A DNA stretch of 44,917 nucleotides from Helicobacteraceae bacterium (GCA_013138865.1 WTBY01000011.1:1-44917), one strand, 5' to 3'; counted from the stretch's first letter, positions 1 through 44,917 are shown. Notes: a model not told the origin generated them from the sequence alone. Program-made: numbers and translations.

Positions 1-369
1 GCTCATAATGAAGAAGATGCTCAATTAGCACTTACTGAGTTTAATGATATTTGGGGTAAAAAATATCCTAATATTACTCTCTCTTGGCAGACAAACTGGG
101 CTGAACTCTCAACTTTTTTCAAATATCCAGATTCTGTTAGAAAACTAATCTATACTACAAATCCAATAGAATCTTTAAATGCCACTATAAAAAGAAAGAC
201 TAAATCTAAAGGTTCATTTCCTACAGAAGCATCTGCTTTTAAAGTGATGTATCTTGCTACACAAGAGCAACAAGAAAAGTGGAAGGCTAACAGTATTAGA
301 AATTGGTATGAGATATTTCCTCAACTTAGTATATTTTTTAGTGAAATTATGTCAAAATATACTAGGTAG
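1..369 (+). CDS. IS256-family transposase, C-terminal part (5' end outside window)
   Basis: The frame is open from the first base and ends with TAG at 367-369, giving 122 residues. The stretch IYTTNPIESLNATIKRKTK (about residues 52-70) is the hallmark of the C-terminal part of Mutator/IS256 DDE transposases; the C-terminal region with the catalytic Glu side of the fold is what remains visible, while the two catalytic Asp lie upstream of the window. An inverted-repeat-like end follows within 20 bases, so the insertion sequence may be complete outside the window. It sits 85 bases beyond the stop of the converging c-di-GMP gene and does not break it. Confidence in the family is high; whether the element is intact cannot be judged. 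Confidence 0.9.
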   Translation, partial: AHNEEDAQLALTEFNDIWGKKYPNITLSWQTNWAELSTFFKYPDSVRKLIYTTNPIESLNATIKRKTKSKGSFPTEASAFKVMYLATQEQQEKWKANSIRNWYEIFPQLSIFFSEIMSKYTR

Positions 370-413
370 TTTAGATATATAAGGTGGGTTTACACAGTTT
401 ATTTTACGCTCTC
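1..413 (+). mobile_element. IS256-family insertion sequence, right end
   Basis: The transposase 3' end is followed at about 386-413 by a sequence reading GGGTTTACACAGTTTATTTT then ACGCTCTC, which resembles the terminal inverted repeat of IS256 elements (TTTACACA core). The exact last base and the target duplication cannot be set because the left end is outside the window. Confidence 0.75.
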
Positions 414-453
414 TTATTTTCAGAACTGACTAGTTATTCTACCAATTTACTTT

Positions 454-3003
454 CTATATATTTAATCCATAAAAGTCTGCTGGCTCTGGCTTCCCATATT
501 CATAACCTTGAACAAGATCAATTCCCAACTCTTTAACATGTTGCGCTATCTCTTTTGAGCTAACATACTCTGCTATAGTTTTAATCCCTGTATCTTTTGC
601 AAAGCTTATAAGTGCTTTAGCCATAGTTTCAACATTTTTATCTTTTGATAAGTTCTCTATAATAGTTCCATCTAATTTTAAAAAGTTTGTATTCAATTTA
701 ATTAAGTTAGTAAAGTTAGAGTAACCACTTCCAAAGTCGTCAATAGCGATCTCACAACCATAACTTTTAACCATAATAATAAACTCTTCTAAAATTTTAT
801 AATCATCAATATCTTCTGATTCAACTATTTCAAATGTAATTTGTTCACCACCAAACTTATCTAAACGGTTTTTAATATACTCAACCATGGTTTTTGATGC
901 TATATTCTCGTATGTTAAGTTTACAGATATATTTACACTATTTTTAGAGTAAATTGCAAAAACTTTATTCATCATCTGTCGGGTAAAGGACTCATATGTT
1001 TTGTCCTCTTTAGAAGAGTCTAAAAACATGAAAGGAGAGACTACATTTCCATCCGAGTCTATAAGTCTTGCAAGCGCCTCATACTTAACAGTTTTACCTG
1101 TATTGATATCTACAATAGGTTGAAAGTATGGCACAATGTTATCGTTTTCAAGAGCCTCTTTATAGACTCGAAGTTTATCAATTTTTACATTTTGTATCTC
1201 TTTTATATTTTCACTCTCTTCGTAAATAAAAAAACTTTTAGGAGTGCTATGTGCTTTTTGCAGTGCAATATCTGAGTGATTTAAGATTTTTTCTTCTCCA
1301 TAAGCTACCCCAACTGTATAATTCATAACAATATTATAATTCACACCTTCAAACTCAAACTCACAAGTTTTATTTTGTAGTAGTGAATACTCTAAAATAG
1401 ATAAATACTTCTGAAACTGACTCTTGTCTGTAATTAAAATTGCAAACTCATTTAAGTTTAGCTTATAAAGGGTTGTACTCTTATCTAAAATAATTCTTCT
1501 TATGTCTTTTGACTTTTGAATTAGAATTGCATCAATAACTTTTACACTATATTCATCAAGTAAGTGCTTGAAGTGATTAAGTGAAATTATCATAAGCATT
1601 GCATTACTTTTTAGATTTTCAACTGCCTTAAAGAGTTCAATTCTATCTGGTAGTTTAGTAGTTTTATCTATACTACAAATTTCTGTTTTAGTAGTCTGAT
1701 TAGCATTAAAGATTACTCTATTCTTACCATTATGCTGTGCATTAAACAAGTTATGTTCTGTTATATTATAAATATCATCAGTTGATAGATTAGAACTCTT
1801 TATATCTACATTAATGACGCCTAGTGAAGCTGTAATAAAATCAGAAACTTTACTAAATTTGTGGGTTATTTTAATATTTTCTATACTTTTTCTTATATTT
1901 TCAGCGTAAATTCTTACATCATCATCACTCATATTTGAAGTAATAATAGCAAACTCTTCACCACCTATTCTAAATAAGTAATCACTACCTCGTCCAGCAG
2001 ATACTTTAAGCTGAGTTGAGACCCATTTTAAAACATCGTCACCTGAGTCGTGGCCATAATGTTCATTGTATTGTTTAAAATAGTCAATATCTAAAATAAT
2101 TAGACATAAGTTTAAGCCCTTTCTTTTAGAGCGAGTTAACTCCTCATTTAAAACAGTATTAAAGTGTCTTCTATTATATACTTCAGTAAGAGGATCTGTT
2201 ATAGATAGTTTTTCAGCTTTTTTTTGGTGGCTTATATCTTCTTTTACTGCGCTATATCCAACTTTAATATTATGATCATCATAAATAGGCTCAATAATTA
2301 CTTTTACCCAAAAAGGTGTTCCATCTTTTTTAACATTTTTAAATTCACCACTCCAAGGTTCGTCTAATTGTGCACTATGCCATAGCTCATTAATAGCATC
2401 TTCTTTAGCATTATAATGTTTAAATACGTTATGATTTTTACCAATAAGCTCACTTTTTTCATAACCAGTTAAATCAAGATATGCTTGGCTTACATAAGTT
2501 ATATTACCATCAAGATCTGAATATGTAAGAAGTATATGCTTCTCTATAAATGCCTTCTGCTTAAGAAGCTCATTATATTGCTTTTTTAACTCAATATTTT
2601 TAGTTGTTAACTCTTTCTTTATATTTATTTTTATTACTATATTTTTAAGTATTTCTAAAACTAACTCTATGTTCTCGTATGGTTTTACAATATATTTTTC
2701 GACTTTGAGTTCTATTATTTTTTTTAACAACTCTACGTCATCAACTTCAGAAAAAATAACAATATCTTGTTCTGGGCTCAGTAACCGGAACTCTTCACAT
2801 ATTTTTATATCTTCTAGATCAGCAGTATGAGTATCAAAAATAACTAAATCAGCTCTTTGATCTTTATATAGTTTTAAAGCTTCAACTGCACTATTAGTTG
2901 TAAAAACATATTCAAAAGATTTATTCAACTCATTTACAAGAAGTTCAAAAACCTCATGCTCACTATGTACATATAAAAGTGTTAATTTTCTTACTGAGTT
3001 CAT
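454..3003 (-). CDS. Receiver-PAS-GGDEF-(degenerate GGDEF)-EAL protein, c-di-GMP turnover
   Basis: An 849-residue soluble multidomain signalling protein. Residues 1-120 form a receiver-like domain with the phospho-acceptor Asp57 and Lys107, but the N-terminal acidic pair is reduced to Glu15 (VHSEHE), so phosphorylation is uncertain. A PAS domain follows at about 155-260. The first GGDEF domain (about 268-435) has GGEEF at 347-351 and an RxxD inhibitory site at 338-341, so it should make c-di-GMP and be product-inhibited. Residues 445-600 look like a second GGDEF fold in which the signature is LNLNEF (515-520), so it is catalytically dead. The EAL domain (about 610-845) keeps EAL at 642-644, DDFGSG at 755-760 and LKLD, so it should hydrolyse c-di-GMP. 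No membrane segment is seen; the PAS domain is the likely input. The gene is monocistronic, pointing towards the IS end. Confidence 0.92.
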   Translation of the reverse strand: MNSVRKLTLLYVHSEHEVFELLVNELNKSFEYVFTTNSAVEALKLYKDQRADLVIFDTHTADLEDIKICEEFRLLSPEQDIVIFSEVDDVELLKKIIELKVEKYIVKPYENIELVLEILKNIVIKINIKKELTTKNIELKKQYNELLKQKAFIEKHILLTYSDLDGNITYVSQAYLDLTGYEKSELIGKNHNVFKHYNAKEDAINELWHSAQLDEPWSGEFKNVKKDGTPFWVKVIIEPIYDDHNIKVGYSAVKEDISHQKKAEKLSITDPLTEVYNRRHFNTVLNEELTRSKRKGLNLCLIILDIDYFKQYNEHYGHDSGDDVLKWVSTQLKVSAGRGSDYLFRIGGEEFAIITSNMSDDDVRIYAENIRKSIENIKITHKFSKVSDFITASLGVINVDIKSSNLSTDDIYNITEHNLFNAQHNGKNRVIFNANQTTKTEICSIDKTTKLPDRIELFKAVENLKSNAMLMIISLNHFKHLLDEYSVKVIDAILIQKSKDIRRIILDKSTTLYKLNLNEFAILITDKSQFQKYLSILEYSLLQNKTCEFEFEGVNYNIVMNYTVGVAYGEEKILNHSDIALQKAHSTPKSFFIYEESENIKEIQNVKIDKLRVYKEALENDNIVPYFQPIVDINTGKTVKYEALARLIDSDGNVVSPFMFLDSSKEDKTYESFTRQMMNKVFAIYSKNSVNISVNLTYENIASKTMVEYIKNRLDKFGGEQITFEIVESEDIDDYKILEEFIIMVKSYGCEIAIDDFGSGYSNFTNLIKLNTNFLKLDGTIIENLSKDKNVETMAKALISFAKDTGIKTIAEYVSSKEIAQHVKELGIDLVQGYEYGKPEPADFYGLNI

Positions 3004-3408
3004 ATCGAGTCCAATAACATTTATTTATGCTTTTAGTATATCCAAAAATAAAAACTCAATCCTGAAAATAAAGCTTAAATGTCCTATATGATGTCACTTT
3101 TATAATTATTTCAGAATTACTAAATTTAATATTTAAATATTACACTTCATTACTTTTAAAGTATACAATACTCCAAGAGAATTTTTATGCAATTTAGACT
3201 TAATGAAAATTTTAGCTCCAATTCATATTGAAGCAGCTGCTAAAAAATATTGACTATGAAATTGAACAAGCAAAAGTTGCTTATAGCAGATTGAGGCCAT
3301 TCATTGACGATATATAACAAAACCATTATCTTACAAACCTTAAATTAACTTCGATTATAAACTACATAGCTACTTTATGATAAAATAATATTCCACAAGG
3401 ATGTATAA
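3004..3408. other. Intergenic stretch with gene debris and a direct-repeat copy
   Basis: No intact gene. Bases 3138-3186 are the left copy of a 49-bp repeat found again at 5519-5567. A short open frame at 3137-3253 runs through the repeat (peptide contains YNTPREF) and an overlapping frame ending at 3317 reads IDYEIEQAKVAYSRLRPF before its stop; neither has a convincing start, so both look like broken gene ends. The promoter of the reverse c-di-GMP gene and of the forward RES-like gene must also lie here. Confidence 0.6.
3138..3186 (+). repeat. 49-bp imperfect direct repeat, left copy
   Basis: Begins TATTACACTTCATTAC and ends AGAGAATTTTT. It matches 5519-5567 with five mismatches and no gap. 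In one reading frame the two copies encode LHFIT-FKV-YNTPREF and LHFIT-INL-YNTPREF, with conservative or silent differences, which hints that the repeat derives from duplicated coding sequence. Confidence 0.85.
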
Positions 3409-4365
3409 ATGCAAGATTTAAATAATGAAGAAAAGCTTGAATATTATAAAAAACATTTTGATGAAAAAACTGATATTACAGAAGAAAAATCTATATTAGA
3501 TTTACAAGAGTTATCTACCATGATAAAACAATTAAATTCTTATATCGATGGTACGTTAGATTTAAGTTTAACAAGAATTGACTTTATGATTTCTCACTTT
3601 ATAAAAAATTTTACTATTATTTTAATTTATGAGTTAAAAGAAGATATAATAATTCAGCGTTCAAGAAAATTTGAAGAAGAAAACTTAGCAAATCCATATT
3701 GTTTTGATGAATTAAGTAAATTATTATATGTACCTGAAGAAAAAAAAGAATATATTCTACTTGGAAGATTAAATCAAGCAAAAGAAGCTATCTATTATGC
3801 AAGTATTGAAACTGATGCCACCCCTATAGATAATATTTCATTATCAGAAATAAATGCTTTAGAGATGGAATATATTAACATATTAAGTTCTACAATTAAA
3901 AAAAGTCTTAATGTCATGCATATAGGAGCTTTTGATTTATTAGTTCGAAAACAACAATTACCTGGGTGGGTAGATAGTTTTTATGAAACAGCATTTAATA
4001 TACTTAAAGATAATTGTGACAAGAAAAAACTAGAATATTTATTTGATTCATACATAATATGTAATGCATTTTTAGCAGATGTTTTAAAAAGAAAAGGTAA
4101 TGATAGATTATATGATGTAACTTCATCTATAGCAAAAATGTTATTACACGATAAAAATACAGATGCTATAGTATATGAATCTGTACAAGTCAAAGATGCC
4201 CCTGTAATTGCAATAAAAACTGATATAGTTGATAATCATATTGAACACAATCAAGTTACTTGTTTTAAAATAAAAACAAATTTAGGTTATGGTGTATATT
4301 ATGGAGATCAAATAAATAAAGCTATGATTGTAAATAATGAAAATAATCTAAAATGGGAGAAATAA
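3409..4365 (+). CDS. RES-domain-like protein (possible NAD-consuming toxin), accessory
   Basis: A 318-residue soluble protein starting at ATG 3409 behind AAGGATG. I see a pattern reminiscent of RES domains: Arg84 and Arg86 in IQRSRKF, then GRLNQAKEAIYYASIE (119-134, like the family's GR-fN-...-lYlA segment), a following acidic residue Glu147, and late in the protein DAIVYESVQVKDAPVIAIK (252-270), like the family's gIvYpS...g...la segment. RES proteins are NAD-degrading or ADP-ribosylating toxins, usually paired with a Xre antitoxin; no such partner is here, and the next genes are a HepT/MntA pair only 4 bases downstream. Residues 1-75 are an extra helical N-terminus. The assignment rests on weak motifs; it could be an unrelated accessory protein of the operon. 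Confidence 0.5.
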   Translation: MQDLNNEEKLEYYKKHFDEKTDITEEKSILDLQELSTMIKQLNSYIDGTLDLSLTRIDFMISHFIKNFTIILIYELKEDIIIQRSRKFEEENLANPYCFDELSKLLYVPEEKKEYILLGRLNQAKEAIYYASIETDATPIDNISLSEINALEMEYINILSSTIKKSLNVMHIGAFDLLVRKQQLPGWVDSFYETAFNILKDNCDKKKLEYLFDSYIICNAFLADVLKRKGNDRLYDVTSSIAKMLLHDKNTDAIVYESVQVKDAPVIAIKTDIVDNHIEHNQVTCFKIKTNLGYGVYYGDQINKAMIVNNENNLKWEK

Positions 4366-4369
4366 AGTA

Positions 4370-4843
4370 ATGAATAAAAAAGAGATACTCAAAAAACGAT
4401 TTGATAAATTAGAAAAACATTATATTGCAATAAAAGAATATAAAGTTTTAATAGATGATTTATTAAAACAAAGTAATATTTATGACCCATTTACTTTTAA
4501 TACTTTAAAACCCGAAAAAAGAGCTATCTTAGATGCTTACCTTAAAAGATTTGCATCAATTCAATACTTCTTAGGATCAAAAATATTTTCACTTCTTTTA
4601 GAAATAGCTGGAATAAATAACACTAAAATGAGTGAAGTTTTATCAAATATTGAAAAAGAGAATATTATAGATAGTCTTGAAAATTGGATAGAACTAAGAG
4701 AAGTGAGAAATGAACTTGAACACGATTATCCCGAAGAATTGCAAGAAGCTTTAGATGATTTAAAATATTGTTTAGATAATTTTGAGCAACTTGAAAGTTA
4801 TTATTTAAATTCATTAAATTTCTTTAAAAAATATAACTCATGA
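4370..4843 (+). CDS. hepT: HepT-like HEPN toxin (RX4HXY RNase)
   Basis: A 157-residue all-helical protein. Residues 113-120 read RNELEHDY, an exact RX4HXY motif: Arg and His form the HEPN RNase centre, and the Tyr two residues after His is the residue that MntA-type antitoxins AMPylate in HepT toxins. The downstream gene is just such a nucleotidyltransferase, overlapping by 4 bases (ATGA at 4840-4843), so the two are translationally coupled with the toxin first. The start ATG lies 4 bases after the RES-like gene, making a three-gene operon. HEPN family membership is well supported; the RNase target, thought to be tRNA in known systems, is inferred. Confidence 0.85.
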   Translation: MNKKEILKKRFDKLEKHYIAIKEYKVLIDDLLKQSNIYDPFTFNTLKPEKRAILDAYLKRFASIQYFLGSKIFSLLLEIAGINNTKMSEVLSNIEKENIIDSLENWIELREVRNELEHDYPEELQEALDDLKYCLDNFEQLESYYLNSLNFFKKYNS

Positions 4844-5136
4844 GACTCTCAAAAAGAATAATAAGTATATTACAAGTCAATATCAAAAAAAGTTTTGGAA
4901 ATGTTAATATATATTTGTTTGGTAGTCGAACAAATGATAATAAAAAAGGTGGAGATATTGATTTAGCTATAGATATAAACGTATCAAAACAAGAGTTTAG
5001 AAAGAAAAAATCTTTATTTTTAGCTATGTTAATGAGAATTGATTTTGACTATAAAATAGATATAGTAAATTTTAATACAAAAGATAAATTATTACATAAT
5101 GAAATACAGCAAAATCACATAAAATTAAACTTGTAA
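4840..5136 (+). CDS. mntA: MntA-like minimal nucleotidyltransferase antitoxin
   Basis: A 98-residue minimal nucleotidyltransferase. It shows the family signature GS (28-29) followed nine residues later by DID (39-41), and a third acidic residue Asp74 in KIDIV, the three metal ligands of pol-beta-type transferases. In MntA/HepT systems this enzyme silences HepT by adding AMP to the Tyr of the RX4HXY motif, which is intact in the neighbour. The start overlaps the hepT stop as ATGA. A PadR-like or DNA-binding regulator is not seen nearby. Base composition is even more AT-rich than the core genes and CGATCG palindromes are absent, in line with acquisition. Confidence 0.88.
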   Translation: MRLSKRIISILQVNIKKSFGNVNIYLFGSRTNDNKKGGDIDLAIDINVSKQEFRKKKSLFLAMLMRIDFDYKIDIVNFNTKDKLLHNEIQQNHIKLNL

Positions 5137-5247
5137 GTAATAGTAAAGATGACAAATGCTAGGATAGAACAAGTTAAAACTACGAAAATACCGAGCTTTT
5201 AAGTGTTGCATAAAGTGTAATTAAATAACAAATAATTAAACCGTTAG

Positions 5248-5571
5248 TTCACTTGTCTTTCAAGTCAGCCGTTAATAAAAAAGAGTAGACAAAATGCAAT
5301 TAGGCACAATCAATTAAATAAACTAATCAACCAACTAAGCAAATACAATGAAAAAGCTTTTGTAGATATAAAATCTAATTTATCTTATGTAGGGACTAAA
5401 AGAAAAAAGTTAAAAGAGACTTTAGAGATATATCAACATTTAAAAAAAAGCAATCTAATAAGAGAGCTAGAAAAATCAATAAATGTATTTGAAGAATTTT
5501 TAATTAAATCACTTTTTATATTACACTTCATTACAATTAATCTATACAATACTCCCAGAGAATTTTTTTAA
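5248..5571 (+). pseudogene. Start-less open frame, remnant of an unknown gene
   Basis: A 107-codon frame between a TAG (5245-5247) and a TAA (5569-5571) contains no ATG, GTG or TTG. The peptide is Lys/Asn-rich and helical (for example KLKETLEIYQHLKKSN, then YNTPREFF at the end) and its last 17 codons lie in the direct repeat shared with 3138-3186. This suggests the 3' part of a gene whose 5' part was lost when the toxin-antitoxin module arrived. No family is recognisable. Confidence 0.45.
5519..5567 (+). repeat. 49-bp imperfect direct repeat, right copy
   Basis: Partner of 3138-3186 with five mismatches in 49 positions. The two copies enclose the RES-like gene and the HepT/MntA pair (about 2.3 kb between them). 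Confidence 0.85.
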
Positions 5572-5636
5572 TTCTAAAATATTTAAATAAAGAAGAGTTA
5601 TTTGACTTGTTCAGATATCTCAATATTTATTTTATG

Positions 5637-5642
5637 TATAAT
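5637..5642 (+). promoter_or_regulatory. -10 box of the six-gene operon
   Basis: TATAAT lies 29 bases before the PqqD-like start ATG at 5671, with an AAGGA ribosome site at 5660-5664. No -35 box is at normal spacing, as is usual for vegetative promoters in Campylobacterota. A second TATAAT at 5653-5658 is too close to the start to be preferred. Confidence 0.5.
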
Positions 5643-5670
5643 TAGAACTACTTATAATTAAGGATGACAT

Positions 5671-5910
5671 ATGCAACAAGCAACACAACTACTTTTAGAT
5701 GAAAACAACATAGCATTTCACCCAATATGGGGAAATAGCTATCAAGTTAATGATATCGCTAAAGATATTTTAACACTAGTTAAACAAGACAAAACAAAAG
5801 ATGAAATTTTAGAGCAACTTTCAGCTGAATATGAGATCTCAAAAGAAGAGCTTTTTATAGACTTAGGTGACTTTTTCTCTAAACTTAAGATCTACGGTTT
5901 AGTCTCTTGA
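5671..5910 (+). CDS. PqqD-like RRE (peptide-chaperone type) protein
   Basis: A 79-residue protein with the winged-helix PqqD fold pattern: a short N-terminal strand pair (IAFHPIWGNSYQVND), then a helix (AKDILTLVKQ), a DKTKDEILEQLSAEYEIS helix-turn and a C-terminal helix ending in KIYGLV. PqqD-like domains act as RiPP recognition elements that hold a leader peptide for a tailoring enzyme. Here the stop overlaps the ATP-grasp start by 4 bases, so the pair probably work together, the ATP-grasp protein being the likely enzyme. No precursor-peptide gene is visible in the 100 bases upstream or in any gap of the operon, so the client could be encoded elsewhere, or the domain could bind something else. 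Confidence 0.75.
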   Translation: MQQATQLLLDENNIAFHPIWGNSYQVNDIAKDILTLVKQDKTKDEILEQLSAEYEISKEELFIDLGDFFSKLKIYGLVS

Positions 5911-6917
5911 AAATAGCAATAAGTGGGTTAAATAATACTGACAACCCAGCTCCAGGTATACCCGTTGCAAAAAGTTTAAAAGATAAGAACACACTTATAG
6001 GTTTTAGTTACGATCCAAATGAGCCGGGTAACTTTCAAAACATAGTTGAGAAAACTTATCTTATGCCTTATCCATCATTAGGTTTTGATGAACTCTCTTC
6101 ACGACTAAAGAAGATCAAAGAAGATCAAAATATTGAAGCGATAATACCTAACCTTGATGCTGAACTTCCTCTTTATATAAAATACCAAAAAGAGATCGAA
6201 GATATGGGTATTGCTCTTTGTCTTCCTTCCGAAGAAAACTTTGAATTAAGAAACAAGAATAGACTTGACAAGCTCTCAACTGAACTAAATACAACATACC
6301 CTACTACACATGAAGTCAATAGCCTAATAGAGCTTGAGAGAATATGTTTAAATAGTAACTTTCCTATAATGATAAAAGGAAGTTACTATAAAGCTTACAT
6401 GGTTCATAACTTAGCAGGTGCGATCGAGGCATTCAACTCTATCTCATTAGAGTGGGGTTTTCCTATTTTAGTTCAAAATGTTGTAAGCGGTGAAGAGGTA
6501 AATCTTGTAGGTGTTGGCGACGGAGTTGAACTTAAAGGTGCAGTTGCGATCAAGAAACTTACCACTACTGACATAGGTAAAATTTGGAGTGGTTTAACTA
6601 TTCAAAACGAGAAGCTAATGGAAATAGCACAAAAATTTGTTAAACAGACAGGTTGGAGAGGCCCATTTGAATTAGAATGTATAGTGAACATGAATAATGT
6701 TTATATGATCGAGATTAACCCTCGTTTTCCAGCATGGGTATATTTTGCTACTGAAGTAGGTGTTAATTTACCTCAAATGGTAGTAGATATTATGCAAAAA
6801 AAAGAGATTACACCGCAGCTAGAGTACCCGCTAAACAAGCTATATGTCCGTTTTGTTGATGAATTAGTAACTGATTTTAATGACTTTACAAAACTATTTT
6901 CTACAAAAGAACTTTAA
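5907..6917 (+). CDS. ATP-grasp ligase (carboxylate-amine ligase type)
   Basis: A 336-residue soluble protein. The N-terminal 110 residues form a Rossmann-like pre-grasp domain starting KIAISGLNN. The ATP-grasp domain follows, with the nucleotide Lys157 in IMIKGSYYKAY, the adenine/hinge region around LVQNVVSGEEV (188-198), and metal-binding FELE (254-257) and EINPRF (269-274). These enzymes activate a carboxylate as acyl phosphate and join it to an amine. The start overlaps the PqqD-like stop by 4 bases (start codon TTG at 5907). The next gene, a PLP decarboxylase, starts 9 bases after the stop behind AAAGGTAAATT. Substrate is unknown; an amino acid or peptide is likely from the neighbours. 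Confidence 0.85.
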   Translation: MKIAISGLNNTDNPAPGIPVAKSLKDKNTLIGFSYDPNEPGNFQNIVEKTYLMPYPSLGFDELSSRLKKIKEDQNIEAIIPNLDAELPLYIKYQKEIEDMGIALCLPSEENFELRNKNRLDKLSTELNTTYPTTHEVNSLIELERICLNSNFPIMIKGSYYKAYMVHNLAGAIEAFNSISLEWGFPILVQNVVSGEEVNLVGVGDGVELKGAVAIKKLTTTDIGKIWSGLTIQNEKLMEIAQKFVKQTGWRGPFELECIVNMNNVYMIEINPRFPAWVYFATEVGVNLPQMVVDIMQKKEITPQLEYPLNKLYVRFVDELVTDFNDFTKLFSTKEL

Positions 6918-6926
6918 AGGTAAATT

Positions 6927-8255
6927 ATGAGTAAAAAAATATACCAAAAACCAACAATTAACTACATCAACTTTGCAATGGCTTCAAAATATGGTTCTCC
7001 TCTACAAACACAAAAAGTTCGTACTGAGATCGATGGTGTTCAAATAAGTGAACTAACTGAAAAATTTGGTTCACCTATTTTTGTATTTTCTGAAAAAACT
7101 ATTGAAGAGAAATACCATGCACTTCACAATGCTTTTAGCTCACGCTACAATGATGTTGAGTTCTCATGGAGTTACAAAACAAACTATCTTAATGAAATAT
7201 GTAAAATCTTTCACAAACTTGGCTCCACTGCTGAAGTTGTAAGTGAATTTGAATACCAAAAAGCTCGTGCAAATGGTGTTGAAGGTAAAGACATTATTTT
7301 TAATGGTCCTTATAAGCCAAAAGCTGATCTTAAAATTGCTGTTCAAGAGGGTGCAAAAATTCATGTTGACAACCTTTTTGAACTTAATGACTTAGAAGAG
7401 ATTGCAGATGAGCTAAATGTAAAAATACCAGTTGCGATCAGAATAAACATGGATACAGGTGTATACCCTGCATGGAGCCGTTTTGGTTTTAACTTTGAGA
7501 GCGGTGAAGCGTATGACGCTATTAAGAGAATGTATGATGGAGGAAAAGTTTACCTTGTTGGTCTTCACTCACATATAGGTACATTTATGCTTGATGCTAA
7601 CCCTTACTACATGGCTACAAAAGCAATTATGCACCTAAAAGCACAAGTTGAAAATGATTTTAACGCTGAGATCGCTTACATAGATCTAGGTGGCGGTTTT
7701 GCTTCAAAAAGTAATTTAAAAGGGATCTATCAGTCTGCTGATGTGATCGTTCCAACACCTGATGCATACGCAGAAGCTATCACAAACGCTATATATGAGT
7801 TCAACAAGAGTGAAAAACTACCTAAGTTATACCTTGAAACTGGTCGTCACTTAATTGATGAAGCTGGCTTTTTATTAACATCAGTTTGGGGATATAAGCG
7901 TTTTGGTGATGGTAAAAAAGGCTATATTTTAGATGCTGGTGTAAATGTACTTTATACTTCTACGTGGTACAACTTTAACATTGAGTTAGACAAACGCTAT
8001 GAAGGTGAGAATGAGCCTTCAATGTTAAATGGTCCACTATGTATGAATATCGATATAATAGAAGAGCATATTATGTTGCCACCACTTGATCGTGGATCTG
8101 TTATCACAATTTCACCTGTTGGAGCATATAACTATACACAAGCTATGCAGTTCATTCGTTATAAACCAGCCGTTGTTTTAATAGACAAAGATTCAAATGC
8201 AAAACTAATAAAAGAGGTTGATGACCTTTCAACTGTAAACCATAAAGAGAGCTAA
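6927..8255 (+). CDS. PLP-dependent decarboxylase of the LysA/ornithine-type fold III family
   Basis: A 442-residue protein with the alanine-racemase-like barrel then a beta domain. The Schiff-base lysine is Lys84 in WSYKTN; HSHIG is at 214-218, the phosphate-binding GGG at 255-257, ETGR at 304-307 (LysA has EPGR) and VGAYNY at 398-403. The active-site stretch GPLCMNID (369-376) keeps the Cys but has Met-Asn where diaminopimelate decarboxylase has Glu-Ser, so the substrate side-chain recognition probably differs and this is unlikely to be the housekeeping lysA. It would make an amine from an amino acid, which the ATP-grasp neighbour could attach, or the decarboxylation could act on the ligated product. 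The first 25 residues extend beyond the usual family start. It could also be a racemase-like relative. Confidence 0.8.
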   Translation: MSKKIYQKPTINYINFAMASKYGSPLQTQKVRTEIDGVQISELTEKFGSPIFVFSEKTIEEKYHALHNAFSSRYNDVEFSWSYKTNYLNEICKIFHKLGSTAEVVSEFEYQKARANGVEGKDIIFNGPYKPKADLKIAVQEGAKIHVDNLFELNDLEEIADELNVKIPVAIRINMDTGVYPAWSRFGFNFESGEAYDAIKRMYDGGKVYLVGLHSHIGTFMLDANPYYMATKAIMHLKAQVENDFNAEIAYIDLGGGFASKSNLKGIYQSADVIVPTPDAYAEAITNAIYEFNKSEKLPKLYLETGRHLIDEAGFLLTSVWGYKRFGDGKKGYILDAGVNVLYTSTWYNFNIELDKRYEGENEPSMLNGPLCMNIDIIEEHIMLPPLDRGSVITISPVGAYNYTQAMQFIRYKPAVVLIDKDSNAKLIKEVDDLSTVNHKES

Positions 8256-8264
8256 ATAAAACTT

Positions 8265-10277
8265 ATGATAAAAAACCTACTAAAACCGTATAGTTCGATC
8301 CTATTTTTAAACAGTCCTCAAGCAGGAGCGTTAATTTTAATGATCACACTTATAAACCCATCAGTTGCTTTTAGTGGCATGTTAGCGGTAGGTTTTACGA
8401 TAGGCTTTGCAAAACTTTTAGGAATGAGTGAAGAGTTTTTAACACAAGGTTTTTACATATACAACTCTCTTTTAGTTGGTATGGGCATAGGTTTTATATT
8501 TATGCCATCACTTACAAGTGTAGCTTTGATTGCATTTTCAGCTTCATTTACATTTGCACTATCTTTTATGTTAAATAGACTATTTGCTACTTATACAATA
8601 CCTATTTTATCTCTTCCTTTTTCGATCGTTACTATGTTTGTGTACTTAGCTTCACTAAAATACTCGGCACTACTTTCAACTTTAGTAAATAACTCTAGTA
8701 TGTATGATATAGCACTGCCTATAATGCTAAGCTCTTTTTTTAAATCATTTGGGACTATATTCTTTTTACCAAATAATATAGCAGGAATTTTACTTCTTAG
8801 TGTAGTTCTATACTTTTCACGTATTATTTTTATTATGGCAGTAGTTGGTTTTTACTTTGGAATTTTAATACATAGTTTTTTCATAGGATCACTAACTCAA
8901 GCACTATACGATCCTTATGCATTTAACTATATATTAGTTGCGATCGCAATGTGTGGGATCTTCTTACTTCCAACTATACGAAACTTTATTTTGGCTCTGA
9001 TCGCGGTTGCAATAAGTGTTATATTAACAGATGCGATCGCAATTTTATTTAACTACTATGCTATTCCTGTTTTTACTCTTCCATTTAATATAACAGTTAT
9101 TACTTTTATTTTTATACTATCTGCTACGTACTACAAAGAGTTTAACTACTCGATCAAAGCTTCGCCTGAAAAATCACTCTCTAACTATTTAAGTACTATT
9201 TTTAGATTTGGTGAAATTCCTATTAAAATAGAGTTGCCTTTTTCAGGTGAGTGGAGTGTATACCAAGCATTTAACGATAAATGGACTCACAAGGGAGAGT
9301 ATAAATTTGCTTATGACTTTGTCAAAAGAGAGGGTGGCAAAACTTTTCAAAATGAAGGAGTTCATTTAAATGATTACTACTCTTTTGGTGAGCCAATTTT
9401 AGCACCTGTAAGTGGTTACATTGTTGAAACTAAAGATGACTTAATAGATAATTGCATAGGCGATGTAGACCGAGTAAACAACTGGGGTAACTACATAATT
9501 ATAAGAAGTGACGAGGGTTTCTTTGTAGAAATTAGTCACCTTTTACAGTACTCTATAAGTGTTAAAACAGGTGATTATATTACACTAAATACAATTATTG
9601 CAATGTGTGGAAATAGTGGTTACTCTCCTGAGCCACATATACATATACAAGTGCAAGAATTAGCTATTTTAGGTGCATTTACAAAAGAGTTTTGCTTTAG
9701 AAGCTATTTAGAAAATAGTACGCTTCACTTTAATGGACTACCTAAAAGAGATGAATATATAAACTCTACATTAAAAGATCCAACTATAAACTCTCGTCTT
9801 ACTTTTATACTAGATGATACTTTTGAGTACGAACTTTTTGAAAATAGCAATTTTATAAAAAATATCTCATTTAAAATTAAAATGGACAACAACTCAGAGT
9901 TTTATTTTGAAGATGAAGCAAAGAATAGACTCTATTTTTTCAATGATGCAAGTGAGTTTTATTTTTATAACTATGTTGGAGAATCTTCTCACCTAAAAGC
10001 ACTATTTATTTTGCTACCTAGACTACCTTTTATACATGCTATAAACCTTAAGTATAATGATTTTCTACCTGTTTACTTAATTAAAAGCAAAGCACAAACT
10101 ATTGTGATTGAACTACTGAGTAGTCTAAATAAAAAATATTACAAACTTATAAAAAGCTATAGCTATAACCAAAATAAGATTAGTAGTGATTATGGAAAGG
10201 TAGAACTTTCTCAACTACAAAAAGGCTTCGAGATTATTAAATACGAAAATATAGAACTAAAAAGGATCAATCCATGA
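8265..10277 (+). CDS. Urea-transporter-like membrane domain fused to M23 peptidase domain
   Basis: A 670-residue fusion. Residues 10-295 hold about ten membrane helices with urea-transporter-type repeats: NSPQAG (16-21), GFYIYNSLLVG (62-72) and LPFS (117-120) in the first half; LPNNIAG (168-174) and TLPFN (271-275) in the second. After a short linker, residues about 320-470 are a LytM/M23-like domain: HKGEYKFAYDF (342-352), a central EISHLL with His425, and PEPHIHIQ with His458 and His460, so a zinc site is plausible. Residues 470-670 are unassigned. The topology would place the peptidase-like part in the periplasm. It may be a channel for a small polar product with a cell-wall or peptide-cutting partner. 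The stop overlaps the next start (ATGA). Confidence 0.82.
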   Translation: MIKNLLKPYSSILFLNSPQAGALILMITLINPSVAFSGMLAVGFTIGFAKLLGMSEEFLTQGFYIYNSLLVGMGIGFIFMPSLTSVALIAFSASFTFALSFMLNRLFATYTIPILSLPFSIVTMFVYLASLKYSALLSTLVNNSSMYDIALPIMLSSFFKSFGTIFFLPNNIAGILLLSVVLYFSRIIFIMAVVGFYFGILIHSFFIGSLTQALYDPYAFNYILVAIAMCGIFLLPTIRNFILALIAVAISVILTDAIAILFNYYAIPVFTLPFNITVITFIFILSATYYKEFNYSIKASPEKSLSNYLSTIFRFGEIPIKIELPFSGEWSVYQAFNDKWTHKGEYKFAYDFVKREGGKTFQNEGVHLNDYYSFGEPILAPVSGYIVETKDDLIDNCIGDVDRVNNWGNYIIIRSDEGFFVEISHLLQYSISVKTGDYITLNTIIAMCGNSGYSPEPHIHIQVQELAILGAFTKEFCFRSYLENSTLHFNGLPKRDEYINSTLKDPTINSRLTFILDDTFEYELFENSNFIKNISFKIKMDNNSEFYFEDEAKNRLYFFNDASEFYFYNYVGESSHLKALFILLPRLPFIHAINLKYNDFLPVYLIKSKAQTIVIELLSSLNKKYYKLIKSYSYNQNKISSDYGKVELSQLQKGFEIIKYENIELKRINP

Positions 10278-10864
10278 AAGTAGTACTACTTCTTCTATTT
10301 TACATAAATTTTTTGTACTCAAGTGATAGTATAAAAGAGCTTTATGTAAAGTCATATAATTATGAAAGAGTCGGAAACTATAATGAAGCTATAAAAGTCC
10401 TTGTACCTCTATATAAGAAGTACCCAAAAGGTTATACACTAAACCTACGTTTTGGGTGGTTGTTTTACCTAAATAAAAACTATAATAATGCAACAACATA
10501 CTATAAAAATGCTTCATTAGTAGCACCTTATGCACTAAATCCTAGAGTAGGATTAGCTCAAGTATATTTAGCAAAAGGAGACTATAACAAATCTGAAATT
10601 ATATGTAATGAAATTATTAAAATTGATTACTATAACCACTATGCAAATCTTTGTACGATCAGCTCTTTGATCAGACAACATAAGTATGAGATAGCAGCAC
10701 AAATGGCGCAAAAAATGCTCACTCTATATCCAACAAATATTGAGTTCTTACAACAGCTATATGTTATATATAAAGCAACAAGTAGTAAGTACATAAAAGA
10801 TCTAGAAAATCAAATTTTAACTCTAGACCCAAACAATGTTTTAATTAATACAAAAGGAAAATAA
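10274..10864 (+). CDS. Secreted TPR protein
   Basis: A 196-residue protein with an N-terminal signal sequence (MKVVLLLLFYINFLYSSDS, likely cut near residue 16) and about four tetratricopeptide-like repeats, for example YNYERVGNYNEAIKVLVPLY, YLNKNYNNATTYYKNASLV and YLAKGDYNKSEIICNEII. It should sit in the periplasm as a protein-protein adaptor. It overlaps the upstream fusion gene by 4 bases and the downstream barrel gene by 1 base, so it is part of the same translational chain and could link the M23-type domain to the outer-membrane protein. Confidence 0.85.
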   Translation: MKVVLLLLFYINFLYSSDSIKELYVKSYNYERVGNYNEAIKVLVPLYKKYPKGYTLNLRFGWLFYLNKNYNNATTYYKNASLVAPYALNPRVGLAQVYLAKGDYNKSEIICNEIIKIDYYNHYANLCTISSLIRQHKYEIAAQMAQKMLTLYPTNIEFLQQLYVIYKATSSKYIKDLENQILTLDPNNVLINTKGK

Positions 10865-11703
10865 TGTTAAAAAAACTTTCACTAGTTTCATTACTGACAG
10901 CTTCACTATTAGCTGATATTACAACGGTAGTTCCATACGCTGGTCTATTAAACTACTCGTCTGAGTCAATTAGAGACAATGGTTATTTTAGTGGACTATA
11001 TGCAAGCAATGCTTCTTGGACTAATAAATTTGAGATAGGTGCAGAATATACTACATTTCAATATAAGAACAGAGCTATAACACCTCTAGTTCAAAGAGAT
11101 TTTACCATAGCATATACTCGCTATTTCACTGAAAAGTATAACCTAAAAGGTGCTTATCATCTAATTAGTTCAAGTGATGATGCTACAGACGGTGGAAATA
11201 TTTATTTACTTAATTTCACTACAAACCCAAGCAAAAAACTAGATATTTCACTTGAAGCTGCATATAGTAGCTATAAAGATAGTTTCAATGTACTTCAAGG
11301 TAGAACATCAGTTGGAAGAGTTTTTGGTGACTATAACTCTATGCTAGGAAGCTTTCATGTTCAAGGTGCATATAAATATATAAAACCTTCTACTGCAACT
11401 ATAAATAATCTTAAGTCATCTTATGATAGTTTTCACATGGAAGTAATTAACTATAATGGAGACTTCACAACAACACTATCAACATGGACCGGTTCAGAAG
11501 TTTACGCAGTTACAAATGGTGGTTTTTCAGTTGATAATTTAGCTGATGAGAAAAAAGGTGCCGTAGCATTAGCCGTAAGATATGCTTTCACACCAGCTAT
11601 GGGACTAACTTTAAATGGGAAATTGTTAAATATGCGAGAAGCAGGCGCAACTGTTGACTCTTCATCAAGTGTTCTTGGTGCTACATTCGATTACTCTTAC
11701 TAA
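10864..11703 (+). CDS. Outer-membrane beta-barrel protein, last gene of the operon
   Basis: A 279-residue protein with a signal peptide (MLKKLSLVSLLTASLLA, cut before DITTV), alternating polar/hydrophobic strands throughout (such as KFEIGAEYTTFQYKN, GNIYLLNFTTNP, KLDISLEAAYSSY) and a C-terminal strand ending in aromatic Tyr (VLGATFDYSY), the signal for insertion by the BAM machine. The start ATG at 10864 shares a base with the TPR stop. In TPR-barrel pairs elsewhere the barrel is often an exporter or channel for the product of the upstream genes. Family is not recognised beyond the barrel features. It faces a reverse gene only 3 bases away, with no obvious terminator in the gap. Confidence 0.8.
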   Translation: MLKKLSLVSLLTASLLADITTVVPYAGLLNYSSESIRDNGYFSGLYASNASWTNKFEIGAEYTTFQYKNRAITPLVQRDFTIAYTRYFTEKYNLKGAYHLISSSDDATDGGNIYLLNFTTNPSKKLDISLEAAYSSYKDSFNVLQGRTSVGRVFGDYNSMLGSFHVQGAYKYIKPSTATINNLKSSYDSFHMEVINYNGDFTTTLSTWTGSEVYAVTNGGFSVDNLADEKKGAVALAVRYAFTPAMGLTLNGKLLNMREAGATVDSSSSVLGATFDYSY

Positions 11704-11706
11704 GTT

Positions 11707-12162
11707 CTAATAACGTCTTCTATACCTATTGTCATACCTTCTTGGGTATGGCATAGGGTTGTAAGACTGATGTACTTCTACTTTTTGTTTTCTTTCTTTA
11801 AATATTACAATTGGAACATCACTATTTTTACTCATATTTAAAGTTTTAGAATCAGAATAAGAGTTATTTCTACTTGAGGCGGTTATGGTTATTGGTCCTC
11901 TGTTGTATTCATCTTCTGTTATGATAATTGAGCCAGACATTTTAACTTTACCAATAAAAGTAAGTTGAACATCCGTTGCATTTACTGTTTTCCATTCGAT
12001 TTTATAAGAATTTTTAGTTTTTACAACTGCACTTGTTGCCTTAAAAAATTCTATTTTTGGTCTATTATCTGTATTTATTTCTACATTTGGAAGCTCGTAA
12101 GAGTATAAAGAAGCACTAAAAAGAAGAGTCGTAAATAATTTATTTATCAATGAAAATTTCAC
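11707..12162 (-). CDS. Secreted protein of unknown function with Arg/Tyr-rich tail
   Basis: A 151-residue protein starting with GTG at 12162 and overlapping the upstream gene's TAG by one base. Residues 1-22 are a signal peptide (LFTTLLFSASLYS). The middle (30-115) looks like an Ig-type beta domain (YKIEWKTVNATDVQLTF, then ITITASSRN). The last 20 residues are rich in Arg, Tyr and Pro (PRRYDNRYRRRY), a basic tail that could bind nucleic acid, heme-like ligands or wall polymers. Function unknown. Confidence 0.7.
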   Translation of the reverse strand: MKFSLINKLFTTLLFSASLYSYELPNVEINTDNRPKIEFFKATSAVVKTKNSYKIEWKTVNATDVQLTFIGKVKMSGSIIITEDEYNRGPITITASSRNNSYSDSKTLNMSKNSDVPIVIFKERKQKVEVHQSYNPMPYPRRYDNRYRRRY

Positions 12163-12605
12163 TATGAACTAAAGTCTATTAAACTATTTTGATTTTCCTG
12201 ATATGTTGAATAAGCGGTAACTTGGTTGTTCTGCTTTTGAACATCACGAAGTGTCTCTAAAATATTAGCTGTATCGTTGCCTAAGTCTATATCACTTCCT
12301 GTTGCAACTGAAAGATAAATTTCAACTTGAGACTGTTTAGACTGGTGTGAGGCATATCCTGCAGCATACTCTCTTTGAGCATCTTTACTTGCTTGTACAT
12401 CTGCATCTTCTTGTTCTTTTTTTGTAGCTGCCTCAGCATCAAGTCTCATCTGCTCTTCAATAGGTATCTCTTTTTCAGGAGTTTCCTCTTTAATAGGCAT
12501 AGTACTAGGTGGTAGACCAACTTCTACCAATGCTTCTTGCGCTGTAACTTTTTGTTGATACATACTCATTTGCTCATAACTATTTGTTTGAGTTGAAATT
12601 TCCAT
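12162..12605 (-). CDS. Conserved-type hypothetical protein, Glu/Gln-rich
   Basis: A 147-residue hydrophilic protein without signal peptide, starting at ATG 12605 behind AAGGATATT. Residues 38-85 are Glu/Lys/Ala-rich and probably helical or disordered; the last 50 (SQVEIYLSVATGSDIDLGN) are more ordered. The opening (QMSMYQQKVTAQEA) and the short helical tail resemble small flagellum- or cytoskeleton-associated proteins of this phylum, but I cannot name a family. It is coupled to the downstream secreted protein gene. Confidence 0.65.
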   Translation of the reverse strand: MEISTQTNSYEQMSMYQQKVTAQEALVEVGLPPSTMPIKEETPEKEIPIEEQMRLDAEAATKKEQEDADVQASKDAQREYAAGYASHQSKQSQVEIYLSVATGSDIDLGNDTANILETLRDVQKQNNQVTAYSTYQENQNSLIDFSS

Positions 12606-12640
12606 ATAATATCCTTCTTTTATCTATTTCATGCTAATTT

Positions 12641-12646
12641 ATTATA
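12641..12646 (-). promoter_or_regulatory. -10 box before the 147-residue protein gene
   Basis: On the reverse strand the bases read TATAAT, 36 bases before the start codon at 12605, with an AAGGA ribosome site between. Confidence 0.45.
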
Positions 12647-12670
12647 ACACACTTATAATATATAAATATA

Positions 12671-13396
12671 TTAGTTATACTTCCATCCTTTTTCATCAAC
12701 CAAAACTTTATAAATATAAAATAACTTTAGTAAGTAAATATCACTACTCTCTTTAGTTAAATTTTCATCTACTCTAAATTCACTAATAACTTTTTGATCA
12801 ACCATATCAACAAGACGTAAAGTATAATCTTCTAGATCTTTATCTAAAGCAGGTAAAACTGGTAATATAGGAATACCAATTTCTTTAGATATTTCATCTC
12901 TATGCTTTGCAAATCTTGGTATAAAGTACTCATTATCAGAGTGAATAAATTCATCTATTTTTTTGCCTATAGTAATTTTCAACTGATTTATAGGGAGTAT
13001 TCCACTAAAGAGTATTGTTATTGGGTACTCTGAAAGTTCTTCAACTTTTTGTACTCCAAAAATAGAGTTTTGTTTTGGATCGGAAAGGTCATATATGTAT
13101 TTTACAAAATGATTAATTTTTTCAAATGAGTTTCCATCATCTTCATATGAGACAATAACACTAAGTGATTGAGACATTTTATATCTTATTTTTCCATTTA
13201 AAACTTCATCATCAAAATCTTCATAGTTAAGTTTTAAAACTAAAAACTCTCCATCAATACTTAATGCCTCAATTAAAAAATTTTCTTCTAATGGTATAGG
13301 ATCACTCTTCTTACATATCATATTCGATATACACTTTTGAGCTATCTCAGTATTATCAACTGTATTTTTTTCAATACATTTCATTAATTTTTGCAA
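12671..13396 (-). CDS. Hypothetical cytoplasmic protein
   Basis: A 241-residue soluble protein with no signal peptide or membrane helix. The start is TTG at 13396, seven bases after AAAGG; an in-frame ATG four codons later (13384) has no ribosome site at proper distance. Middle residues alternate strands and helices (FLVLKLNYEDFDDEVLNGK, IVSYEDDGNSFEKI) and the C-terminus is helical. It follows the decarboxylase gene by 49 bases and may be cotranscribed. I recognise no family. Confidence 0.65.
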   Translation of the reverse strand: MQKLMKCIEKNTVDNTEIAQKCISNMICKKSDPIPLEENFLIEALSIDGEFLVLKLNYEDFDDEVLNGKIRYKMSQSLSVIVSYEDDGNSFEKINHFVKYIYDLSDPKQNSIFGVQKVEELSEYPITILFSGILPINQLKITIGKKIDEFIHSDNEYFIPRFAKHRDEISKEIGIPILPVLPALDKDLEDYTLRLVDMVDQKVISEFRVDENLTKESSDIYLLKLFYIYKVLVDEKGWKYN

Positions 13397-13445
13397 TTTA
13401 ATCCTTTATATTAGATAATAAGAAGCAAAAAATATTCCTCCGTAA

Positions 13446-15260
13446 CTAAGAGAGTTGATACTTTTTATATAGTTCGTCACTAAGGTCCCATAGACCTCTT
13501 TTTTTCAACTCAGCAACAACTGAAGGTGTACATTCAACATCACCTGGCCACTCACGAGTAAAGCCATCTATTTTAGTTTTATTTGTTCCATCTAGTCCTA
13601 TACAAAGTCCAGATATAAAGACATCTCTTTGCGCATCCATATTATTTACAACACGCCAAATAGTCATATACTGATTATCTATATCATTTTTAGCATCATC
13701 TATAAAAACAACAACTCTTAAGTATGGTGAGAGATCAGTAAGTGCATCAAAACACTCTTTTACTCGTCTAACTTTGTTGATAGTGATCACTGTTACTGGG
13801 TTTTTAGTGTGTTTCAAAAGCTGTCGAGATGCAACCATCTCTGGTAGTAACTCTTTAAGTTTAGCTTCTAGGTCATTATCTTCTAAAATATTTGGCTCTT
13901 CACACTTATGATCACTCGTTGCGTCAAGTCCAAGCTTACCACCCACTAGTGCTTCTGGTGAACTATGATCAAGCGCGTCAGTAATACCATCAGTTATAAA
14001 GATCTTTTTAGGATCTAGACGGTTTAGCACGTAAGTTGCAAAAGAGAGGTAATTATCTAAACGAGGTGCCTTATCATCAACAAAAATAGCATGTTTGACA
14101 AAACTCATCTGCCCTGCTCCCCAAAAAGCGTGCATAAACTGTTTTGCATGACCTTTATAGTGAGGTTTCATCTTCGCTAATATAAGGTTATGAAAAACCC
14201 CATTTTCAGGCATATGGTAGTCTATAAGCGCGGGTACTGTAGTTTTTAAAAGTGGTAAAAATATTCTCTCTGTTGGCCAACCCATGTACTTATCTTCTAA
14301 TGGTGGTTTACCAACAACAGTCGCTACAAATACTGGATTCTTTTTATGTGAAATAAGTGAAACTTCTAACTCTGGGTAAGGCTCTTCTAAAGTGTAGTAA
14401 CCTGTATGATCACCAAATGGTCCCTCAACTCTAAAGTTATCAGTATCAACCCAGCCCTCGATCACATAGTCAACATCACGAGGAATGTAAATATTGTTAG
14501 TAAGTGACTTAACACACTTAGCACTCTCTTTTTTTATAAAACCATAAAGAAGTAACTCATTTACACCATAAGGCAGTGGAGCTGTTGCACACCACGTATA
14601 AAGAGGATCTCCACCAACTGCGATCGTAACTGGCATTTTTTTACCAGCCTCTTGGTACTGATCAAAAAAGTGCGATGCGTCTTTATGGATCTGCCAGTGA
14701 AGACCTAAATGGTTCTTGTCATATATTTGAAGTCTATACATTCCAAGGTTAGCCATATCTCCATCTAAACTTTGAGTATATACTTGACCCATAGTTATAA
14801 ATGGACCGCCATCTTCTTCCCAAGTTGTAAGTGTTGGTATATCATAAAGGTTGATATCATCACCTTCATATAAAACTTCATGACACTCACCTTTACCTTT
14901 TAACTTTGTAGGAAAAATATTTTTTAGTGAGAAAAGGTCACCTAACATTGATAATTTTCCACCAAAACTTGCGGGTGGTTTCATGTGCAGAAGTTTTTCT
15001 ATCTCATCTGCTATGCCTTCAACATCTTTACCAAATAGTAATTTAGTCTGATCGTAACTTCCATAAAGGTTCATAAGCACTGGTGAGTTAAACTCTCTAC
15101 CACTCTTTCTATCAGTAGGTTGTGTAAAAAGAAGTGCTTTTGAGTCCTCTTTTTTTACCTCAGCATAAGCTATATGAGCCATCTCTAAATATATGTCGAC
15201 AGGCTCATCAATAACACGTAACATATTATTACGTTTTAAAAGTTCAATAGTACGTTTCAT
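13446..15260 (-). CDS. mqnL: UbiD-family decarboxylase, menaquinone biosynthesis type
   Basis: A 604-residue protein typical in length of the UbiD-like decarboxylase that acts in the futalosine menaquinone pathway (about 600 residues, longer than the roughly 490 of ubiquinone UbiD). It carries prenylated-FMN family features: the central GPFGDHTGYYT (residues about 278-288), PPLEDKYMGWPTERIFLPLL, and ARQ-type C-terminal half with DGITDALDHSSPEALVGGKLGLDAT. It would decarboxylate 6-amino-6-deoxyfutalosine-derived naphthoate, 1,4-dihydroxy-6-naphthoate, with UbiX-made cofactor. The start ATG at 15260 overlaps the hemC stop by one base, so it is coupled to tetrapyrrole synthesis. The family is certain; the menaquinone assignment is by length and phylum. 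Confidence 0.85.
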   Translation of the reverse strand: MKRTIELLKRNNMLRVIDEPVDIYLEMAHIAYAEVKKEDSKALLFTQPTDRKSGREFNSPVLMNLYGSYDQTKLLFGKDVEGIADEIEKLLHMKPPASFGGKLSMLGDLFSLKNIFPTKLKGKGECHEVLYEGDDINLYDIPTLTTWEEDGGPFITMGQVYTQSLDGDMANLGMYRLQIYDKNHLGLHWQIHKDASHFFDQYQEAGKKMPVTIAVGGDPLYTWCATAPLPYGVNELLLYGFIKKESAKCVKSLTNNIYIPRDVDYVIEGWVDTDNFRVEGPFGDHTGYYTLEEPYPELEVSLISHKKNPVFVATVVGKPPLEDKYMGWPTERIFLPLLKTTVPALIDYHMPENGVFHNLILAKMKPHYKGHAKQFMHAFWGAGQMSFVKHAIFVDDKAPRLDNYLSFATYVLNRLDPKKIFITDGITDALDHSSPEALVGGKLGLDATSDHKCEEPNILEDNDLEAKLKELLPEMVASRQLLKHTKNPVTVITINKVRRVKECFDALTDLSPYLRVVVFIDDAKNDIDNQYMTIWRVVNNMDAQRDVFISGLCIGLDGTNKTKIDGFTREWPGDVECTPSVVAELKKRGLWDLSDELYKKYQLS

Positions 15261-16204
15261 TAATTAGATTCGTCTGCCATAATTTCAGAACGCTTCAGTA
15301 ACTCTTTAGCACCACGATCGATCATCACTTGAGCTAGCTCTTTACCTATAGTTTTATAATCACTACTCTTACCTATTTTTGTCTCACTCATAAGTTCACT
15401 TGCATCAGGAAGACCTAATATAGTTTTAACGATTACATCTCCATTTTCCATAGCGGTTGCATTTACTCCGATCGGAACATGACAACCACCCTCTAACATA
15501 TCAACATAATCGCGCTCGATCGTAGTCTCTATACGAGAGTACTCATCATCAAGACCTTTAACAATTTTTAAAACTTTTTCATCATTTATACATTGAATAC
15601 CAAGTGCCGCTTGTCCCATAGAAGGGATCATTTCGTGAAGTGAAATATTGTAAATAAACTCAACTTCATTTATAAGTTCAAGTCTATTAATACCAGCACT
15701 TGCAAGTATAATAGCGTCGTAATCGCCCTCTTTTAATTTTCTAATACGAGTGTTTACATTTCCTCTTAAATCTTTTATGATCAGATCTGGACGAAGACGA
15801 AGAAGTTGCATTGAACGACGAAGAGACGAAGTTCCGATCACTGCGTTACGTGGGAGCTCATCTATATCACGGTACTTTTCACTAAGCATAGCATCACGAA
15901 CATCTTCACGCTCTGTTACAGCAGCTAAAGGAAGTTCTGCTGGCATTTGTGTAGGCATATCTTTAAGAGAGTGAACAGCTATATGAGCTTCACCACGAAG
16001 CATAGCCTCCTCTAACTCTTTTAAGAACAACCCTTTGCCACCTATTTGAGCAAGAGAGCGATCAAGAATCTCATCACCTTTTGTACTCATAGGAAGAAGC
16101 TCAACTTCTAAGCCTACATTTTGCTCTTCTAAAACAGCTTTAATATGCTCACTTTGCCATAGTGCAAGTTTACTAGCACGAGTCGCAATAATTAATTTTT
16201 TCAC
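15260..16204 (-). CDS. hemC: Hydroxymethylbilane synthase (porphobilinogen deaminase)
   Basis: A 314-residue enzyme that joins four porphobilinogens into hydroxymethylbilane in haem synthesis. Seen: N-terminal IIATRASKLALWQ, the catalytic Asp82 in HSLKDMPT, the Arg-rich TSSLRRSMQLLRLRPD (125-140) and RGNVNTRIRKL, and the dipyrromethane-carrying Cys241 in GGCHVPIG. Length is normal. The start is GTG at 16204 behind AAGGA. It heads a reverse operon with mqnL. The region just upstream is occupied by an integrase remnant. Confidence 0.97.
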   Translation of the reverse strand: MKKLIIATRASKLALWQSEHIKAVLEEQNVGLEVELLPMSTKGDEILDRSLAQIGGKGLFLKELEEAMLRGEAHIAVHSLKDMPTQMPAELPLAAVTEREDVRDAMLSEKYRDIDELPRNAVIGTSSLRRSMQLLRLRPDLIIKDLRGNVNTRIRKLKEGDYDAIILASAGINRLELINEVEFIYNISLHEMIPSMGQAALGIQCINDEKVLKIVKGLDDEYSRIETTIERDYVDMLEGGCHVPIGVNATAMENGDVIVKTILGLPDASELMSETKIGKSSDYKTIGKELAQVMIDRGAKELLKRSEIMADESN

Positions 16205-16244
16205 TTTTAGTGTCCTTTATGATGAGGGAAAATCTATAATATTT

Positions 16245-16526
16245 TTATAAGTGGAGTATATCGAAAAGTAAATAAAATATAGAAACATGAGTTAAACTCA
16301 ATTCTTGACAAATTAAACTCACATCTACACCTAAAACCTCTTTATACAAAAATAGTATGGCACTAAAAGCTTGGTTTTGTGTACTAGGCGACACATTATC
16401 TTTAGTAGCAAGTTTTGTTAAGTACTCTTCACAAAAAAGACACTTTTCATTTAAGGATAATAAAGTAAAAACAGTACAATCAGCAAAAATATTGCATTTT
16501 GTCATATTATTTAGGATTTTTCTCAT
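16245..16526 (-). pseudogene. intI: Integron-type tyrosine recombinase fragment (N-terminal SAM-like domain)
   Basis: A reverse frame of 93 codons. Residues about 31-68 (EEYLTKLATKDNVSPSTQNQ and then AFSAILFLYKEVLG) match the N-terminal DNA-binding domain of integron integrases, whose consensus reads like LTHLAV...VSASTQNQALNALLFLYREVL. The sequence before and after does not continue the homology, and no catalytic domain with the Arg...His-x-x-Arg...Tyr set exists nearby, so it is a decayed piece of about 40 codons. Its orientation, divergent from the following gene cassette, is the normal one for intI. Confidence 0.72.
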
Positions 16527-16551
16527 TTTAAGCGATACTAAAGGGACATTT

Positions 16552-16574
16552 TAAGCGTTCCTAGATTTGTTAGA
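16552..16574 (+). other. attC/attI-like half site at left edge of cassette
   Basis: The bases GCGTTCCTAGATTTGTTAGA end in a GTTRRR-like core (GTTAGA). The reverse complement of 18190-18206 (GCGTTCCTATGTTCTGTTAT) is closely similar, giving a near-inverted pair around 16575-18189. This fits a 3' attC half (or attI) on the left and a 5' attC half on the right. No full attC stem is present at either end. Confidence 0.4.
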
Positions 16575-16645
16575 ATAGACTTTATTTACGCTATAGTGTT
16601 CCATGAATAAATAGTTATCCTACAAATTAACACTATGGAGATTCA

Positions 16646-17728
16646 TTGACTACTACTAGAGAAAGAAATTTATTTTACAACGTCATAAGAAATGAAACCT
16701 CACTAACAGAATTTTTTTGTAATTTGATGCAATTAAAACCATTTTTAAATATGTTTCAAGAAGTTGTTAAAAAGAAATCACAAGATTTTCCATATGTTGC
16801 TTTTAATGATTTTGATACTGAAATAAATTTCAATAAAATAGATGCCATGATATATGAAGAAAGTAAATTTGGGAGAGGTGACTTAGTAGTTAATTTTGAT
16901 AATAAAGAATACATTTTTGAATTAAAAATTGAAAAATATACTAAGATAACAGAAAATCAACCAAATGGGTATTTGAACTATTTGCGAAAGCAAGATGGCT
17001 CGGATGTTAATAGTAGACTCTTTTTTATACTCCCTAAAGGATATAGACATATTGAAGAAATATCAAAAAGGTGGAGTGATTATACAAAAAAACAAATACT
17101 AAACCACAATATCATATATTGGGAAGATATTTTAAATGAGATAAAAAAACTAGAACTAGATAAGTTAAATCCATTTATAAATGAATTTGTAAAAATCATG
17201 GAATATAGATGGTTGTATTGTGAAGATATTAACTTTTCTAACTTTGAGATATCAATTATCTTTAATAACACTAATAAAAATGAGGAGCTAATAATGTCAT
17301 CAAATATGAATATACCAAAAATAGTAAATAAATTATTTAAAATAGTAGATGGTCTTTATGAAAAAAATGTTGATAAAATAGATAAAAAACATGATAAACA
17401 GCAAGCAGATTATTATGGGTATATATCAAAGGACAGTAGAATCCCTAAAGATTGGGAAGTTTGGTTTGGAGTTGATTTTGAACTTTGGGAAAAAGCTGAT
17501 TGTCCATTGACAATACAAGTTTATTCCGAAAATGAAGAAGAAATGAAAAAAATTAATAATATAAATATTCTTACCCAATTTGAATATACTGAGGGTGCTA
17601 AGACAACATATATAAGTTTAGATAAAGATGCTTTTCAAAATAGTAACAGTTCAAATATAATTGAAATATATAATGACTTATTTGATAGTCTTTTGAATAA
17701 TATTGAGAATACATATGTGGAGTGGTGA
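16646..17728 (+). CDS. PD-(D/E)XK nuclease-superfamily protein
   Basis: A 360-residue soluble protein starting with TTG at 16646; the ATG eight bases upstream meets a stop after four codons. The nuclease signature is visible as GRGDLVVNFDNKEYIFELKIE at about 76-96: Asp79 and then E-L-K (Glu92, Lys94) form a plausible D...ExK metal site. The flanking ESKFGRG and FELKIEKYTKI resemble PD-(D/E)XK restriction/defence-type nucleases. The C-terminal 150 residues are unassigned. Its 3' end overlaps the truncated toxin frame. Gene is very AT-rich, without CGATCG sites, and lies in an integron-like cassette, so it is likely acquired; a role in phage defence is an inference. Confidence 0.7.
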   Translation: MTTTRERNLFYNVIRNETSLTEFFCNLMQLKPFLNMFQEVVKKKSQDFPYVAFNDFDTEINFNKIDAMIYEESKFGRGDLVVNFDNKEYIFELKIEKYTKITENQPNGYLNYLRKQDGSDVNSRLFFILPKGYRHIEEISKRWSDYTKKQILNHNIIYWEDILNEIKKLELDKLNPFINEFVKIMEYRWLYCEDINFSNFEISIIFNNTNKNEELIMSSNMNIPKIVNKLFKIVDGLYEKNVDKIDKKHDKQQADYYGYISKDSRIPKDWEVWFGVDFELWEKADCPLTIQVYSENEEEMKKINNINILTQFEYTEGAKTTYISLDKDAFQNSNSSNIIEIYNDLFDSLLNNIENTYVEW

Positions 17729-17903
17729 CTTACTTGATATAGTTAAACATCCAAATAAAGAAAAATTTGCTTATCAAAAAATCTTAATTGTCAAAATAGA
17801 AGATTATGTAATAGCAGTACCTTTTGTTGAAAATGATAAAGAAAGATTTTTAAAAACAATTATTCCAAGTCGTAAACTAACTAAAAAATATTTAGGAGCT
17901 TAA
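17715..17903 (+). CDS. Small TA toxin (BrnT/DUF4258-like), N-terminally truncated
   Basis: From ATG 17715 the product has 62 residues: MWSGDLLDIVKHPNKEKF, then YVIAVPFVEND, and at the end IIPSRKLTKKYLG. This is the C-terminal two thirds of a toxin family of about 90 residues that normally begins with a helix and a GISFED-type turn; those 30 or so residues are missing, and homology begins exactly at the end of the PD-(D/E)XK gene, with which it overlaps by 14 bases. An in-frame TTG at 17703 adds only four residues. The partner antitoxin follows at once. The toxin may be inactive, or a minimal form. Confidence 0.7.
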   Translation: MWSGDLLDIVKHPNKEKFAYQKILIVKIEDYVIAVPFVENDKERFLKTIIPSRKLTKKYLGA

Positions 17904-17905
17904 AA

Positions 17906-18190
17906 ATGAAACAGTTTAATTTAAATGATGAAGAAGTAGAACTTTTAGATTCTCTTGAATCTGATGAATGGGGATCAGTAGAAAATCTAAAAGATGAAAT
18001 AAATTTTCATCAAACTATTGCAAGAAATACACTTAAAAAAGATAAAAGAGTGAACCTACGTATGTCTTCTAAAGACTTAGAAGATATTAAAACTTTTGCA
18101 GTTGAAGAGGGGCTTCCTTATCAAACACTTATGTCAAGTGTACTTCATAAATTTATAACAGGACGACTTGTAGATAAACAAGCAGGATAA
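17906..18190 (+). CDS. CopG/RHH-like antitoxin
   Basis: A 94-residue protein starting at ATG 17906 behind AGGAG (17895-17899), two bases after the toxin stop. The C-terminal part DKRVNLRMSSKDLEDIKTFA, then EEGLPYQTLMSSVLHKFITG, is the ribbon-helix-helix-type antitoxin pattern found next to BrnT-like toxins. The N-terminal part (LNDEEVELLDSLESDEWGSV) is the toxin-binding side. It appears intact although its toxin partner is truncated, so it may now act as a free regulator. The gene ends at the right edge of the integron-like cassette. Confidence 0.85.
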   Translation: MKQFNLNDEEVELLDSLESDEWGSVENLKDEINFHQTIARNTLKKDKRVNLRMSSKDLEDIKTFAVEEGLPYQTLMSSVLHKFITGRLVDKQAG

Positions 18191-18206
18191 CAGAACATAG
18201 GAACGC
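18190..18206 (+). other. attC-like 5' half site at right edge of cassette
   Basis: The bases read ATAACAGAACATAGGAACGC from 18187, an inverted partner of 16552-16574. An intact attC would continue into its complementary half; here it passes into unrelated AT-rich sequence, so the site is truncated. Confidence 0.35.
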
Positions 18207-18339
18207 AATGACAAAATCTATATTAATCTTAGATCTATTTTATAGTATTTAAAATATATTCCTAACTTCAACTATATTGATTATCTATGCATCTTTTACT
18301 AAATTTACCTATTTTAGACAAACTTGGAACTATTTTTGC

Positions 18340-20244
18340 ATGAGGGAGAGTATATTAATAGCAAAAGGTAGTAAAACAATTTTGAATTTTCTTAAAATAT
18401 TTATCTCTACATTACTACTTATTAGCGCCCTTGAGGCACGTGAGAAGGTTAATATGACCTTTGACGATCTCTCGATCCCTGACTTTATTAAACTTGTATC
18501 AAAAATTACTAATAAAAATATTTTACTAAATTACAAGATAAATGGAAAAATAAATCTAGTAACTACTACACCGATCTATAAAGATGAAGTTATTCCTCTT
18601 CTTATGTCTGTTTTAGATACTAAAGGTTATACACTAGTTCAAAATGGTTCAGTTTATGAGTTAGTGCGATCGAGTGATGCTGTAAAGTTTAACTTAAAAG
18701 TTGTTAGTAGTTGGAAAAAAGCCAAGGGTGCTTTTATGGTTACTCAAAGCATTGTCATTAAACATGAAAATGTAGACACGATCGCTTCTAAAATTAGACA
18801 CCTTCTCTCAAAGTCTGCAAAGCTTGTAACTATGAAAGAGTCAAATACTATTTTAATATCTGACTACCCTAGTAATGTTGAGACTATTAAAAGTGTCATA
18901 AAAACTATAGAGTCTAAAAACGAGAACATTGTTAGAATTGTTCCTGTATCTTACGCCGATATAAAACAAGTTTATGCAGATGTTTTAGAGATCACAAAAG
19001 GGATCATAAACTCTAAGATAGAGTCTCAACAGGTTAAAATGATTAAAAATGCTCAGACTCGATCTATTATACTTGTTGGTAAGAAAGTAAATGTAGACAA
19101 AATAGAAGCGCTTATATTAAGACTAGATATAGAAAAAGATTTTACAGAAGTAGTAAAAATAATACCACTTAAAAACTCATCTGCTACAAAAGTTTTGGCA
19201 ACAATGAACCAAATTGTTGCAAATCAATTCTATTCAGATCCCGCGCTTAAACCAAATATTTCTGCAAGTGAAGAGATTAACTCTTTGATCATAGTTGGTG
19301 ATCCAAACTCAATTAAAGCAATTGAAAAAATAGTTACAGAACTAGACAAAGAGAAGTACCAAGTTTACGTGCAAGCACAGATCATAGAGATAAATGACAA
19401 AGCTGCTGAAAAAATAGGTCTTCAGTATGGTCTATCAACAGGAGCACTAACACCATCTGGCATATACGCTCTTAGTGCAGACTTTGGATCTAGTGAAATA
19501 ACTAGTACTTCAACTGCTTCTATTTTAAGCTATTTAGGTGCCATAGGAAGTGGTGCTAAAAGTGCTTTAGCACTTGGTGCCACACTAGACTTTTTGCAAA
19601 ATAAAGGTGCTTCACAAACTGTCTCAACACCATCACTGCTATGTGTTAATAATAAAGAGTCTTCTATAGAAGTTGGTTCAGTTATACCTGTCCAAACTGG
19701 TTCATCAACACTTTCACAAGGTGGAACTACAAATAGTTACTCTCGTGAGAGAATAGGTTTAACACTTAAAATAAAACCATTAGTATCGGGTAAAGATAAA
19801 GTTACACTTGATGTAACTGCAACTTTAGAAAACTACCTAGGAACAGACCCGGCGTCAAACCAACCGATCACTTCAAAACAAAAAGTAGTTACGCAGACTA
19901 TTTTACGTCATGGTGAGAATATAATAATTGGTGGTTTAGTCAAATCTACTTCTAAAGAAACAGAATCCAAAATACCACTTTTAGGTGATATACCTGGTAT
20001 TGGTGCTCTTTTTAGACATAGTACAGAAGATACTTCACAAGATAACTTATTAATTATATTAACTCCTTACGTGATCGATAAAAGTGAAAACTTATCTGTT
20101 TTACAAAAACAGTTAGGAGAGCTTAAACGCCTTCAAGGTGAGTATAATGCAGAGATCTTTCCAGAAATTGAAAAAAGAGCAAAAAGAGGAATGAAAGAAA
20201 ATAAAAATGCTATGAAAATGTTAAATTCAGGAAATGGCTTTTAG
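18340..20244 (+). CDS. gspD: Type II secretion / pilus secretin (GspD/PilQ family)
   Basis: The open frame begins at 18277, but a signal peptide is obtained from ATG 18340 or better from TTG 18382 (MNFLKIFISTLLLISALEA). The mature part starts with an N0-type domain (VNMTFDDLSIPDFIKLVSKIT), then three N1/KH-like domains with the ILVGKKVNVDKIEALILRLD type repeats, then the secretin domain with VQAQIIEI, the QTVSTPSLL motif, SSIEVGSVIPVQ and the C-terminal LGDIPGIGALFRH signature. It forms the outer-membrane ring of the secretion machine. The next gene starts one base after the stop (20245). No pilotin is seen. I prefer a type II pseudopilus system over type IV pili because no pilin-motility genes are here. 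Confidence 0.92.
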   Translation: MRESILIAKGSKTILNFLKIFISTLLLISALEAREKVNMTFDDLSIPDFIKLVSKITNKNILLNYKINGKINLVTTTPIYKDEVIPLLMSVLDTKGYTLVQNGSVYELVRSSDAVKFNLKVVSSWKKAKGAFMVTQSIVIKHENVDTIASKIRHLLSKSAKLVTMKESNTILISDYPSNVETIKSVIKTIESKNENIVRIVPVSYADIKQVYADVLEITKGIINSKIESQQVKMIKNAQTRSIILVGKKVNVDKIEALILRLDIEKDFTEVVKIIPLKNSSATKVLATMNQIVANQFYSDPALKPNISASEEINSLIIVGDPNSIKAIEKIVTELDKEKYQVYVQAQIIEINDKAAEKIGLQYGLSTGALTPSGIYALSADFGSSEITSTSTASILSYLGAIGSGAKSALALGATLDFLQNKGASQTVSTPSLLCVNNKESSIEVGSVIPVQTGSSTLSQGGTTNSYSRERIGLTLKIKPLVSGKDKVTLDVTATLENYLGTDPASNQPITSKQKVVTQTILRHGENIIIGGLVKSTSKETESKIPLLGDIPGIGALFRHSTEDTSQDNLLIILTPYVIDKSENLSVLQKQLGELKRLQGEYNAEIFPEIEKRAKRGMKENKNAMKMLNSGNGF

Positions 20245-21768
20245 ATGTTAAACCTCTCAGCTCTTCACGACCCTTACCTAGAAGCATATGAACCAGAAAA
20301 TATAGATGTAGAGTTAGCCCTAAGAAACTACCTACTATTTTCTGTAGTTGAGAATGAAACTACAGCACTTATGAGTGAGCAGTACTTAGCAGAAGCTAGT
20401 AGTTACTACTCTAAACTCTCAACTAATATGCCTCTTAAAGTTCTAGATGAAGACTCTTACGAGAGACTTTATAACAAGTTTTTAGAACTTCGTAGTGAAA
20501 AAGCAATAGAGAGCATGAATGAAGAAGATGGTAGTGATGAGAGTGAGGGAGAAGAAGATATCTCTTTAACAGAGTTCTTAAGAACTTCAAGCGATATTTT
20601 AACTTCAGAAGAGTCAGCTCCGATCATTAAGTTTGTAAATGCTCTGTTCTTTCAAGCAATCAAAAAAAGAGCTTCTGATATACATATAGAAGTTCATGAA
20701 AACAGAGGTGAAGTACGCTTTCGTATAGATGGTGTTTTAAGTAAAAACGTTGACTTAGAGCTTAAGGTAGTTAGTCTAATTATAAGTCGTATAAAAGTTA
20801 TCTCTAATCTTGATATTTCAGAAAAACGTATACCACAAGATGGACGTACACAGATCAAAATATCTGGAAAAACTATAGACGTTCGTGTAAGTATTTTACC
20901 AACCTTTCATGGTGAGAGAGTTGTTATGAGAATACTCATGCAAAATGATGATATTCCAACTATTTATGAGCTAGGTTTAGGAGATGATATAATAGGTGAA
21001 GTTAAAAAACTACTTTTAAACTCTCATGGTATGATCTTAGTTACAGGACCTACAGGTAGTGGTAAAACAACTTCTCTTCACGCCTTTTTAAAAGAGGTAG
21101 ACACACCTGGTAAAAACTTAATTACGATCGAAGATCCTGTTGAGTACAAGTCTGATACTATTTCTCAAATACAGGTAAATGAAAAAGTTGGACTAACCTT
21201 TGCAACTGCGATCAGATCTATTTTAAGACAAGATCCTGACACTATTATGATCGGAGAAATTAGAGATGAAGAGACAGCAAATATAGCTATACGTGCAGCA
21301 CTTACTGGTCACTTAGTTTTCTCAACTCTTCACACTAACTCAGCAGCAGCTACTATATCTCGTTTAGCAGACATGAAAATAGAGCCTTTTTTAATCTCTT
21401 CAGCAGTTTTAGGTGTTTTAGCTCAACGACTTGTAAGAATATTATGTACAAAGTGTAAAGAGAGAGACTATTTTGCTACTAAGATGGCAGATGAATTTAG
21501 TTTTAAAACAACAGCTGAGATCTATAAATCTAAAGGTTGTAAAGAGTGTGCTTTTAGTGGTTATAGCTCACGTGAATCTGTAGGCGAACTCATGATCATG
21601 GACAACCTTATTAAAAAAGCTTTAAAAGTAACTACAGATGAATTAACTATAAAAAAGCTTCTAAAACGTAAGGGTATGAAAACTATTTCAGACAAGCTAA
21701 TAATACTCCTAGAAGATGGTAGAACTTCACTAGATGAGGCTATACGAATAGGTTTGGCACACGCTTGA
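20245..21768 (+). CDS. gspE: Type II secretion ATPase (GspE/PilB family)
   Basis: A 507-residue cytoplasmic ATPase. Walker A GPTGSGKTT is at 268-276, the Asp box ITIEDPVE at 293-300, Walker B IMIGEIRDEE at about 334-342 and the His box HLVFSTLHTN follows. A zinc-binding CTKC...CKEC tetracysteine is present near the C-terminus, as in GspE. The N-terminal 115 residues, including a run of Glu/Asp at 92-105, form the domain that docks on the inner-membrane platform. It starts at ATG 20245, abutting gspD. The downstream pseudopilin overlaps it by 4 bases. Confidence 0.95.
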   Translation: MLNLSALHDPYLEAYEPENIDVELALRNYLLFSVVENETTALMSEQYLAEASSYYSKLSTNMPLKVLDEDSYERLYNKFLELRSEKAIESMNEEDGSDESEGEEDISLTEFLRTSSDILTSEESAPIIKFVNALFFQAIKKRASDIHIEVHENRGEVRFRIDGVLSKNVDLELKVVSLIISRIKVISNLDISEKRIPQDGRTQIKISGKTIDVRVSILPTFHGERVVMRILMQNDDIPTIYELGLGDDIIGEVKKLLLNSHGMILVTGPTGSGKTTSLHAFLKEVDTPGKNLITIEDPVEYKSDTISQIQVNEKVGLTFATAIRSILRQDPDTIMIGEIRDEETANIAIRAALTGHLVFSTLHTNSAAATISRLADMKIEPFLISSAVLGVLAQRLVRILCTKCKERDYFATKMADEFSFKTTAEIYKSKGCKECAFSGYSSRESVGELMIMDNLIKKALKVTTDELTIKKLLKRKGMKTISDKLIILLEDGRTSLDEAIRIGLAHA

Positions 21769-22175
21769 GTGAAAAAAAAGCTTTTACTCTTATAGAAGTT
21801 TTAGTCTCCATTATGATCATTTTAGGTGTGATCGCAACTCTTCTTCAAGTTATGGGTGATCGCACCCTCATTTTTAACCGTTTTTCAAATAAAATAGAGT
21901 TAAACTGGGTCTCAACTCTTCTGATAGACTCTAACTCAACAACTCAAGAACAGACAGGTTTGTACTTGAGTGATTTTATAAAAGATTATAAAATAGATGA
22001 TGAACTTTTAAGAGAGTTAAAAGATCAAAAAGTACAAGTTATTTATGAGCCTATAATACTAAATAACGAAGATGAAGAGAGCACATATGAAGATGCTTCT
22101 TTAGAGTTAGGTAAAAGTTACTATAAGATCAACGGCGAGTCAAGCTCTTTTATAAGGCTTAAAAATGCAGAGTAA
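21765..22175 (+). CDS. Type II pseudopilin (GspI/V-like), TTG start
   Basis: A 136-residue minor pseudopilin. The leader is MSEKKA, then prepilin-peptidase cleavage before FTLIEVLVS with Glu at +5, followed by a hydrophobic helix (VSIMIILGVIATLLQVM). TTG at 21765 is the start; it overlaps the gspE stop, while the GTG at 21769 is out of frame. The rest is a short globular domain. Pseudopilin subfamily cannot be decided from the sequence. Confidence 0.85.
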   Translation: MSEKKAFTLIEVLVSIMIILGVIATLLQVMGDRTLIFNRFSNKIELNWVSTLLIDSNSTTQEQTGLYLSDFIKDYKIDDELLRELKDQKVQVIYEPIILNNEDEESTYEDASLELGKSYYKINGESSSFIRLKNAE

Positions 22176-22671
22176 AGAAGGGTTTACACTTATTGAGATG
22201 GTTATCTCAGTTTTACTTTTAAGTATGATCACAACATTTCTCTACCAAACACTTTCACAATTCAGACTAACAACTAACTCTTATAAAAGTAGTGCTACTA
22301 AAATAGATAACAGAGAGAAAATAGTAAAAACTCTCTTCTTAGATATAAAACTAAGTGAGCCCTCTTCACTTAATATTTTAGAAGATGACAAAGAGTTTAA
22401 TGCGATCACACTTCAAAGTACACACTCACTACATAGACGTTATAACCCATATATTACATATGCTGTAAATAAAAATGTACTATACAGGATAGAGTCACTT
22501 GAGGCTATAACTGTACCTATAATTCAAGATCTCAAAAAAAGTGTTAGTATTGACTCACTTGGAAAAGTAAGTAATTTTAAAATATATAAAAGTACAAAAG
22601 CTAGTAGTTTTTTAATAGATTACAGAGCTAAAAAAAGTGATATAACACTATTTAAAATTAATATGAATTAA
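22165..22671 (+). CDS. Type II pseudopilin (GspJ-like)
   Basis: A 168-residue pseudopilin with leader MQSKEG, cleavage before FTLIEMVIS (Glu at +5) and a hydrophobic helix to about residue 30. It overlaps the preceding pseudopilin gene by 11 bases. The globular part (SYKSSATKIDNREKIVKTLF and on) fits a GspJ-type minor pseudopilin. It is the last gene of this forward cluster; a reverse gene ends 5 bases beyond it. Confidence 0.8.
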   Translation: MQSKEGFTLIEMVISVLLLSMITTFLYQTLSQFRLTTNSYKSSATKIDNREKIVKTLFLDIKLSEPSSLNILEDDKEFNAITLQSTHSLHRRYNPYITYAVNKNVLYRIESLEAITVPIIQDLKKSVSIDSLGKVSNFKIYKSTKASSFLIDYRAKKSDITLFKINMN

Positions 22672-22676
22672 ATTAG

Positions 22677-24662
22677 TTAAAAACTTCCACTCACTTTTAC
22701 TCCTATAACTCTTGGAGCGCCAAAGTGGTAGTAGTTATTAGTTGGTGTATAGATCATAAAATCAACATATCTTGTATCAAACACATTGTCTGCATAGAGT
22801 TCATACTTCCAACTATTTTTTTCAAAACCAGCTGCTATTGCTGTAAGTGTGTACCCATCTTCTTTAGCTGTGTTTTGAATGTTGTAGTAACGCTCACCCA
22901 TATATTTTAGATCAGACCTTACATAAAAATTCTTATTAAGGTTATATTTTGCTCCTAAAGAGGCAGTCATATCAGGAACATCTATAAGTGTTTTACCATC
23001 GTACTGACCTGTTGAGTTGAAGTTTTTTATTTTAGCTCTTGTAAGTCCAAATGTTGAGTATAAATTTAAAGCATCTTTTTTATAACTTACGTCAAACTCT
23101 AAACCATACGAGTCAGCTTTTGATGCGTTAAGTGTAGTAGTTGAGAGAGTATCATTAAACGTATTAATTCTATTATCTGTAATAATATTATAAAAAACTG
23201 CGCTATTTAACAGTAGTGTTTTATTATAAGCATTTTTGTAACCTAACTCAAAACTATCTGTTTTTTCAGGCTCAAATGGAACAAGGGCACTAGAAGTTCT
23301 ATAGTTATAACCACCTGGTCTATAACCTTGTGAGTAAGTTAAGTAAGTGTTGGAGTTATCATCACCCAAGTAAGAGAGTGAAATAGTTGGTAATATATGA
23401 GTCCATGAAGTAGCAGAACTTACATGTGTAGTCGGTGCACCAAAATTGTTAAGATCTCTACTAAAACTTCGCTCTGTTTTTTGGTAACGCAAACCTGCCA
23501 TAAGTGAGTAATAATCATCAAAGTAATACCTATATTGGCTAAATAGTGCCATATTCCTATCTGGATTTTCAAGAGAGTTTAGTGAGTTAAGGTTTACAGC
23601 TAAAAGTGTTTGATCCTCTTTATAGTCAAACTTTAACTTGTCAGAATAAAATGCACCTACAAGCAAATCACCATCGTCAAAATTTTGTTTAAGTCTAAGT
23701 TCTTGTGTGATTTCTGTTATGTCAATATCAAAATTGAGATTCAGTCCTCCCATGATAGGAACATACATATCTTTTAATACTGACTCTTTTGCATATGTTG
23801 TTGCTGATGTAAATGTGTAGTCACTCTCTTTATATTTTACTATCAGTGATAGTAAATCTGCATCCATTTTTACATAACCATTTTGAGGATCATTATCTAT
23901 TGAAAATGGGTTATCTTTTGTATTAATTTTATATGCAGAAGCACCATCATCGCTTTTGCTTTTAGAGTACTTAAGTGAAATATCAAGTGGCGAGTTAGGG
24001 TTGTAACGTAGTTTCGTACTCAATGATAAAAAGTTCTTATAATCAAAGTTACTATTTGTAATCTCATTTTTACTAAAACCATCACTACTACCTTTTGTAA
24101 CTGAAAGAGCATAAGTTATCTCTTCATTTGAAGTAGGACCGGAAACAGCCCCATAAAACTCTTTTGTATTGTATGAGCTATAATCAACGGAAGCTTTACT
24201 CTTAAATATTTTACTAGGAGCTTTAGTATAAATATTAATAACAGCAGACTCCGCATTTTTTCCAAAAAGTGTTCCTTGTGCGCCTTTTAAAACTTCTATG
24301 GATTCAACATTACTCATATCAACCATCCCAAAGCCATAACTAAATGGTACAGGTGTATCGTCTATATACATAGCAACACTTGACTCATAGGCTACATAAT
24401 TGGTTATACCTCTTATTGAAAAAGTTCTGTCTGTTCTATTTCCAAGACCAGATATATTTGTATTAGGTACAACGGCTGAAAGATCTTTTATATTTTTAAT
24501 ATTAGAAATTTCAATTTTCTTTTTATCTAGTAGGTCTATAGTACTAGGACTCTCAAGAAGTGTATCTTCAAGTTTTGAAGACTCTACCATTATGGAAGGT
24601 AGTTCAATAGCACTTAGTGTCATTGCAAAAGGGAGTAGTGCTAAAGTAATTTGTTTTTTCAT
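22677..24662 (-). CDS. TonB-dependent outer-membrane receptor
   Basis: A 661-residue receptor with signal peptide (MKKQITLALLPFAMTLSA) and a plug domain at about 35-150: SPSTIDLLDKKKI, SIRGITNY and VESIEVLKGAQGTLFGKNAESAVINIYTK are classic. The rest forms a 22-stranded barrel ending in aromatic Phe (VKVSGSF). Similar receptors take up Fe(III)-siderophores, cobalamin or other chelates; the ligand cannot be told. Its own -10 box (TATAAT, reverse strand, at 24694-24699) lies 32 bases upstream. A tonB gene lies further upstream beyond a chemoreceptor, so energy supply is local. Confidence 0.92.
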   Translation of the reverse strand: MKKQITLALLPFAMTLSAIELPSIMVESSKLEDTLLESPSTIDLLDKKKIEISNIKNIKDLSAVVPNTNISGLGNRTDRTFSIRGITNYVAYESSVAMYIDDTPVPFSYGFGMVDMSNVESIEVLKGAQGTLFGKNAESAVINIYTKAPSKIFKSKASVDYSSYNTKEFYGAVSGPTSNEEITYALSVTKGSSDGFSKNEITNSNFDYKNFLSLSTKLRYNPNSPLDISLKYSKSKSDDGASAYKINTKDNPFSIDNDPQNGYVKMDADLLSLIVKYKESDYTFTSATTYAKESVLKDMYVPIMGGLNLNFDIDITEITQELRLKQNFDDGDLLVGAFYSDKLKFDYKEDQTLLAVNLNSLNSLENPDRNMALFSQYRYYFDDYYSLMAGLRYQKTERSFSRDLNNFGAPTTHVSSATSWTHILPTISLSYLGDDNSNTYLTYSQGYRPGGYNYRTSSALVPFEPEKTDSFELGYKNAYNKTLLLNSAVFYNIITDNRINTFNDTLSTTTLNASKADSYGLEFDVSYKKDALNLYSTFGLTRAKIKNFNSTGQYDGKTLIDVPDMTASLGAKYNLNKNFYVRSDLKYMGERYYNIQNTAKEDGYTLTAIAAGFEKNSWKYELYADNVFDTRYVDFMIYTPTNNYYHFGAPRVIGVKVSGSF

Positions 24663-24693
24663 GAATAACTTTTAATATTATAATTTTTTTAGA

Positions 24694-24699
24694 ATTATA
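24694..24699 (-). promoter_or_regulatory. -10 box of the TonB-dependent receptor gene
   Basis: The reverse strand reads TATAAT 32 bases ahead of the start codon, in the 50-base gap behind the chemoreceptor gene. Confidence 0.4.
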
Positions 24700-24712
24700 C
24701 CATTTATATAAT

Positions 24713-26599
24713 TTACTCTTTATTACGAACTTTAAAAAAGTTTACAAGCTCTAAAAGTGTTTTAGCTTGAGTATCTAAGTCACTTGAAGCTACAGCTAGT
24801 TGAGCCGAAGATGAGCTATTTACTTTCGTTATAGAGTCAAGCTCATTTATAGAGACTGTTATTTGATTAATCCCAATATCTTGTTCGTGTGTAGTTATTG
24901 AAATATCTTGAACAAGAGTAGCAGTCTGTTCTATTTTAGGAACAACTTTACTTATCAAAGCACCTGCTTCTTTAGAAACATCCACACTCTCATTTGCAAT
25001 ATTAGAAATTTCAGATGAAGCTATTTGTGATCGCTTAGCTAGTTTTCTAACCTCAGCAGCTACAACGGCAAACCCTTTACCGTGTTCACCTGCACGTGCA
25101 GCTTCGATCGCAGCGTTAAGAGCTAGTAAATTTGTCTGATAAACAATCTCTTCTATGACTACTATTTTCTCAGCAATTTGCTCCATAGCACTTACTGTTT
25201 CATTAACTACAACTCCACCATCTGTTGCAAGAGAAGAAGCACTATGTGCACTTAGAGCTGTAAGTTCACTATTTTTTGCTGTTTGGCTTATGGATGCATT
25301 CATATGTGAAACTTCACTTGTAATAGCTTCTAGCGAGACTCTTTGCTCCGAAGTACCAGAAGATATAAGTTGTGCACTCTCATTTACATTTGAAGCACTC
25401 ATTTGCATTGAAGCTGCACTTACATTTATTTTCTCTATTAACATACTTAATGTTTTAGAAAAAGAGTTAATCTCCTCTTTTACAGTTGAATAGTCACCTT
25501 TATATTCACTTTTAATATCTATATTAAGATCCCCTTTAGACATATTTTCTAAGACATCCCCTGTCTCTTTAAAAAGTGACTGTAGCGTCTCAGCGATCCC
25601 ATTAGTAGAGTTTTTCAACTCTAAATATAAGCCTCTGTACTCTGTGTCAATTCTTGAGCATAACTTACCATTAGAGATATCAAAAATAACTTTTTGTATC
25701 TCTTCAAAACTTCCTTTTACAGTTTTTAACATATCGTTTATTAAATCCCTTAACTCATTTAACTCTGCACTAGCTTCATGAGTTATAGTTTTTGAAAAAT
25801 CTCCTGCACCAACAGCTTCAACAACTTCTGATGTTTGAGCAATTAAAGCTAACTCTTTTTGAATATTCTCTTTTACTATTAAAATATTTTCATTTACTAT
25901 AGCGGTAATATGACCTATTTCATCAGTAGAGATAATAGGCATGCTCTCAACCTCTTTACTCTGTTTATTTAAATACTTGAAGAAATTAATAATTCCCACT
26001 TCTAAAGTCTCTGTTTGGACTACAATTACTTTTAAAATATTTAAAGCAAAAAGTGTTATAAATAAAAATAGTACTAAAGCAATACCAATATTAATAAAAA
26101 ACTTACTCTCTATAACTTCAACATAATCAGCGCTATTTACACCAGGGACTATCCACATGTTCCACTTTGGAATGTATCTGTAAGCAACAATTTTATGTTG
26201 TCCGCTAAGAGATGATTTGTACTCATAAATACCAGATTTCTTGTTAGCTCTTATATGATCTATATATTTATTGCCAACATAACTTTTACCCTCTTTAGCA
26301 GGATGAATAACCATAGTTCCTGATGAATCCAATAAATAGACATAACCTGACTTACCTATTTTGATTTTTTTAATCATATCTTTAAATTTTTTACTTTTAT
26401 AAGCTTCGGGATTTTGCTCCGCTATATAATTTACATTATCAGCAATAGAATTAGCTAAAGAGGAGATATCTTTTTTTGTAATATTTTTGATCTCGTTCAT
26501 AGTATCATAATAGAGCATCGCCATCATACTCAATATAATAACAACAGGCAAAGAGCCTGTTACTAATAATTTTTTACCAATTTTCATCTGTTTAAACAT
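24713..26599 (-). CDS. Methyl-accepting chemotaxis protein with a single Cache domain
   Basis: A 628-residue transmembrane chemoreceptor. TM1 is at about 9-28, TM2 at about 168-190; the periplasmic loop is an sCache-type domain ([20 protein letters not shown], then [15 protein letters not shown]). HAMP-like linkers follow, then the MCP signalling core near 480-515 ([30 protein letters not shown]), the most conserved hairpin tip that contacts CheA/CheW. Sensed ligand unknown, but a small carboxylate or redox cue would fit the sCache class. It lies between tonB and the TonB receptor, so it may detect a molecule of that uptake system. Confidence 0.93.
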
Positions 26600-26631
26600 T
26601 ATAATCCATAACTTTAATTAATTAATCTTTT

Positions 26632-26637
26632 ATTATA
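26632..26637 (-). promoter_or_regulatory. -10 box of the chemoreceptor gene
   Basis: On the reverse strand the bases read TATAAT, 33 bases before the start at 26599. I see no sigma-28-type box, so a vegetative promoter is inferred. Confidence 0.4.
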
Positions 26638-26699
26638 CTTGTCTTAAAAAAATAGTAGCTTAACTAATATTTATTTCTTATAATAATTTTCAAGCCACT

Positions 26700-27617
26700 T
26701 TACTTAAAGTAGTACCCAACTTGGTAACGTATAAGTGTTTTTTGCTCAGGTCTAGGGTATTTACTATATGCATACTGAATAGTCTCTTTTGTTGTCTCAT
26801 CAAGTAAAAAGTAACCACTCTTTTTTATAAACTTGATGCCTGTAATATCTCCATTAGTGTGTAGATAAAACTCTATAGTGTTTGAAGTACTCGCAACAAA
26901 ATTTCTAGGTATATTTACCCGACCTACCCTGTTTAAAACCTCTTGAGTAATCCTTCTCATGATCTCTTGGTTGTCTAAAATGTACTTCTGCTCTCCAGCA
27001 CTTAGTTTACCAAAAGTGTCACCATAGAGTTTTTTTATGTCTTGGTTAACTCTTGAGTTACTTTGAACACGCTCTTTTTTCTCTTCTTTTTGAGGGTTAG
27101 TATCTTGTGAGAGTATGTCAAAAAGTGAGGAGTCTTTAGTCGCTGGTTTAACTTTAGGCTCATGTTTTGTTACATTATGTTCTTTTATAACTAACTTTGG
27201 TTTTGTTTTAATATGCACTTTTTTAGGTGGAAGAGGTTTGGAAACAGGCTTTTTCTTTTTTATAGGTTTTGGTTTTTTTGGACGTGGAGGGATCACTTTT
27301 GGTTTAGGTTTAGGTGTTACTTTTTTTGGATCTAGTTTTTCAAGTGGTTTTTTTATGTGCTCTTGTGGCGTTGGAGTCAATTCTTTTAACTGTTCACCCT
27401 TAGGAAGTGGCGGTGCTTGCTCTATTTCAGGTTTATCATTTTTAACTAAGGCATCTTTTTTAGCTTTAGGATTCTCTTTTAGTGAGACTTTAATTCTCTG
27501 CTCTTTAGGCTTTTTTGGCTCTACTTTAGGGGAAAGTTCTTCTACTCTGATTACTACAAGCAGTAAAACTAAGTGTACTAAAATAGCTATTAATAAAGCA
27601 GCACCTGAGCGGTTCAT
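26700..27617 (-). CDS. tonB: Energy transducer TonB
   Basis: The true start is the ATG at 27617 (ribosome site AAAGGA), not the upstream ATG at 27650, because the -10 box lies within the longer frame. The product has about 305 residues: an N-terminal membrane helix (GAALLIAILVHLVLLLVVI), a long Pro/Lys-rich spacer (PKPKPKVIPPRPKKPKPIKKK), and a C-terminal TonB domain with FYLHTNGDITGIKFIKKSGY. It transduces proton-motive force to outer-membrane receptors such as the one nearby. ExbB/ExbD are not in the window. Confidence 0.93.
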   Translation of the reverse strand: MNRSGAALLIAILVHLVLLLVVIRVEELSPKVEPKKPKEQRIKVSLKENPKAKKDALVKNDKPEIEQAPPLPKGEQLKELTPTPQEHIKKPLEKLDPKKVTPKPKPKVIPPRPKKPKPIKKKKPVSKPLPPKKVHIKTKPKLVIKEHNVTKHEPKVKPATKDSSLFDILSQDTNPQKEEKKERVQSNSRVNQDIKKLYGDTFGKLSAGEQKYILDNQEIMRRITQEVLNRVGRVNIPRNFVASTSNTIEFYLHTNGDITGIKFIKKSGYFLLDETTKETIQYAYSKYPRPEQKTLIRYQVGYYFK

Positions 27618-27641
27618 TGAGTTCCTTTTATTTTGGTGCTG

Positions 27642-27647
27642 ATTATA
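27642..27647 (-). promoter_or_regulatory. -10 box of tonB
   Basis: TATAAT on the reverse strand, 25 bases before ATG 27617. A -10 box for the divergent gene lies at 27669-27674, so the two promoters are back to back in about 30 bases. Confidence 0.45.
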
Positions 27648-27668
27648 CATAAAATTTACTTTTTATAG

Positions 27669-27674
27669 TATAAT
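27669..27674 (+). promoter_or_regulatory. -10 box of the DUF3108-hemL operon
   Basis: TATAAT lies 27 bases before the start at 27701, with GGAG at 27691-27694 in between. Confidence 0.45.
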
Positions 27675-27700
27675 CTTTAACTTTAAATTTGGAGCCCTTA

Positions 27701-28498
27701 ATGATACGTCTTTTAACAGTTCTAACCTTACTTACTCTATCATTACAAGCAACATCCATGAGTGCTAAATATGATGTTACTTTTGGCTTCTTTGGCAAAA
27801 TTGGGGAAGCAGACATGAGTTATAAAAATGACTCTACAAAATATAAAATAAAAATAGATGTACGTTTGAGTGAGGGGTTTATAAACTCTTTAGCAAATGA
27901 TCGTAAAGAGAGTTTGACAAGTACTGGAGTTGTAAAGAATGGTGTTTTAGTTCCAATGAAGTACTTAATAGAGCGATCGTGGAATGATAAAAATACAAGT
28001 TCTCTATTTATTTTTAATCATAAAGAACATTATGTTAATGAACATAGAGCTGAAACAAAAGTTGTTACGCAAAACCATGTAGACATTATGAGCCTTTCTA
28101 TTGTTCCTGAGACTAAGGTTGAAAAAAGTTCTTCAATTACAAAACTTCCTTTTTATGCGTCTAATGACTTTCAAAGTTTAATGTTTAACTTAAAAACTTT
28201 TTTAAAGAGTGTTCCAGTTGGCGATCGCAAAGAGACAAGAGTTATAGGAAGTAACAACAATGAAGGTAAAATACTTATTTTACATAAAAAAATAACTCAA
28301 GCTGATAGAGAACTATTTCATGAGAAGCTATCTACACTTGTAGGTGTAGTTATTAATCAAGATATATTTGCAAAAGACTCTACTGGGGAACTTTTAGTAA
28401 ATTTTGATAAAAATGAGTATATACAAGAAGCAATACTAAAAGACATTTTAATGTTTGGTGATGTAAAACTAACTAGAAAATCAATAAAGGAAAACTAA
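27701..28498 (+). CDS. Periplasmic DUF3108-like protein
   Basis: A 265-residue protein from ATG 27701 (GGAG six bases upstream); an upstream TTG at 27689 overlaps the ribosome site and is rejected. It has a signal peptide ([20 protein letters not shown]) and the beta-strand pattern of DUF3108 ([45 protein letters not shown]). Family members are periplasmic and linked to the outer membrane or to glycan; function is unknown. It overlaps the hemL start by one base, so translation is coupled, although the two proteins have no obvious joint role. Confidence 0.7.
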
Positions 28499-29781
28499 TG
28501 AATACTCAAGGTTCACAAAAAGCTTTTGAAGAGGCAAAAAACTTAATACCAGGTGGAGTAAACTCACCAGTTCGTGCATTTAGTAGTGTTGGAGGAACTC
28601 CTCTGTTTATAAAAGAGGGGAAAGGTGCTCGCTTGATCGATGTAGATGGAAATGAGTATGTTGACTTTGTTCAAAGTTGGGGACCACTTATTTTTGGTCA
28701 TCGTGATGAAGCGATTGAGAGTGCTGTGATCGATGCAGTTAAACATGGTCTTAGCTTTGGTGCTCCTACTACGGCTGAGAGTGAGTTAGCAGAACATATA
28801 ATTTCACTTTTTGAGCCAATTGAAAAGGTTCGTTTTGTTAGTAGTGGAACGGAAGCCGTTATGAGTGCGATCAGACTTGCACGTGGTTTTACAGGTAAAG
28901 ATGACATAGTAAAATTTGAGGGCTGCTACCATGGACACAGTGACTCACTTTTAGTTCAAGCTGGATCAGGCTTAGCAACTTTTGGAAACCCCAGTTCACC
29001 GGGAGTTCCTGCTGACTTTACAAAACATACACTTCTTGCTAAATATAATGACATAGATAGTGTTAAAAAATGTTTTGAAGATAGTGATGACATAGCTTGT
29101 ATTATAATAGAGCCGATAGCTGGAAATATGGGTCTAGTTCCTGCTGATAAAGATTTTTTAGCAGCTCTTAGAAAATTATGTGATAAACATAATGCTCTTC
29201 TTATTTTTGACGAAGTAATGAGCGGTTTTCGTGCAAATCTTCATGGAGCACAGACGCTAACTGGTACTAAACCAGATATTATTACTCTTGGTAAAGTTAT
29301 TGGTGGTGGTATGCCAGTTGGTGCCTTTGGTGCAAGTAGCGAAATAATGGCTAAACTATCTCCTGATGGTCCAGTCTATCAAGCAGGAACACTAAGCGGT
29401 AACCCAGTAGCTATGGCTGCTGGAAATGCTGCGATCACAAAACTAAAGTCATTTGCTAGAGTTATGAGTGTATTAGAACATCGCAGCCATAGACTTATGG
29501 CAGGTATGCAAGAGATGGCTACAAAACATAATATACCTCTAAAAACTACGGTAAGAGGAAGCATGTTCGGCTTTTTCTTTAGTGAAATTGATGTTAAAAA
29601 CTTTGATGATGCTATGAAAAATGATCAAGATCGTTTCTCAAAATTTCACTCTAAAATGTTAGATGAGGGTTACTACTTTGCTTGTTCATCATTTGAAACA
29701 GGTTTTATCAGTACCGCGATCACAGATGATATGATCGAAGATACTATCAAAGCTTTTGATAAAGTGTTTGGTGAACTGTAA
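28498..29781 (+). CDS. hemL: Glutamate-1-semialdehyde 2,1-aminomutase
   Basis: A 427-residue PLP enzyme that makes 5-aminolevulinate in the C5 tetrapyrrole route. PLP lysine is Lys266 in [16 protein letters not shown], with the Asp238 of IFDEVMSGF and [15 protein letters not shown] at 115-129. Length is normal. With hemC at 15260-16204 it shows two tetrapyrrole genes in the window; hemA is not seen. The stop overlaps the next start (TAATG). Confidence 0.97.
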
Positions 29782-30110
29782 TGTCGCAAGAGAAGAAAAA
29801 ACTAAAACCGATCATAGAGGGAGCTGAGAGTCTCTCTTTAGGGATCTCTATGGTTGTTGCTATTTTAATGGGTGTAGCAATTGGTCTAGGACTTAGATCA
29901 ATTTTCGAAATAAGTTGGTTACTATGGGTTGGTGTTGCGATCGGAATTGGTGCAGCAATTCTTAATGTGTATAAAGCTTACTCAAAGCAGTACAAAGAGT
30001 TTGAAGAGTTAGCAAAGTCTCCTCGTTATAACCATGAACAGTATTTGAAAAAAAATAAAGATGATGACGAAGATGATGTAGATGGTGATGGTGTTGATCG
30101 TAGTTATTAA
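29781..30110 (+). CDS. AtpZ/AtpI-like ATP synthase accessory protein
   Basis: A 109-residue membrane protein with two helices (ISMVVAILMGVAIGLGL and WLLWVGVAIGIGAAILNVY) and a highly acidic C-terminus (DDDEDDVDGDGVD). The two-helix Gly-rich pattern is that of AtpI/AtpZ, which assist F0 c-ring assembly or Mg2+ uptake. No atp operon is in the window. The last 29 bases overlap the next gene in another frame. Confidence 0.7.
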   Translation: MSQEKKKLKPIIEGAESLSLGISMVVAILMGVAIGLGLRSIFEISWLLWVGVAIGIGAAILNVYKAYSKQYKEFEELAKSPRYNHEQYLKKNKDDDEDDVDGDGVDRSY

Positions 30111-30543
30111 TTTAGCGGTAGCATTTTTTAGCTCATTTATTATTATTTTAGGCTCAATGTATAGCTATAAAATGATGATTTCAAAAAGAGTTGAAAGCTA
30201 CGAGGGTAGTATAGACCCAGATGTAATAGATAAAATAGAAGACCCTTATGATCTTTATAGTGAACAAGAAGTTATAGAAGATGATGAGAAATTAGATCTT
30301 AAAGCTGTTATAAAAGAGGAGAAAGCTCGCTCTAAAGGAATAAGTAAAAGAGAGGTACTAAAAAGCTCTACTGCCAATGTGTCTCTATTTAGAGTAGTTC
30401 CTTATGCTTTTTTAGTACTAGGCTTTATTGGACTAAATAATAACAAGGTACTCTCACTTCCACCTTACTTAGGCGGACTATTTGTTGGAATAGTAGCTGG
30501 TTTTTATGTGGGGAAAAAGTTTTTTTCTAAGAGAGTGTCTTAG
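30082..30543 (+). CDS. Small membrane protein of unknown function
   Basis: A 153-residue protein with one helix at the N-terminus (VINLAVAFFSSFIIILGSMY) and two near the C-terminus (VVPYAFLVLGFIGL and YLGGLFVGIVAGFYVG), with an acidic middle (DPYDLYSEQEVIEDDEK). ATG at 30082 and 30088 are both possible. It overlaps the AtpZ-like gene by 29 bases, and the stop overlaps the reverse PAS-like gene by four bases. I do not recognise a family. Confidence 0.7.
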   Translation: MVMVLIVVINLAVAFFSSFIIILGSMYSYKMMISKRVESYEGSIDPDVIDKIEDPYDLYSEQEVIEDDEKLDLKAVIKEEKARSKGISKREVLKSSTANVSLFRVVPYAFLVLGFIGLNNNKVLSLPPYLGGLFVGIVAGFYVGKKFFSKRVS

Positions 30544-31229
30544 ACTGTTATCATAGGAATATGTAACTCTATAGAACTCTTTTTAATATCATATGCAATA
30601 GAACAACTTTTAGAGAATGAGGCTATTGCATCAGATATATCTTCTCTAAACTCATTCGCTTCTACTATAATTGAAAAAATAGAGTACTTTTTATCATCAT
30701 ATTTGATATGCTCACCTACTTTTAACTTAATAGTTGTCTTAATATACTCTGCATTTTTTAAAGAGCTATAAATTTTATTTAAAAGTTTTACAAATATATT
30801 TGTCATAATACGAATTTCGGGGATACTAGGATCAAAATCTTTATGAAATATTGCCACACTACTTGTAGAGCTTGAACTAATACATAGATCAACTAATGTG
30901 TAAATATTTACTAAATCACCGCCAGTTGGCTTAGTTTCAGCAAATTTAAAAGATGGTAGCTGATAGAGTCTTATACCTATTTCATCTTCATTTTCATAAC
31001 CAACAGTAATTCCATAAAATTTAAAACGCCCAAATTCTAGGTTTAAAAATGTTGTTTTGAAACCAAAAGTTGTATGTGCATAAGTTGTAGCTAATTCAAA
31101 AATAGTTGATTTATCTGTATAGCCTAAAAGGTATTGTGCCTCTGTATTTAGAGTTATTACTTTAGAGTTGGAGCTAAAGAGTATGAATGGATTGATATCA
31201 TGTTCAATCCACTCTGATTCAAAGTTCAT
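30540..31229 (-). CDS. PAS-like protein with degenerate kinase-like C-terminus, coupled to rpoD
   Basis: A 229-residue soluble protein. Residues 8-110 look like a PAS domain (NPFILFSSNSKVITLNTEAQ, YLLGYT). Residues 125-229 faintly follow the layout of a histidine-kinase ATPase domain (IPEIRIMTNIFVKLLNKIYS, then KYSIFSIIVEAN, and SIAYDIKKSSIELHIPMI) without a phospho-His or Gly-rich boxes, so no kinase activity is expected. The start shares one base with the rpoD stop, so it is made together with the main sigma factor. It might be a sensor or partner of RpoD; that is inference only. Confidence 0.6.
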   Translation of the reverse strand: MNFESEWIEHDINPFILFSSNSKVITLNTEAQYLLGYTDKSTIFELATTYAHTTFGFKTTFLNLEFGRFKFYGITVGYENEDEIGIRLYQLPSFKFAETKPTGGDLVNIYTLVDLCISSSSTSSVAIFHKDFDPSIPEIRIMTNIFVKLLNKIYSSLKNAEYIKTTIKLKVGEHIKYDDKKYSIFSIIVEANEFREDISDAIASFSKSCSIAYDIKKSSIELHIPMITV

Positions 31230-33097
31230 TACTCTTCTATATAGTTTTTAAGTTGACGACCAACTTTAGGGTGTTTAAGTTTTTTAATAGCACTAGACTC
31301 GATCTGACGCACACGTTCACGAGTAACGCTAAGCTCTTTTCCTATCTCTTCTAGAGTACGATCGCTCTCATCATCCATAATACCAAAACGCATTTTGATA
31401 ACTGCTTTTTCGCGTTCATTTAAATTTTCTAACACAGTGTCAATTTGACTTCTTAGGTCATCATTTAGGATAGACTCAGCAGGTGACATAGATGTTTTAT
31501 CCTCTATAAAGTCTCCAAAACGTCCATCATCTTCACTACCTATTGGTGCTTCAAGAGAGATAGGCTCTTTTGTAATTTTAAGAACATTTTTTACTTTTTC
31601 AACACTAAGTTCAATCTCTTCTGCAATTGTATCTACATCCGGCTCTTTACCATTTTCTTGAAGGTGTTTACGCATAATTTTGTTAATACGATTAATAGTC
31701 TCAATCATATGAATAGGTATACGAATAGTTCTAGCTTGATCAGCGATCGCACGAGAAATAGCTTGACGAATCCACCATGTTGCATAAGTTGAGAACTTAT
31801 ACCCTTTTTTGTATTCAAACTTATCAACAGCCTTCATAAGTCCTATATTACCCTCTTGGATAAGGTCAAGGAAAGGAAGACCACGATTAGTGTAACGTTT
31901 AGCAATGGAGACAACAAGACGTAAGTTACTCTTAGCCATACGAGTTTTAGCAATCTCTGAGATGCCTTTACCACGTTTAATTTGTTCTAAAATATCAAAC
32001 AATTTGTCAGGATCCATGTCAAAACTATCTTTTGAAGCTTCCATAGTTTGAATAAGTTTTTTGATCTCTACATAAGTATTAACCATAGTAGCTTCAGGAA
32101 CCATATTCGCGATATCTTCTTTAGTTAATTCACAAATTTGTGATAACACTTTATTGTGATTTTCAATTAATGTATCATTAAAAAGTGGAAGTTTATACTC
32201 AAGACGTTTAAGCTCTTTTTCATAACCTTCATCACTTCTTAGCGCTGTCTCCATTGACTTAACTAGTTCGTTAATTAGTTTTGATGTTGGACCAAGATCT
32301 AAAAGTGCACTTTTAACCATTGCTTTTTTAAAGCTTACAGTTAGGTACTCATAAACAATAGTTTCAGTTAATTCATCAAATACAAGATCAGAAACTTTTT
32401 CAATAGCTTTTACCCAATCTTTTTTAGCTTTTTCAAGTAATTTAAAACTTCCAGATACTTTTTCTACACGTTTTTTATCTTTTGCAGTTAAATCAACAGC
32501 TTCTGCTGCAGCATCTTTTTCTTCAACTTCAACTACTGCTTCTGCATTTTCATCTTTCTCTTCTTTTTCATCTTCAAAAGATTTAAAAAGCTCTTTTACA
32601 CGTCTCTCACGGTTTATAAGTGGTTCTTTGTAGTCTAAAATAAACTCTATTAAGTAAGGAACAGAACAGATAGCATCAATTATTATACCTTCACCTAACT
32701 CGATTTTTTTAGATATTTCAACCTCTTCATCTTTTGTTAAAAGAGGAATTTGTCCCATTTCACGTAAGTACATACGAACAGGAGAGTCTGAACGTGACCA
32801 CTCAAGAAGTTCATGTTCTTTTAAAATATCAAACTCTTCGTTACTAGAGTTTTCTAAAAGCTTCTTCTGTGCTGCGCGACGTGCTGCAGCCTCTTTTTCA
32901 TTTAGTTGCTTTGCTTGTTCTGATGATGTTTGAAGACAAACTTTATGTTTTACAGCTAGTTTTAAAACACTCTTTGCTTGAGCACTACTAGGCTGTTTTT
33001 CAAATATGTCTGCAATAGACTCATATGTTGCACACTCTTTAGTTTTTTTCTCTGAAAAGAAAGCTTCTATTGCCTGATTAATCTCTTTTGCTGTCAT
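31229..33097 (-). CDS. rpoD: Primary sigma-70 factor
   Basis: A 622-residue housekeeping sigma factor. Region 2 is intact ([20 protein letters not shown], and [20 protein letters not shown]), region 3 follows, and the C-terminal region 4 helix-turn-helix ([20 protein letters not shown]) is at about 588-607. An acidic insert between regions 1 and 2 (residues 190-210: [20 protein letters not shown]) is typical of the non-conserved region. Upstream at 33181-33186 the reverse strand reads TATAAT within TTTGGGTATAATCC. Confidence 0.97.
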
Positions 33098-33180
33098 TAT
33101 AGGTATAACCCCTAACTACTGTAATTTTCTCTATTATCGTCAAAAATAATAGAAATTTGTAGATTTAAAATAAGAAAAGG

Positions 33181-33186
33181 ATTATA
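33181..33186 (-). promoter_or_regulatory. -10 box of rpoD
   Basis: GGGTATAATCC on the reverse strand is a good extended -10 box, 84 bases ahead of the start codon, with a moderately long leader. Confidence 0.55.
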
Positions 33187-33230
33187 CCCAAATAATTTTT
33201 ATTAAACCTGAAAAATAAAGTATTAAAAAA

Positions 33231-33246
33231 TGGAATACTATTTGCT
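33231..33246 (+). promoter_or_regulatory. Sigma-54-type promoter of flgFG
   Basis: TGGAATACTATTTGCT has GG and GC separated by exactly ten bases, as in the -24/-12 consensus TGGCAC-N5-TTGC. It lies 40 bases before the flgF start, so transcription would begin near 33257. Flagellar rod and hook genes of Campylobacterota are usually sigma-54 dependent, which supports the call. Confidence 0.65.
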
Positions 33247-33285
33247 CAGAGTGACTTAATAACACAAAAAAGAGAGCTTTTATAT

Positions 33286-34107
33286 ATGGAAACAGGGTAT
33301 TACTCAGCAACAGGTGGAATGGTTACACAGCTTAATAGGCTTGATACTATTGCAAATAATATAGCTAATGCTAATACTGCTGGTTTTAAAAGAGATGGTC
33401 TTATAACTGGTGACTTTATGCGTATGTATAAAGAATCTAGAGATGATTTACCTTTAGAAAATCATACAAAAGAAGCAGCTAAGTTTTACAATAGATCCGT
33501 TACTCGTGTTCCTCAAATAGTGGAACAATATACAGATCAATCAGTTGGTACGTTAGAAAAAACTGGAAATAAGCTAGACCTTGCTCTATCACGGGAGGGA
33601 CTATTCTTTGCTGTTGAAACTCCTGAGGGTATACGCTTAACAAGAAATGGTAACTTTTCACTAGATGATAAAGGAACTTTAATAACTAAAGAGGGTTACA
33701 AAGTTTTACCAGCTGATTATTATACTGCAAAGGGTGGAATAGAGTTTAGTACTAACAGTCCTGAGATAGTAATAGATAAAAATGGACAGATATCTACTAA
33801 TGTTCCAAATACCAATAGGTTTTTAGCTGATAAAAAATTAATGATAGTAGAGCCACAAAATATAAAAGCACTTAAAAAAGAGGGTGATACTTTTTACATA
33901 CCAGAAGCTTCTGACCCATTAATTCCACTTACTGAAGTTGGTTCTGTACGCCAAGGTTTTATAGAAAAAAGTAATGTTAACCCTATGATGGAAATGATCT
34001 CTCTTATAGAAGCTGAAAGAAGTTTTGAAATGTATACTAAAGTTATGCAAGCACAAATGGATGATATGAATAAAGAAGCAATAACTAAACTTGCTGCAAA
34101 ACAGTAG
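33286..34107 (+). CDS. flgF: Flagellar basal-body rod protein (FlgF/FlgG2 type)
   Basis: A 273-residue protein of the flagellar rod/hook family. The N-terminal conserved heptad-rich motif (LNRLDTIANNIANANTAGFK) is at 18-37; the central GNKLDLALSREGLFFAVET matches the family's 'GNxLDxAIxGxGFF' segment; the C-terminal helix (SNVNPMMEMISLIEAERSFE) completes the coiled coil of the axial rod. FlgF joins the proximal to the distal rod. It starts at ATG 33286 and is followed 20 bases later by flgG. Confidence 0.92.
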   Translation: METGYYSATGGMVTQLNRLDTIANNIANANTAGFKRDGLITGDFMRMYKESRDDLPLENHTKEAAKFYNRSVTRVPQIVEQYTDQSVGTLEKTGNKLDLALSREGLFFAVETPEGIRLTRNGNFSLDDKGTLITKEGYKVLPADYYTAKGGIEFSTNSPEIVIDKNGQISTNVPNTNRFLADKKLMIVEPQNIKALKKEGDTFYIPEASDPLIPLTEVGSVRQGFIEKSNVNPMMEMISLIEAERSFEMYTKVMQAQMDDMNKEAITKLAAKQ

Positions 34108-34127
34108 AATAAGATAAAGGAAAAAAG

Positions 34128-34916
34128 ATGATACAAGCCCTATACACCGCATCAACTGGTATGAATGCCATGGAGACACAAATTGATGTAACAGCGAATA
34201 ATATTGCCAATGTTAACACTATAGGTTTTAAGCAGAGTCGTGCAGAATTCGCTGACCTAATGTATAACGTTATGCAATACGCTGGATCAGCTACTAGTGA
34301 TGTTACAAAGTCACCTACTGGTATAGAAGTCGGTCTTGGTACACGTGTTGTTGCCACAAAGAGATCATTTACTGAAGGTAGTTTAAAAGAGACTGGAAAT
34401 GAGCTAGATATGGCGATTACAGGACGTGGATTTTTCAAAATGGAGCTTCCAGATGGTACCGAAGTATACTCACGAAATGGGGCATATAAAGTTGATCAAG
34501 ATGGAACACTAGTAAATAGTGATGGTTATAAACTTATTCCTGAAATTGTTCTTCCTGAAGATACTGTTAATGTAAGTATTGGTACTGATGGAACAGTTAG
34601 TGTTGTTCAAGCAAACCAAACGCAAGCAACGCAAGTTGGTCAAGTTTTATTGACAAACTTTATAAATCCAGCAGGACTTCACGCAATGGGAGATAACCTC
34701 TATTTAGAAACAGATAGTTCAGGACAACCACTTGATGACACACCTGGTACAAATGGTTTAGGACTACTAAGACAAGGTTTTGTTGAGCTTAGTAATGTTC
34801 AGTTAGTTGTAGAATTAACAGACCTAATTACCGGTCAACGTGCGTATGATGCTAATTCAAAGATCATTACAACAGCCGATCAAATGCTACAAAAAACAAA
34901 TCAAATGAAACGTTAG
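34128..34916 (+). CDS. flgG: Flagellar distal rod protein
   Basis: A 262-residue protein that forms the distal rod through peptidoglycan. N-terminal TGMNAMETQIDVTANNIANV, then INTIGFKQSRAEF, the GNELDMAITGRGFFKMELPD motif and the C-terminal SNVQLVVELTDLITGQRAYD are diagnostic. Length matches the family. A ribosome site AAAGGAAAAAAG precedes ATG 34128. Confidence 0.96.
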   Translation: MIQALYTASTGMNAMETQIDVTANNIANVNTIGFKQSRAEFADLMYNVMQYAGSATSDVTKSPTGIEVGLGTRVVATKRSFTEGSLKETGNELDMAITGRGFFKMELPDGTEVYSRNGAYKVDQDGTLVNSDGYKLIPEIVLPEDTVNVSIGTDGTVSVVQANQTQATQVGQVLLTNFINPAGLHAMGDNLYLETDSSGQPLDDTPGTNGLGLLRQGFVELSNVQLVVELTDLITGQRAYDANSKIITTADQMLQKTNQMKR

Positions 34917-34920
34917 TAAA

Positions 34921-34948
34921 AGTTAAGAGTCTCTTTTGGCTCTTAACT
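34921..34948 (+). terminator. Terminator hairpin after flgG
   Basis: Nine-base inverted repeat AGTTAAGAG / CTCTTAACT with a ten-base loop, beginning five bases after the flgG stop and followed downstream by a T-rich run (ATTTTTTT at 34963). Confidence 0.6.
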
Positions 34949-34983
34949 ACTTTCACTCTCACATTTTTTTAAGTAAAACTAAT

Positions 34984-34989
34984 TATAAT
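34984..34989 (+). promoter_or_regulatory. -10 box of tRNA-Leu
   Basis: TATAAT 21 bases before the mature tRNA start. No -35 box. Confidence 0.45.
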
Positions 34990-35009
34990 TACAACTCTTT
35001 AACAAAATT

Positions 35010-35094
35010 GCCAGCATGATGGAATGGTAGACTTAGGGGATTCAAAATCCCCCGCACTTTGTGCGTGCCGGTTCGAGTCCGGCTGCTGGTACCA
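35010..35094 (+). tRNA. tRNA-Leu(CAA)
   Basis: Acceptor stem GCCAGCA pairs with TGCTGGT (a G-U at the end), followed by discriminator A and encoded CCA. The anticodon stem GGGGA/TCCCC holds the seven-base loop TTCAAAA, so the anticodon is CAA for leucine TTG. The long variable arm CGCACTTTGTGCG and the T-arm CCGGTTCGAGTCCGG are typical of leucine tRNA. Its last 12 bases plus one are duplicated at 36549-36561. Confidence 0.95.
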
Positions 35095-35095
35095 T
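35083..35095 (+). repeat. attL-like copy of the tRNA 3' end
   Basis: CTGCTGGTACCAT here is identical to 36549-36561. tRNA 3' ends are the common integration site of tyrosine-recombinase islands; the duplication brackets 1.45 kb of extra DNA. Confidence 0.75.
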
Positions 35096-35403
35096 CGTTT
35101 GACTTATTACTTAACATCATTTAAACCTACACTTACACGCTTTTGAAGTACTCTAAAATCAGTTTAATTCAGTTACAAACACTTAATAAAATACTACTAT
35201 GTTACCTATTTTCTAGAGATAGTGTTACCTTTTTTATGGAGCTAATAATGAATAGTGAAGAACACTTTGATGGCTAAGGGTGCGGGTAAAGGCATGGGTA
35301 ATGAGTGGAAATAATGGTAATAAATGGGTGTTGTATCTATATACTATCTATGATATACTTCTTGTATCAAATGAAATAAAATTTATATCATAGGTGCTAG
35401 GTT
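35095..35403. other. Left arm of the tRNA-Leu island, no gene
   Basis: Bases 35095-35403 hold no intact gene. GTTACCT occurs at 35201-35207 and 35224-35230, the latter followed by a T run, and is mirrored on the right at 36468 and 36479. An inverted repeat at 35348-35357/35384-35393 lies just before the wHTH gene. Confidence 0.55.
35348..35393 (+). promoter_or_regulatory. Inverted repeat, likely operator of the wHTH gene
   Basis: CTATGATATA (35348-35357) is mirrored perfectly by TATATCATAG (35384-35393), 26 bases apart, just 10 bases before the start of the wHTH gene. A ten-base perfect palindrome at such a place suggests an autoregulatory binding site. Confidence 0.5.
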
Positions 35404-35733
35404 ATGTTAGAGTTAATATTTGGAACAAAAAATCGTGAATTAGTCTTACAATATGTTTGTACATTTAATGAGGGGTATGCAAGAGAAATATCAAGATATT
35501 TTGATATAGCATTACCATCTGTACAAAATCAACTTACTAAATTTGAAGATGGTGGTTTACTGTTAAGTAAAATGTCTGGTAGAACAAAAATATATTACTT
35601 AAACCCTAGGTATGCTTTTTTAGATGAACTAAAAGCTCTCTTAGATAAGGCAAAAAGTTATTATAAACCAGAACTAAAAGAAAAGTTTGTTATGACACGA
35701 CAAAGACCACGTAGAGTAGGAAAACCATTATGA
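35404..35733 (+). CDS. Winged-helix DNA-binding protein (wHTH partner of a nucleotidyltransferase)
   Basis: A 109-residue protein with an ArsR-like winged helix: ELVLQYVCTFNEGYAREISR, then SVQNQLTKFEDGGLLLSKMS and a wing GRTKIYYLNPRY. It overlaps the next gene by four bases (ATGA). In wHTH-nucleotidyltransferase pairs the first gene commonly binds the promoter and is the antitoxin or regulator. The C-terminus is basic (MTRQRPRRVGKPL). It is AT-rich and has no CGATCG site. Confidence 0.75.
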   Translation: MLELIFGTKNRELVLQYVCTFNEGYAREISRYFDIALPSVQNQLTKFEDGGLLLSKMSGRTKIYYLNPRYAFLDELKALLDKAKSYYKPELKEKFVMTRQRPRRVGKPL

Positions 35734-36266
35734 AACAAATTAAAGATATGAGTATGATTGAGTTAGGTGGTTATATATGTAGTTCACTTAAGAAAAAAGA
35801 TATACACGTTGTGTTGTCTGGTGGCTCTTGTGTTGAGATATATAGCCGTGGTGAATATACATCATATGACCTTGATCTTATTAACGAATACAATGAGCTA
35901 TTTAAAAATATAACTAGTACTATGCTAGAGCTTGGTTTTAAAGAACATAATAAATATTTTATACATGAAGACACTAAGTTATTTATAGAGTTTCCATCTG
36001 GTCCACTTGGAGTTGGTGATGCACCTGTAGATGAGATAGCTGAAATAGATACCGAAGCAGGTGTTTTAAGACTATTAACTCCAACTGATTGTATTAAAGA
36101 TCGTTTAGCAGCTTACTTTCATTGGAATGATGAACAGTCATTACAACAAGCAATATGGGTAGCAGAGCAAAATGATTTTAATATGAAAAATATAAAAAAG
36201 TTTTCTATAAATGAGGGTTGTTTAGAAAAGTTTTTAATATTTGAGAAAGCTTTTATAAAGGGCTGA
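35730..36266 (+). CDS. Nucleotidyltransferase-fold protein (AbiEii/DUF6036-like)
   Basis: A 178-residue protein of the nucleotidyltransferase superfamily. Residues 28-50 read VLSGGSCVEIYSRGEYTSYDLDL: GGS (31-33) then S-x-DxD (Asp47, Asp49), the pattern of AbiEii-type and related toxins or modifiers. The rest contains LTPTDCIKDRLAAYFHWND (about 116-134), a segment common in this group. With the wHTH gene it forms a toxin-antitoxin-like pair on an island in the tRNA-Leu gene. Which member is toxic is not clear. Confidence 0.7.
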   Translation: MKQIKDMSMIELGGYICSSLKKKDIHVVLSGGSCVEIYSRGEYTSYDLDLINEYNELFKNITSTMLELGFKEHNKYFIHEDTKLFIEFPSGPLGVGDAPVDEIAEIDTEAGVLRLLTPTDCIKDRLAAYFHWNDEQSLQQAIWVAEQNDFNMKNIKKFSINEGCLEKFLIFEKAFIKG

Positions 36267-36269
36267 ATT

Positions 36270-36386
36270 TTGAATGATAAATTATTTGAAGAATTACTTT
36301 TAAGTACTAAAGAAGCAAAAGAGATACTCCAAAAAAAGAAAAAAGCTAGTAAAACTTTTTACATAGAAGAAGCAAGTAGTAAATGA
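36270..36386 (+). CDS. Tiny ORF resembling N-terminus of a Xre antitoxin
   Basis: A 38-residue frame with TTG start at 36270, four bases after the preceding gene's stop. The product NDKLFEELLLSTKEAKEILQ is Lys/Glu-rich and resembles the first 30 residues of HigA/Xre-like antitoxins, which then enter a helix-turn-helix; here it stops. Either a truncated antitoxin or a third small component of the pair. No ribosome site, so weakly supported. Confidence 0.35.
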   Translation: MNDKLFEELLLSTKEAKEILQKKKKASKTFYIEEASSK

Positions 36387-36617
36387 ATAAGAACTAAATT
36401 TAACTTAATGCAAGACAAGTTCGCAATAAGGACATAGTTATCAAGGCTCTTTAGAGTCATAAAAAGTGTTACCTATATGTTACCTTTTTTTATGTTAATG
36501 AAAACTAAGCCTATGTACAAGGTAGTTTTAGAGCCTTTTTAATGTCGTCTGCTGGTACCATATATTAAGCCTTAACTCCACAAACAAACATAAATTCAAA
36601 TTTCTAGATTAAATACT
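36387..36617. other. Right arm of the tRNA-Leu island
   Basis: Contains GTTACCT at 36468-36474 and 36479-36485, the second followed by a T run as on the left arm, and the tRNA 3'-end duplicate at 36549-36561. No integrase gene or remnant is seen here. Confidence 0.5.
36549..36561 (+). repeat. attR-like copy of the tRNA-Leu 3' end
   Basis: Identical 13 bases CTGCTGGTACCAT as at 35083-35095. Confidence 0.75.
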
Positions 36618-37832
36618 TTACTGAATACTCATAGAAAAAATTGGTAATAAAATAGCCATAACTATAAAGCCGATCGCACCGCCTACTAGTAACATAAGAA
36701 CAGGTTCTAAAAATGCTAACATAAGTGTCATACGATCGCGGTTCTCTTCAAAATAGAGTTCAGCAACATTTGCTAGTACTCTTTCAACTTGTGAAGTCTC
36801 TTCGCCTAGTGCTAAAGCTTGAATAAATGGCTTGTCTAGTTTAAAACCTGACTCTAAAAGTGCAGTTGATAGTTTTTTACCCTCTACAACTTTTTTACTA
36901 GCTTCACTAAAGTATTGTTTAATCACAACATTGTTTAAAATATTTGATCCGAGGTTTATAGTTGAGACTACACTTACACCAGATCTTACAAGAAGTGAAC
37001 CTATATAGCTGAAACGTGCTAACTCATTTTTAAGTACTATACTCCCAAGTAATGGTACTTTTAAAACTAAAGAGTGAACTAAATACTTAAAATGGTAGTT
37101 AAACTTTAATAGCAAAGAAAAAGTTGTACTAAGTGCAAAAATTGCTAAAAAAATATTTACATAGTTATTTGCAAAAAAGTCACCTAAAGCGATTACAAAA
37201 ATAGTCATGTCAGGTAGCTTTTGGTTCATATTATCAAAAATTGATGTTATTTGAGGAACAACAAAACTAAGCATAAAAGCAACCATTAGAAAAGATACAA
37301 CTAAAATGAAAGATGGGTAAGCAAAAGCACCCTTAACTTCTTTGTTAATTTTGTCTTGCTCTTTTAAAAAACGAGATAGTTCAAGTAGCACTTCATCAAG
37401 AATACCACTATGCTCACTTACCTTTATGGACTGTTTAAAGAACTCAGGAAGCTTAACAATCTGTTGAGCTTCTAACGCACTATAAAAATCTTTTCCCTCA
37501 TCAAGGTGAACACTTATAGTTGTTAAAAATAGGTTTAAGTGTTTGTGATCTTCATAGTGAGTTTTTACAACACGCATGGCATTAACAATACTCATACCTG
37601 ACTTCATATACATTGCCAACTCACGAGAAAGGTTAGCTAACTCTTTTGAACTTATAATGTACTCTCTTTTTAGTGAGAGGTTAGCAAACAGAGAGTCACC
37701 CTCCTCTTTTATTGAGTTATAAATTATCTTTTTCGATCTTAGTTTTAGTTTTGCCTCTGCTAATGAGTTAGCTTCTAACTTGTCTGATACTTTCTTACCA
37801 TTATGATCGTAGCCTTTGTATGCAAAGATCAC
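36618..37832 (-). CDS. gspF: Type II secretion inner-membrane platform protein (GspF/PilC family)
   Basis: A 404-residue polytopic protein with two repeated GspF domains (about 60-190 and 265-395), each with the SELS/LAMYM and LARFSYIG segments, and helices at about 166-190, 218-240 and 372-400. It begins YKGYDHNGKKVSDKLEANSL, as GspF does. It anchors the pseudopilus and the ATPase. The start GTG at 37832 overlaps the preceding pseudopilin's TGA. With the pseudopilin and a periplasmic protein it forms a reverse operon separated from gspD/gspE by about 15 kb. Confidence 0.93.
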   Translation of the reverse strand: MIFAYKGYDHNGKKVSDKLEANSLAEAKLKLRSKKIIYNSIKEEGDSLFANLSLKREYIISSKELANLSRELAMYMKSGMSIVNAMRVVKTHYEDHKHLNLFLTTISVHLDEGKDFYSALEAQQIVKLPEFFKQSIKVSEHSGILDEVLLELSRFLKEQDKINKEVKGAFAYPSFILVVSFLMVAFMLSFVVPQITSIFDNMNQKLPDMTIFVIALGDFFANNYVNIFLAIFALSTTFSLLLKFNYHFKYLVHSLVLKVPLLGSIVLKNELARFSYIGSLLVRSGVSVVSTINLGSNILNNVVIKQYFSEASKKVVEGKKLSTALLESGFKLDKPFIQALALGEETSQVERVLANVAELYFEENRDRMTLMLAFLEPVLMLLVGGAIGFIVMAILLPIFSMSIQ

Positions 37833-38353
37833 TGGAGTACCTCATTTAAAAGAGTCTCTTTATACTCAACTAAAAGATCTAGTGAGCTGAACTCATGAGC
37901 CGTGTTAAAGTAATCACCTAAAAGTGTAAAGCGATCACCACACTTAACAACATTCTGCTTTACACCACCACTTTGATCAACTTCATATGCAAAAGTAACT
38001 ATTTGCTCTATATTCTCATGTGTAAAACGTGAACTAAATTTAACTTCTTGTAACTCCAAATACTCATCAAACTTATATATTTCGCACTCTTTAGTTAGAA
38101 TATTTGGCTCTTTATTTATTAGTTTATTCATAGAGTACAATCCACACTCTTTTGAGTCTTCAATACACTCATAGCTTATTTTAGCATTACTAAGTCTATG
38201 ATCTTGAAGATATGTGTATAGGTTAGTTAAAGATATATCTTTTTGAGATGAGCTGTCTTTTTTTTTCATAACATTAATAGCAACAAGAGAGATAGCACCC
38301 ATGATTATGATTACAAAAATAAGCTCTATAAGAGTAAAAGCTTTAGCACTCAA
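37829..38353 (-). CDS. Type II pseudopilin (GspG/H-like)
   Basis: A 174-residue pseudopilin. Leader MSAKA, cleavage before FTLIELIFV (Glu +5), hydrophobic helix to about residue 25, then a globular domain with two Cys pairs (YECIEDSKECGLY). The start is TTG at 38353, directly abutting the upstream stop, as with the pseudopilin at 21765 (both start TTG-AGT). Which pseudopilin class it is cannot be fixed; no full GspG-like major pseudopilin was found elsewhere. Confidence 0.85.
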   Translation of the reverse strand: MSAKAFTLIELIFVIIIMGAISLVAINVMKKKDSSSQKDISLTNLYTYLQDHRLSNAKISYECIEDSKECGLYSMNKLINKEPNILTKECEIYKFDEYLELQEVKFSSRFTHENIEQIVTFAYEVDQSGGVKQNVVKCGDRFTLLGDYFNTAHEFSSLDLLVEYKETLLNEVLQ

Positions 38354-38797
38354 CTAATTAACTGCTCGTAGTAGAAACTTTTGTGCATAACCACCAGTAG
38401 TTAGTTTACACCACCCATGAATATCACAGGTTGTTAAATATAAAATTTCACCTTTTGGAGCCATATACATAAGCGTTGCGTATTTTTCAGGATCTTCATT
38501 AATAGGAATAGCTTTAAAAGCCACTTTATAACCTTGAGGACCACGATAACCATCATTCACTGTTAATGTAGGTTTATCTTTTAAACTTTTTACGATCGTA
38601 TAAATTTCATCGATCCTTTTTTGCATAGTCTGTATTTGTAAAGTTTGTAATTCATCACTACTTTTTATTCCATCTAGATCAGATTGAAGTGCTTTAATTC
38701 CCATCTTCGCGATCAAAACATCAAAAGCAGATGGCTCTTCTACTTCAAAAGCAACAAGAGTAGTAAAAGTAAAAAGAAAAACTAAAAATAACTTCAC
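38354..38797 (-). CDS. Periplasmic protein with coiled-coil and SH3-like end
   Basis: A 147-residue secreted protein starting GTG at 38797, behind AGGAG five bases upstream. Signal peptide MKLFLVFLFTFTTLVA. Residues 25-80 are helical and coiled-coil-like (IKALQSDLDGIKSSDELQTL). Residues 95-147 (GYKVAFKAIPINEDP, TTCDIHGWCKL) resemble a bacterial SH3 domain with a Cys pair. It is the first gene of the pseudopilus operon and so may be a scaffold linking the machine to cell wall or secretin. Confidence 0.65.
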   Translation of the reverse strand: MKLFLVFLFTFTTLVAFEVEEPSAFDVLIAKMGIKALQSDLDGIKSSDELQTLQIQTMQKRIDEIYTIVKSLKDKPTLTVNDGYRGPQGYKVAFKAIPINEDPEKYATLMYMAPKGEILYLTTCDIHGWCKLTTGGYAQKFLLRAVN

Positions 38798-38823
38798 ACT
38801 ATCTCCTATTTTTAAGTAGTATG

Positions 38824-38829
38824 ATTATA
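38824..38829 (-). promoter_or_regulatory. -10 box of the gspF operon
   Basis: TATAAT on the reverse strand, 27 bases ahead of the GTG start at 38797. Confidence 0.45.
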
Positions 38830-38846
38830 CAAAAAATAACTCAATA

Positions 38847-39014
38847 TTAACTTTTTAAGCTCATACTTTTTTTAATACGTCTAATGTTGAAAATAAGAAA
38901 TATTAAAAAAGCTAGACTTCCTATCATACTTACGATAGATAATGCTTCTTGATTATTTATAAAAAAGTTGTAAGAAAGAATACCTAGAATGATCGATATA
39001 ACTAAACAGATAAT
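38847..39014 (-). CDS. Putative small two-helix membrane protein, non-canonical start
   Basis: A 55-codon frame on the reverse strand (stop 38847-38849). The product has two hydrophobic stretches (CLVISIILGILSYNFFI and IGSLAFLIFLIFNI) and a basic end (RRIKKSMSLKS). There is no ATG, GTG or TTG before residue 30; an ATT at 39014 would be the first plausible start and would overlap the recN stop. The hydrophobic composition and overlap suggest a coupled membrane peptide, but the start is unproven. Confidence 0.35.
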   Translation of the reverse strand: MICLVISIILGILSYNFFINNQEALSIVSMIGSLAFLIFLIFNIRRIKKSMSLKS

Positions 39015-40540
39015 GACTTCTTTAATAGCTCTGTCGCAAAAGCCATAGCTTCATTTGTTATTTTCTCTCCACTAATCATTCGAGCGATCTCTGAAATTCT
39101 CTCTTTCTCATTTAGTTTTTTAACTTGTGAGTTTTCATTTCTATGTACTAAGTAGTGGTGTTCACCCATCGAGGTAAGTTGTGGTTGGTGTGAGATTACA
39201 AAGATTTGAAACTTTTTAGATAATTTACGTAAAACTCTTGCAACACTCATAGACTCTTCACCGCTTAAGTTAGCATCTATTTCATCTAACATTAGTAGCC
39301 CACCATTTTCACTCATTGACTCAGATTTTAAAGCTAGAAAAGCTAGGCGAAGTCTATTAAACTCGCCCGAACTTATTTTGTCAAGTGTAGTTCCATTTAG
39401 TAAAAGTTCAACTGCGTCTTTTCCATTTTCTGATAGTTCACACTCTTTAAGACTTATGTTAATGGGTCGCATATATAGATCTTTTAAATAATTGTTTAAA
39501 GTATTTTCACAAGCTTTTAACACACCTTTTCTTTTTATGGTGATCTGTTCTGCACTACTGTTTATAACTTCACTTAAGACTTCATACTCTTTTTCAAGGT
39601 CATCCTTAGCAACATCAATATTTTCATACCTCTTTAACTCTTCTTTTTTCTCTTCCTTGTATTTTAGAGCTTCTTCGATCGAACCGTAACGTCTTTTAAG
39701 TGACGACAGAGCCTCTATCCGATCTAAAACTTCCTCTATATTTACATCATCCAGAGCATTAAATTTTTCGCTACTAAGATCAAACATAGTACGAAGCTCA
39801 TTCATAGCATCATCGAAAAAACCACTATCTATATCCAAAGAGTTTAATGCACTACTTACGGCGTATTCTAACTCATAAATAGCTTCTGCTTCTTGGATCT
39901 TTTCTTGAGTTTTCTCTCGTAAAGAAAGTAATTTTTTAACTTCTATTAGCTCTTCATCTTCACCATTAATTGGGTTAATATCTTCTATTTTAGAGATCTC
40001 AAACTGTGCAAACTCTTTTAGTTCAACTAACTTCGATCGCTCATCTTCTATGCGTTTTAACTCTTTTTGAACAGTTTTAAACTTCTTAAAGTTCTCTTTA
40101 TATGTAGCTAACTCTTTTGAAATATCTTTTTTTTGGCTTTTTAAAACACCATCTATAAGTTCTATTAAAGAGCTCTGCTCAAAATCACTATAGTCTTTAA
40201 GTGAAAGATGACGCAATTTTGTTGATGCTATGTTTTTAATAGACTTTTTTGAGACTGCTTGAGTGTTTATGAAGTAACGTACCTTCTCTTTTTTTACTTG
40301 AGTAAATACATTACACTCTTCATTTTCTATACCTGTACTACTTTCATCTATGTCCCACGATACGGTCGCTTCACTTCTAGCAGCATGGGCATCACTAAAG
40401 CCAAGTGTCGCTAAAATAGAGTTCATGAGTATTGATTTACCACTACCACTCGGTCCACTAAAGACTACTAAACCATTCTCAAACTCTAACTCAACCTCTT
40501 TAAAACTAAGATAATCTTTTAGGTAAAATCGCTCAATCAT
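39002..40540 (-). CDS. recN: DNA repair ATPase RecN
   Basis: A 512-residue SMC-like ATPase, a little shorter than E. coli RecN as usual in this phylum. Walker A GPSGSGKS is at 29-36, the ABC signature SGEFNRLRLA and Walker B LLMLDEIDANLSG near 395-430; two coiled-coil arms (about 150-225 and 265-325) lie between. It acts in double-strand-break repair. It starts ATG 40540, two bases after the nadK stop, so the two are cotranscribed. Confidence 0.95.
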   Translation of the reverse strand: MIERFYLKDYLSFKEVELEFENGLVVFSGPSGSGKSILMNSILATLGFSDAHAARSEATVSWDIDESSTGIENEECNVFTQVKKEKVRYFINTQAVSKKSIKNIASTKLRHLSLKDYSDFEQSSLIELIDGVLKSQKKDISKELATYKENFKKFKTVQKELKRIEDERSKLVELKEFAQFEISKIEDINPINGEDEELIEVKKLLSLREKTQEKIQEAEAIYELEYAVSSALNSLDIDSGFFDDAMNELRTMFDLSSEKFNALDDVNIEEVLDRIEALSSLKRRYGSIEEALKYKEEKKEELKRYENIDVAKDDLEKEYEVLSEVINSSAEQITIKRKGVLKACENTLNNYLKDLYMRPINISLKECELSENGKDAVELLLNGTTLDKISSGEFNRLRLAFLALKSESMSENGGLLMLDEIDANLSGEESMSVARVLRKLSKKFQIFVISHQPQLTSMGEHHYLVHRNENSQVKKLNEKERISEIARMISGEKITNEAMAFATELLKKSLSV

Positions 40541-40542
40541 AT

Positions 40543-41397
40543 CTATTCACCCCAGTTTAACTTCTCTTTTAAAACGTCAAAATAGTTAAACTCCTCTCTA
40601 TGGATCAAATAAGCAGGCTCATCAGCTAACTTAATACCAATACTATCACCATCACTAAACTCATAAATATCTTGCCCATCAATGATCGCTAAAGCACTCT
40701 TGTCAGGTGTACGAATTTCGATCTTAAAATGTCCAGGAAGAACAACAGGACGCTGTGTAAGTGAATGAGGGGAGATCGGTGTTAATGCAAACACATTTGT
40801 CTGAGGTATAAGGACAGGTCCACCGCAAGAGAGGTTATACGCAGTTGAACCAGTAGGAGTTGAAACAATCACTCCATCACCAAAATATGTGTTAAAGGCT
40901 TTGGCATCAACTAAAGTTTCAAGTGTGATCATTTTAGCGATAGATGGTCTTGTAACTACAACATCATTAAATGCGACTATTTTTTTCACACTATCTTTAG
41001 TCGTTATTGTTGCCTCTATCACTGCTCTCTCATCTACTCTATATTTGTCATTTTTAAGATCTACTATAAATGTGTCTAACTCATCAAGTCCCAAGTCAGC
41101 TAAAAAGCCTAACTTTCCTGCATGAATAGCAAGTATAGGTATTTTTGAACCATAAGCACGTCTAACTGTTGAGATCAGAGTTCCATCTCCACCAACTGTT
41201 ACTAAAAAGTCAGCATTTTTACACAAAATATCAAACTCTTGTCCCATAACACCGATCATACCTGCACTCATATGATCAATTAAAACTTCTATGTTATGTG
41301 ACTCAAAGATCTCTTTAATTTCATAAAATGTATCTTTTAGCTCTGGTGTAGATGGTCTTAAAACCACACCCACTTTTTTAATATTTTCTAGTTTCAT
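40543..41397 (-). CDS. nadK: NAD kinase
   Basis: A 284-residue enzyme that makes NADP. Diagnostic are VTVGGDGT (GGDGT at 69-73), the NDVVVTR segment (144-150), and SCGGPVLIPQTNVFALTPISPHSL near 188-210 with the catalytic GGD/NE-type pocket. Length is typical. It precedes recN in an operon, an arrangement common in bacteria. A TATAAT (reverse strand, 41425-41430) lies 28 bases upstream of the start. Confidence 0.96.
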   Translation of the reverse strand: MKLENIKKVGVVLRPSTPELKDTFYEIKEIFESHNIEVLIDHMSAGMIGVMGQEFDILCKNADFLVTVGGDGTLISTVRRAYGSKIPILAIHAGKLGFLADLGLDELDTFIVDLKNDKYRVDERAVIEATITTKDSVKKIVAFNDVVVTRPSIAKMITLETLVDAKAFNTYFGDGVIVSTPTGSTAYNLSCGGPVLIPQTNVFALTPISPHSLTQRPVVLPGHFKIEIRTPDKSALAIIDGQDIYEFSDGDSIGIKLADEPAYLIHREEFNYFDVLKEKLNWGE

Positions 41398-41424
41398 AGT
41401 TCTGCCTATCTCTTAAGTGTTGTT

Positions 41425-41430
41425 ATTATA
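41425..41430 (-). promoter_or_regulatory. -10 box of nadK-recN
   Basis: Reverse strand GACTATAATAAC, 28 bases ahead of the nadK start at 41397. Confidence 0.5.
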
Positions 41431-41555
41431 GTCTATTTTTTTCTTCGGTACTATTTATATGACAGAATGTCAGATTATTTAAAACATAGAAATTTTAATT
41501 TCTACACAAAGTATGTTTTATTTACTTCTAAATAAAATAAATAAGTCACTTTAGT

Positions 41556-43640
41556 CTAAAAAAGATAACTATATTTATTAAGTGCTGATTTAAGAGTTGT
41601 TAAATCACCTTTTTTTAAACCATCTTCGATCCAACTCTTTAACTCAGGATCAAACTCATCTATTAAAGGTTTAAATATTTTATTCTTTTCTTCTACTTCT
41701 ATATGTCCACTCTCTTGAAGTGCAGAGATATGTCCTATAATAGTCTGTTCTTTCAACTCTCGATCTGAACAAATTTCATTAATATCTTTTTGGTCATTAA
41801 TAAGCTCAAGTGTTTGCATATATGTTTTACTAAGCTCTTTTACTTCTGTACTCTCTTGCGATCGCATACTCTCACATAACTCTAAAAAAACTTCTGAATA
41901 CTTTTCACACTTCATCTCACCAACACCAGAGATAGCTAAAAACTCCTCTTTGTTAGATGGTAGTTTTTTACTAATTTCATTTATGGTTTTATCACTAAAG
42001 ATCATATATGCAGGTATTCCCTCAGTTGTTGCTAGCTCTTTACGTAACTCTCTAAAAACTTCAAAACTCTCACTCGTTAGTGTCTCTTTTTTATACTCAT
42101 TAGCGTAAGACTTTTTGGCTACCAAGTTTGAAGCATCAATCATTACGGTACGTTTCTTTTGAAGGATCTCTTTTGCAACTTCTGTTATTTTAAGTGTTCT
42201 AAACTCTCCAACTATTTCAATAGCTTCTATATCTAACAATGTATCGGCAATTGAGCTCCATTGCTCCTTGGTGTAATCCTTACCGATTCCATGAACAGAA
42301 ATTTTGTCATGCCCAAAGTCTAAAATACGTTTTATTTTTGAACCTCTTAAAACATCAATAATATAAGTCTGTCCAAAATTCTCATCAACCCTTAAAATGG
42401 CAGAGATAAACTTCAAAGCTTCAAGAGTTATATCTTTATACTCTCTCTCAGTAGTTAAACAGTTATCACAAATTTCTCCACACTCATCTATTTCATCATC
42501 AAAGTATGAGGCGATAGCTTTATGACGGCACTTCTGAGATATACAAAAACGATACATCTGCTCTAGTTTTTTGTAGTTGTTAGCTTTATAAGAGCTATCA
42601 GGAAGATCATCAATAAAGCGTTTTTTTCCTATTTCATCAGCTTTTGAATAGAGAAGTAAAACATCTGCATTAAGCCCATCACGCCCTGCTCTACCTATCT
42701 CTTGTGAGTAATTTTCAAGTGTCTTTGGCATAGAAGTATGTAGAACAAAACGAATATTACCTTTGTCAATACCCATACCAAATGCGATCGTAGCTACAAT
42801 TATTTTTACACTTTCTTCTTTAAACTTTTTAAATATCTGCTCACGAGAGCTACTTGGAAGTCCTGCATGGTAAGCTAAAGTATCAAAGCCTTTTGAGTTT
42901 AAAAACTCAGAAAACTGTTCTGTCTCTTTACGAGTAAAACAGTAGATAATTCCACACTCATCTTTATGAGTTTTTAAAAATTCAATAGCTTGTTCTTTTC
43001 CTCCGCCAACTCTTTTTTGCGATCGTATAATAAGATTTGTACGCATTATCTTAGATCTGACAACAGAAGTTGGGTGAATAGTAAGAGTTTTTAAAATATC
43101 ACTCTCCACGTTTCTTGTAGCAGTAGCTGTAAAAGCAGTTATAGGAGTATGTGGAAAATTAGATCTTATAAACTGTAGTTTTCTATAGTCATCACGAAAT
43201 TCATGTCCCCACTCACTAACACAGTGCGCCTCATCAATAACAAAAAAATTAATATTAATATATGAAAGTTTATCTATAAAATAAGCTTGCGTAAAACGCT
43301 CAGGTGCTACATATAAAAACTTTAAACTCCCCTCTAAAAGCTGAGTGTATATAAAGTCATTTTTTTCGTTGGCATTGATGGAGCTCATCATTTCTGCACT
43401 TATTCCATTTGCTTGAAGTGAAGCTACTTGGTCTTGCATTAAAGCTATTAGTGGAGAGATTACGATCGTAACACCAGGCATCATAAGAGAAGGAAGTTGA
43501 AAAATAAGTGATTTACCACTACCAGTAGGTAAAATTGTAAGTAGATCTTTTTTGTCTAAAATACGGTCAATAGCATCCTCTTGAACAGAGCGAAAAGTAT
43601 TAAATCCAAAATATTTGTGTAGTACTTCCAGCTTAGTCAT
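41556..43640 (-). CDS. recQ: ATP-dependent DNA helicase RecQ
   Basis: A 694-residue 3'-5' helicase. Walker A LPTGSGKS is at 37-44, DEAHCVSEWGHEFRDDY at 136-152, the later motif VI QEIGRAGRDG at about 315-324, and a zinc-binding set of Cys (CRHKAIASYF, CGEICDNC) near 372-400 followed by a winged-helix RQC domain. An HRDC-like domain (about 520-600) with FRELRKELATTEGIPAYMIF closes the classic part. The last 80 residues are an added C-terminal helix-turn-helix-like extension (TIIGHISALQESGHIEVEEK). Compared with the 609 of E. coli RecQ it is longer by that tail. Confidence 0.95.
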   Translation of the reverse strand: MTKLEVLHKYFGFNTFRSVQEDAIDRILDKKDLLTILPTGSGKSLIFQLPSLMMPGVTIVISPLIALMQDQVASLQANGISAEMMSSINANEKNDFIYTQLLEGSLKFLYVAPERFTQAYFIDKLSYININFFVIDEAHCVSEWGHEFRDDYRKLQFIRSNFPHTPITAFTATATRNVESDILKTLTIHPTSVVRSKIMRTNLIIRSQKRVGGGKEQAIEFLKTHKDECGIIYCFTRKETEQFSEFLNSKGFDTLAYHAGLPSSSREQIFKKFKEESVKIIVATIAFGMGIDKGNIRFVLHTSMPKTLENYSQEIGRAGRDGLNADVLLLYSKADEIGKKRFIDDLPDSSYKANNYKKLEQMYRFCISQKCRHKAIASYFDDEIDECGEICDNCLTTEREYKDITLEALKFISAILRVDENFGQTYIIDVLRGSKIKRILDFGHDKISVHGIGKDYTKEQWSSIADTLLDIEAIEIVGEFRTLKITEVAKEILQKKRTVMIDASNLVAKKSYANEYKKETLTSESFEVFRELRKELATTEGIPAYMIFSDKTINEISKKLPSNKEEFLAISGVGEMKCEKYSEVFLELCESMRSQESTEVKELSKTYMQTLELINDQKDINEICSDRELKEQTIIGHISALQESGHIEVEEKNKIFKPLIDEFDPELKSWIEDGLKKGDLTTLKSALNKYSYLF

Positions 43641-43682
43641 AAGTGAAGCTTTGTATGAGGGGCAAGCAACGCAAAAGCGTTA

Positions 43683-44717
<1,035 letters not shown>

Positions 44718-44724
44718 TTATAGT

Positions 44725-44743
44725 TAGAAACATAGAGTTTCTA
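44725..44743 (-). promoter_or_regulatory. Leader hairpin of ilvC
   Basis: TAGAAAC and GTTTCTA form a perfect seven-base stem with a five-base loop, between the -10 box (44756-44761, reverse TATAAT) and the start codon (44705). It may tune mRNA stability or act as an operator; there is no sign of a leader peptide rich in branched-chain codons. Confidence 0.4.
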
Positions 44744-44761
44744 TAAATTTTGTGCATTATA

Positions 44762-44917
44762 CAAAAATAATTATAAAATCAAGATTTGATATAGTTATTT
44801 TTATACAATTTTATGCTAAAAGTAATAATGAATAGTAATAATAATAGTTAAAATGATAAAAAAGATAAGTAAATTAAATATAAAAGTAAAAAAGTTGTGA
44901 TTAAAAAGAGTAAGTTA
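44762..44917. other. AT-rich upstream end of the window
   Basis: Low-complexity A/T and 'AATAATAG' runs, no reading frame or motif that I recognise; probably the intergenic region of ilvC and the next, outside gene. Confidence 0.5.

Follow-up and report, generated by a model that had tools for sequence, protein, structure and literature searches.

In the LysW/LysX pathways an ATP-grasp enzyme loads a small protein, and the product is freed by a metallopeptidase. The butirosin pathway likewise has an ATP-grasp ligase, BtrJ. Its LysA-like decarboxylase BtrK acts on a carried amino acid (glutamate on an 87-aa protein), and BtrI serves as a separate carrier protein (PMC7857480). BtrK falls with FigC, SbnH, AcsE and MccE in a clade of enzymes for specialised metabolism, not polyamines, and Met355 of N-citrylornithine decarboxylase is predicted to stack on the aliphatic part of its acylated substrate (PMC7857480). 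In lasso peptide precursors, a YxxPxL motif occupies positions -17 to -12 and a glycine is the first residue of the core (PMC10368454). The consensus bound by most discrete lasso RREs is [Y/W]xxPx[L/V/I/A/F/Y]; in LppB, the leader is hydrogen-bonded by N33 and D70 (through its backbone at Pro and the side chain of its Tyr), and both leader pockets are lined by F74 (PMC13381572).

Here we describe a six-gene operon to which these are among the closest known systems. It lies in a 44,917-nucleotide window (the whole stretch of Helicobacteraceae DNA that was analysed), in which six open reading frames on the plus strand fill positions 5671-11703. The junctions between them (-4, +9, +9, -4 and -1) agree with an earlier sequence-only reading of six overlapping or nearly touching genes that all run in one direction. 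Protein families were assigned with Pfam and NCBIfam. The operon and its main features are as follows.

5671 to 5910, plus strand: gene A, a discrete PqqD-like/RRE protein of 79 aa (PF05402, E 3.9e-11)
5907 to 6917, plus strand: gene B, an ATP-grasp ligase of 336 aa with a TTG start (PF15632, E 6.4e-8)
6927 to 8255, plus strand: gene C, an alanine-racemase-fold PLP decarboxylase of 442 aa (closest to 7kh2, E 8e-56)
6942 to 6959, plus strand: residues 6-11 of C, YQKPTI, an RRE-binding-type leader motif (in 77/78 homologues)
6987 to 6995, plus strand: residues 21-23 of C, K-Y-G, a Lys-x-Gly element (K21 in 100% and G23 in 98% of 64 homologues)
8265 to 10277, plus strand: gene D, a urea-transporter-fold channel with an M23 domain and a C-terminal beta domain (AlphaFold, Foldseek)
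9210 to 9716, plus strand: the M23 domain of D (residues 316-484), predicted to be cytoplasmic (conserved H342, D351, H425, H458 and H460)
10274 to 10864, plus strand: gene E, a TPR protein of 196 aa with a signal peptide (TPR_19, E 1.1e-10)
10864 to 11703, plus strand: gene F, an OmpG-like outer-membrane barrel of 14 strands with a signal peptide (model pLDDT 93.2)

Genes A and B share a 4-base overlap, and the TTG start of B is backed by homologues whose N-terminus reads MKIAISG. The Pfam family of C is Orn/DAP/Arg decarboxylase, F had no match in Pfam or NCBIfam, and none of the six operon proteins (0/6) matched the PADLOC library of anti-phage defence systems. Directly upstream, at window positions 4370-5136, lie two overlapping genes, one for a small helical protein and the other for a nucleotidyltransferase of the Polbeta type (E 6e-10), which together look like a HEPN/MNT pair. 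Between this pair and the operon, at positions 5300-5570, there is a reading frame that lacks a start codon, possibly a gene remnant.

The sequence-only reading had taken the six genes to act as one unit, and had named as findings against it that homologues never co-occur elsewhere or that the cluster matches a characterised pathway. Both were looked for, and neither was found. Gene B was present in 16/298 Campylobacterota genomes searched (10/59 genera), and the regions around 14 of these genes showed the same neighbours in nearly all cases. Scanning bacterial genomes with an alignment of gene B yielded 80 loci, from Campylobacterota, Aquificota (including Desulfurobacteriaceae), Bdellovibrionota, Gammaproteobacteria (among them Thiomargarita and Francisella sp.), Verrucomicrobiota and Planctomycetota. 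Counting only loci whose contig leaves enough flanking sequence, C followed B in 66/68, D was present in 55/61, and E and F in 39/46 each, with C, D, E and F all found together in 35/46. The 4-base A/B overlap recurred in 34 loci, and the order of E and F is swapped among lineages. Searches that started from D gave the same picture: the UT-M23 fusion occurred in 34/398 Pseudomonadota and 2/145 Verrucomicrobiota genomes, and in the 16 regions fetched from them D adjoined B and usually also A, C, E and F. In three Aquificota genomes A-B stand apart, with C and D present elsewhere in the genome, and the C proteins there keep YEKPxI; since A-B, C and D are kept even where they are unlinked, the genes are tied by function and not just by position. 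We conclude that the six-gene set is a real cassette, conserved in at least six phyla, and that its arrangement is not due to chance.

Other features of these loci were noted along the way. The Francisella B gene is 64% identical to that of the window, which points to horizontal transfer, and a plasmid search with gene B returned only a distant Streptomyces ATP-grasp protein. In loci L152 and L153 the cassette is flanked by two copies each of F, the barrel gene, and E, the TPR gene. For locus L019 (genome G058, 6969-11321), the mechanical ORF list gave a 1450-aa minus-strand frame across the B-C-D stretch, probably an overlapping reading frame that masks these genes. As for the claim that no named pathway has this set, it was borne out, since literature searches for the gene set found no published description.

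Gene A is RRE-like, as proposed from the sequence, and most similar to lasso-type RREs. In addition to PF05402, its family profile matched TfuB1 (E 8.6e-10), TbiB1 (E 4.5e-9) and PbaB1 (E 1e-3), and it resembles the RREs of the lasso and LPP systems (TfuB1, TbiB1, PbaB1, LppB) in being discrete, in its similar size and in its pocket. Residues N27, D64 and F68 of A have the same spacing (37 and 4) as N33, D70 and F74 of LppB; among 87 sequences, N27 is kept in 79, D64 in 81 and F68 in 83. The profile aligned gap-free to PbaB1, with the three positions falling on G42, Q79 and F83. As N27/D64/F68 are common among PqqD proteins generally, they show an intact pocket and not a specific client.

A candidate client is found within the operon itself. 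The decarboxylase C has an N-terminal tail of about 30 residues ahead of its catalytic domain, which is missing from the genome's own LysA. In this tail, 77/78 C homologues carry [Y/W]xxPx[I/L/M] (68 with Tyr, 9 with Trp), 70/78 have a glycine exactly 17 residues past the aromatic residue of the motif, and 71/78 a lysine at position -2; most of those without the exact spacing are one residue shorter and retain Lys-x-Gly. With the Tyr as -17, Gly23 sits at the position of lasso Gly+1. The cassette thus shares with lasso and LPP systems both [Y/W]xxPx[L/I] and the glycine 17 residues on, but here the motif is on an enzyme, not on a precursor, and there is no core peptide. Elsewhere in the cassette the N-terminal motif occurred in 1/83 D and 1/70 F proteins; no A, B or E protein carried it close to its N-terminus, and the genome's own LysA does not have it. 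Nonsynonymous relative to synonymous differences came to 1.05 in the tail versus 0.47 in the domain of C (14 pairs); on this sequence evidence the tail is protein-coding and under selection at the protein level.

The motif and the pocket also vary together to some extent. Among loci in which both genes were read, Gly or Ser takes the place of D64 in A only when the C motif has Trp or no aromatic residue (Fisher p 0.0016, a value uncorrected for phylogeny, from sequences that are not independent, with some contigs counted twice and with fragmentary C genes at two of the loci scored as non-Tyr). One locus with Glu in place of D64 retains Tyr, and D64 is kept in six of the nine Trp-type loci. In some Gammaproteobacteria gene A takes the form of a TetR-PqqD fusion, and the C motif there is of the Trp type. 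In L142 (3974-4792) and L143 (3944-4735), such fusions of an RRE-type domain to a DNA-binding domain replace gene A, which suggests a regulatory role and counts against the docking of A on C.

The absence of a visible precursor gene, noted in the sequence-only reading, was confirmed: there was no precursor-like small ORF at window positions 5137-5670, and a hunt upstream and downstream of the operon found nothing. A search of the host's own genome for K-K-x-Y-x-K-P returned C and two further matches, versus three for the backward control, which is chance level. A separate precursor peptide beside the operon was therefore rejected. The suggestion drawn from this absence, that the RRE client would be encoded elsewhere or be non-peptidic, is not supported: the tail of C itself bears the canonical RRE-binding motif. 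The classical arrangement, with a true precursor elsewhere in the genome and the C motif as an incidental feature or a mimic, would suit the closeness of A to lasso-type RREs; it is at odds with these searches and with a motif that is near-invariant across six phyla, and we consider it very unlikely. Of the features that mark a RiPP cluster, the cassette has an RRE/PqqD domain and a leader motif on a putative client (C) and shows no candidate for a separate precursor next to the operon, and the B2 protease and asparagine-synthetase-like cyclase of lasso systems are absent among the six genes. A thus probably grips a tag built into C and not a separate precursor peptide.

The tail could alternatively be a covalent carrier arm, presented by A and loaded by B with an amino acid or acyl group, with C decarboxylating the attached cargo and the cytoplasmic M23 domain of D freeing it for export. 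Such a scheme gives every gene a role, and the invariant Lys21 offers a candidate loading site; Lys-x-Gly is as conserved as the RRE motif, although a tag used solely for docking could do without it. A precedent exists in the FigC clade, where BtrK works on a protein-bound substrate (PMC7857480). In butirosin biosynthesis, as with B and C, an ATP-grasp enzyme is paired with a LysA-like decarboxylase, but the carrier is separate, whereas the candidate here is C's own tail, and C shows only ordinary fold similarity to BtrK (E 3e-26). The LysW/LysX pathways offer an analogy only, as a LysW-like protein was not found here. We saw no sign of loading chemistry, Lys-x-Gly may equally touch B or C non-covalently, and a mere 12 or so residues separate the tail from the folded domain. 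On balance a carrier arm seems unlikely. It is equally doubtful that the cassette represents a pathway class with a RiPP leader and its modification site (Lys21) placed within a metabolic enzyme, whose tail the RRE would present to an ATP-grasp ligase; such an enzyme would decarboxylate its own cargo, to be freed and exported by a channel with a cytoplasmic M23 peptidase.

Returning to C as a probable docked client, its active site indicates what kind of substrate it may use. The loop GPLCMNID was invariant in 64 homologues, with Cys372-Met373-Asn374 in place of Cys-Glu-Ser. The closest solved relative is the N-citrylornithine decarboxylase 7kh2 (FslC/FigC), which likewise has a methionine after the catalytic cysteine (GPSCMQ). 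The sequence-only reading had argued from Met373-Asn374 that C is probably not a diaminopimelate decarboxylase, in agreement with our results: C scored 226.3 bits against the LysA model (cut-off 297.9), compared with 518.8 bits for the genome's true LysA on contig C76, and the CMN triplet replaces CES. LysA was thus rejected as an identity for C, and a polyamine decarboxylase was ruled out on score and motif. Against the FslC model C reached 228.8 bits, below the curated cut-off of 500. The Cys-Met loop and the closeness of C to the FslC/FigC clade lead us to infer an amino acid substrate with an acylated or amidated distal group, for which the product of B is the simplest candidate. B has an ATP-grasp core with a conserved EINPRF motif and matches PRK12767-type models (to E 6.5e-22); its best matches are to carbamoyl-phosphate-synthase-like models, which do not fix its substrate.

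FslC/FigC, of rhizoferrin biosynthesis, is also the closest named relative of C, and shares Cys-Met in the specificity loop. Its pathway pairs the decarboxylase with an NIS synthetase, whereas the cassette has an ATP-grasp ligase instead, and it is without the RRE, UT channel and M23 domain that the cassette holds. The relationship could mean that the cassette makes a metallophore, serving in metal uptake or detoxification, with a logic akin to that of decarboxylase-dependent siderophores; clade-2 decarboxylases are often siderophore enzymes (PMC7857480). CusA-type RND genes were found near three cassettes and none farther out, and Cu-ATPase and CDF genes stood beside the cassette in single cases (the loci with one of these three neighbours being L035, L103, L107, L033 and L108). 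These metal-related neighbours were few and picked by eye, and too few to carry weight; an NIS (IucA/IucC-type) synthetase and a TonB receptor are absent among the six genes. The strong neighbour signal was from two-component regulators: OmpR-type response-regulator genes numbered 34 within three genes of the cassette and 5 farther out, and histidine kinase genes 12 and 2, with a response regulator inside the operon in several Campylobacterota. A metallophore is, in our judgement, distinctly unlikely. In Verrucomicrobia the operon is extended by genes for an S74-type surface protein and for a secreted protein roughly 300 aa long (L094 15679-18040, L105 7262-9653, L102 13891-16405), and 8 loci have a related S74 gene; as these surface proteins were not seen in other lineages, they were not counted as part of the core cassette.

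The sequence-only reading had the last three genes spanning inner membrane, periplasm and outer membrane as an export or cell-wall route. D matched the Pfam families UT (E 1.7e-61) and Peptidase_M23 (E 7.3e-10), and its AlphaFold model (pLDDT 91.4) shows a UT fold (residues 1-290), the M23 domain (316-484) and a beta domain (485-670). Foldseek returned dvUT (3k3g, E 3.6e-15) and M23 enzymes. D shares with dvUT the full UT fold and two LPF motifs, but differs in its gate residues and in the M23 fusion. The gate of urea channels is the pair Gln24/Glu187 (dvUT numbering); D has S11 (Ser, Glu or Ala in the family) and T164 (Thr, Ala or Ser) at these positions, so urea is not an obvious cargo, and a urea-uptake channel was rejected.

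UT proteins have both termini inside, which would place the M23 domain in the cytoplasm. Loops on the N-terminal side of D are mostly rich in Lys and Arg, as is the segment leading into M23, whereas those on the opposite side are not, and beyond the UT part the protein has no other hydrophobic helix. Cysteines per 100 residues came to 1.15 in the M23 region and 0.65 in the C-terminal domain of D, close to the 0.86 and 0.75 of cytosolic B and C, while mature E has 0.27 and mature F 0.14; the M23 region thus has unpaired, conserved cysteine at a cytosolic frequency. Taken together, topology, charge bias, the lack of a later helix and cysteine content predict that the M23 domain probably faces the cytoplasm. 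The signal peptides of E and F uphold the periplasmic and outer-membrane part of the earlier claim, and the predicted cytoplasmic M23 domain departs from it. A periplasmic M23 domain that modifies or remodels the cell wall would be in line with the general habit of M23 enzymes, most of which, where characterised, act on peptidoglycan, and with the invariance in 60 homologues of its predicted zinc ligands (H/D/HxH) and catalytic histidine (H342, D351, H425, H458, H460). The topological indications oppose it, making a cell-wall role less likely, and we regard it as very unlikely.

The model of F, a 14-stranded barrel, was closest to OmpG (2iwv, E 5e-8, TM 0.66). Porins of the OmpG kind, like UT channels, let molecules pass passively in either direction, so F and the UT part of D might instead take up an amide or a short peptide, to be processed by the cytoplasmic M23 domain and B/C for use as a nutrient or signal. 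An inside-facing peptidase fits the processing of an incoming molecule, but an ATP-grasp ligase together with a decarboxylase follows a building logic and catabolic enzymes are absent from the cassette, leaving uptake a rather remote prospect.

Our working model is instead of an RRE-organised small-molecule pathway, whose computed basis is the order and conservation of the genes, the folds of their domains, and the motif and pocket. As a discrete RRE, A would bind the leader-like tail of C, making C the client and a separate precursor unneeded; motif, pocket and co-variation together render this step highly likely, and it is the best supported new point that the comparisons offer. B would use an amino acid or another carboxylate to form an amide, and A, which is translationally coupled to B, would bring C to it, a step that we consider evenly balanced. 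Somewhat better placed, given the Cys-Met loop and the clade, is the proposal that C decarboxylates an amino acid already acylated or amidated at its far end, like FslC/FigC and BtrK. At the inner membrane, the M23 peptidase domain at the cytoplasmic mouth of the UT-fold channel D may trim or release the product, which would exit via D, aided by periplasmic E and the outer-membrane porin F; this last part is tentative, and falls a little short of even chances. The four steps as a whole may as readily prove right as wrong.

The cassette is a real, widespread and apparently undescribed unit, with a predicted role in biosynthesis and transport. Its carriers include vent chemolithotrophs, freshwater Verrucomicrobia and predatory bacteria, and the spread over at least six phyla suggests that the product is probably of wide use. 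The UT-M23 fusion also makes one ask why a urea-type channel should have a peptidase at its inner mouth. RREs are usually taken to signal a nearby precursor peptide; if the client of an RRE can be a tag on an enzyme, the rules used in RiPP mining would overlook pathways of this type, and the recognition of leaders would be a general docking code.
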